Positions 1-35,162 of a DNA stretch of 35,162 bases are shown here, piece after piece (the first letter of the stretch is position 1; the number at the start of each line of letters is the position of its first letter). The notes under the pieces were generated by a model, which saw only the letters and a list, made by a program, of their open reading frames with translations, was not told where the DNA came from and made no database searches. The position numbers and the translations under genes are program-made. The DNA is taken from positions 1 to 35,162 of IMG/VR virus record IMGVR_UViG_3300030104_006524. One strand, 5' to 3'. This DNA is from a virus.

Positions 1-2
1 CT

Positions 3-725
3 GTACCTGACATATATGTCGATAGCACGGTAACTAACACTTTCAGGGGTTTGTTTCTAAAAGAAAATAACACCAACAAATCAGGGATTCTTCAATACGG
101 TTCTACGCATTCTTCAGAAGCTAATAATTTAGCGATTAAGAATTATGTTTCTAGCGGAGATATTGGTTTTTATACAAATAATACCAACCGAATGACTATA
201 GAGGATGGTGGAAATATTTACATAAACCGCAGTGTTGCAGGGACAGGGCCAGGGTTTGTATTTACAGATACAGGACTGGCGGCTCTATACCAGGAAGGGA
301 CATCCGCTAGCTATATGATGGTATTTTTTAGGAATCTTCCTAGCACTACTACGCAGGTAGGGGGCATATTAACTACTGGAACCAGCACATCCTATTTTAC
401 AAGCTCAGATTACCGACTCAAAGAAAATGTAAAGCCTATAACAGACGGATTATCTCGATTAATGGAATTAAAACCAAGTAGATTTAATTTTATTTCCGAT
501 AAAGATAAAGTAGTTGACGGTTTTCTTGCACATGAAGCGGCAGAAGTAGTTCCAGAGTCAGTTTCAGGTCAAAAAGATGATATAGATGAAGAAGGAAACC
601 CAGAATATCAAGGTATTGATCAAGGAAAGTTAGTTCCTTTGTTGGTTGCAGCTGTGCAGGAATTATCTAAAAAAGTAACAGCCCAAGAAAAAATAATTAA
701 AACACTACAAAAAAAAGTAAATTAA
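3..725 (+). CDS. Tail fibre / tailspike C-terminus with S74 chaperone (5' truncated)
   Basis: The frame is open to the left edge, so the gene begins outside the window and the TTG at 51 is not its real start. The last ~105 residues match the peptidase S74 intramolecular chaperone found on tailspikes, fibres and endosialidases: an SDYRLKENVKPI segment (the serine before D is the usual self-cleavage position), then a G-F-L-A-H-E-A segment, then a P-L-L-V-A-A-V-Q-E-L helix and a terminal coiled coil. The upstream part (N-rich, G-rich beta segments) looks like the shaft or head of a fibre. In this family the chaperone trimerises the fibre and is then cut off. The gene lies on the opposite strand from the late operon that carries a second S74 fibre at 27628-31065. 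Family assignment is firm; receptor unknown. Confidence 0.88.
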   Translation, partial: VPDIYVDSTVTNTFRGLFLKENNTNKSGILQYGSTHSSEANNLAIKNYVSSGDIGFYTNNTNRMTIEDGGNIYINRSVAGTGPGFVFTDTGLAALYQEGTSASYMMVFFRNLPSTTTQVGGILTTGTSTSYFTSSDYRLKENVKPITDGLSRLMELKPSRFNFISDKDKVVDGFLAHEAAEVVPESVSGQKDDIDEEGNPEYQGIDQGKLVPLLVAAVQELSKKVTAQEKIIKTLQKKVN

Positions 726-777
726 TTTTAATGCCCCTGCCATTTTTGATAAGGGATCGTGCTTAAAATAAAACTTT

Positions 778-806
778 TTGACTAGATAAATAATATATCT
801 TAATAA
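778..806 (+). promoter_or_regulatory. Sigma70-type promoter upstream of the XRE gene
   Basis: TTGACT at 778-783, a 17-base spacer, and TAATAA at 801-806. The predicted transcript starts near 813 and would read the XRE gene at 917 after a leader of about 100 bases. A GACTAG (780-785) overlaps the -35 box and an AATGTCTAG (816-824) sits just past the -10 box; both recur around the promoter at 3265-3293, so they may be operator sites. Spacing and boxes are seen; activity and operator role are inferred. Confidence 0.5.
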
Positions 807-916
807 TAAGTTAAAAATGTCTAGTTAAATATATCTATTGCTATAAAAAAATAATTATAATACTAATAGAAAGTATTTAATTTTTAAGAATTAATTCTTT
901 ATATCGAGGTTAGATA

Positions 917-1126
917 ATGTTTAACTACTTAAAGAAAAATGTTTCACTCGGAGAGAAATTAAGAAAGGCACGAGAGAAAAAAGGGTACACACAAGAAAGG
1001 CTTGCGCGTGATCTTGACGTGTCAACACAAACAATTTATAAAATAGAGAAAAATAAAAATAACCCTTCTTTTAAATTAGTTAAAGAGATCGCAAAATTGC
1101 TTAAAATATCTCTTGATAGTCTTTGA
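917..1126 (+). CDS. XRE/Cro-family HTH transcriptional regulator
   Basis: A 69-residue protein that is almost entirely one HTH_3 domain: LGEKLRKAREKKGYTQERLA (residues 11-30), then a recognition helix region VSTQTIYKIEKNKNNPS, then the closing KLVKEIAKLLKISLDSL. This size fits Cro-like or small phage repressors without a dimerisation or LexA-like cleavage domain. The ATG is preceded by a weak Shine-Dalgarno (GAGG at 906-909). It is the only Cro/CI-type regulator seen and sits beside the start of the early operon, so it probably controls early transcription or its own promoter. Target sites are only guessed from shared CTAG motifs. Confidence 0.85.
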   Translation: MFNYLKKNVSLGEKLRKAREKKGYTQERLARDLDVSTQTIYKIEKNKNNPSFKLVKEIAKLLKISLDSL

Positions 1127-1130
1127 TTAG

Positions 1131-1265
1131 CTATTTGATGACTCTAATATAAAACCAAACAGCAGTTATAAAAATATTCCATATTAACCAGATATTTAAT
1201 TTATCTCTTTCGCAAGTTGCATAGCCTATAATTACAGAAATCAGACAAGCTATATACCACGTCAT
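1131..1265 (-). CDS. Small membrane peptide, 44 aa
   Basis: Begins MTWYIACLISVIIGYATCER and has two hydrophobic stretches: about residues 3-17 and, after a short charged CERDK turn, residues 24-40. Its ATG overlaps the stop codon of the nuclease gene upstream (ATGA), a typical translationally coupled arrangement, and it ends 5 bases from the convergent XRE gene. A two-helix hairpin membrane protein is likely. No family recognised; possible roles such as immunity, superinfection exclusion or a holin-like partner cannot be told apart. Confidence 0.5.
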   Translation of the reverse strand: MTWYIACLISVIIGYATCERDKLNIWLIWNIFITAVWFYIRVIK

Positions 1266-1618
1266 CTGTAAGCGTACTCCACCGCATAGCCTTTATTAAC
1301 CATATCTTCGTTTATTAAAGTTCCCTTATAGCTAACATTAGCTAAATACCGCCCAAATTTACCTTTCTCATCTTTGATCGTCTCAACAAACACTATTTGA
1401 CCTTGTAACTTCTCAATTAAATAAGCCTTGGCTTCTATCCCTAACTTCTTTTCTTCTTCTGTAGTACCCTTTCTCAACGTTGGCTCATATGCGTCAATCC
1501 CATACAACCTAACCCTTTCTGTGAATTTAATACTAAACCCTAAATCAAACTCTATATCCATTGTGTCACCATCTACTATATTCGTGACAACCCCCTCATA
1601 CGTAAATAAGTTTTTCAT
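1262..1618 (-). CDS. Thermonuclease-fold (SNase-like) nuclease, 118 aa
   Basis: Staphylococcal nuclease-like OB-fold: VVTNIVDGDTMDIEFDLG (residues ~9-26; the conserved DGDT), VRLYGIDAYEP (the R-x-x-G-I-D-A-x-E motif; its arginine is a catalytic residue in SNase), GIEAKAYL helix, then DKYGR-type sequence written here as EKGKFGRYLANV, and LVxxGYA-type ending MVNKGYAVEYAYR. These are the family's hallmarks and the length is normal for a single domain. I chose the ATG at 1618 because an AGGAGC Shine-Dalgarno lies just upstream; the frame stays open to 1837 but that part has no such signal and overlaps the upstream gene. No signal peptide, so a cytoplasmic DNA/RNA-degrading role, or a degenerate nucleic-acid-binding role, is possible. 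Second gene of a three-gene minus-strand unit. Confidence 0.82.
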   Translation of the reverse strand: MKNLFTYEGVVTNIVDGDTMDIEFDLGFSIKFTERVRLYGIDAYEPTLRKGTTEEEKKLGIEAKAYLIEKLQGQIVFVETIKDEKGKFGRYLANVSYKGTLINEDMVNKGYAVEYAYR

Positions 1619-1682
1619 TTGTTGCTCCTTTTTTTTGTTTTTGTGCGTAAGTTTAACCAGATTATTATACATCTTTTTATTC

Positions 1683-1868
1683 TCACTGGCTAATCTTAAA
1701 CTCACCGTCTCTTCCAAATACTCTATTATGTAAAATCGCAATTTCGTCACGTACTCTACGAGAATGTATATTACTTTCATCACGAACCTCATAATACATT
1801 GCAACTTTTTCCAATACCGCAATAGCGTCAATGTCATCTCTAACCTCCTCTTTTTCCTCGGATTTCAT
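1683..1868 (-). CDS. Small charged protein, 61 aa, unknown function
   Basis: An acidic/basic helical protein starting MKSEEKEEVRDDIDAIAVLE. No recognised family. The gene has no clear Shine-Dalgarno; instead an extended -10 box (TGGTATAAT, 1875-1883) ends six bases before the ATG, so the mRNA would begin at or next to the start codon (leaderless). The same arrangement occurs at the HTH gene ending at 2557. It precedes the SNase-like gene and is probably co-transcribed with it. Confidence 0.55.
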   Translation of the reverse strand: MKSEEKEEVRDDIDAIAVLEKVAMYYEVRDESNIHSRRVRDEIAILHNRVFGRDGEFKISQ

Positions 1869-1883
1869 ACCTAAATTATACCA
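1866..1883 (-). promoter_or_regulatory. Extended -10 promoter abutting a start codon (leaderless)
   Basis: On the minus strand the sequence is TGGTATAATTTAGGTATG, ending with the ATG of the 61-aa gene. TG-N-TATAAT is an extended -10 element; a start point 6-7 bases downstream would fall on the ATG. The near-identical TGCTATAATTTAAGTATG occurs at 3166-3183. No good -35 box is visible, which is normal for extended -10 promoters. Confidence 0.5.
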
Positions 1884-1944
1884 TTAATAAAAAATATGTT
1901 ATAATTAACTAGTAAAAACCATCTAAAAAAAAATAACTAATCAA

Positions 1945-2178
1945 ATGAAAGAAATGAGCAAAGAAAAACAAATTAGCTACAAGCTAGACCTGATTTTAAG
2001 TAAAATCGAAAATATTGAAAGATCACTTCAAGAAATCTCTATAGATAATGAGTTTTCCATTAACCAAATGTTTGAAATCTTAGACTCCCACGCACAACAA
2101 GTGAGCAATCCCTCAATCGTTTATATTAGCGAATCTGGCAACCACTCCACTTCATCTATATCTCATATACCAGAATAG
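1945..2178 (+). CDS. Small coiled-coil protein, 77 aa, unknown function
   Basis: N-terminal half (residues ~6-50) reads as an amphipathic helix with heptad-like leucine/isoleucine spacing (YKLDLILSKIENIERSLQEI); the last ~25 residues are S/H-rich and probably disordered. Start could be M1 (1945) or M4 (1954); neither has a strong Shine-Dalgarno. It diverges from the minus-strand unit at 1868. A TATAAT at 1900-1905 could serve as its -10. No family recognised; coding status is likely but not certain. Confidence 0.5.
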   Translation: MKEMSKEKQISYKLDLILSKIENIERSLQEISIDNEFSINQMFEILDSHAQQVSNPSIVYISESGNHSTSSISHIPE

Positions 2179-2298
2179 CCACGGTAGGAGCAACCCAAAC
2201 CGCAGCATATCTCTTATACTATCTCAATGGGTCTTATTAATGCAAGGCGGGGGATGAAGGCTGGGGTAGTATAATAGAAGTAGAAATAAATATGGGGC

Positions 2299-2326
2299 GG
2301 GGGGAGAGTACCCCCCCTTTTGTTTT
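2299..2326 (+). terminator. Rho-independent terminator with all-G/C stem
   Basis: GGGGGG (2299-2304), loop AGAGTA, CCCCCC (2311-2316), then a T-rich tract TTTTGTTTT (2318-2326). It is downstream of the 77-aa gene and could end that transcript, or end a very short RNA begun from the TATAAT at 2270-2275. Confidence 0.75.
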
Positions 2327-2331
2327 ATTTG

Positions 2332-2350
2332 AGTTGGCGCGGCGACAACT
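2332..2350. other. GC-rich near-palindrome, candidate cohesive-end (cos) or protein-binding site
   Basis: AGTTGGCGCGGCGACAACT: 9-base arms matching at 8 of 9 positions around a central G. It is far more GC-rich than its surroundings and contains a GCGCGGCGAC core similar in feel to the lambda-type cosN overhang GGGCGGCGACCT, which also sits in a dyad. It lies about 200 bases downstream of the HTH gene proposed as small terminase. The symmetry is seen; the cos role is a guess. Confidence 0.3.
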
Positions 2351-2556
2351 ACTTCCTGTCTAACTGCCGTGACTTCTCTTGATATATAGCAATTCTACCT
2401 ACCCCTACGGTATTTTTAATCGCTTTTCTACCAATATGTATTAATTTATAAAAAAAAATATCGCTAAAAAAAAGGTAATATCGTGTGCATTAAATCGTTT
2501 TTTAGTAGTTAATAGATAAATAAATGTGAAAACTGATTAAATGTAGTGAAAATTGA

Positions 2557-3168
2557 TTATATTAATGGTTCGCCGCTACTATTAACATCGATTACGTTAT
2601 TTTGAGCGTTAGCATATATCGTGTGTTCAGGCATATCTTGTATAGCCTGTGGTGTAACTCTCTCGCTTTGCCGCTCTACAAGAGCAGCTATGTTGTTCAA
2701 TGTGCCAAGTAATCCTGATATATCACGTGATGAGAGAGTCTTCTCTTGCGATTGGTGAGCCTTTAGCTCATCTTCTATGACTTGTGTGCCTATATCTATT
2801 AATTCATTAACCTTCATGCGTTTCATAGTGACCTCAACCGGCCTCAATGCCTCGTAATGCTGCATTTTCTGCTTAAGATTCTTCAAAGCTGGCACTTTAG
2901 CCTCTAAGTATTGATCTAAGACTTGTACGCTTCCTGATTTTATAGCTTGTAGTTCGCCTTTGCTTAATACTTTATTTCGGAGAAGATCATTATCTTTTAA
3001 TTCTTCTAATTTATTTATTGTAAGTTCTCTCACATGTTTGGACACTGTAGATTTAGCGAGGTTTAATTTTTCGCATATTTGCTTATTGGTATAATTTTGT
3101 GATAACAGAGTCCTTATCTTTCTTTTGGTGGCATCGTCTTTACCTCGAATTTTGTTTTTGTCTCCCAT
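2557..3168 (-). CDS. HTH DNA-binding protein, possible small terminase subunit (TerS)
   Basis: 203 residues from the ATG at 3168. N-terminal part (residues ~14-45) is a helix-turn-helix: KRKIRTLLSQNYTNKQICEK followed by LNLAKSTVSKHVREL. The middle is helical; near residue 150 the DISGLLGTLNNIAALVE segment recalls the helix after the oligomerisation core in HTH-type small terminases. The reading frame is open to 3258, but I chose 3168 because the extended -10 box (TGCTATAAT) ends six bases before this ATG. Three copies of ATATCGTGT lie in and around the gene (2478-2486, 2616-2624, 3200-3208), one over its -35 region, so it may bind its own region. No large-terminase gene follows it here. A plain regulator or plasmid-type DNA-binding protein is the main alternative. 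Confidence 0.5.
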   Translation of the reverse strand: MGDKNKIRGKDDATKRKIRTLLSQNYTNKQICEKLNLAKSTVSKHVRELTINKLEELKDNDLLRNKVLSKGELQAIKSGSVQVLDQYLEAKVPALKNLKQKMQHYEALRPVEVTMKRMKVNELIDIGTQVIEDELKAHQSQEKTLSSRDISGLLGTLNNIAALVERQSERVTPQAIQDMPEHTIYANAQNNVIDVNSSGEPLI

Positions 3169-3183
3169 ACTTAAATTATAGCA
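3166..3183 (-). promoter_or_regulatory. Extended -10 promoter abutting a start codon (leaderless)
   Basis: Minus strand TGCTATAATTTAAGTATG, ending with the ATG of the HTH gene. It matches 1866-1883 at 16 of 18 positions. An ATATCGTGT word (3200-3208) overlaps the expected -35 region and may be an operator. Confidence 0.5.
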
Positions 3184-3264
3184 TATTAGAATATTCATTA
3201 CACGATATTTCTTACTTAAAAGCACTTCTTTCGTTAATTCAAGCGTATTTAATGACACAAGGTG

Positions 3265-3311
3265 TTGACATATATAATTATAGATGATAATGTCTAGCTT
3301 AATTAGACTAG
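3265..3311 (+). promoter_or_regulatory. Early-operon promoter with candidate operators
   Basis: TTGACA (3265-3270), a 17-base spacer and TAATGT (3288-3293), placed to drive the long plus-strand operon beginning at 3331. AATGTCTAG (3289-3297) and GACTAG (3306-3311) overlap or follow the -10 box; GTCTA-N7-TAGAC forms an inverted repeat across 3292-3308. The same two words flank the promoter of the XRE gene (780-785, 816-824). Confidence 0.55.
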
Positions 3312-3330
3312 TTTGAGGAGGTGATTATTA

Positions 3331-3504
3331 ATGAATAAATCAGAAATGATAGACGAGATAGATAAAGATAACATGAAAAAGCGTAGGTATGCGATAGCCA
3401 AATTGATAAAGGATGTTGATATAGATGGTTATGATTGGTCTGAATCACAAAAAATAGCATTTTACACTTATTTATGGAGGAGATTTAGAGCGCATCATCA
3501 ATAA
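3331..3504 (+). CDS. Small protein, 57 aa, first gene of early operon
   Basis: Begins MNKSEMIDEIDKDNMKKRRY and ends WRRFRAHHQ. Preceded by a very strong Shine-Dalgarno (GAGGAGGTG, 3315-3323), the best in this operon, consistent with a highly translated first gene. Charged, helical, no membrane segment. No family recognised; small early phage proteins of this type often target host functions, but nothing here shows which. Confidence 0.6.
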   Translation: MNKSEMIDEIDKDNMKKRRYAIAKLIKDVDIDGYDWSESQKIAFYTYLWRRFRAHHQ

Positions 3505-3538
3505 TATCTTAAGCTGACAATATAAAGGAGCAACAAAA

Positions 3539-3691
3539 ATGAGACAAGAAATAATAATAGACTTAGCCATTAATGAAAATAATATATATACCCACGCCAA
3601 GCCACGGCATAACATTGAGTGGGCTGATAACCTTAGAATGTTATCTGAGTGGGGTAGATTGGTTGATTCAAGTAAACGGATTGAGGAGTAG
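3539..3691 (+). CDS. Small protein, 50 aa, unknown function
   Basis: MRQEIIIDLAINENNIYTHA is followed by a W-rich second half (IEWADNLRMLSEWGRLVDSS). A good AAAGGAG Shine-Dalgarno precedes the ATG, and the next gene begins 3 bases after the stop. No family recognised. Confidence 0.55.
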   Translation: MRQEIIIDLAINENNIYTHAKPRHNIEWADNLRMLSEWGRLVDSSKRIEE

Positions 3692-3694
3692 AAA

Positions 3695-4507
3695 ATGGAA
3701 AATAAAAAAATATATGTAGCTTTAATTCATTATCATAATAATCATTATCAGGCTATGGGGTCAACTAAGGATGACGCAATTGCCAAATTAAAAAACAATA
3801 ACTTAAATAATGGAGTGTTCGAGAAGTGGACATCAGATCATAATTATAGTTTGTTGAGGCTTGACGAAAAATGGAGTGGATTTTCTCGACATGTGTCGGG
3901 ACACGTCAACAATCATGGAGTGCTATGCACAACTGAATGTCTAAGTCACATTTGGAACCCAGGAGAAACCAAAAAAGAAATAGACAGCAAAGGAAATTAC
4001 TTTGTTGTCTATGAGTTTGACTATAATAAAGAGATAAAAAGTTTGAAAAATGAAGCATTACTCTTTATTTCTTTTTTTGACCGAGTATTAAATAATATTA
4101 ATAATGACTGCAAAGTTATAGATGAATACCAAATTAAAAATAGCGGTTATTACATTCTACAGAATATACAAAAAATTAAGAAAGATATTATTGATCATCA
4201 ATTGAAATATGAAGAAATAATTAATGGTAATTATAGAAGTAAATACCCATATTCAATAATGGAAATTAGAGAAAAAATTGAAATATATGCGTATGCGGTT
4301 GGGTATGACCACAGAATGGGAAGGTATCCCGAATTTACTCCTATATATGAACTAGAAACATATAAATTCCATTGGAGCGATAAAGATCACAAATATTACT
4401 TCGGGAACCCTAATAGTAATTTTTTAGTTGATATTAACGATCATAATGCACATTTAGCTATTGCTTATAGTTTTATGGGTAAAAATATAAAACAAATAAA
4501 GGAGTAA
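3695..4507 (+). CDS. Unknown early protein, 270 aa
   Basis: Soluble, rich in aromatic residues, H, N and K; no signal peptide or membrane segment. Residues 1-50 (KKIYVALIHYHNNHYQAMGS, then a D-A-I-A-K-L helix) look like a small alpha/beta domain, with a helical middle (residues ~110-200) and a W/Y-rich end. The ATG follows a TTGAGGAG that lies inside the previous gene's end. No family recognised. A and T-rich codon use like its neighbours. Confidence 0.7.
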   Translation: MENKKIYVALIHYHNNHYQAMGSTKDDAIAKLKNNNLNNGVFEKWTSDHNYSLLRLDEKWSGFSRHVSGHVNNHGVLCTTECLSHIWNPGETKKEIDSKGNYFVVYEFDYNKEIKSLKNEALLFISFFDRVLNNINNDCKVIDEYQIKNSGYYILQNIQKIKKDIIDHQLKYEEIINGNYRSKYPYSIMEIREKIEIYAYAVGYDHRMGRYPEFTPIYELETYKFHWSDKDHKYYFGNPNSNFLVDINDHNAHLAIAYSFMGKNIKQIKE

Positions 4508-4512
4508 ATAAA

Positions 4513-5163
4513 ATGAAAATAACAATTAAAAAAAATGTTGAGAATAATGTAGAAGAATTACGATCTATGAGTTTATCTGATTTGTATTCTTGGGCAAAGG
4601 AAAATAATTATGACAATAGATCAGCTTTTCCCCGATTCAAAAAAGCCTTAAACGAAAATGGTATCAATTACGATGCCATGAAGCGTGAAAAAGATTTAAA
4701 AAAAGAAAACGAATTAAAATCAAAGTGTAATTACAAAACTACTTTCATTATTGACGGCGCAGCTAAACATGATAGGTATGCAATCTGTGATGAAGATGGT
4801 AATCCTGTTTGGCACGGAAGATTTTTCGAGAATGATTACGATTACAATGGCGAGCAGTCTACAAGTGAGTTTGCGACAGCAAAAAAAGCGATCTGGTTAG
4901 CCTCAAAAATAAAAGATGCTATTAATGAGCCTTCAATCGAACTGGAATTAAGAACAGATGCCGAATGGTTGTGTTGGGCGAACTCAGATGATGGCAGAGG
5001 TGGAAAAGCTAAACAATTAAAAGTACAGGCAAATAAACTGAATGTAATTTTAGACGTTGTGCATATTGAGGGAGCAAGTAACCCAGCTGATCATTATTCA
5101 AGAACACAGGGTTTCAAGAAATGGCAAGACAATGATCTTGTAGCTTTGGCAAAATTAAAATAA
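4513..5163 (+). CDS. RNase H-like (RNase HI fold) protein with N-terminal helical domain
   Basis: The C-terminal ~145 residues show the order of an RNase HI domain: first strand FIIDGAAKHDRYAIC (D81), second strand region GNPVWHGRF, helix with STSEFATAKKAIWLA (E119), strand IELELRTDA (D149), and final VVHIEGASNPADHYSR (D193, with H184 nearby). These four acids match the D-E-D-D catalytic set. The first ~70 residues (LSDLYSWAKENNYDNRSAF...) form a separate small helical, perhaps nucleic-acid-binding, domain. Expected activity is cutting RNA in RNA-DNA hybrids, which would fit primer removal, R-loop control at an iteron origin, or host RNA handling. It lies in the early operon, not with the replication genes. 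Fold inferred from motif order; activity untested. Confidence 0.7.
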   Translation: MKITIKKNVENNVEELRSMSLSDLYSWAKENNYDNRSAFPRFKKALNENGINYDAMKREKDLKKENELKSKCNYKTTFIIDGAAKHDRYAICDEDGNPVWHGRFFENDYDYNGEQSTSEFATAKKAIWLASKIKDAINEPSIELELRTDAEWLCWANSDDGRGGKAKQLKVQANKLNVILDVVHIEGASNPADHYSRTQGFKKWQDNDLVALAKLK

Positions 5164-5175
5164 AGGAGTAAAAAA

Positions 5176-5466
5176 ATGAATAAAGAATTTTTAAATAACA
5201 AATTGTCATATAAGGTAGTTGGGAATGATGAGCTTAAAAGATGGGAAAAGGGCCAGATATGGTATTTGGTTGATAAACATTTAGACTCTACAGATGAGTA
5301 CATTGATCACGATGAAACCCTCCCGATCAAACAAAGAAAAAAGAAGAATTATAATTATGAGTACCATCTAATGACCATTGAGTCTTGTGAGTGGCTTGTT
5401 TTAGATCAAGATAACTTTGACTCATTTAAATTATATGCAGATTTTTATATTGATGGGGAGGAGTAA
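5176..5466 (+). CDS. Unknown early protein, 96 aa
   Basis: Acidic, soluble, rich in aromatic residues (KGQIWYLVDKHLDSTDEYID; W-L-V-L-D-Q-D-N-F-D near the end). Preceded by AAAGGAG. No signal peptide, membrane segment or recognised family. Sits between the RNase H-like gene and a small helical protein. Confidence 0.65.
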   Translation: MNKEFLNNKLSYKVVGNDELKRWEKGQIWYLVDKHLDSTDEYIDHDETLPIKQRKKKNYNYEYHLMTIESCEWLVLDQDNFDSFKLYADFYIDGEE

Positions 5467-5471
5467 CAAAA

Positions 5472-5636
5472 ATGGATTTCAATGATTTTATGGACTTGGA
5501 AGATCGGAAAGCTAAAGTAAATGATTATGTTGATTCATTTGTTGCTATGTGCCCCGATGCAAAAGAGAAGTTAAGAGAAGAAAAACTTGAGGAATTAAAA
5601 GAAGATTTTATGGAGAAAATAAATGAAAAAATTTAA
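5472..5636 (+). CDS. Small acidic helical protein, 54 aa
   Basis: MDFNDFMDLEDRKAKVNDYV then a K/E-rich helix ending EKINEKI. Preceded by GGGGAGGAG and overlapping the next gene by 14 bases, which suggests coupled translation. No recognised family. Confidence 0.55.
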   Translation: MDFNDFMDLEDRKAKVNDYVDSFVAMCPDAKEKLREEKLEELKEDFMEKINEKI

Positions 5637-6165
5637 ACCCTATGATGGGATGATTGTGTATGACCGACAAGGTAATGAGTGTGTAGTTAAGTTTCGTATT
5701 AAAACTAAAAATGACCCTGATTTTTGGCCTCCTACTCATTGGCGAGTAGAAGGCGGTGAGCTTGGTGAAGGATTTAATTTAGATTATGCATTAGAGGAAG
5801 GAATAATTAGCTTTATGAAAAATTGGACTAATTTATTTGTTGTTAAATTTCTTGTTAAGCACAAAATTGAAACAGTTAAAAAAAACACTGCTGTAAAAAT
5901 AAAGTTCAAAATCCGTCAATTAAAGTTTGATATTAGAGTGTATCTTCAATCACGAGGCAAATTAAAAGTTAAAATACAAGAATGGTATATCAGCAATCAC
6001 TTATCGCCATCATACATCGATAAAGACACTCCAGGTTATCTTGATTGTTTTTCTGGTGGCTGCGCAATAGTAATAATGAATCTTAGACCTAAATACCTTT
6101 CTTGTCCGTACCCAGGTCAATATGTACATAAAATTCCTTGCGACAAGATAATTGTAATTAGTTGA
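5623..6165 (+). CDS. Unknown early protein, 180 aa
   Basis: Begins MKKFKPYDGMIVYDRQGNEC, a beta-rich opening, followed by an FWPPTHWRVEGGELGEGF segment, a basic middle (KIKFKIRQLKFDIRVYL) and a C/P-rich end with cysteines in YLDCFSGGCAIV and YLSCPYPGQ. The basic central helix or strand could bind nucleic acid, but this is only suggested by charge. Its ATG lies in the end of the upstream gene, with GGAG at 5611-5614. No family recognised. Confidence 0.65.
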   Translation: MKKFKPYDGMIVYDRQGNECVVKFRIKTKNDPDFWPPTHWRVEGGELGEGFNLDYALEEGIISFMKNWTNLFVVKFLVKHKIETVKKNTAVKIKFKIRQLKFDIRVYLQSRGKLKVKIQEWYISNHLSPSYIDKDTPGYLDCFSGGCAIVIMNLRPKYLSCPYPGQYVHKIPCDKIIVIS

Positions 6166-6179
6166 ATAAGGAGAAATAA

Positions 6180-6374
6180 ATGCTGAAAATAATTAAAGAT
6201 ATAATTACTGACCATTACAACTATCTGCTATTTAAATTGATATTATTTTTAATCAGAAAATCACGTCTATCTGAGACAATGGATTTTTTAAGATGCGTTG
6301 AAAGCCTTATTATTACAAAATATTCAAATAAACTAGAAATTGCATTAAAAAACACAAAAAGGAGAAATAAGTGA
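6180..6374 (+). CDS. Small basic protein with hydrophobic segment, 64 aa
   Basis: MLKIIKDIITDHYNYLLFKL is followed by ILFLIRKSRLSETMDFLRC. Residues ~14-26 are hydrophobic but short and flanked by basic residues, so peripheral or single-pass membrane contact is possible. Strong AAGGAG upstream; the stop codon overlaps the GTG start of the next gene (GTGA), so the two are probably coupled and may act together. Confidence 0.55.
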   Translation: MLKIIKDIITDHYNYLLFKLILFLIRKSRLSETMDFLRCVESLIITKYSNKLEIALKNTKRRNK

Positions 6375-6787
6375 GTAAAGAATTTAATGAGTACATTAAA
6401 ACTAGATTAGATGATCAGATTAATTGGCATGACAAAAAGAGCCAAAGTAATCAAAAGTACTATAAACGTCTTAAGATAATTGAGATATCTCTAGCTGTAT
6501 CTCTTCCCTTATTTATTGCCTACATAGATGTATCTACTACCGTAAAAATAATTGTAAGTGTGATGAGTGTAATAATTGCACTGGTAGTAGTAATTACTGG
6601 CATCTATCGATTTAAAGAAAAATGGATTGAATACAGAACAACAGCGAAAATGTTAAAGCACGAAAAATATTTATATCTTGCTCAAGCAGTGCCATATAAT
6701 AATAAAGACGCTCTTTCTCTCCTAGTTCAAAGAGTTGAATATTTAATTTTTAAGGCTATAGATATAAAAGTGGAGGGTGAGAAATGA
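6371..6787 (+). CDS. SLATT/DUF4231-like two-helix membrane protein
   Basis: 138 residues. After a charged N-terminal helix (YIKTRLDDQINWHDKKSQSN) come two membrane helices at about residues 36-52 and 57-78, joined by a short polar loop, then a helix with KEKWIEYRTTAKMLKHEKYL and a closing VQRVEYLI segment. This order (helix, two membrane helices, W-x-x-Y-R-x-x-A-x-x-L-K-x-E) is that of DUF4231/SLATT proteins, which in bacteria are predicted membrane effectors of nucleotide-sensing defence systems. Starts with GTG (AAGGAG upstream) overlapping the preceding stop; the next gene starts on its stop (ATGA). No sensor partner such as a SMODS or SLOG protein is evident, so it may act in superinfection exclusion or as an antidote-type decoy. 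Family moderately sure; role unknown. Confidence 0.65.
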   Translation: MSKEFNEYIKTRLDDQINWHDKKSQSNQKYYKRLKIIEISLAVSLPLFIAYIDVSTTVKIIVSVMSVIIALVVVITGIYRFKEKWIEYRTTAKMLKHEKYLYLAQAVPYNNKDALSLLVQRVEYLIFKAIDIKVEGEK

Positions 6788-7053
6788 GTAAAGAATTAAG
6801 TGTAAGTCAATTAAAACTATTATTTGACGATATAAAGAAAGCGAGGGTTTGGCCCATATTTTATACGATGAGGATGAATGACTGTTATCGGATAATGGAC
6901 GAGCTGCGATCAAAAAAAATTAACGTTAATGCTGATGCCATGGAGCAAGAAATCATCTTATATTTCGAGTCAAATAAGTACCATAGTAGTGGCATTTTTG
7001 ACGATGGTTATGATTACGTTGACTATGTAAATGACCCTAAGTATATGCTATAA
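6784..7053 (+). CDS. Unknown early protein, 89 aa
   Basis: Its start overlaps the stop of the SLATT-like gene (ATGA) and it has a GGAGGGTGAG Shine-Dalgarno within that gene, so translation is likely coupled. Soluble; helical first half (LSVSQLKLLFDDIKKARVWP), acidic aromatic end (FDDGYDYVDYVNDPKYML). No recognised family. The tight pairing makes it a candidate partner of the membrane protein. Confidence 0.6.
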   Translation: MSKELSVSQLKLLFDDIKKARVWPIFYTMRMNDCYRIMDELRSKKINVNADAMEQEIILYFESNKYHSSGIFDDGYDYVDYVNDPKYML

Positions 7054-7085
7054 TTAACGCCCTAAGTGATTGGATCAACAATCAC
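7046..7085 (+). promoter_or_regulatory. Internal promoter candidate and hairpin
   Basis: An extended -10 (TGCTATAAT, 7046-7054) lies across the stop codon of the 89-aa gene; alternatively TTGACT (7019-7024), a 17-base spacer and TATATG (7042-7047). Just downstream GTGATTG (7066-7072) pairs with CAATCAC (7079-7085) around a 6-base loop, with no T-tract, so it is more likely an RNA processing or operator element than a terminator. The next gene begins at 7123 with TTAGGAGG. Confidence 0.4.
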
Positions 7086-7122
7086 CTAGAGCTAAACAAA
7101 TTAACCTGGTTAGGAGGCTAGA

Positions 7123-7458
7123 ATGTCTAAAACAAATAATAATGATATTTCCCGTATAAGACAATTAAATAATAAATTTCGAGCAACGTTTAAAGGTAGT
7201 GACGTTATTGAAACGTCTAGTATAAGAAAGTTAAATTCAAAAGATCACGCTCAAGTGATTAGTATAGTTAAAAACTATAATAACTTTTCGGATAAAGCTA
7301 ATGACGATTATTCGTTTGGAGTTTTCTTTTATAAAGATGAGAAGTTTATGTTCAAAATAGATTACTACGACAAAAGTAAACTTAAATTCAGCAAAAACCC
7401 AGCAGATGACAAAGTAACGCGCAGAGTAATAACGATCATGAAAGCGAGGTCATTGTAA
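7123..7458 (+). CDS. Unknown early protein, 111 aa
   Basis: Basic soluble protein (SRIRQLNNKFRATFKGSDVI ... VTRRVITIMKARSL). The middle FGVFFYKDEKFMFKIDYYD reads as paired beta strands. It resembles the short phage proteins with an RxLNDxFR-type N-terminus and an alpha/beta body (DUF3768-like) in its opening R-x-L-N-N-K-F-R and in the ending that links to I-T-I-M; this likeness is from memory and should be treated as moderate. Strong TTAGGAGG Shine-Dalgarno; its stop overlaps the ATG of the next gene. Confidence 0.65.
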   Translation: MSKTNNNDISRIRQLNNKFRATFKGSDVIETSSIRKLNSKDHAQVISIVKNYNNFSDKANDDYSFGVFFYKDEKFMFKIDYYDKSKLKFSKNPADDKVTRRVITIMKARSL

Positions 7459-7628
7459 TGAAATGCGAAGTTTGTAATATTTATTTTAATATGCATAATG
7501 AAGATAATGTTGGTTTTTTGGGTATCCGCAGTTTATTAGATTGCGAAAAGCCTCAAACAGATTTAAATTTAGATAATTATTTCTGTTTAGACTGTGCAAA
7601 TAAAACGTTTAAGGAGCTAGAGGAATGA
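7458..7628 (+). CDS. Small zinc-ribbon-like protein, 56 aa
   Basis: Two CxxC knuckles, CEVC (residues 3-6) and CLDC (43-46), spaced as in a zinc ribbon, plus an extra C29. Start overlaps the upstream stop (TAATG) and its own stop overlaps the next start (ATGA). Likely folds around one zinc ion; many such phage proteins bind nucleic acid or host RNA polymerase, but nothing here shows the target. Confidence 0.6.
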   Translation: MKCEVCNIYFNMHNEDNVGFLGIRSLLDCEKPQTDLNLDNYFCLDCANKTFKELEE

Positions 7629-8026
7629 AAAGAAGAGAAATTAAATTTAGAGCGTGGGATACAATAAATAAAAAAATGATTTATGGGCCAACAGCTGATA
7701 ATCCATCTAGCTCTTGGATATTAGCCCTCCCAGATGATAGGTTTGTGAAGATGCAATACACAGGACTAAACGACAGTTACGGACATGGAAAAGAGATTTA
7801 TGAAGGTGACATCGTTACAGGGAAATACTTAAATTTGAATGTGGAATGGGGCTTTAAATCAATTGTTTGTTTTGACACAATCGAGGACACAGACGGTTAT
7901 GCAAATGGTGTTATTTTGGGATGGGTAACAACTAATGGATCATCATTACAAGATTTAGTTAATGGAGGGGGCAAAATTGTTGGAAACAAATACGAAAACC
8001 CTGATTTATTGGAGGAGAAACAATGA
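7625..8026 (+). CDS. YopX-family protein
   Basis: 133 residues with the YopX signature: REIKFRAWDTINKKMIYG at the start, MQYTGLNDSYGHGKEIYEGD in the middle (residues ~43-62), GxI-type VNGGGKIVGNKYENPDLLEE at the end. YopX proteins are common in temperate phage early regions and usually have this length; no biochemical role is established. Both ends overlap neighbouring genes by four bases. Confidence 0.87.
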   Translation: MKRREIKFRAWDTINKKMIYGPTADNPSSSWILALPDDRFVKMQYTGLNDSYGHGKEIYEGDIVTGKYLNLNVEWGFKSIVCFDTIEDTDGYANGVILGWVTTNGSSLQDLVNGGGKIVGNKYENPDLLEEKQ

Positions 8027-8502
8027 TTAAAAAAGAAGTTAAAAGATTTGTTGAGCTTATGAAATCTAACCCTGATGATTTTAGGGTTAGGAAAATTGCT
8101 GGATCGGCGCATGATATTTTTTTTCCTAAAATAAGCCCTTTTTATAATATAGAGTCAGGAACAAAAGAATGGCATTTAAATTTTTGGAACACAAATTGGT
8201 TCATTGAGTTAAATTTTTATGAGAGAACAACCACTAGTCCTGAAATAAGCCATCGTTTACAATATAATTTAAATATTATAGAAAGGTTTTTTTTAAAACG
8301 TAATTTAAAAATTCATTTAAATGTAGAACTTAATCGTTCTTTATTATTTCATCCATATAAGTCAAAGTTATCAGCATTGAAAAGTAAATTTTTTTTGTTA
8401 CTTAAAAATATTTTTAACATAAAAAAAAATGCATGGATAATATCTATAGTTTTACAATTACTTACAATCGGCTTAGTTTTGTATATGGGGGTTAAATCAT
8501 GA
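8023..8502 (+). CDS. Unknown tail-anchored membrane protein, 159 aa
   Basis: Soluble N-terminal part (residues 1-130) with W/F-rich strands (EWHLNFWNTNWFIELNFYER) and a C-terminal membrane helix (about residues 136-155) ending YMGVKS, so a tail-anchored inner-membrane protein. Start overlaps the YopX stop (ATGA); stop overlaps the resolvase start (ATGA). Family not recognised. Confidence 0.65.
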   Translation: MIKKEVKRFVELMKSNPDDFRVRKIAGSAHDIFFPKISPFYNIESGTKEWHLNFWNTNWFIELNFYERTTTSPEISHRLQYNLNIIERFFLKRNLKIHLNVELNRSLLFHPYKSKLSALKSKFFLLLKNIFNIKKNAWIISIVLQLLTIGLVLYMGVKS

Positions 8503-9131
8503 CTAAACGAAGAGAAATATTCGGTTATGCAAGAGTATCTACCAACCAGCAGAGTTTAGATATTCAAATTGCGGCGCTGGTAAACAAAGGTTGTCTTGAG
8601 GGAGATGATCCACAGCGCATTTTCACTGATATGGAATCTGGTAAAAGCATGGAAAACAGAGACGGATTAAATAAACTTTTAGCAAGAGTCGAACGAGGTG
8701 ACATCATTTATATTAAGAAACTAGACCGCTTAGGTAGGAATACTTTAGAGATGCTAGAAGTGATTGAAGAACTTAACAGCAGAGGCGTTTCAGTTAATTT
8801 TATTGACGATCACTTAAGCACCGAAGGTGAAATGGGAAGAATGGTCATTACAATTCTAGCAGCGGTAGCGGAAGCGGAAAGGTGTCGGATAATGGAGAGA
8901 ACCAATGAAGGACGGCGCGCAGCTATTGCCAGAGGAGTAAAAATGGGCAGAAAAGTTCTTGCTACTCAAGCCAAAATTGACGAGATTATGAAGCTCACCA
9001 ACGAAAAAGACCAGTACGGCAAACCTGTCCATCCAGTCAAAGAAATATGCAAGAAAGTTAATTTATCTTTCTCGACAGTTATGAAGATTCGGCAGTCCCA
9101 AAAAAAGAAGGCTAAAACAGCAACTGATTAG
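8499..9131 (+). CDS. Small serine recombinase (resolvase/invertase family)
   Basis: 210 residues. Catalytic domain: GYARVSTNQQSLDIQ with nucleophile S14 and R12, KKLDRLGRNTLE with R77 and R80, then ILAAVAEAERCRIMERTNEGR and the E-helix basic region ARGVKMGRK. The C-terminal ~40 residues (HPVKEICKKVNLSFSTVMKI) form the helix-turn-helix. Length and layout are those of Tn3 resolvase/Gin-type enzymes, not large serine integrases. In a plasmid-like phage it would resolve dimers; inversion of a fibre segment is an alternative. It is the last gene of the early operon, directly followed by an inverted repeat (9144-9195) that may be its site. Confidence 0.9.
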   Translation: MTKRREIFGYARVSTNQQSLDIQIAALVNKGCLEGDDPQRIFTDMESGKSMENRDGLNKLLARVERGDIIYIKKLDRLGRNTLEMLEVIEELNSRGVSVNFIDDHLSTEGEMGRMVITILAAVAEAERCRIMERTNEGRRAAIARGVKMGRKVLATQAKIDEIMKLTNEKDQYGKPVHPVKEICKKVNLSFSTVMKIRQSQKKKAKTATD

Positions 9132-9143
9132 GATTCATTTTAA

Positions 9144-9195
9144 AGTTTCGTTAGCAACTAAAATAGGGGACATTTAAAACGTTACTAACGAAACT
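9144..9195. repeat. 15-bp inverted repeat after the resolvase gene, candidate res site
   Basis: AGTTTCGTTAGCAAC (9144-9158) and GTTACTAACGAAACT (9181-9195) are reverse complements at 14 of 15 positions, separated by 22 bases containing GGGGACA. There is no T-tract after the right arm, so a terminator is less likely than a recombinase or regulator site. Confidence 0.55.
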
Positions 9196-9471
9196 ATTAA
9201 TGATGACATTTTATTATACCACAAAACGATTAAAAACAGTACAAACAATCAACCCCTTTCAAACCATAGCTTTCTTAGCTAAATCCATTCTAAGCATCTT
9301 ATTTAAGCCATCTGCAACTTTTTTTAACTAATGGTATAAACTTATATTAATAATCACGCATATTGCCAATCTCGTTTAAATTTAGACCCTCTGAGATGAT
9401 GCTACATCCATATCAGATGACTATCTTTGCTTATCATGATTTAAATCCTGTCTCTTTTTAGTTGATTTGTT

Positions 9472-9640
9472 ATTAATTTCTTAAAAAACCCCCTTAGAAT
9501 CCCCTTTTTTCTTTTTTTAATTTTTCTTTTTCTTTCTTTTGTACTATATATAACTAGTATACTATATATATAGTTTCTTTTTGGTTACTTTTTCTTTTTG
9601 TGTACTTTTCTTTCTTTTTCTTTTTTTTGTTTTCTTTTTA
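9472..9640. other. Pyrimidine-tract region with A/T palindrome (possible unwinding element)
   Basis: Long T/C runs on the plus strand. In the middle ACTATATATA (9543-9552) and TATATATAGT (9565-9574) form perfect arms around a 12-base centre that starts with ACTAGT. The word TAACTAGTA (9551-9559) also occurs at 1906-1914 between divergent genes. Such strand-asymmetric, low-melting DNA is typical beside replication origins. Confidence 0.45.
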
Positions 9641-9680
9641 TTGAGGGGTCTACGCAGGGATTGTCTGTGGTGACGGTACG

Positions 9681-9782
9681 AAATAGTGCAGAATAGTGCA
9701 TATTAGTGCAGTTTGATGCAGAATAGCGCAGGTTTTTGAGAAAAATAGTGCAGTTTAGTGCATATTAGTGCAGTTTAGTGCA
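9681..9782 (+). repeat. 10-bp iteron array, 5 + 4 copies
   Basis: Five head-to-tail 10-base units (9681-9730), a 12-base spacer, and four more (9743-9782). Unit form is NNNTAGTGCA, for example TATTAGTGCA at 9701-9710 and 9763-9772; the fourth and fifth units vary (GATGCA, AGCGCA). The 10-base period puts every unit on the same face of the helix, as for iterons bound by a replication initiator or for centromere repeats. The array ends six bases before the stop codon of the minus-strand 147-aa gene. One further perfect unit lies at 10585-10594. Confidence 0.85.
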
Positions 9783-9788
9783 GGTCAG

Positions 9789-10232
9789 CTAGAAACCTGC
9801 TTTTTCGAGGTCGTCTTTACGTGTGTACAGGATGTCGGTATAGAATTTCAACTTAGCGATGGCAAACGATGGTTTCTGCTTAATGTAACCTGCTTCATAA
9901 TTGTCGATCTGATCAAACATCATTTGCAGATTATAAACATCTTCATTTAAATAAACTTTTTTAAATAAATCTATTAATTTTTGCATATTTCTAAATGATG
10001 TTTTCTTGTCTAATTTTATTAGTATTTTTCCAAACAGTTCTTTGTTAAATGAATTTCTTGACAGTTTAAAGGAATTAGAAATTATATCAGATGACAAATT
10101 TAAAGGATTTAAAAAAGATGATTTTTTAATTTTAAAAATCTTTAATTGCTGATCAAGCAAATTATGAAACTCTATTTTGCAATTTTCTTTTTCTTGTATT
10201 GATAAACTTTTTACTTCTTTAAAAATTTTCAC
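9789..10232 (-). CDS. Unknown protein, 147 aa, flanked by iterons
   Basis: Basic, helical and K/L/F-rich (SLSIQEKENCKIEFHNLLDQ; LFGKILIKLDKKTSFRNMQK; LQMMFDQIDNYEAGYI). GTG start chosen because AGGGGGG lies 5 bases upstream. No family recognised, no membrane segment. Its 3' end touches the 10-bp repeat array and it is transcribed towards it, so it is a candidate for the protein that binds the repeats or for a replication-control protein. That link rests on position alone. Confidence 0.6.
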   Translation of the reverse strand: MKIFKEVKSLSIQEKENCKIEFHNLLDQQLKIFKIKKSSFLNPLNLSSDIISNSFKLSRNSFNKELFGKILIKLDKKTSFRNMQKLIDLFKKVYLNEDVYNLQMMFDQIDNYEAGYIKQKPSFAIAKLKFYTDILYTRKDDLEKAGF

Positions 10233-10293
10233 ATAACCCCCCTAAAAAAACAAATCGCCTTGCATGAAAAATAAAAAGTGCTAATATGTATAG

Positions 10294-10378
10294 TTGACAC
10301 TATTATTCAGACCTCCTTAACAGGTTTGATATAAAGCGCCTTCGATGTTGGTAGCATTTAAGGCGCTTATTTTTTTAT
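10294..10378 (+). ncRNA. Possible small terminated RNA
   Basis: A TTGACA (10294-10299) precedes a segment that contains CCTCCTT (10312-10318, complementary to a Shine-Dalgarno) and ends in a clear hairpin plus T-tract (10334-10377). No open frame of note lies between. The -10 box is poor, so the start is unsure. It could be a small regulatory RNA of the replication region or only the leader end of another transcript. Confidence 0.3.
10334..10377 (+). terminator. Rho-independent terminator
   Basis: AAGCGCCTT (10334-10342) pairs perfectly with AAGGCGCTT (10360-10368) across a 17-base loop and is followed by A and eight T residues (10370-10377). Works for plus-strand transcription; there is no suitable T-tract on the minus strand. 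It lies between the 147-aa gene and the replication operon. Confidence 0.8.
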
Positions 10379-10439
10379 AAAACTCACTTCTTAATAATAA
10401 CATTTTTTTTATCAAAAACAAAAAGAAAAAATAACTTTC

Positions 10440-10569
10440 GGTATTTTTTGACCAGTTTTTATTGGCTAAAACTTTAATTTTAGATCTTTTTTATTTTAGC
10501 TAGGCAAGAAAAATTTAAAAATAATTAAATTCTGCAAAATTTGAGGCTAAAACTTGGTCAAAAAATACC
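10440..10569. repeat. 15-bp perfect inverted repeat with internal 11-bp direct repeat
   Basis: GGTATTTTTTGACCA (10440-10454) and TGGTCAAAAAATACC (10555-10569) are perfect reverse complements; allowing one extra base the pairing continues with GTTTT/AAAAC. Inside, GGCTAAAACTT is repeated directly at 10464-10474 and 10545-10555. The right arm ends 24 bases before the first gene of the replication operon. Likely a regulatory or replication/recombination site. Confidence 0.6.
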
Positions 10570-10584
10570 AGTAAACAGCGCTAC

Positions 10585-10594
10585 TATTAGTGCA
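10585..10594 (+). promoter_or_regulatory. Isolated iteron copy over a start codon
   Basis: TATTAGTGCA, identical to units at 9701-9710 and 9763-9772, with its last base being the A of the ATG of the replication operon's first gene. No other ribosome site is obvious here, so a protein bound to this copy would be expected to interfere with initiation or early elongation, a simple feedback loop. Identity is seen; control is inferred. Confidence 0.5.
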
Positions 10595-11064
10595 TGGAAA
10601 AAACTCTACTAACAAAAAAGGAATTGGGCCAAAAATTAGGATTAGGCCGTTATGCTGTTAACAATCTAATTGAAACAAAATTGTGTGATGCTGTTGTTAA
10701 TGTTGGCCAAAGACAACTTTACAATTTTAAAACTGTCAATCAGCTACTATCTAATAAAAAAGCTAAAACAAAATCAGTTATTGGTCAACAGATTTTAGCT
10801 GAATTTAATAAAATAGCCAGCTCAAAATATAAAAACATTAAATCTATTAACCTTATCGAGAACCTTCTCGAAATAGGGTACATAAAAGAGGATATCTTAT
10901 TAGTTGCAGAGCATAAGGTGTATGAGTCTGACCAATTTAACGGATTTCCTTGTTCTAAAAACCCAGTTGGTTTTCCTAAAAAACACATTTCGCCCAGAAC
11001 ATTATATAACCCTGAAAAGTTTGAGTCATATTTGAAAAGTGCAAGAGGGGCTTTGAATGAGTAA
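10594..11064 (+). CDS. Replication-region DNA-binding protein with Phg_2220_C-like end
   Basis: 156 residues. N-terminal helix-turn-helix of the excisionase/AlpA type: LTKKELGQKLGLGRYAVNNL then VNVGQRQLYNF. C-terminal part (residues ~110-152) contains NPVGFPKKHISPRTLYNPEK then FESYL, matching the R-P-x-T-L-F-x-x-x-x-F-E-x-Y-L end of the Phg_2220_C domain found on phage replication proteins. First gene of the replication and recombination operon; overlaps the next by 8 bases. Probably an origin-binding or replisome-assembly protein, and a candidate iteron-binder. No ATPase motif. Confidence 0.6.
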   Translation: MEKTLLTKKELGQKLGLGRYAVNNLIETKLCDAVVNVGQRQLYNFKTVNQLLSNKKAKTKSVIGQQILAEFNKIASSKYKNIKSINLIENLLEIGYIKEDILLVAEHKVYESDQFNGFPCSKNPVGFPKKHISPRTLYNPEKFESYLKSARGALNE

Positions 11065-11614
11065 ATTTAAATCCTTTATTGATAATCAATGCCCTTTCGT
11101 TGAGGCCTTGTCTGAAATTGGCGATTTTCTTCATGCCCCAAAATTGAACGACACCATCAAAAATTATGCGCGCAAATTAAAAGAACAAGGATTTACTGTA
11201 GACGAAGTCCAAAAGGCAGTTCAGCGCATTATTAACTCTTTTGATAGGTTTCCTTCTTATCCTGAACTTAAACGTATCGTGACAAGCTGCAAAGAGCCTG
11301 TTAAACAGGAAGAAGAAGAAATTATACCTCGTTGCGAAAAATCACACGCTAGATTTATATTCTGTCAAGATTGTATGGCTGTAATGGATTTACATTGCGG
11401 GGAAGTATGTGACTATCTAACCCTGCATAAAATAGAAGTCCCTGAAAATTATTTAGAAATTGTAAAAACAACGCCTAAATTAGATATGGTTAAGTTAATT
11501 TTAGGTGAGGGTATTTACAAAATCCGCAAAATTAAGCGTACAGAGTTTAATAACGTTCTTAGCAAAACATCCAAAAAATCGGATAAAAAAGAGGTCGAAA
11601 ATGAAAAAGCATAA
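11057..11614 (+). CDS. Putative replication accessory / helicase-loader-like protein with zinc knuckle
   Basis: 185 residues. Residues ~15-80 are helical with DRFPSYPELKRIVTSC, a segment resembling the W-P-P-T-x-x-E-F-x-x-x-C region of lambda P-type and other phage replication proteins. Residues ~95-125 carry CQDC and CGEVC (with H113), a probable zinc-binding knuckle. The basic K/E-rich C-terminus is likely disordered. Position directly after the HTH replication protein supports a role in loading the host helicase. The likeness is by motif and context, so moderate. Confidence 0.5.
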   Translation: MSKFKSFIDNQCPFVEALSEIGDFLHAPKLNDTIKNYARKLKEQGFTVDEVQKAVQRIINSFDRFPSYPELKRIVTSCKEPVKQEEEEIIPRCEKSHARFIFCQDCMAVMDLHCGEVCDYLTLHKIEVPENYLEIVKTTPKLDMVKLILGEGIYKIRKIKRTEFNNVLSKTSKKSDKKEVENEKA

Positions 11615-11828
11615 CATCGAAACACTTGAAATGCTCAAAGCTCTTAAACGGGAAGCAGAACAAATATTTGAACCAGAAAAAAGAGCTTCAACCTTTACAG
11701 ACCATTTACTTTTGTCATCGGCTGAATACGCCGCAGTAGAACTTAATTTATCGGGCAATAAAAAGATCCCAAAATGGATAAAGGAGATGAAAAAAAAATA
11801 CAAAAAAAGACTTTATAATCGATTTTAA
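11601..11828 (+). CDS. Small basic protein, 75 aa
   Basis: Begins MKKHNIETLEMLKALKREAE; helical, ending in a very basic WIKEMKKKYKKRLYNRF. I start it at 11601 because a GAGGT Shine-Dalgarno is eight bases upstream; the frame is open further upstream but those codons lie in the preceding gene. Overlaps that gene by 14 bases. No recognised family. Confidence 0.6.
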   Translation: MKKHNIETLEMLKALKREAEQIFEPEKRASTFTDHLLLSSAEYAAVELNLSGNKKIPKWIKEMKKKYKKRLYNRF

Positions 11829-11845
11829 AAACAAGGAGAAATAAA

Positions 11846-12010
11846 ATGGAAAACCAAAAATTCAAAAAAATATTAAGTGAGAAGGAATTTCATGCGATTG
11901 TTGAGTATATGAAATCACAGCCTGTTGCATGGAAAATCTTAGAGCCAATTGCAAATTCTTTACTTCAATTGCCAGATTTAGAAGAAAGTAAAAAGAAAGA
12001 GGCTAAATAA
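11846..12010 (+). CDS. Small protein, 54 aa, unknown function
   Basis: MENQKFKKILSEKEFHAIVE, helical, with a W near residue 29 and a charged K/E end. AAGGAG upstream; its last base is shared with the next gene's ATG (TAATG). No recognised family. Confidence 0.55.
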   Translation: MENQKFKKILSEKEFHAIVEYMKSQPVAWKILEPIANSLLQLPDLEESKKKEAK

Positions 12011-12549
12011 TGCTTGTCGAAAAAACACATTGGAAATCGAACCCAAATAAGAAATACTTGGGTCACTGGGATCTACCTAATGGTGAGGATGTTATTTTGA
12101 CGATTGAATCTGCCAAAATAGAAACTATTTTAAACCCAAAAGAAAAAACAAGCGAGAAAAAAACAGTAATTCGGTTTAAAGAAAATCACAAATGGATAAA
12201 GCCTTGGATTTGCAATATAACAAATTTAGCAGTGATAGCGGAAACCACGGAGCAAAAATATTTAGAAGATTGGACTGGCTTTAGGGTTAAGTTGTCTGTT
12301 AAAAGTGTGCGTACTAAAACTGGCATGGAAGACGCAATTCGAGTTAAAAATGTACCTCAGTCTGAATTACAAGACAAAGTGATTTCTGCCGCCGAAGTTA
12401 AGGTTTTAAATAAAAAATTAACAGAAGCTAAAAAAGACAAGGATACAGTTTGTAAAGCGTTAGGCGTATCTAGCATAGATCAAATCCCATCACACAAATA
12501 CGAGTCAGTTATCAATCGTTTAACCGAGATTATAAATGGAAATAATTGA
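12010..12549 (+). CDS. Phage protein with ssDNA-binding-like N-domain, partner of the exonuclease
   Basis: 179 residues. N-terminal ~115 residues carry KYLGHWDLPNGEDVILTIES, KTVIRFKENHKWIKPWICN, ITNLAVIA and LEDWTGFRVKLSVKSVR: the order of a widespread phage beta-barrel-like domain usually beside YqaJ/lambda-type exonucleases. C-terminal ~50 residues are a helical hairpin (AKKDKDTVCKALGVSSIDQI). The gene overlaps the exonuclease by 14 bases. A DNA-binding or annealing-support role is inferred from context. Confidence 0.6.
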   Translation: MLVEKTHWKSNPNKKYLGHWDLPNGEDVILTIESAKIETILNPKEKTSEKKTVIRFKENHKWIKPWICNITNLAVIAETTEQKYLEDWTGFRVKLSVKSVRTKTGMEDAIRVKNVPQSELQDKVISAAEVKVLNKKLTEAKKDKDTVCKALGVSSIDQIPSHKYESVINRLTEIINGNN

Positions 12550-13150
12550 TTGTACTCAAGGTTCATTAGAATGGTTTGCTTGTCGGGCAGGAATACCGAC
12601 TGCAAGCCAATTCAATAAAATTGTGACGACTACAGGTGAAATAAGCAAATCGATGAGGGAATTAGCTTTGCATTTAGCCTCGCAGGTAATTGTCACAGAG
12701 CTTGAAGAACCATTTACAAGTTTAGCTATGGAACGTGGGATTGAGTTAGAACATGAAGCAGTTGAAAAATACCAAGTACAAACGCTTAATCCAGTTGAGA
12801 AAGTGGGTTTTATGGTTGGTAATAATTACGGCTATAGTCCTGACGGTCTCATTGGAGACGACGGGTTACTGGAAGTCAAGTGTCCTTTGCAGAAAAACCA
12901 TGCTAAATACCTGGCCACCAAAAAAGTACCGTCTGATTACAAAGCCCAGGTGCAGGGTGGGTTATTTGTAAGCGATCGGGACTGGTGCGATTTTGTTAGC
13001 TATAACCCTACTTTTGTTCCTGAATACCAACTTTTAATTGTTCGCTATCACAGAGATGAACAATACATAAGGGCATTGAGTAAAGGAATTAAAAAATGCA
13101 TTGAAGTGCGAGATCAATTTTTAGAAAAAATAAAAAACAAGGAGAAATAA
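12536..13150 (+). CDS. YqaJ / lambda-exonuclease-type recombinase nuclease
   Basis: 204 residues, usual length. QGSLEWFACRAGIPTASQFN at the start, ERGIELEHEAVEKY helix (E70/E72), SPDGLIGDDGLLEVKCP with D103, E113 and K115 in the same spacing as D119, E129 and K131 of lambda exonuclease, then YKAQVQGGLFVSDRDWCDFVSYNP with the conserved Q. It digests the 5' strand of linear dsDNA for single-strand-annealing recombination. No recognisable Red-beta, Erf or RecT annealase is found; the flanking ssDNA-binding-like genes may fill this role or the host may. Confidence 0.9.
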   Translation: MEIIDCTQGSLEWFACRAGIPTASQFNKIVTTTGEISKSMRELALHLASQVIVTELEEPFTSLAMERGIELEHEAVEKYQVQTLNPVEKVGFMVGNNYGYSPDGLIGDDGLLEVKCPLQKNHAKYLATKKVPSDYKAQVQGGLFVSDRDWCDFVSYNPTFVPEYQLLIVRYHRDEQYIRALSKGIKKCIEVRDQFLEKIKNKEK

Positions 13151-13151
13151 A

Positions 13152-13655
13152 ATGATAAATTTAGATTTAAATAATATTGAAACAAAAGAAATAAAAACAA
13201 TTGAAGAAGGTGTAGACATACCAGTAACAATTTCTTATGTGGATACAGGGACTCAAAATTTAAAGGGGTCTGTAGTTGAATGCTTAGTAGTTACACTAAA
13301 AGATAAAAATGAAGCTAAGTTGTATTATCGGATTCCTTTAACCGATAAATTCGCGTGGAAAATCAGAGATTTATTCATTGCGGCGGGCTTATCAAAAATG
13401 GAAAACGGCAAAGAAGTTGTTTCAACACAGGAAGAATATGAGTTAGTAGGAAAGGAAATTTTAATTGACACAGAAAAAAATGGACAATACACAAACGTTA
13501 AAGAAACAAAAAAAATAGAGTCGAACAATAAAAAAAAGGTTAAAACAGAAACCGAGGCCGCTATAGATTCACAGCTACCAAAAGGAAAAAAATTAAAAAC
13601 TGTAAGCACACCACCTGAGTTTGGCGATCAATTAAAAGAAAACTTGGACTTCTGA
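13152..13655 (+). CDS. ssDNA-binding-like protein (DUF669-like)
   Basis: 167 residues. First ~110 form a beta-rich, OB-like domain (VDIPVTISYVDTG; VVECLVVTLKDKNEAKLYYR; FIAAGLSKMENGK; LVGKEILIDTEKNGQYTNVK) in the order seen in DUF669-type single-strand-binding proteins. The rest is a charged linker with a short acidic-aromatic tail ending ENLDF, reminiscent of the DDIPF tip of SSB that recruits partners. AAGGAG upstream. Position next to the exonuclease fits. Its last base overlaps the next ATG. Confidence 0.6.
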   Translation: MINLDLNNIETKEIKTIEEGVDIPVTISYVDTGTQNLKGSVVECLVVTLKDKNEAKLYYRIPLTDKFAWKIRDLFIAAGLSKMENGKEVVSTQEEYELVGKEILIDTEKNGQYTNVKETKKIESNNKKKVKTETEAAIDSQLPKGKKLKTVSTPPEFGDQLKENLDF

Positions 13656-13999
13656 TGACACAGAAAATTTTTATGTTCACTGTACGTAAATACCGAATAA
13701 GACATGAGGTTGCTAAGAAAAAGATATTAGATAATAAAATTTACCTTGCGCCAAAGGAATCTTTTAGAAAGAAAGTTATTGATGATGTTGAATTACATGC
13801 ATCTCAGATCGGAAAAAAAGTACAATTGAACAATGTGGGCGTTGCTGATGAAGGTATAGTTGAAGATATTTGTGTCGATTTTGATATTGCTTTTCCCGAA
13901 AAATTTAGTGTTTCATTAACTGTGAATTTTAGCGGAAAGATTTTATATATTTCATTGGATAAAAAAACTAAGATTTCAAAAGAAAAAATTATATTGTAA
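13655..13999 (+). CDS. Unknown protein, 114 aa
   Basis: Basic at the start (MFTVRKYRIRHEVAKKKILD), beta-rich at the end (FSVSLTVNFSGKILYISLDK). Starts on the previous stop (TGATG). No recognised family. Part of the recombination operon by position. Confidence 0.6.
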   Translation: MTQKIFMFTVRKYRIRHEVAKKKILDNKIYLAPKESFRKKVIDDVELHASQIGKKVQLNNVGVADEGIVEDICVDFDIAFPEKFSVSLTVNFSGKILYISLDKKTKISKEKIIL

Positions 14000-14011
14000 A
14001 AGGAGAAAAAA

Positions 14012-14341
14012 TTGAATAAAAAATTAAGTGATACAGAATTAGAAATAGCCGCAAAGAAAATGATTTTGTTGAGGTGGGATAATTATGGCGACCCTATTAA
14101 TATGCTTTGCAAAATCGCTAATAAATGGACTGACATTTTACCAATTGACCTTAATTATAGTTTTACAGCGGCTGATGTGGCGAAAATGATGGCTTTATTA
14201 AAGCAATGTCGCTTAAGTTTTAAGCCGTCAACAGACAGCCAAATCGACAAACGTTCATACGAAATTTTAGAGTTGATCTGTATGGATAAGTACAAAGATG
14301 ATGCATTTATTGAGCAACTCCGAAAAAGGCTAGACTCATGA
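14012..14341 (+). CDS. DUF6378-like phage protein, 109 aa
   Basis: TTG start, chosen because AAAGGAGAAAAA lies directly before it. Features: WDNYGDPINMLCKIANKWTD (residues ~22-41), YSFTAADVAKMMALLKQCRL (48-68), then PSTDSQIDKRSYEILEL. The F-T-A-x-D-V-A-x-M-M-x-x-L-K-x-x-R and D-S-x-x-D segments match a family of phage proteins assigned to DUF6378, whose function is not known. Overlaps the RuvC-like gene by four bases. Confidence 0.65.
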   Translation: MNKKLSDTELEIAAKKMILLRWDNYGDPINMLCKIANKWTDILPIDLNYSFTAADVAKMMALLKQCRLSFKPSTDSQIDKRSYEILELICMDKYKDDAFIEQLRKRLDS

Positions 14342-14868
14342 TTACCGTATGTGGAATAGACCCAGGGGCTGAGGGTGGAATCGCAATCAAGTACGCAAAA
14401 GATGATGTTGTTGTTTTAAATATGAAAAATAAGACAGAAGTTGATGTCTGGGAATGGTTTCTAAACCAAAAAACACCTGATGTTATTTACCTTGAAAAAG
14501 TCAATGCAATGCCTAAACAAGGGGTAAGCTCGGTTTGGAAATTTGCGCAGAACTATGGAATGTTACGGGGTTTTATCATTGCAAGAGGAATAAGTTTAAT
14601 TGACGTTACACCTAATAAATGGCAGAGCGCGATTCCTGGCGTGAAACTTACTGAGAAGCAAAAAAAAGATATTGCAAAAGAAGTAGAAAAGGCACCAAAA
14701 GAAAAACAAGCAGCAAAAAAGAAATCAATGGAGTATACCCAAAAGAAAAATAACGCAAAAGCGTGTGCGCAACTTTTATTTCCTCAAATAGAAAAAATCA
14801 CACATGCGATTAGTGACGCGCTATTAATTGCCGAATTTGGTTACAGGGAGCAACAAAATGCAAATTAA
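14338..14868 (+). CDS. RuvC-like Holliday junction resolvase
   Basis: 176 residues with RNase H-fold RuvC motifs: CGIDPGAEGGIA (D8), VIYLEKVNAMPKQGVSSVWK (E53), NYGMLRGFI, TPNKWQSAIPG, and HAISDALLIAEFGY (H156, D160). A basic insert (residues ~103-140, KQKKDIAKEVEKAPKEK) is longer than in cellular RuvC. It would cut four-way junctions or branched DNA made during replication and recombination, before packaging. Ten bases of its 3' end overlap the next gene. Confidence 0.85.
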   Translation: MITVCGIDPGAEGGIAIKYAKDDVVVLNMKNKTEVDVWEWFLNQKTPDVIYLEKVNAMPKQGVSSVWKFAQNYGMLRGFIIARGISLIDVTPNKWQSAIPGVKLTEKQKKDIAKEVEKAPKEKQAAKKKSMEYTQKKNNAKACAQLLFPQIEKITHAISDALLIAEFGYREQQNAN

Positions 14869-15088
14869 GAATGTTGATATAAAATTAAAGGAAAATTATG
14901 TCAATGAAAATGGACATAAATGCAAGCAAGAAATTATTTTTACACATAATGAGAATGAATTTTTAAAGATTAAAATTGGAGGGTTTATAATGAATGAGGA
15001 AACTGTAAGAACAGATTATTTTTTTCATAAAAGATTTTTTGACAACCTTAAAAAATTTCTTCAAGATTCAAGCTCATTCTCCTCATAA
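14858..15088 (+). CDS. Unknown protein, 76 aa, last gene of the replication operon
   Basis: ATG at 14858 chosen because GGGAG lies eight bases upstream; the longer frame from 14828 has no such signal. Beta-rich (MQIKNVDIKLKENYVNENGH; EFLKIKIGGFIM), ending in a serine-rich SSSFSS. Its last 28 bases overlap, tail to tail, the minus-strand winged-helix gene. No family recognised. Confidence 0.6.
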   Translation: MQIKNVDIKLKENYVNENGHKCKQEIIFTHNENEFLKIKIGGFIMNEETVRTDYFFHKRFFDNLKKFLQDSSSFSS

Positions 15089-16266
15089 TAAGCAATCAAT
15101 GCCGCTTTACGATGGATAAATGTATTTTCCTCAGGGCTTAATTTCGCAAGTATTTCGTCTTTTTTTTGTGGATTAAGCCCATCACACCAAACTCTAAAAT
15201 TTTCTTCTCTCTGTCGATCTTGGATAGCTCTCAATCGATCCTGTTCTTGGTAATGTGCCATCATTTCTTCCGCTTCTTTTTGTTTTTTAAGAATTTGGAC
15301 TTTTTCGGGGTCGTGAAATGATCCGCCATCTAGGCTTGTTGACATGAAGTAACTTTTTTTATTTTTAATTTCTCTTCTAAATTTTTCATCATTTTCCAAA
15401 CGATATGCAAATCCATGAATTGATTGTTGAAATTCTGCTGATGTTAATTTTCCAGCCTTGTAAATATTTTTCAAATCGTTCATTCCAAAATAAATTTTTT
15501 CATTTAGTTTGCAAAAATCGATTGATTGCCAATCGGATGGAAGTTCTGTTGTTGTTGTTATTTCATTATTGTAGTTATAACTACTACTACAAGGGGCTTT
15601 GTCTACAGTATCGTCTACAGTATCGTCTACAGTTTGTCTACCATTTGTCGCTAGTTTGTCTCTTAAAATTGTCATTTCCTTATAAGTATTTTTGTCAATT
15701 TCATATATTGTCCATCCGTATCTTCCAGCTTTGTATTTATATTTACTAATTATTCCTTTATCGCGAAGTCTTAAAATGCTTTTTTTTACTGAGCGTATGG
15801 GTGTTTTTGCAGTTTCAACCAATTCTTTTATTGATATTTTTTCACTTAAAAAACTCTGTGTTTTAATGCAGGAAAAATATATATATATTGTTATGGCTCG
15901 TTGAATCCCTTGCAAATCATTAAATGGAAATTTTTCGATATGTTTGTCTACAGTATCGTCTACAGTATCGTCTACAGTTTGTCGCCAGTTTGTCGCCAGT
16001 TTGTCTACAGTTTGTCTACCATTTGTCGCCAGTTTGTCTACAGTATCGTCTACAGTTTGTCTACAGTTTGTCGTTAGTTTGTCTACAGTTTGTCTACCAT
16101 TTGTCGCCAGTTTGTCTACAGTTTGTCTACCATTTGTATCAGATTTACTTTCACTTTCCTTTTGATTTTTTTCCCGATATTCTTCAAATTTATCGTATTT
16201 TTTAGGGTCGTGAACTTCTTGGAAAATGGCGTTTAAGGCAAGGTATGTGCTATTGTCTTTAGCCAT
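15061..16266 (-). CDS. ParA-linked winged-helix protein with repeat linkers (putative partition or replication protein)
   Basis: 401 residues. Residues 1-43: short charged start. Residues 44-107: linker of TNGRQTVDKLA-type units. Residues ~108-203: a winged-helix DNA-binding domain (ISIKELVETAKTPIRSVKKS, then ILRLRDKGIISKYKY). Residues 204-222: a second short stretch of the same repeat. Residues ~235-330: LPSDWQSIDFCKLNEKIYFG and a helical domain like those of ParA-linked plasmid proteins, then a coiled coil and LNPQKKDEILAKLSPEEN. Its ATG directly follows the parA stop, so the two are one operon. The linkers are coded by 11/12-base DNA repeats (separate entries). It may be the ParA partner (ParB-like adaptor) or a replication initiator; I cannot decide between them. 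Confidence 0.6.
   Translation of the reverse strand: MAKDNSTYLALNAIFQEVHDPKKYDKFEEYREKNQKESESKSDTNGRQTVDKLATNGRQTVDKLTTNCRQTVDDTVDKLATNGRQTVDKLATNWRQTVDDTVDDTVDKHIEKFPFNDLQGIQRAITIYIYFSCIKTQSFLSEKISIKELVETAKTPIRSVKKSILRLRDKGIISKYKYKAGRYGWTIYEIDKNTYKEMTILRDKLATNGRQTVDDTVDDTVDKAPCSSSYNYNNEITTTTELPSDWQSIDFCKLNEKIYFGMNDLKNIYKAGKLTSAEFQQSIHGFAYRLENDEKFRREIKNKKSYFMSTSLDGGSFHDPEKVQILKKQKEAEEMMAHYQEQDRLRAIQDRQREENFRVWCDGLNPQKKDEILAKLSPEENTFIHRKAALIAYYEENELES
15601..15657 (-). repeat. Second cluster of the 11/12-bp repeat, 5 units
   Basis: Plus-strand units: GTCTACAGTATC twice (12 bases each), then GTCTACAGTTT, GTCTACCATTT and GTCGCTAGTTT (11 each). The first three units are in the same order as the start of the larger cluster at 15946. 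It lies in the same gene, after the winged-helix domain, coding residues 204-222. Confidence 0.85.
15946..16135 (-). repeat. 17-unit array of 11/12-bp direct repeats inside a reading frame
   Basis: Plus-strand consensus GTCTACAGTTT. Fourteen units are 11 bases (variants GTCGCCAGTTT, GTCTACCATTT, GTCGTTAGTTT) and three are 12 bases (GTCTACAGTATC at 15946, 15958 and 16036). Because 11 is not a multiple of three, the same DNA unit is read in all three frames: three 11-mers give an 11-residue DKLATNGRQTV-type unit, while a 12-mer gives DDTV. A DNA-level period near one helical turn suggests a protein-binding array (centromere or origin iterons) rather than a protein repeat alone. Confidence 0.9.
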
Positions 16267-17220
16267 TTACATCCCCATTTCATTTCGTAGTATGCTTTCT
16301 CTAATTTCTTTTTGTTTTTTCAACTTTTCTTCTTTGTGTTCTTTTTGGATCTCTTCCTGTCTAAGTTGAAATTGAAGTCGTAACAATTTTTCTTTTTTTT
16401 CTTCGCTGTACCAAACATCAGTTTCAGCATTAAGACTATCTAAACTAGTTACTTTAGCTAAAAATTCTTCAGCTAAAGCCTTAAAATCTTCACGCCCACA
16501 ATGGTGGGTTCTCGAACCCTTCATTTCAGATTGAACTTTACGTTGCGATAGGGCATTAGGAATTAACGTAGTCCTTCTGATTTTAGTCTCAAAAACAAGC
16601 CCAGGTCGATTTTCATAAAGACTTTTAACATAAAATTTACTCATTTTATTGTTATAAACAAATTGGTTTATCAAATAACCTAAATTTTTAACTTGAGAAT
16701 CATATTTTTCTTTGACGTATTGAATATAATTTTCAACTTTCATTAGTCCTTTTAAAGAAAAATTACACTCAGATAAAACGGGTATTATATAATAATCAGA
16801 AGCTATCAAAGCACACGTAACAAATGGATAGATACCTGGATGTGTATCCATTATTACATAATCAAACTCCTTTTTAATTTTTTTACTTTTATGAATAATA
16901 TTTTTAAGGCAGTCCCACGGTTGGTTACTTGCTTGAATGTCGTACTCAATTAAAGGAATGTTATCTGATCCCTGTACAATTGAAATATTTTTATACCTTG
17001 TTGGTAAGATCGCAGAATCAATTAAACTATAATCCCTAAAAACTTTCTCAATATTAAAATCATCTAACTTGTCAACAAAAAACTCAGTTAAATTTAACTG
17101 GTGGTCAAGATCAAACAATAACACCGAATAATCTAGCTTGCTTAATTGATGCGCCAAATGTATGGATGTGCTGGTTTTGCATACCCCTCCTTTATGATTT
17201 AAAAAACTTATAACTTTCAT
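16267..17220 (-). CDS. parA: ParA-family partition ATPase
   Basis: 317 residues. Deviant Walker A HKGGVCKTS with signature K10 and K15 (C14 replaces the usual glycine), A' motif LLFDLDHQLNLT (D37/D39), Walker B YVIMDTHPG (D125), then SDYYIIPVLSECNFSLKGL. C-terminal ~50 residues are an added K/E/Q-rich coiled coil (EEKKEKLLRLQFQLRQEEIQ). The lack of an N-terminal HTH matches type Ib or chromosomal-type ParA. It would bind non-specific DNA with ATP and move the phage genome as a plasmid, with a partner bound to a centromere; the adjacent gene and its repeats are candidates. ATG chosen by AAAGGAG upstream. Own promoter candidate just upstream. Confidence 0.88.
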   Translation of the reverse strand: MKVISFLNHKGGVCKTSTSIHLAHQLSKLDYSVLLFDLDHQLNLTEFFVDKLDDFNIEKVFRDYSLIDSAILPTRYKNISIVQGSDNIPLIEYDIQASNQPWDCLKNIIHKSKKIKKEFDYVIMDTHPGIYPFVTCALIASDYYIIPVLSECNFSLKGLMKVENYIQYVKEKYDSQVKNLGYLINQFVYNNKMSKFYVKSLYENRPGLVFETKIRRTTLIPNALSQRKVQSEMKGSRTHHCGREDFKALAEEFLAKVTSLDSLNAETDVWYSEEKKEKLLRLQFQLRQEEIQKEHKEEKLKKQKEIRESILRNEMGM

Positions 17221-17248
17221 AAAAAACTCCTTTAATATAAACTTAAAG

Positions 17249-17280
17249 CAAAAGTTACATCTTTTGAACTACAAAGTCAA
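17249..17280 (-). promoter_or_regulatory. parA promoter candidate with inverted-repeat operator
   Basis: On the minus strand TTGACT (17280-17275), a 17-base spacer and a poor -10 TAACTT (17257-17252). A perfect inverted repeat CAAAAG-N6-CTTTTG (17249-17266) covers the -10 box. ParA-type operons are commonly self-repressed, so this may be the operator. Confidence 0.45.
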
Positions 17281-17307
17281 CACTTTTTTCAAATTAAAGA
17301 AATTTAT

Positions 17308-17769
17308 TTATGCAAAAAATATTGCTAAAATCTTAGCTAAATTTTCATGATCTATAAAAATTATTTTGGTATATATTAAAAGAAAAACGGCTGCTATACC
17401 GCCAAAACTCCACTGAAAAACTCTAAATTTCTGATGCACGTATTTAAATTGCTTATCAACCACATCCAATCTTTCATTTATTTTTGAATGAATTATCTTA
17501 TCATTTTCTTCAACGCACACAGTTCTGACGGTTAGCTGCTCAATACGTTCATCTAACGCGTCTATCTTCTGATGCGTTGAATCAGCTTTTTTATTAAGTT
17601 TATCGACATTTTTAAATTGGCGAATAATGTTTAATTTATCGTATTCCTTCCATCTTTTCATTGACTCATTGCTTTGGGGGACAATAACTCGATCCTGAGT
17701 CACTTTAATTTGTTCAATTTCTCTGGCTAAGTCGCTTAATATCTTATATATTTCAGCCTCACTTGGCAT
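17308..17769 (-). CDS. Coiled-coil protein with C-terminal membrane helix (XhlA/holin-like)
   Basis: 153 residues. Residues ~1-110 are a long coiled coil (DLAREIEQIKVTQDRVIVPQ; KKADSTHQKIDALDERIEQL; KINERLDVVDKQFKYVHQKF) and residues ~118-138 a membrane helix (FGGIAAVFLLIYTKIIFI), with a short tail. This coil-then-helix order is that of XhlA-type phage lysis proteins rather than Rz spanins, which have the helix first. Overlaps the amidase-like gene by 11 bases; last gene of the late operon before parA. A lysis role is inferred from neighbours. Confidence 0.55.
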   Translation of the reverse strand: MPSEAEIYKILSDLAREIEQIKVTQDRVIVPQSNESMKRWKEYDKLNIIRQFKNVDKLNKKADSTHQKIDALDERIEQLTVRTVCVEENDKIIHSKINERLDVVDKQFKYVHQKFRVFQWSFGGIAAVFLLIYTKIIFIDHENLAKILAIFFA

Positions 17770-18256
17770 GAATCAGGCCCCAAAGAAACGCCTCACATTT
17801 CGCTGCAATGATTTTTGGGGATAAATTTGTTTTCAACTTGCTGTTTTGCAGCCCTAAATAAAGCTCAAAATAAGCATAATCAACATATTCTGAACAAAAA
17901 TATTTTTTTTCATTTTCTATTTTAACCCCGAAAAAACCTAACAACACGCCAAGGAAATCATATTTATACTTTTCTGCAACTGATTTTTTAAGAAACGAAA
18001 TTGTTTTTTTTCCGTTTTCTGAGTGTGGGTCAAAAGGTAAATTAAAAGTATAAGCAAGATTTTTTATATGCCTATTTGTTTTGATTGCCCCACGTGTTTT
18101 TGTTTCATAAATTCCTGGGCAATCAGTCCCTAAACTTTCAGGAAGCTCTATCGAAACATGATTAACCTTTGAATTTGTTGCAACTCTAATCAGCCAAGCA
18201 AAAATCATATACCACGGACTTTTATAGAAATGTATTTTTATTTGATTTCCAGCCAT
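17759..18256 (-). CDS. Permuted NlpC/P60-like (YiiX/YaeF-type) putative cysteine hydrolase
   Basis: 165 residues. VNHVSIELPESLG holds the likely catalytic H33; KYDFLGVLLGFFG then KYFCSEYVDYAYF with likely nucleophile C121. Histidine before cysteine is the circularly permuted papain-like order seen in YiiX/YaeF proteins. Phage members are often lysis- or virion-associated and may cut peptidoglycan peptides or amide/ester bonds. It sits between the holin-fusion gene and the coiled-coil membrane protein, so an endolysin role is plausible. No signal peptide seen. Three bases separate it from the gene upstream. Confidence 0.62.
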   Translation of the reverse strand: MAGNQIKIHFYKSPWYMIFAWLIRVATNSKVNHVSIELPESLGTDCPGIYETKTRGAIKTNRHIKNLAYTFNLPFDPHSENGKKTISFLKKSVAEKYKYDFLGVLLGFFGVKIENEKKYFCSEYVDYAYFELYLGLQNSKLKTNLSPKIIAAKCEAFLWGLIHAK

Positions 18257-18259
18257 GTT

Positions 18260-18700
18260 TTATTTTCCCATTCGTTTCATTTTAATAAACGCTCTAAATA
18301 ATCCCATTAGTCCAAATGTAGATACAAAAATACCGATAAATATAAACTGAAAAAACCAGGGCGTTTCTTCTAATATTCCAAAACCTCGAAAGATGTAAGG
18401 CTGTAAGCCAGGGATAAACGCCCCGATAAAAATAAATAATATGGTTAAGGCTAAAACCTCGTCCATTATCGTTTTTTCTTTTTGTTTTAACGCTACCATA
18501 TCATAACTTGCATCATTCTGGCTTTGAGCTGTTACCATTTGCGATTCAGCCTCAACTTTAGCTAAAGCTAACCGCCCTTTAGCCTCGGCTATTTTATAAG
18601 CATTTTCAGCTTGTAACATTTTAAATTCTTCTTTTTTCTCCATAACCCCTGTTACTTTACTTGCTATGTTTCCAATTGCTCCTAATCCTAAGTTAAACAT
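18260..18700 (-). CDS. Alternative internal product: holin-like protein, 146 aa
   Basis: Same frame as the fusion gene, starting at the ATG at 18700 with a strong Shine-Dalgarno (AAAGGAGAAGG) seven bases before it. Would give a free-standing two-helix holin-like protein of a normal size. Listed separately because the internal start is as strong as any in this operon. It could be the main holin, with the longer form made from 19129. Confidence 0.5.
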   Translation of the reverse strand: MFNLGLGAIGNIASKVTGVMEKKEEFKMLQAENAYKIAEAKGRLALAKVEAESQMVTAQSQNDASYDMVALKQKEKTIMDEVLALTILFIFIGAFIPGLQPYIFRGFGILEETPWFFQFIFIGIFVSTFGLMGLFRAFIKMKRMGK

Positions 18701-19129
18701 TTTACCTTCTCCTTTTTTTGTTATTTCCAAATTAATTTTTTTATCAATTAATAAAAATTCAATTAATTTAGAATATAATTTTAAATATGTTGGCCTCGAA
18801 ATTCCTAAGCATAAATCTTCCTCTTTTCGTTCTTTTGCCATTGCTATACAACCTTTAACTTCATATGGCTTATTAGCGGGATGAAATAAAATAAAATCAC
18901 GGCCATCGATAATTATTTCGATCATTCCTTTAAAACCACCTGTATAATCTGTTTTTTGTCTTTCTTTATTGTACCAACCTCCTTGTTTTCTTAATGCTAA
19001 TGGATGTTTTCCTTCGGCTATCTTGTAATCGTCATTTTCCAACGTTTCACAAAAATACAGGCCATCAACATATAATTTGCCAAATTGCGCATCAGCAATA
19101 CATTTATCTCTTATTAATTTAATTTGCAT
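18260..19129 (-). CDS. DUF5675 domain fused in frame to a holin-like membrane domain
   Basis: 289 residues. Residues 1-~135 match DUF5675 (FGKLYVDGLYFCETLENDDY; then KHPLALRKQGGWYN, GFKGMIEII, FILFHPANKPYEVKGCIAMA), a domain often beside phage lysis genes. Residues 144-289 look like a separate phage holin: FNLGLGAIGNIASKV, an A/K/Q-rich helix, KTIMDEVLALTILFIFIG (first membrane helix, ~225-243) and FFQFIFIGIFVSTFGLMG (second, ~258-278), basic tail. The join KKGEGKM is coded by an AAAGGAGAAGG ribosome site followed by an ATG at 18700, so the second part can also be made alone. Fusion seen directly; which products are made is inferred. Confidence 0.65.
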   Translation of the reverse strand: MQIKLIRDKCIADAQFGKLYVDGLYFCETLENDDYKIAEGKHPLALRKQGGWYNKERQKTDYTGGFKGMIEIIIDGRDFILFHPANKPYEVKGCIAMAKERKEEDLCLGISRPTYLKLYSKLIEFLLIDKKINLEITKKGEGKMFNLGLGAIGNIASKVTGVMEKKEEFKMLQAENAYKIAEAKGRLALAKVEAESQMVTAQSQNDASYDMVALKQKEKTIMDEVLALTILFIFIGAFIPGLQPYIFRGFGILEETPWFFQFIFIGIFVSTFGLMGLFRAFIKMKRMGK

Positions 19130-22100
19130 ATTTCTCCATCCCTATTTTTATTTTTTGTAATGTTTTTTTATGACTCCCTTTAATAAATGATTGAGCCTCT
19201 TTTTTTGATACTTTTTCTTTTTTTAACAACTGTAATATTTCATTATCTTTAACCCCTAAATAACGGGCAGCATCAATATGCTCTTGCATCCACGCATAAC
19301 TTCTTTTCATTGCATTCATTTTAGAATTAATGTCTTTAAACTCGCCTGCTTTATAAGATTCTCTTTTTTTCTGTTTAAATTGATCTACTTTAAATTGTAA
19401 TGATTTTGGAATGTCGTAAGTAGACATTCTTACCCCCGTTGTCATTGCTCTAAATTCACCTTTTAAACTGTTGATATTTCCATAATAACCTGGCTTTCCG
19501 TCTTGTTTTTTTAATAATCTTCTTGTTGAAGATGAAATTCCAGGCTCATATACTTTTACAATATGACCAATTTTTTTCGTGATTTTAGATAACCTGTCGT
19601 CCATTTCGCTATATATGGGACGACCTTGCTTTGTTTTGTTTCTTGAAATATCCATTATTGCCGAAGTCAACATTTCCTCACTTATAAAAGGCCCTAACAT
19701 TTCAGTAAAAGCACCTACAAAACGATCATCTAAATCTTGATCCCCTCTCATAAAAGCAATAAAAGGTTTAGCTAGAAATGCATGAGGAGCTTGAGTCCCT
19801 AAATCTATATACGAAAATCTTTTTTTATCCCTATCAAACCCAGTAATAACTAAAGGACTATTAACTGACCATTCAGGTATAAATTTTCTGATATTATCCT
19901 CATCCTCTTTCTTTGTACCGGTAATCATTCGGCTAATTAAAGGGGCTGCATATGCCGACATTGCCACCATTGCCGCAAAACCCCCAAGTCTTTTTATCCC
20001 AATATTTTTTGTATTGCTGTTTTTCATTTCTTCTTTCGCTATATTTAAAGTGTGGTAAGACGTTCTAATTACTTCAGCAGGAAAATTTACAAATGTACCA
20101 ACTAAAGGTGATTTTCCTATGTATTTAACACCTTCACTAACCCTTGAATAAGTAGGATAAGTATTTTTAACAATCTCTGCTGATAATTCCTCTATTTCAA
20201 ATTTAGACATTTCAGGACGTGCTTTTTGTTGTTGAGCTACCTCATTTTCAAATGCGTATATCTTCCAAACAGTATCCGAGGCTTGATATATTTGACTTAA
20301 TTTATCTAAACCTTTATATAATTTTTTCTCTGCTTGAGACTTAGGCTTTTTAACCATTTCTATAGCAACTCCAATATCACTGCTTTGATCGATTAATCCT
20401 AGTTCTGCTAACCTTAATAAATATTCACGGTTTTTAGGGTCTGTATTATTAAGCAATTTAGTTTTTATTGAAGAAAAAGCGCTTGGCATTTTTTTAAAAT
20501 TAAAATGACCATTCCCAAGGGCAAATGCTGTATTGGATGTTAGGTTTCGTATTTGTGTAACAGGACTACCAACGGTTTTTGCCCATTTTGCATAGCCCAT
20601 TCCTTTTAAATATAATCCTAATGCAGAATTATTATTTTCAGGCTTACTTTGCAGAGCTTCGGCAATTTCTTTTGTTGTGTACATGTCATTTAGAGGTGAG
20701 TAGGATTCACTTTTAGCAATAGGGGTTACAAACTCAACGCCATCTACAATATCTTTTTTCTTAAATAAAAACTTACCTTCGCCCGCTGCTTTTATTTCAG
20801 TTAAAAACTGGTGATTAGCAAGTAAATTACTCATTTTTCCAACTGTATTTGCAAAATTAATATCAGGCTCAGTTATTTCACCCAGTAAATCTAGCATTTC
20901 TTGCGGCATAACTTTTCGTTTTTTAAGTATCCCTAAGTTTTTTGAACCTGTTTTTTTATTAGTATAAAAATCACCTAAATGGTCACTATGTTGTTCTAAT
21001 ATTGACGCTACCTCAGCCTCAATTTGAGTATCCGTCATATCTTGATCTTTAAGCTCTGATCTCATCCAAGAGATAGCCTTATTCCACGCTTCGGTTTCTC
21101 TTACATTTTTAATCCAATTAGGATCACTATGTATTTTGTAGGCACGGTTAATATAAACGCCCATATTTGTATCAATTGCAGCCTCAAGTTTACCTTGTGC
21201 TAACCCCTCATCAATCATTTTTTTTGATAAAGAATCAATTGTTTTTCTCATTTCTTTTAAAGGCTCATAAAATTGACTTAATTCTGAATCATTTTCAAGT
21301 TTAGCCATTGCATCTGTACTTTTAAGGGCTTGGTCTAATTTAAGCGTTTGCTCTGGTGTTATAGTTTGTTTAAATTCTTTTTTTACTCGGTTAAAATCAG
21401 CTAATTTAAAATTTAACTCTTGTGCATCTTTAGATATACGACCTAACCTTTTTTCGTTTGCTTTAAATATTTCAGACGGGACCCCTTTTTCTTTAGTGAA
21501 ATATTTTTGTCCAAACGCTTTTAATTTTGTTGGTTTTCCATCTGCTAAATCAAGAATATCTTTCGCTCTGTTTTTAATTGGCTTTTTTTCATTTAAAGTT
21601 AATGTCGTGTCTTTTTCTTCTATTATTTTAGCTTCTTCTTTTGCCTCAGACTCAATTTCTTCTTCAATTGCTATTTGTTCTTTTTGAGGGGGTGTTAAAT
21701 CCTCTTGTTTAATATTATCTAATTTTGTTTTCGCTCCACCAATAGTGCCACCTACAATACCGCCAACTAATGCTGACCTACCCACACCTTCAAATGCTGG
21801 GTCTTCTGCTGCGACATTAGATATAATTTGCTGAATTCCTTCCTGAGTCGCTTCTTTTGATGAGCCTTTTAACATATTTGTTATGAATTTGCCTCCTGGC
21901 ATTTTTCCGAACATCCATTTATCTAAAACCATATTTGCAGGAATATTCGCCCAAAATGCTGCGTTTGCCCGATCCCCTGCTTCTTTTTCGTCCATGCCTT
22001 TTTCGATTAAACGATCATATACGCCACCAGACTCAACCCCAGATTCAATAATAGCGGACGTTCCTGTTCCTAGCATTGCCCCAACTTTAGGGGCTAATTT

Positions 22101-22604
22101 TAATACTTGTGCGCCTTTAGCTACACCTAATCCTGGAATTAAAAACGTAGCAGCTGAACCAAATCCACTAGCCACATCAGTAGCCAAGCTAGGGTTTTCT
22201 ACTTCCAAAGCATCCAATACAGGAGTAGTTACCTTTTTAATTGCGTCACCCGCAGAAGATGTCATGTTTGCTAATAATTCATTGCCAAATATTTCACCAT
22301 CATCACCTAATGATTTAAACATTGCCCCTAAACTATCAACTGTTCCTACGGCTCCGCTTACAAATGATTTTTCTAAATCAAATGATGGCTCTTTTGGATT
22401 AAAGTCTTTTGGTTTTTCAACGCCTAGTTTTTTTAATAAGGAAAAGTTTTTAGTTGGGGGTTTAGGTTTTTTTTCTTCAATAATACTATCTAAGAAATTA
22501 GGTTTTTTACTAGTTGGTTTTTCTTCTTCAATAATACTATCTAAGAAATTGGGCTTTTTACTAGTTGGTTTTTTTTCCTCAATAATACTATCTAAGAAAT
22601 TCAT
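19119..22604 (-). CDS. Large internal virion (ejection) protein, 1161 aa
   Basis: Begins with three tandem 17-residue units (NFLDSIIEEKKPTSKKP), then a region rich in G and A with amphipathic/membrane-like helices (SFVSGAVGTVDSLGAMFKSL; ALVGGIVGGTIGGAK near 280-295; MVAMSAYAAPLISRMITG near 870). The middle and end are long helical stretches. Its size, place at the end of the virion cluster directly after two smaller ejection-type proteins, and composition fit the large ejected protein of short-tailed phages (as in P22 gp16 or T7 gp16, by role). No transglycosylase motif is obvious. Overlaps the DUF5675 gene by 11 bases and starts on the stop of the upstream gene. Confidence 0.65.
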   Translation of the reverse strand: MNFLDSIIEEKKPTSKKPNFLDSIIEEEKPTSKKPNFLDSIIEEKKPKPPTKNFSLLKKLGVEKPKDFNPKEPSFDLEKSFVSGAVGTVDSLGAMFKSLGDDGEIFGNELLANMTSSAGDAIKKVTTPVLDALEVENPSLATDVASGFGSAATFLIPGLGVAKGAQVLKLAPKVGAMLGTGTSAIIESGVESGGVYDRLIEKGMDEKEAGDRANAAFWANIPANMVLDKWMFGKMPGGKFITNMLKGSSKEATQEGIQQIISNVAAEDPAFEGVGRSALVGGIVGGTIGGAKTKLDNIKQEDLTPPQKEQIAIEEEIESEAKEEAKIIEEKDTTLTLNEKKPIKNRAKDILDLADGKPTKLKAFGQKYFTKEKGVPSEIFKANEKRLGRISKDAQELNFKLADFNRVKKEFKQTITPEQTLKLDQALKSTDAMAKLENDSELSQFYEPLKEMRKTIDSLSKKMIDEGLAQGKLEAAIDTNMGVYINRAYKIHSDPNWIKNVRETEAWNKAISWMRSELKDQDMTDTQIEAEVASILEQHSDHLGDFYTNKKTGSKNLGILKKRKVMPQEMLDLLGEITEPDINFANTVGKMSNLLANHQFLTEIKAAGEGKFLFKKKDIVDGVEFVTPIAKSESYSPLNDMYTTKEIAEALQSKPENNNSALGLYLKGMGYAKWAKTVGSPVTQIRNLTSNTAFALGNGHFNFKKMPSAFSSIKTKLLNNTDPKNREYLLRLAELGLIDQSSDIGVAIEMVKKPKSQAEKKLYKGLDKLSQIYQASDTVWKIYAFENEVAQQQKARPEMSKFEIEELSAEIVKNTYPTYSRVSEGVKYIGKSPLVGTFVNFPAEVIRTSYHTLNIAKEEMKNSNTKNIGIKRLGGFAAMVAMSAYAAPLISRMITGTKKEDEDNIRKFIPEWSVNSPLVITGFDRDKKRFSYIDLGTQAPHAFLAKPFIAFMRGDQDLDDRFVGAFTEMLGPFISEEMLTSAIMDISRNKTKQGRPIYSEMDDRLSKITKKIGHIVKVYEPGISSSTRRLLKKQDGKPGYYGNINSLKGEFRAMTTGVRMSTYDIPKSLQFKVDQFKQKKRESYKAGEFKDINSKMNAMKRSYAWMQEHIDAARYLGVKDNEILQLLKKEKVSKKEAQSFIKGSHKKTLQKIKIGMEKYAN
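22449..22601 (-). repeat. Three tandem 51-bp repeats coding an N-terminal peptide repeat
   Basis: Three successive 51-base units (22551-22601, 22500-22550, 22449-22499) code NFLDSIIEEKKPTSKKP, NFLDSIIEEEKPTSKKP and a diverged third, NFLDSIIEEKKPKPPTK. The DNA copies are very alike, which points to recent tandem duplication. The F-L-D-S-I-I-E-E words could be docking peptides in the virion. Confidence 0.85.
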
Positions 22605-23518
22605 TAAATTTTACTCCAATTTGAAGGGTCTGTAGGGTCTCCGCCGTTAAATTTGCGATTACCATTTGTTGTTTTTACTATTTGACCTACCTCAAAGTTT
22701 CGTTCTTTTGCTGGCTGAATATCATTTTCTGAATTTGTGATAGATTGATTTTTAACTTCAAAGTCTTTGGAATTACTGTTCATTTTGTGATAAAAATCTC
22801 TAAATTCTTCCATTTGTGTTCTACTTTTATTTTTTAAACTTTGCATCCAACTTATTTTATTTCCTTTTTCATCTTCAACTTCTTCTTTATTTTTAATAGG
22901 ATGCCAACTGTCAAATAAATTAACAATGTCTTCTGTATTTTCAGGAATATCTTTTCCAATATTTTTCTCAATAAAATTCCTTTTTAACGATTCAATTTGT
23001 AAAGTCCCATCTTCCCCACCGCTAATACTTGCTCTCATTTCCCCGCCGTTTCTTTCAATTTCATCCATAAACAAAGAATAAGCAGGATCATCTGGGTGAT
23101 AATACTGAGATATATTTTCTTTTGTTAAAACAGTTGTAATATCAAATTCTATTTGCCTATTTCTTTTCTTAAAGTGAATCCCATCTTTTCCGAAAACTGA
23201 CATTATGTCGGGATAATCAGCTGATAATTCAGAGGAATATGTATCAAGTTCTTCCTGAGATGCATTTCTGTTTTTCATTGACGTAAGTTCGGGAAGTATT
23301 TTAAATTTATACAAATTCATCATAAGTTGATTCCGCCTAACCCTTTCTTCTGACTTTTGGGCCAAAGCAATTCTATCTTTTGACGCTTGTGTTCTTTGCC
23401 GACTTTCTGTTATTGCAGCTTGCTTTAACTCTCTTTGTTGTCTTACATCCTCTTCATAACCTCCAGTTAATAACCTCCTTAATTCTCGTCCATCCTTATA
23501 CGCTTCTGCTAATGACAT
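22604..23518 (-). CDS. Ejection/internal virion protein, 304 aa
   Basis: Helical, charged N-terminus (LRRLLTGGYEEDVRQQRELK; Q/R-rich coiled coil to residue ~70), mixed middle (DITTVLTKENISQYYHPDDP), and an ending NGGDPTDPSNWSKI. The G-G-D-P-x-D-P-S-N-W ending is typical of phage internal proteins next to P22-like tail genes. AAAGGAGG upstream. Lies between the two other ejection proteins, so likely delivered with DNA. No enzymatic motif. Confidence 0.6.
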   Translation of the reverse strand: MSLAEAYKDGRELRRLLTGGYEEDVRQQRELKQAAITESRQRTQASKDRIALAQKSEERVRRNQLMMNLYKFKILPELTSMKNRNASQEELDTYSSELSADYPDIMSVFGKDGIHFKKRNRQIEFDITTVLTKENISQYYHPDDPAYSLFMDEIERNGGEMRASISGGEDGTLQIESLKRNFIEKNIGKDIPENTEDIVNLFDSWHPIKNKEEVEDEKGNKISWMQSLKNKSRTQMEEFRDFYHKMNSNSKDFEVKNQSITNSENDIQPAKERNFEVGQIVKTTNGNRKFNGGDPTDPSNWSKI

Positions 23519-23529
23519 TTTTTCCTCCT

Positions 23530-24633
23530 TTATTCAGTTGGTTTTAAAACACCTGCTATTGTGGAAACAGGATTTAATACATTTCCAACAGTCGCAGTAA
23601 CATTATTAATTTGATCTAATAAAGTTTCTTTGTTTTGATAATAATTCTGTTTGGCATTCGCTTTCAATATATTTAAATTGGATGTGGCCATACCCTCGCC
23701 TAGGTTTAAATTCGTTAATGCTTGAGCTAATCCAGTCTGAGTATTGGCATACCTTTGATCGTACATTCCTCGTATGTCAACCTGCTGCTCGCCTGATCGT
23801 TTTTGAATATTAGCTTTATTCGTATAAGCATTGTCTTGATAAGTTCCTAACTGATTTCCATATGCTCTTTCCGCCTCACTTAATTGAGTCGCGTATCTGT
23901 TTTCAGTATTAGATAAATTTTGCCCTTGCGATGCCATTAATTGAGCCTCTAAGTTGCCTTGGTTGCCAATTAATTGAGAACTCATTGTATCGGCCCCATA
24001 ACCTTGCTGCATCAGAGGACTTAATCGGTCAAAATAATTTTGTGATTCCTCTGCGCTGATTTGGTTATAACCAGGGCTATAATACTCTGCAACTGGCGCA
24101 CCACCTTGACCGATACCTCGCGAGTTAAGTTGTCTCGCTAACTGACTTTCAAGCTGCTCTTTTCGGTATTGAGCCATTGGAGAATTTGAAGCAAGCGAAG
24201 GGTCTTGCAACGCAGCCTCATAACGACTTAACGCTTGCCTTCCAGCCTCAGAATAAGGTTGTAGTTGGTCGACAGCTTCTTGTGTGCGCTGTCCGCTTTT
24301 TTGTAAAGCCCCTTGAGTTCCTTCCTGTATATCGGCTCTTGATTGTGCTTTTCCTTGATTAAGTATATTTTTTTGCTGTCGGTAGCTTTCACCTAAAGTT
24401 CCACTAACTTTATCTAGCCCAGAAAAAATAGTGTCAATTGCTTGGTTACTGGAAGCTAAAATATCTAAAAAACTTTGTCTTTCGGATGCCGCTAACCTTG
24501 TATTAACTTTTCCGTAAGCGTCTTTGGTTAAGTTTTCACTATCCTCAAATTGTTCTTGTATATGCAACAACGAATCATGCAATAATTCTAGTGACTGACG
24601 CGTTCCAGCTTCTAGGTTTTTATTCTTACCCAT
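23530..24633 (-). CDS. Phage DNA-ejection protein, 367 aa
   Basis: Q/A/N/S-rich, helical protein with SPMAQYRKEQLESQLARQLN, SRGIGQGGAPVAEYYS and a long alanine/glutamine coiled region (LSEAERAYGNQLGTYQDNAY), as in short-tailed phage ejection proteins of the P22 gp20/gp7 kind. Few aromatic residues and no membrane helix except a mildly hydrophobic end (VGNVLNPVSTIAGVL). Likely ejected through the tail before DNA. GGAG upstream, three bases from the preceding gene. Confidence 0.65.
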   Translation of the reverse strand: MGKNKNLEAGTRQSLELLHDSLLHIQEQFEDSENLTKDAYGKVNTRLAASERQSFLDILASSNQAIDTIFSGLDKVSGTLGESYRQQKNILNQGKAQSRADIQEGTQGALQKSGQRTQEAVDQLQPYSEAGRQALSRYEAALQDPSLASNSPMAQYRKEQLESQLARQLNSRGIGQGGAPVAEYYSPGYNQISAEESQNYFDRLSPLMQQGYGADTMSSQLIGNQGNLEAQLMASQGQNLSNTENRYATQLSEAERAYGNQLGTYQDNAYTNKANIQKRSGEQQVDIRGMYDQRYANTQTGLAQALTNLNLGEGMATSNLNILKANAKQNYYQNKETLLDQINNVTATVGNVLNPVSTIAGVLKPTE

Positions 24634-24636
24634 TTT

Positions 24637-25113
24637 TTACTCCTTTTTTTTAATTAATTTTCTCAAACTTATTTCTTTATCGCCGTAACCCTTCCGTTCT
24701 AAATAAGAAGGGAGGCCAGTTTCAGCTTGAGCTGCAATAACAACATAAGAATTTACGTTTGTTTCAGCTGCTCTTTTTTCAATATATTCGATAAGTTTAA
24801 TCATTACTTTAGCTTGTTTAGTTTTGGGTAAGGTCGGGTCTGGATGTAAAACTTTTTCAACAAAAGAAAGCGTATCTTTTTCGTGATAAGCTGTTCCGAT
24901 TTGAAATACTCCTAGACCTAAAAGTTTTTTGTTTTCCCAGCATCCGTACGCCACGCTTAGTTGATCGTTTAAATTTGAGTTAAATTCTTTTTGAATCTTT
25001 TCGATGTTATATCTCATAGGTACATTAAATTGATTATTCATCTGGCTGATGACCTCACATAACAATCCGCCAACTTTAGTAAAATCATGTTTAGTTATTT
25101 CCCTGCAATGCAT
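24637..25113 (-). CDS. GNAT-like acetyltransferase-fold protein, 158 aa
   Basis: Begins MHCREITKHDFTKVGGLLCE, then ENKKLLGLGVFQIG, SFVEKVLHPDPTLPKTKQAK, MIKLIEYIEKRAAETNVNSY and LPSYLERKGYGDKEISLRKL: the strand-helix order of the GNAT fold, including the end helix and L-E-R-x-G-Y. The usual Q/R-x-x-G-x-G/A acetyl-CoA loop is replaced by PKTKQAKVM, so catalysis is uncertain. Such genes occur among P22-like head and tail genes in several phages; target unknown. Overlaps the upstream gene by 23 bases; GGGAG precedes the ATG. Confidence 0.6.
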   Translation of the reverse strand: MHCREITKHDFTKVGGLLCEVISQMNNQFNVPMRYNIEKIQKEFNSNLNDQLSVAYGCWENKKLLGLGVFQIGTAYHEKDTLSFVEKVLHPDPTLPKTKQAKVMIKLIEYIEKRAAETNVNSYVVIAAQAETGLPSYLERKGYGDKEISLRKLIKKKE

Positions 25114-25267
25114 TTTGATTCTCCCTTAACAGAGTTAGCAACGTTTTATTCCTATCGATCAATTCATTGATTTTATTAAGAAGAGCAGTATCTTTTTGAG
25201 CGGTTGTCATGCCATTAAAGGTAGTAGTATCAATTGGCAAAACTGGGTTAACATCAAATATTTCCAA
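25091..25267 (-). CDS. Small virion-region protein, 58 aa
   Basis: I start it at a TTG (25267) because AGGAGGT lies five bases before it, overlapping the end of the gp10-like gene by 14 bases; an upstream ATG at 25282 has no ribosome site. Product begins (M)EIFDVNPVLPIDTTTFNG, then a helical hairpin (QKDTALLNKINELIDRNKTL) and a Q/N-rich end. Likely a small structural or assembly protein. No recognised family. Confidence 0.5.
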   Translation of the reverse strand: MEIFDVNPVLPIDTTTFNGMTTAQKDTALLNKINELIDRNKTLLTLLRENQNALQGNN

Positions 25268-26720
25268 TTTCGACCTCCTCATAGATGCCATAAATAACCA
25301 AACTAACCGAATCAGGGGCATATAATCTATATTTTCGTGATTTATATCTTCCGCCTCGGCGTAGTAAAACAACATTGTTATCTCGTGTTTGTGTTGAGTT
25401 TTTTAAGCTGATTGTTTTTCTATTGGAAAATAGAACTGATCCATCATCAGCATGCTCTAGCTCAATCACTGCCTCTTGGTTTGGGGCACTGTAATATTCT
25501 GTACCAGCCGTAATCAAAGCTCGTAAATTTCTACTTCTTTTCCAATTATTAGTCCCGTGATCTCGATTCCCTGTTTCGATAAATGAATTAATAACGTTAC
25601 CGTCATCTGTCTTATAATTTGTTGAAAACTCATAAATTTTTCCGTTACTGTTACTCATAAAGAAATGCTTATTCCAAGTCGGTGAATAAGCGTAAATTTC
25701 GCCAATAAATCGTGAATATTCCGAAGTTCCTGTGTTAAAATATCCGTATTCTGACCAAGCATTAAGTTCTAAATCATATATAAATGTCTTGTTAGCACTT
25801 TTAAAAGTGATTTTATAAAAACTCTTACCTTCAAATAACATATACGCACTTGTAGCGTCCGTTGCTGTTGTTATTTTCTGCAATTCTTTTCCGTAGTTTG
25901 TGGATAATGTTCTTAAGTTTCCTCCACTTAATAATCTTACCCGTCTATTTTCGTCCAAGAAAATTTGACTGGTCTTTTCCACAATTTGAATTGAGTGAGG
26001 TGATATTACGCCTTCTTTAATTTGAGATGCCTGTAGCATAGTAAAAGGCACGGCTGCGCTGGCATCAAGGTACCACGTCTCAAGTGATCTTTTTCCCCAA
26101 ATATATAATCTGTTATTAACCACGGTTAGCCAATCAATCGAATCAGGATTTGATTCTGCCTTTAACATTTGAGCTAAATTCCAAACAAATGGTGTTTGAC
26201 CAGAAGAAAGGCCTTCTAGGTTGTAGTACCACTCATTAGAATTGACTTTATTAACGATAAGATAATTATTAAAATTAACAATACAACTTGCATTAAAAGT
26301 AATAGAAGAAATTGCTTGTGTGGCAGCCGTTCCATTCGTATAGATAACTTGGCTTCCATTACAAATGAATAAATAGTTAGTTCCACCGTATGATTTTTCA
26401 GCAAAACTTACTTGATTATTTGCTAATATCGTTGCCCCAGTTAAGTCAGTTTTAGTATAATCCTGTGCTATTTTGTATGTTCTACCATTCGAGACGGCAA
26501 TAAAAGCAGCGATAGAATCAAACCAATAAAGCCCATCACCCTTTTGATTTGTGCCAAGATCAAGAACTTCTGATAATCCAGGTCGTTTCTTAAGTGAAAC
26601 GCCATCATCACTCATTTGAACATAAAAGTCTTGCAACTTAACCAAACCGTTTTTAATCGTCTCATTATCAACGTTTTGGTTGGGAGGTGTAATATATACT
26701 TCTTTGGTCTGATATGCCAC
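25254..26720 (-). CDS. P22 gp10-like packaged-DNA stabilisation protein (tail needle platform)
   Basis: 488 residues. Beta-propeller-like repeats: KKRPGLSEVLDLG near the N-terminus, LYWFDSIAAFIAVSNGRTYK, NNRLYIWGKRSLETWYLDAS, SPHSIQIVEKTSQIFLDENR, LELNAWSEYGYFN and GRYKSRKYRLYAPDSVSL. Length and motifs match the gp10 family, the second ring of the P22 neck that plugs the channel after packaging. GTG start chosen because AAGGAG lies nine bases upstream; the previous gene's TAA directly precedes it. Next to the gp4-like gene, as in P22. Confidence 0.82.
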   Translation of the reverse strand: MAYQTKEVYITPPNQNVDNETIKNGLVKLQDFYVQMSDDGVSLKKRPGLSEVLDLGTNQKGDGLYWFDSIAAFIAVSNGRTYKIAQDYTKTDLTGATILANNQVSFAEKSYGGTNYLFICNGSQVIYTNGTAATQAISSITFNASCIVNFNNYLIVNKVNSNEWYYNLEGLSSGQTPFVWNLAQMLKAESNPDSIDWLTVVNNRLYIWGKRSLETWYLDASAAVPFTMLQASQIKEGVISPHSIQIVEKTSQIFLDENRRVRLLSGGNLRTLSTNYGKELQKITTATDATSAYMLFEGKSFYKITFKSANKTFIYDLELNAWSEYGYFNTGTSEYSRFIGEIYAYSPTWNKHFFMSNSNGKIYEFSTNYKTDDGNVINSFIETGNRDHGTNNWKRSRNLRALITAGTEYYSAPNQEAVIELEHADDGSVLFSNRKTISLKNSTQTRDNNVVLLRRGGRYKSRKYRLYAPDSVSLVIYGIYEEVEIGNI

Positions 26721-27380
26721 TTAGAAAGCTCCTTGGATATGAAACGTTTTTTTGTGACCGATATTGTTAGAATTAGCATTTTTAAGCGCTTCATTTTTCT
26801 TTTGTGAGATTATTGCTTGTTTCTCAAGTGGAACATCATATTTGTTAGCCAATTCATCAGCTAAAGCCCATTTTAGTGCCAAATAAAAGTTTGGAGGCGA
26901 AAGCAAATTAGATGTGTTTGCCGTATAATTAATGTGATTTAAAATGCCAATGTAATTAAAAATATAACCTGATGCACCTGTAATATTGGGTTTGGGATGT
27001 ACTTTAACCTCAACTGAAAAATCAGTTTTGTAAAACAGCGCATAATAAGTGGGTTTTCCCTCTGATGCTTTATTAGAAAGATCCCTATACTCATTTACTG
27101 ATAGTTCTGTTAAATCGCTATCGTAGCCATTATAACTAATATACGCAGAATCAAGATCATAATAAGTAGAAGGTAAAATAAAAGATGATACGACACTTGG
27201 GAATTGATAAGTCCCTTCGTCACGCCTAAAAATGTGTTTTCCAATATTTGGCAACGAAAACATTAAGTGATTTAAAGTCTGCCTTGCGTCAACAAGTTCT
27301 TCTGAGTTAAATGATTCTAAGTCACTTTTTATATTGCATTCATTCAATGCATCGATAATTAAATTACTAACCGTTGACAT
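26721..27380 (-). CDS. P22 gp4-like tail accessory factor (head-closure protein)
   Basis: 219 residues. Begins MSTVSNLIIDALNECNIKSD then ARQTLNHLMFSLPNIGKHIF: the helix pair that opens the gp4 family. LPSTYYDLDSAYIS, NKASEGKPTYYALFYKTDFS, VKVHPKPN and the LALKWALADELANKYDVPLE helix follow in the family's order. It sits at the portal exit and carries the gp10 ring. Overlaps the coiled-coil gene upstream by 14 bases. P22 gp4 is 166 residues and has been reported to hydrolyse peptidoglycan; no such motif can be judged here. Confidence 0.78.
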   Translation of the reverse strand: MSTVSNLIIDALNECNIKSDLESFNSEELVDARQTLNHLMFSLPNIGKHIFRRDEGTYQFPSVVSSFILPSTYYDLDSAYISYNGYDSDLTELSVNEYRDLSNKASEGKPTYYALFYKTDFSVEVKVHPKPNITGASGYIFNYIGILNHINYTANTSNLLSPPNFYLALKWALADELANKYDVPLEKQAIISQKKNEALKNANSNNIGHKKTFHIQGAF

Positions 27381-27612
27381 CGTTTAATTCCCTTAGCAAG
27401 TCAGTATATTCTTTCTTTTCTGCATCAGTTGCAATAATTATAAATTTTTTATGTGCTAATAAATTTTGTATTTGCAATTTATAAGAAGCCAATAAAGTTT
27501 TTTTAATTTCGCCGTGGTCATTTTCAATATCATTAATATCTTCTTTTAATCTATTAATATTTTGTAAAATCCCTTTTAATTCTTCTGTCTCTTTTAAATT
27601 TTGCAAGCTCAT
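27367..27612 (-). CDS. Small coiled-coil protein, 81 aa
   Basis: Charged heptad-like helix (TEELKGILQNINRLKEDIND; SYKLQIQNLLAHKKFIIIAT), no membrane segment. GGAG upstream. It lies between the S74 fibre and the gp4-like gene, so it may be a fibre-assembly or needle-related protein. Family not recognised. Confidence 0.6.
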   Translation of the reverse strand: MSLQNLKETEELKGILQNINRLKEDINDIENDHGEIKKTLLASYKLQIQNLLAHKKFIIIATDAEKKEYTDLLRELNDVNG

Positions 27613-27627
27613 TTTTTTCTCCTTTTT

Positions 27628-30600
27628 TTAAATTCTTCTAAACCAGGCCGATATAACGCCACCATTTGAATTGCCCTGCGCTTTAATGGTTCTAAATTTA
27701 AACTCATCCCCAGATTTAAAAGCAACAGGGCTATCTTCAAAATTAATATAATTTTTCTTTTTATTTGATAAAGTTATTATTTTTTTTGTTCCTTTGGTAT
27801 TTTTATAAGCCTCGACAGACGCGCTACAATTTCCTCTTGTTTTTATTGATATTCCAATTAGCTCACAATCATAAGCAAAAATCATACCTGCTTGGATTCC
27901 ATTCGATCCATTACCAAACGACCACTGATAGCCGGCTCTAGTTGCAGTGGAAAGATCCGAAACCTCCTCACAGTTAACGATAAAGCAACTGGAAGGTTGT
28001 GGTTTATTAATTCTCTCATTTAACTGCTTCATACCCTCAATTAACAAAGGAACCAGCTTGTCATAGGCAACTACAAGATGACCGTCATCGCGCATATCAA
28101 CTATTTCTGGTACAACATCTAAAACTTCTTGTGCAATAACACCCATATTTTTATCTTTAATTTTAGCTTTTTCCCACTTGAGCCTTTGATCGTATTCTTT
28201 TTTATATTCTTCATCGCTAACCGAACCCACTGTTTTTGTTGTTTTTGTTACTGGATCATATTCTTCTTGCAATCTATCTTGCTGCTCTCCAACTTTAGCT
28301 ATTTTTGATAGCTTGTCTTGGAATAATTCATCTTGTCGTTTTTTGCTCCAATTGAAAGTATAACCGTTAATAAGCTCTATTTTAGATAGTGCATTATTGA
28401 TTTGTTTTACATTTTGCTTTAATGCAACGTCACTATAGGTGCTCATATAGTGGGAGTAAAAGGTCATAACGTTGTTTCCTGAACGCAGCGAATTAAGCCT
28501 CACTTGCCCCTCTACCTGGAGATGAGATGTTGGCGAAGCTGTGCCAATGCCAACCAACCCACTTGACGTAATAGATAGTTTATTTTGATTTCCAATTCTT
28601 AAATTTAGTGATTGGCCAGCAGACGAATTTATCAGCGTTAGTCCACTAGAGGTCTGCATAAGAGCGTAATTATTGGCCGTGGTCAAGGCAGAATTTGAGA
28701 TTCCTGGCCACGAAGTTCCGTGCCAGGAATTATCAATACGCAAACCTGACGAAGTTATCGGTTTGCTAAATATTGCAGTGGTTCCGTTTAACTGTAATAT
28801 ATCGGCACTGTTAACTCTGAACCGTATGCCTTGGCCATGAGGTGTATCCATGTAAATATACCCATTTGCATTTTGGAACAACGCCCACGTAGAGCTATTT
28901 AGGTGTTTAATCCCGGCCCAGGTTCCGTCCCTACTGCCAACAAGTGCTTTTGAACTTGAGCCAATGCGAATCTCATTGTAAAACTCTGAATATGATCCGC
29001 CTACCAATACTTTTGTTGTGTTGTTATTCTGAAGTCTGATATATTGCCCGCTTTTAGCATTTAAGTAAGTAGAGCCTGAGTTGTCTTGTGCGAAACCAAA
29101 GTTCGTACTTGTAAACATAGCATTATTGGCAATACAACCAAGACCAGTTAATCCGCTAATTTCACCCATTTTGAGGCGTGATGCACTTGCGTCACCTACT
29201 CTCAGGTTTTTGTGAATAAAATTATCGCTTGTCGTAGAAAATAATCCTAATACGCTTCCATTGGCATTCATTACCTGCAAATCCCCGTTTAACAGGGTAA
29301 AATCTGAGCCATTCGTAGTAGTAAAATTACCGGAGGCATCATGACATAAAAAGTTGCGCCAAGATGAACCTAACCGTATTTGAGGCTGTTGATTAGTTTC
29401 GTTATATACAAATAGCCCAGTTGTCGATATTCCATTTAATTCGGTTTGGGTATAAGAATTGATTGTTTTTGTATACAGATTCCCAGTGTCGGCTTCTAAG
29501 GACATTAGGACATTTTCGCTGGAATTTTCCCACAAAAACCCTTTATCTGACGCGCCCTGAACCCTAAATCTTATATGGTAGTTAGTTTTTCCTGAAAGTG
29601 AACTACACGCATTGCCATTAGCTAAACTTCTTGAAGTTCCAGCTTGCGCCATATAAGCACCCCAATTGGCGTCTGAGGACGTCCAAAAAAAGATTCCTCT
29701 CGACCCGCCTCCATTAACTGAGTGTTGTATGACAATTTTATTGCCACCACTAAATGTGTTATTTCCTGTAAATGTGTTATTAGCTGACGCGTCAACAAAG
29801 CTAATAGCGCTACCATTTTTTCTAAAAGTACCTGTATAATTGATGTCGCCTACCACGTCGAGTGGATACGACGGATCAACTGATGAACTACCTATTTTTA
29901 ATCTATTAGTTATTAGCCAATATCCGTTGGTAGTAATAACTCCATTAATGGTATCAAACGATTCATTACCTGTTGAATCAAACAAGAATCTTAAATTAGA
30001 TGAATCTTGGCTTAAGAAGTGGTGTTTAGATTGGTTATTCTCAGAAAATAATATTCCAGGAACATTTGCTCGTAAACGTAACGTTCTGTTATCGCTTGAA
30101 CCATATAAATTGAGGGTACCATCAGTTGAAAAAATTGCCATTGCATTGCTATCTAAATCATCGTCTTTACATACGGCTAGCTGGCCGTTACTTCTTCGTC
30201 CCAAACACCAAGGGTCTGATGATTGTGTGCCATTAAATTCAAACCCTATACTTGTCTGCTTGGATGACCCTGTTGTCTCTATTAAGATTCTTTGATGCCC
30301 AGCGCCCTTGATTTGGAGTCGCTCGTTGGGAGAATTAACATTACCAATCGCAACATTACCGCTGCTACGGTATAAATGATCCGCAAAGTCATTCGCCCAA
30401 AACCCTACATTGCTATCAACATAGGCCTTAACTGATTGTTGAGATGGTACTTTAATTGCTGAATCAGATGCCATATCGTCTTCATCAAGCAAATCACTAC
30501 TAATCGAATAATTATTTGCACTTGCAGCAATACCATCAAGTTTTGTTTTGAGGGTATCAGTAAACACATTTGAGTCGGTAGCTGCTGCTACGGCTGCCCT

Positions 30601-31065
30601 GATTTCTGCATTTGACTGATCTGATGTTGCGTTATTTTCAATACCATCAAGTTTGTCGTGGTGGGCTGTAGACATTAAACCTGCTAGTGAAGATGTCGCC
30701 TCAGAATATTGTGTATCTGTGTAGTTGCTAGAATGTATTTTAGGGCCAATAGAGCCTGTTCCGGCACTCCAATCTATTATTTGGTTACCACTAGGAATGG
30801 TAGGCTTGTTTTCGATAAATGCTAATGAGGCAGAATCGGTTTCATTCCAGTTGCTTTTTACTCCACCAGTTCCTGTTGATGCTGCTGTAATACGTCCCTT
30901 TGCATCGACTGTGATATTACTGGTAGTATAAGACCCTGCCGTAACTCCACTATCGGCTAAACAATCAGTATCAAGCGTATTGCCAGAACCGCCTGCAACC
31001 CTTGAAGCGTCTACCATATCGAAATCCCCGTAGGGTATAATCTTGTCTGATAGTTGTATTCCCAT
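27628..31065 (-). CDS. Large tail fibre with S74 chaperone and a C-terminal extra domain, 1145 aa
   Basis: Starts with a beta/G-rich part carrying phage-fibre phrases (ITVDAKGRITAASTGTGGVK; SSLAGLMSTAHHDKLDGIEN), long S/T/N-rich shaft with repeated ~40-residue beta units (NLYGSSDNRTLRL..., LTIRNNxxT-like), ending GLVGIGTASPTSHLQVEGQV. The S74 intramolecular chaperone spans ~876-1018: SDVALKQNVKQINNALSKIE, KNMGVIAQEVLDVVPEIVD, LVPLLIEGMKQLNERI. About 127 residues follow, beta-rich with two cysteines near SCFIVNCEEV, so the chaperone is not at the very end as is usual. The gene is between the repeat protein and the 81-aa protein in the virion cluster. It likely binds the host surface. Confidence 0.87.
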   Translation of the reverse strand: MGIQLSDKIIPYGDFDMVDASRVAGGSGNTLDTDCLADSGVTAGSYTTSNITVDAKGRITAASTGTGGVKSNWNETDSASLAFIENKPTIPSGNQIIDWSAGTGSIGPKIHSSNYTDTQYSEATSSLAGLMSTAHHDKLDGIENNATSDQSNAEIRAAVAAATDSNVFTDTLKTKLDGIAASANNYSISSDLLDEDDMASDSAIKVPSQQSVKAYVDSNVGFWANDFADHLYRSSGNVAIGNVNSPNERLQIKGAGHQRILIETTGSSKQTSIGFEFNGTQSSDPWCLGRRSNGQLAVCKDDDLDSNAMAIFSTDGTLNLYGSSDNRTLRLRANVPGILFSENNQSKHHFLSQDSSNLRFLFDSTGNESFDTINGVITTNGYWLITNRLKIGSSSVDPSYPLDVVGDINYTGTFRKNGSAISFVDASANNTFTGNNTFSGGNKIVIQHSVNGGGSRGIFFWTSSDANWGAYMAQAGTSRSLANGNACSSLSGKTNYHIRFRVQGASDKGFLWENSSENVLMSLEADTGNLYTKTINSYTQTELNGISTTGLFVYNETNQQPQIRLGSSWRNFLCHDASGNFTTTNGSDFTLLNGDLQVMNANGSVLGLFSTTSDNFIHKNLRVGDASASRLKMGEISGLTGLGCIANNAMFTSTNFGFAQDNSGSTYLNAKSGQYIRLQNNNTTKVLVGGSYSEFYNEIRIGSSSKALVGSRDGTWAGIKHLNSSTWALFQNANGYIYMDTPHGQGIRFRVNSADILQLNGTTAIFSKPITSSGLRIDNSWHGTSWPGISNSALTTANNYALMQTSSGLTLINSSAGQSLNLRIGNQNKLSITSSGLVGIGTASPTSHLQVEGQVRLNSLRSGNNVMTFYSHYMSTYSDVALKQNVKQINNALSKIELINGYTFNWSKKRQDELFQDKLSKIAKVGEQQDRLQEEYDPVTKTTKTVGSVSDEEYKKEYDQRLKWEKAKIKDKNMGVIAQEVLDVVPEIVDMRDDGHLVVAYDKLVPLLIEGMKQLNERINKPQPSSCFIVNCEEVSDLSTATRAGYQWSFGNGSNGIQAGMIFAYDCELIGISIKTRGNCSASVEAYKNTKGTKKIITLSNKKKNYINFEDSPVAFKSGDEFKFRTIKAQGNSNGGVISAWFRRI

Positions 31066-31067
31066 AA

Positions 31068-33374
31068 TTAGCTACTCCTCACTATTATTGAATTGCCATT
31101 TCCAAGCTGTTGATTAGTAGCATACACATAATAATCAGAATTAAAGCCCCATTGATTAGTGACCGACACTGTACTTGGTGATGAACTATGCATACCAACT
31201 GCAAACCCAGTACCTGTATCAACAAAAGATAGGGAACCTGAACCACTAATATAAGTAGGTACTGCTAAAACCCAATACTGACGAGAAGAATCCATTGTTA
31301 TTTCGTCCCATGTTTGAGTTGCATCACTTGATAATTCAGAAGTTGACCCCCCTCCTGCGCTTGCAAGTCCAATTATGTCATTAGAGTTAAACGATGTGTT
31401 TTTATTACATCTTCCATAGTAAATTCTTAAAGCTCCTGTTTTAAGTGAACTGGTTGATGTTGTTAAAGTGTGGTTTCCAGTAATTTGTATGTTACTTTTG
31501 TAAGTTTCATAAGTCTCTGATTTACCGCTTGTGTTTACAACGGCTACCGTACCTGATTGCTTGGTAAAAGCAATTAATTCATTATTGTATTTATATCCCT
31601 CTGAATGAAAATCACTTAACCTGCTTGGTATTGAAATATACAGAAATTTATTTGAAACGTTTGTGTATGGCCAATTTCGAGTATGGTCATTTGACACAAC
31701 ATTATTAGAAAGACCCTCAATTTCAGATTCAGTAGTTAATTCTGAGTCTGTTGTTGGCCCATAATATAATTTATTAATTAAAGTTGAGCTTGTACTTGTG
31801 CTTAATGTATGATTTCCCATATTTGCTAAAGCCGACCTATAAACAATATAATTTTCTGTAAACCCAGAATCATTTTGAACTGAAATATTGTCATAGGAAT
31901 TGAAAGAAGCTGTAATATTATTATATTTTATTCCATTTGCATTTAAACTTGTTAAACGTGTAGGGAAGGCAAAAACAACATATTTATTTGCGCCATTTCC
32001 TGTGATACTTTTTGATGTTGATTGGCCTGACGCCCCTGTTTGTATAAAAGAGCTAGCTAACGATTTAATTACACTTTCATTAAATAAATCACCCGATTCG
32101 CCTGTGGTTGTAGAAACACCATAATGAATTTTGTTCTTATAAGCTAACGCTTGTGTTGAAGTTTGTAAGGTTGCGTTCGCCATTGATGCCAATGTGCTTC
32201 TATATAATTTGTAATTTTCTGTATAGGACTCAGAGTTTGTTACACTTACTATTGAAACACTTTCAAACCCAGCTGTAAGCCCATTATAATAAAAACCTAA
32301 GTTGTGTATTGATGTATATGAACTAGGAAATGCAAATAAAACATACGTGCCTGATGTTGAGCCTGTAAGTGTTTCTGTTATAGTTTGGTTCGTTGACAAC
32401 ATTGTTCCACTTAAACCAACGACATCAGAGCTTGCCCAATTAGAAGCAACAGATGATCGGCCCCATTTTATATGATTTTGAAATGCTACAAGCGACTCTA
32501 AAACGGTTAATGTGTCGGCTGTATAACGAAATTGTATGGTTCCCCCTCTTACAGGGTACGGAACCGCAACTGTGTTAGTAAATGAGGTGCCTGTGTTGCT
32601 GGCAACTTGAAGATCTGGGTTAGAAGATATTTCTTCAACAATCGCTGATGTTGGAGGCCCATTGTTATAAGATATATTAAATGTAAGAGCTCCAACTGCT
32701 TTCCACGTTCCACTTCCCACTAGTAATGTTGTAGACGAAATATTATCTGAAAAACTATTTATTGAAAATGTGAGGTCAATATACGAGTCATTTGTCGAAT
32801 AATATATGCGAGAGTTATCTGACTTGAGCCAAAACAACCTACCATTAGTGTTATTCAAAATCAATTCTGCATCACTAAAATTTGAGCTGGAACTTGGGTC
32901 AGAGCTTTGGATTGCAATTTTACTAGCTGTAGTCGAAATGGTGTCATTAGATATTGTTATTCGGGTCCCCTGTGTTAAACCTGCTTGCTTTTCTGTTTGC
33001 AATTCATTTATAGCAGCATTCACATCAGTAGAAGACAAACTCGAACCTGAATTGTCATAATAGACTTTATCGGCGTGCCAGCTCTCAGATAACCGTTCCC
33101 AAGCAGTTCCTGTATACCTGTAAAACCCTTTAATTTTGCGAAACCCGATTAACCCAGTTGTGGTTCTGACTACAATGATATCATTTGTAGTCATTCCGCT
33201 AGATGGTAAATCGGCAAAGGTGGCAACCTCATCATAATTAGTAGAAGCAGATATTTTTTTAGTCGCTTTAGTTTGTGTGTTTACGACTAAATAATAATCA
33301 TAATTTCCCGCCTGTGTTAAAACAGGAACCTTATTGTCATCAGAAACTACATCACCTAACGACCGCCCAAACAT
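31068..33374 (-). CDS. Repeat-rich fibre or head-fibre-like protein, 768 aa
   Basis: N-terminal ~100 residues include VPVLTQAGNYDYYLVVNTQT and FADLPSSGMTTNDIIVVRTT with YRYTGTAWERLSESWHAD: phrases of the base of phage tail fibres/collar proteins. From about residue 300 there are at least four diverged ~105-115-residue units, each ending N-K-I/L-x-Y-G and containing Y-V-x-F-A-F-P, L-x-x-x-G-x-x-Y-N, V-x-N-S-x-S-Y-T-E-N-Y-x-x-Y-R-S and a final T-L-x-T-S-T. These look like Ig/fibronectin-like beta domains. Sits directly upstream of the S74 fibre, whose N-terminus may attach to it. Family by style, not by a named domain. Confidence 0.65.
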   Translation of the reverse strand: MFGRSLGDVVSDDNKVPVLTQAGNYDYYLVVNTQTKATKKISASTNYDEVATFADLPSSGMTTNDIIVVRTTTGLIGFRKIKGFYRYTGTAWERLSESWHADKVYYDNSGSSLSSTDVNAAINELQTEKQAGLTQGTRITISNDTISTTASKIAIQSSDPSSSSNFSDAELILNNTNGRLFWLKSDNSRIYYSTNDSYIDLTFSINSFSDNISSTTLLVGSGTWKAVGALTFNISYNNGPPTSAIVEEISSNPDLQVASNTGTSFTNTVAVPYPVRGGTIQFRYTADTLTVLESLVAFQNHIKWGRSSVASNWASSDVVGLSGTMLSTNQTITETLTGSTSGTYVLFAFPSSYTSIHNLGFYYNGLTAGFESVSIVSVTNSESYTENYKLYRSTLASMANATLQTSTQALAYKNKIHYGVSTTTGESGDLFNESVIKSLASSFIQTGASGQSTSKSITGNGANKYVVFAFPTRLTSLNANGIKYNNITASFNSYDNISVQNDSGFTENYIVYRSALANMGNHTLSTSTSSTLINKLYYGPTTDSELTTESEIEGLSNNVVSNDHTRNWPYTNVSNKFLYISIPSRLSDFHSEGYKYNNELIAFTKQSGTVAVVNTSGKSETYETYKSNIQITGNHTLTTSTSSLKTGALRIYYGRCNKNTSFNSNDIIGLASAGGGSTSELSSDATQTWDEITMDSSRQYWVLAVPTYISGSGSLSFVDTGTGFAVGMHSSSPSTVSVTNQWGFNSDYYVYATNQQLGNGNSIIVRSS

Positions 33375-33376
33375 CT

Positions 33377-33463
33377 TTAAATCTTAATGTGTTGGTTGTC
33401 AATAAGAACAGTAATTCCAGCGATTGTAATCGCACCTGTAATCATATAATCAAATAATATCAT
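33377..33463 (-). CDS. Tiny membrane peptide, 28 aa
   Basis: MILFDYMITGAITIAGITVL is a single membrane-like helix, ending IDNQHIKI. It fits exactly between two genes: its ATG directly follows the upstream TAA and its stop is 2 bases before the next ATG. GAGG is ten bases upstream. Too short for certainty but the packing favours a real gene. Confidence 0.45.
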   Translation of the reverse strand: MILFDYMITGAITIAGITVLIDNQHIKI

Positions 33464-33835
33464 TTATAATTGCCTCAATATTGCTAATCGTAAAATAAAT
33501 TTTCTATCTGCTGTTTGTTGAGTTTCAGCAGTTATACGTATATCATCCAAAAAGCAAAACATAGAAGGAACCAATGGATTAATTGTCGCACTTCCATTTT
33601 TAATGTATATAAAAAAGAAATCACTATCATTTTCCGCTCCTTTTACGGGATACCATATCCCTTCAATTTTTTGCTCTATATAAACTCGTTTTTCAGTACC
33701 ATCTAATGCTGAAGGGGTCGTGATACCCACTAGCGTTTGAGAGCCAAGAGCTAACTCGCTCGAAGTTGTATTACCAGAACTAATAATAAGCTCTTTGGTA
33801 ATGATATTGGTGGCTCCCGAAACGCTAAGTGTCAT
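33464..33835 (-). CDS. Virion-region protein, 123 aa
   Basis: Beta-rich, S/T-rich (LSVSGATNIITKELIISSGN; LALGSQTLVGITTPSALDGT; IEGIWYPVKGAENDSDFFFI; DDIRITAETQQTADRKFILR). The composition and place, two genes after the capsid, suggest a small head-surface or collar structural protein. Its ATG directly follows the stop of the upstream gene. Not assigned to a family. Confidence 0.6.
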   Translation of the reverse strand: MTLSVSGATNIITKELIISSGNTTSSELALGSQTLVGITTPSALDGTEKRVYIEQKIEGIWYPVKGAENDSDFFFIYIKNGSATINPLVPSMFCFLDDIRITAETQQTADRKFILRLAILRQL

Positions 33836-34231
33836 TTACGATACGGTTGTAGTAACCTCAATCCAGACAGTTACTTTAGCGTTAGCCAAAGCAGCACCAG
33901 CCACGATATCAATAGTGTCGTCAGCAGCGTATTTGAATGAAGCTGTAGACTGGGACTGTGTAGTGGCAGCATTAAGATTAATTCCCGTGCCATATCTATC
34001 ATCGTCTGCTCCATCGCCTAATTTAGCTGTAGCTGTCGAACCTTCAACAGTATTAACATTTAATCCCGCTCTCAAAACAGTTTGACCCGCTTTTACATTA
34101 AGAGCTTGAATAACATCGCCCGATGCCGCGCCTTTAGCCGAAAAGTCAATCACTTCAGAAACAGTAATCACTTTGCCAGGTAAAGAATTACCAGCAACTT
34201 TTTTATCTGTTATGTGTGTCAATGTAGCCAT
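33836..34231 (-). CDS. Putative head decoration or structural protein, 131 aa
   Basis: MATLTHITDKKVAGNSLPGK, VITVSEVIDFSAKGAASGDV, LNVKAGQTVLRAGLNVNTVE and KLGDGADDDRYGTGINLNAA make an A/T/V-rich beta protein, with TIDIVAGAALANAKVTVWIE near the end. The K-A-G-Q-T-V-L-x-A-G-L-x-V and V-T-V-W-I-E words are common in small phage head proteins directly after capsid genes. GGAG upstream. Function inferred from composition and place. Confidence 0.6.
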   Translation of the reverse strand: MATLTHITDKKVAGNSLPGKVITVSEVIDFSAKGAASGDVIQALNVKAGQTVLRAGLNVNTVEGSTATAKLGDGADDDRYGTGINLNAATTQSQSTASFKYAADDTIDIVAGAALANAKVTVWIEVTTTVS

Positions 34232-34255
34232 TTATTTTTCTCCTTTTTTTAATTA

Positions 34256-35162
34256 TTAGTTACGGTCGTCATCACTAATTCGTGTTCTTGCACAACGAAT
34301 TTCAAATGAACCATAGTCTTGATTATCAAACTTAATTTTCTTAACTTGGAAAATTCCTTGATAACCATATTCAATAAATCGACCAAAATCTTTAGTCTGT
34401 GTGCTAATTTGAGGAGCTTTCCCTAAAGCAATTGCTAAAGCATTTTCGCCAAAAAGAGTAACCTTTGCGCCTGGTACGTTTGAACTTGAACCCCAATCAC
34501 TCTCACCTGTTCCAGCAGGATCAGTAATATAAGCTCTATCATGAGAAAAAATAACTAATCCGTCCATAGTGATGGCATCAGCTCCAGTGAATAAAGGATT
34601 AGAACTTCCTCTATCAGCCGCATATTTCATTGCGTCTTGAAACTCTGTATCTTGCTGCAAATCAAACATAACATCAGGATGAACAACAACAAAGTAATAA
34701 TCCTTACCACTAGATTTATATGGCTTAATTTTAAATTTTTGATGAGTTCGCGCTGATCCCTTGCCTTTAAATCCCGCTTTAGCTTGAACTTTAGCTTTGC
34801 GAAGAAGGTCAAGTGTGATTTTGTCATTATCTGTTAATGCACCTGTTGATGTTTTATCACCCGCATACAAAATATTAGACGCATTATCTTGTATGGCCTC
34901 GAAGCACAACGTATCGATTTTTTCGATTCCCCAAGCCTGGAGTGCGTTGGCACAAGCCTCAGTTATTGAAAAGTAACTTTGTTGACGACCCAGTGGGTTA
35001 TCAGCAGTAATACCATGTAAATACTCCTCTAACTCAATTTCAAAGTTAGAAGCAGCTAAACTTTCAAGGTTGTCTTCTAAGGTAACCCCTGTTGAACCTT
35101 TAAGCCCGTCTCCGACTAAAGCCTTAACTAATGGCATCTTAATCTTTCCGCCACCTTGACCA
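34256..35162 (-). CDS. Major capsid protein, N4_gp56 type (5' truncated at window edge)
   Basis: Visible part 302 residues. The ATG at 35137 is unlikely to be the start: the frame stays open to the edge and codes GQGGGKIKMPLVKALVGDGL, the glycine-rich loop of the N4_gp56 family before L-x-G-x-G-x-x-G-x-x-x-L-E-x-N-x-E-x-L. Further motifs: RQQSYFSITEACANALQAWG, KFKIKPYKSSGKDYYFVVVHPDV, SSNPLFTGADAITMDGLVIF, KVTLFGENALAIALGKAPQI, GRFIEYGYQGIFQVKKIKFD. HK97-fold capsid of short-tailed phages. The gene continues to the right of the window. Confidence 0.85.
   Translation of the reverse strand, partial: GQGGGKIKMPLVKALVGDGLKGSTGVTLEDNLESLAASNFEIELEEYLHGITADNPLGRQQSYFSITEACANALQAWGIEKIDTLCFEAIQDNASNILYAGDKTSTGALTDNDKITLDLLRKAKVQAKAGFKGKGSARTHQKFKIKPYKSSGKDYYFVVVHPDVMFDLQQDTEFQDAMKYAADRGSSNPLFTGADAITMDGLVIFSHDRAYITDPAGTGESDWGSSSNVPGAKVTLFGENALAIALGKAPQISTQTKDFGRFIEYGYQGIFQVKKIKFDNQDYGSFEIRCARTRISDDDRN

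Follow-up and report, generated by a model that had tools for sequence, protein, structure and literature searches.

A two-gene operon of a phage, consisting of parA and the adjoining gene 2, probably forms a ParA-type partition module whose centromere is located inside the gene for its own centromere-binding protein, with the phage itself probably persisting as a plasmid. With somewhat less confidence, we consider this module to represent a widespread and apparently unrecognised class, in which the centromere lies within the winged-helix (wHTH) gene, flanking the binding domain left and right, and in which specificity and target make up one cassette that is swapped among phages and plasmids to yield new incompatibility groups.

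The parA-gene 2 operon and its internal arrays

The window, i.e., the whole stretch of 35.2 kb that was analysed, belongs to a 42-kb IMG/VR virus record, which also codes for a P22-like portal protein. The stop codon TAA of parA is followed at the next base by the ATG of gene 2 (junction GATGTAAATGGC), in agreement with the initial annotation, in which ParA was described as the adjacent gene. The same two-gene operon is present in plasmid records, and a separate gene for a ParB adaptor was not seen. The window ParA carries the P-loop KGGVCKT, lacks the N-terminal HTH extension, and is 97% identical across 259 residues to the ParA of a sister phage (L005). The two differ in length (317 aa in the window and 263 aa in L005), the window copy having an extra charged C-terminal tail (16267-16440, minus strand, compared with L005 1741-2532). 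The P-loop glycine preceding the catalytic lysine is swapped in many of these ParA proteins (window, L005, L014-L018, L032, L033, L038, L042, and L047), the variants being KGGVCKT (window and L005), KGGVYKT (Legionella), KGGVLKS/T (Piscirickettsia and others), KGGVAK, and KGGASK. Elsewhere in the window, a 51-bp tandem repeat of 2.7 copies (22465-22601) is located at the start of a gene for a 1161-aa protein (19119-22604, minus strand) and codes for NFLDSIIEEKKPTSKKP repeats. The positions of the features under discussion are listed in Table 1.

Table 1. Features of the window, with positions, strand, and the observations on which each assignment is based
Feature	Position	Strand	Observations
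Serine resolvase/invertase, 210 aa, possible multimer resolution	8499..9131	+	Pfam Resolvase E=5e-37
TAGTGCA array, 10-bp steps, near Phg_2220_C	9684..9783	+	Conserved in L005 sister phage record 10236-10318 (-), equal 42-bp gap
Phg_2220_C, candidate phage replication initiator	10594..11064	+	Pfam E=9e-8; PHROG replication initiation protein E=1.5e-8; also in sister phage
Gene 2, proposed centromere-binding protein, 401 aa	15061..16266	-	Open reading frame; junction; parA-adjacent homologues
C-terminal helical domain, residues 241-401	15064..15546	-	92% identical in L005 (segment identities); AlphaFold2
Array 2, six direct repeats (11, 11, 11, 12, 12, 11), array-1 word	15597..15664 (runs 15664 to 15597)	-	
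Winged-helix domain, residues 112-207	15646..15933	-	AlphaFold2 pLDDT about 90, H-H-H-E-E-H; PDB matches
Array 1, direct repeats in 17 contiguous units (14 of 11 bp, 3 of 12 bp), predicted disordered linker (pLDDT about 25-30)	15942..16131 (runs 16131 to 15942)	-	
N-terminal tail, residues 1-42	16141..16266	-	98% identical to L005 (segment identities)
parA, Walker-type partition ATPase, 317 aa	16267..17220	-	Pfam AAA_31 E=8e-34; PHROG 'ParA-like partition protein' E=1e-47

The core of array 1 can be written as [T/G]GTAGACAAAC / TGGCGACAAA[C/T] / TGTAGACGATAC. Recounting gave the same 17 units, 14 of 11 bp and three of 12 bp, as in the initial annotation, with the register shifted by 4 bp (15942-16131 instead of 15946-16135), and the word is indeed read through all three frames, as claimed there, in the 401-aa open reading frame at 15061-16266 (minus strand). 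A total of 20 word sites were identified in gene 2 by allowing up to two mismatches, against 0.5 in dinucleotide shuffles, and TAGACAAACTG, with up to one mismatch allowed, was found nine times in the 42-kb record, each time within gene 2. Arrays 1 and 2 (190 bp and 68 bp, respectively) sit on either side of the wHTH-coding stretch; array 2, located after the winged-helix domain, had been overlooked. Six loci that differ in their words share a distance of 283 bp across the wHTH-coding part. The 12-bp steps seem non-random, several arrays finishing with 11, 12, 12 ahead of the final unit (window 15942-15976 and 15597-15631; L005, L032, L033, L041, and L047).

In an AlphaFold2 model built on an alignment of 11 homologues, the gene 2 protein starts with the tail and ends with the C-terminal domain, and between them the winged helix is flanked on each side by an array-coded linker. 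The array-encoded segments are predicted to be disordered (pLDDT about 25-35) and most of the helical C-terminal domain is modelled with pLDDT 80-90. The arrays may be tolerated within gene 2 because they code for disordered linkers. Two strands of the wHTH model make the wing, and on comparison with PDB structures this region aligns with winged-helix proteins, including AspA of plasmid pNOB8 (4rs8; Z 8.7, rmsd 3.2 over 81 residues), a match with which many MarR/ArsR proteins are tied; as modelled, the wHTH is a generic fold. When the wHTH was folded alone without an alignment, the pLDDT was 50 and the model was set aside. A sequence search of PDB gave no match above noise. The N-terminal tail is suggested to contact ParA, and the C-terminal helical domain is suggested to take part in either ParA contact or oligomerisation.

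Homologues, 11-bp spacing, and the pairing of word with winged helix

Searches with the whole gene 2 protein identified one relative on a viral contig and, by tblastn, two plasmids (Bdellovibrio and Cardinium), and none among annotated phages. The matches were few because the repeats dominate the protein and the words differ. With the Bdellovibrio protein as query, plasmids of Piscirickettsia, Legionella, and Fluoribacter were identified; this single protein gave no match against genome contigs or viral contigs. An alignment of the wHTH domain as query detected 24 genome contigs, and two more scans added further viral contigs. The homologues identified with the wHTH are located on plasmids of Bdellovibrio, Legionella, Piscirickettsia, and Cardinium, on other proteobacterial contigs, and on other phage contigs. 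Directly upstream of the gene thus found, parA was present in 17 of the 17 bacterial contigs having upstream DNA (two further ones end before it), and a ParA-type ATPase adjoins the gene in all the plasmid and viral homologues inspected. Five euryarchaeal wHTH hits (L036, L039, L040, L043, and L045), none with parA upstream, served as controls without parA and arrays. A recognised Rep gene is absent from several of the host plasmids, including pBdHAGR4, and for three P. salmonis plasmids no replication mechanism was inferred (PMC6963756). Opposite parA, across the upstream array, plasmids of Legionella anisa and Piscirickettsia carry a divergent gene for an HTH protein of about 350 aa (L048 35729-36805; L049 22886-23911); this protein, which gave HTH matches only, is a candidate replication initiator.

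Nearly every homologue has its own 11-bp word, with sites in all three frames. The words include GTAGACAAACT in the window, AGACAAAACAG in L005, AGAGACAAACT, TAGTTCAAACC, and ATTAGCCAGTC on the Bdellovibrio plasmids pBdHAGR4, pBdHAGR5, and pBdHAGR3, respectively, AACGGAACACA, AAACCGAACAC, and AAAGGGGTAAC in Piscirickettsia, and AACGGTTCACA in Legionella. For neighbouring sites up to 16 bp apart in 25 homologous genes, the spacing was 11 bp (233 cases) or 12 bp (37 cases) and no other, and the three frames were used 155, 151, and 112 times. One exception outside this 25-gene count is the viral contig L051, with spacing of mostly 12 bp in the gene and 13 bp outside. Another homologue, L019 from Piscirickettsia, has no 11-bp array. 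Its parA-gene 2 operon is flanked by 37-bp tandem arrays of 9.7 and 5.7 copies (749-1107 and 2785-2995), apparently in opposite orientation, possibly representing another type of centromere.

The demand of the protein sequence on the repeats was estimated by holding each protein fixed and resampling its codons 400 times per gene, with the lag-11 identity as the score. In 22 of 22 genes the observed identity exceeded all 400 resamples (z 4.0-11.4), the window value being 0.601 against 0.425 after resampling (z 7.4), with 20 sites against a mean of 6.7. The 11-bp word is present in excess of what the protein sequence demands in all these genes, and the same DNA is dual coding.

The word is also located in non-coding DNA. 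Upstream of parA, in the orientation of the array, there are 8-17 sites in Legionella and 6-15 in most Piscirickettsia types, against 0.04-1.04 in shuffles. A gammaproteobacterial contig (L031) has 15 upstream copies on the other strand, and L051 has eight in an intergenic stretch downstream of the gene. On the Cardinium plasmid (L007) the array is absent from the gene, and seven copies of an 11-bp word are found only upstream of parA (11058-11220); this upstream array shows a 44-bp higher-order repeat. The phage and Bdellovibrio-type systems have 0-2 upstream sites per 1.2 kb, both strands considered, and 14-24 sites inside gene 2.

The initial annotation had proposed a DNA-level role for the array, to be refuted by homologues with protein repeats kept and DNA repeats decayed. 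The opposite was found: the homologues keep the 11-bp period while both word and peptide change. The codon resampling and the non-coding copies in Legionella and Piscirickettsia point in the same direction, and the proposed role at the DNA level is supported.

Comparison of homologous pairs indicates which part of the protein the word follows. The window and L005 proteins share 98% identity in the tail and 92% in the C-terminus, but only 27% in the wHTH, and their words agree at 7 of 11 positions, both arrays of L005 carrying the other word. Likewise, pBdHAGR4 and pBdHAGR5, plasmids of a single strain, code for proteins with 90% identity in the C-terminus and 35% in the wHTH (word 6/11), and L032 and L046 for proteins with 72% and 29% identity, respectively (word 7/11). 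The converse was observed for L041 and L044 (wHTH 69%, word 10/11, C-terminus 29%) and for L033 and L047 (wHTH 61%, word 9/11), for which the C-terminal domain is not shared. By the Mantel test, word similarity correlated marginally with wHTH identity (0.39, p=0.042), and no correlation was seen for the identity of the C-terminus (-0.07, p=0.68). As far as these comparisons go, the word tracks the wHTH and not the C-terminal domain, the simplest reading being that the wHTH reads the word.

Proposed mechanism, known systems, and alternative explanations

From these sequence relationships we infer that parA and gene 2 make up a partition module of the plasmid kind, in which the gene 2 protein is the partner that binds the centromere. 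Its winged-helix domain would bind the 11-bp direct repeats within its own coding sequence, and the protein would load at about one per helical turn (11 bp, with some steps of 12 bp), so that a nucleoprotein filament would form along both arrays (190 bp and 68 bp). The filament would meet nucleoid-bound ParA through the N-terminal tail, the C-terminal helical domain, or both, and the ATP cycle of ParA would move the DNA. The binding domain and the arrays may be exchanged as a unit, creating a new compatible specificity, with the ParA-facing ends staying in place. The compatibility of the ParMRC plasmids of Clostridium depends on the repeat specificity of their binding proteins (PMC9426499). 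Three plasmids with the present module, each with a different word, live together in one Bdellovibrio strain, HAGR004, in line with the expectation for compatible partition systems. Neither a tyrosine nor a large serine integrase was found in the 42-kb record, which may be incomplete, and no tyrosine integrase in two more viral contigs of about 39.6 kb; the absence of integrase fits weakly with a plasmid-like prophage.

Two features of type I partition systems are present, a ParA-family Walker ATPase in the operon and an adjacent partner with a predicted DNA-binding wHTH. Type Ia was rejected, as searches of Pfam, PHROGs, and NCBIfam with the thresholds applied gave no ParB/Spo0J (PF02195) match for either the window protein or its relatives. 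The type Ib systems (TP228 ParFGH and pSM19035 delta/omega) are similar in having a Walker ParA and a small partner in one operon, a direct-repeat centromere, and a flexible tail on the partner, and the array is located upstream of the operon in the Legionella, Piscirickettsia, and Cardinium relatives. The partners known from type Ib are, however, ribbon-helix-helix proteins with the centromere outside genes (PMC5016525), whereas the gene 2 protein is modelled as a winged helix with a wing, on which ground the ParG/omega type was rejected, and in phages and Bdellovibrio plasmids the sites are inside the gene. The archaeal AspA-ParB-ParA system of pNOB8 resembles the present one in that a winged-helix centromere-binding protein, to which the fold matches no better than to MarR/ArsR proteins, spreads on DNA within a ParA system; the target of AspA, however, is a 23-bp palindrome that lies upstream of the AspA gene, and AspA requires ParB as the adaptor to ParA (PMC5120986), in contrast to 11-bp direct repeats inside the gene and no ParB seen.

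Type III systems resemble gene 2 in that the winged-helix protein TubR binds short direct-repeat blocks of tubC, sometimes split in two (PMC5016525). They differ in having the tubulin-like motor TubZ and tubC upstream of the operon; TubZRC was rejected on the basis of the adjacent motor gene, which codes for a Walker ParA. The likeness to parC of plasmid R1 (type II), raised by the initial annotation, stands with respect to repeat length, parC having ten 11-bp direct repeats in two regions (PMC9426499; PMC5016525), but fails for motor and partner: R1 uses the actin-like ParM and the ribbon-helix-helix ParR, with parC around the operon promoter and not within a gene, and ParMRC of the R1 type was rejected for the same adjacent Walker ParA. 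In parCAB of Myxococcus pMF1, ParA works with a protein that has no known relatives and binds repeat iterons located in part within open reading frames; its motif, however, is AGATGTCT, the sites are in other plasmid genes, and no tandem array in the binding-protein gene was reported (PMC3235114). None of the known partition types fits, and the module may be classified as a variant of ParA-type partition. Within the literature covered, most subscription journals being outside, neither a centromere inside a parB gene nor a winged-helix ParA partner with 11-bp repeats was found.

Alternatively, gene 2 might code for a replication initiator, with the arrays as an internal origin of iterons in the initiator gene and parA merely alongside. 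Such an arrangement has a parallel in lambda O, a replication initiator gene carrying its own iterons inside, and the likeness to gene 2 lies in the location of binding repeats within the gene of the DNA-binding protein; lambda O differs in its role in replication, in its few longer iterons, and in the lack of a ParA partner. Foldseek comparison with viral models detected the lambda O N-terminal domain, replisome organizers, and DnaD-like proteins (E down to 2e-6), with phage replication initiators prominent among the viral matches; the relatives give weak sub-threshold Pfam matches to Phage_rep_O and DnaD_N, and pBdHAGR4 has no recognised Rep. Moreover, RepA and the origin of PLE show equal covariation of the DNA-binding domain with the repeats and a conserved C-terminus (PMC8263062). 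Against these points, no replication family was matched by the window protein itself when Pfam, PHROGs, and NCBIfam were searched with the thresholds applied, and the divergent HTH gene on the Legionella and Piscirickettsia plasmids could be Rep. Iterons at origins are usually few and longer, and the 23 sites at about one-turn spacing resemble centromeres instead. The phage has a separate candidate initiator, Phg_2220_C, beside its own TAGTGCA array (a candidate phage origin or regulatory site). Two observations place the initiator reading below partition: the neighbour that stays constant is parA, and the sister phage has retained both Phg_2220_C and the TAGTGCA array despite the exchange of the par cassette. 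We regard it as unlikely, and gene 2 could also have a double role in partition and replication initiation. The description of a compact partition or replication unit carrying its own array, given in the initial annotation, is still the best one, with partition favoured.

Partition is also preferred over two readings without segregation. If the arrays were an operator only, the protein would repress its own operon or a nearby promoter; centromere-binding proteins often autoregulate, and the upstream arrays of the relatives sit where a par promoter is expected. A simple operator, however, needs neither two arrays flanking the wHTH nor parA as a constant partner, and the 14-24 sites of the phage and Bdellovibrio type are located downstream of the operon promoter, making this explanation quite improbable. 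Even less credible is a repetitive linker at the protein level, grown by slippage or unequal crossing-over and without DNA function. Recent duplication likewise yields DNA identity beyond that of the protein and could give an equal lag-11 excess, and higher-order units of 33, 45, or 48 bp are present in some arrays. Duplication alone is insufficient, however, because the identical word sits in separate non-coding DNA. As an 11-bp unit shifts the frame with each copy, it cannot be maintained by selection acting on the peptide. Disorder is predicted for the array peptides, and across the 25 genes the words change while the period of 11 or 12 bp and the layout stay. A pure protein repeat was rejected on the basis of the codon test and the non-coding copies.

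Implications for plasmids and phages

If the proposed partition module is correct, partition specificity would be legible from sequence alone, each gene showing the word that its protein binds, and a dozen or more natural pairs of wHTH and word would be available for the study of DNA reading by winged helices. Protein and centromere would be physically linked, a single exchange transferring a working pair of specificity, and this would help explain how several related plasmids share one Piscirickettsia or Bdellovibrio cell. The gene would also be a clear example of dual coding: a DNA repeat that shifts the frame is retained in a gene through its placement in disordered linkers. The combination of parA followed by an open reading frame with 11-bp repeats would provide a search rule for plasmids and phage-plasmids of poorly known bacteria. 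The design recurs with differing words on plasmids and phages of several bacterial phyla, and in these elements the gene for the binding protein probably doubles as the segregation handle.
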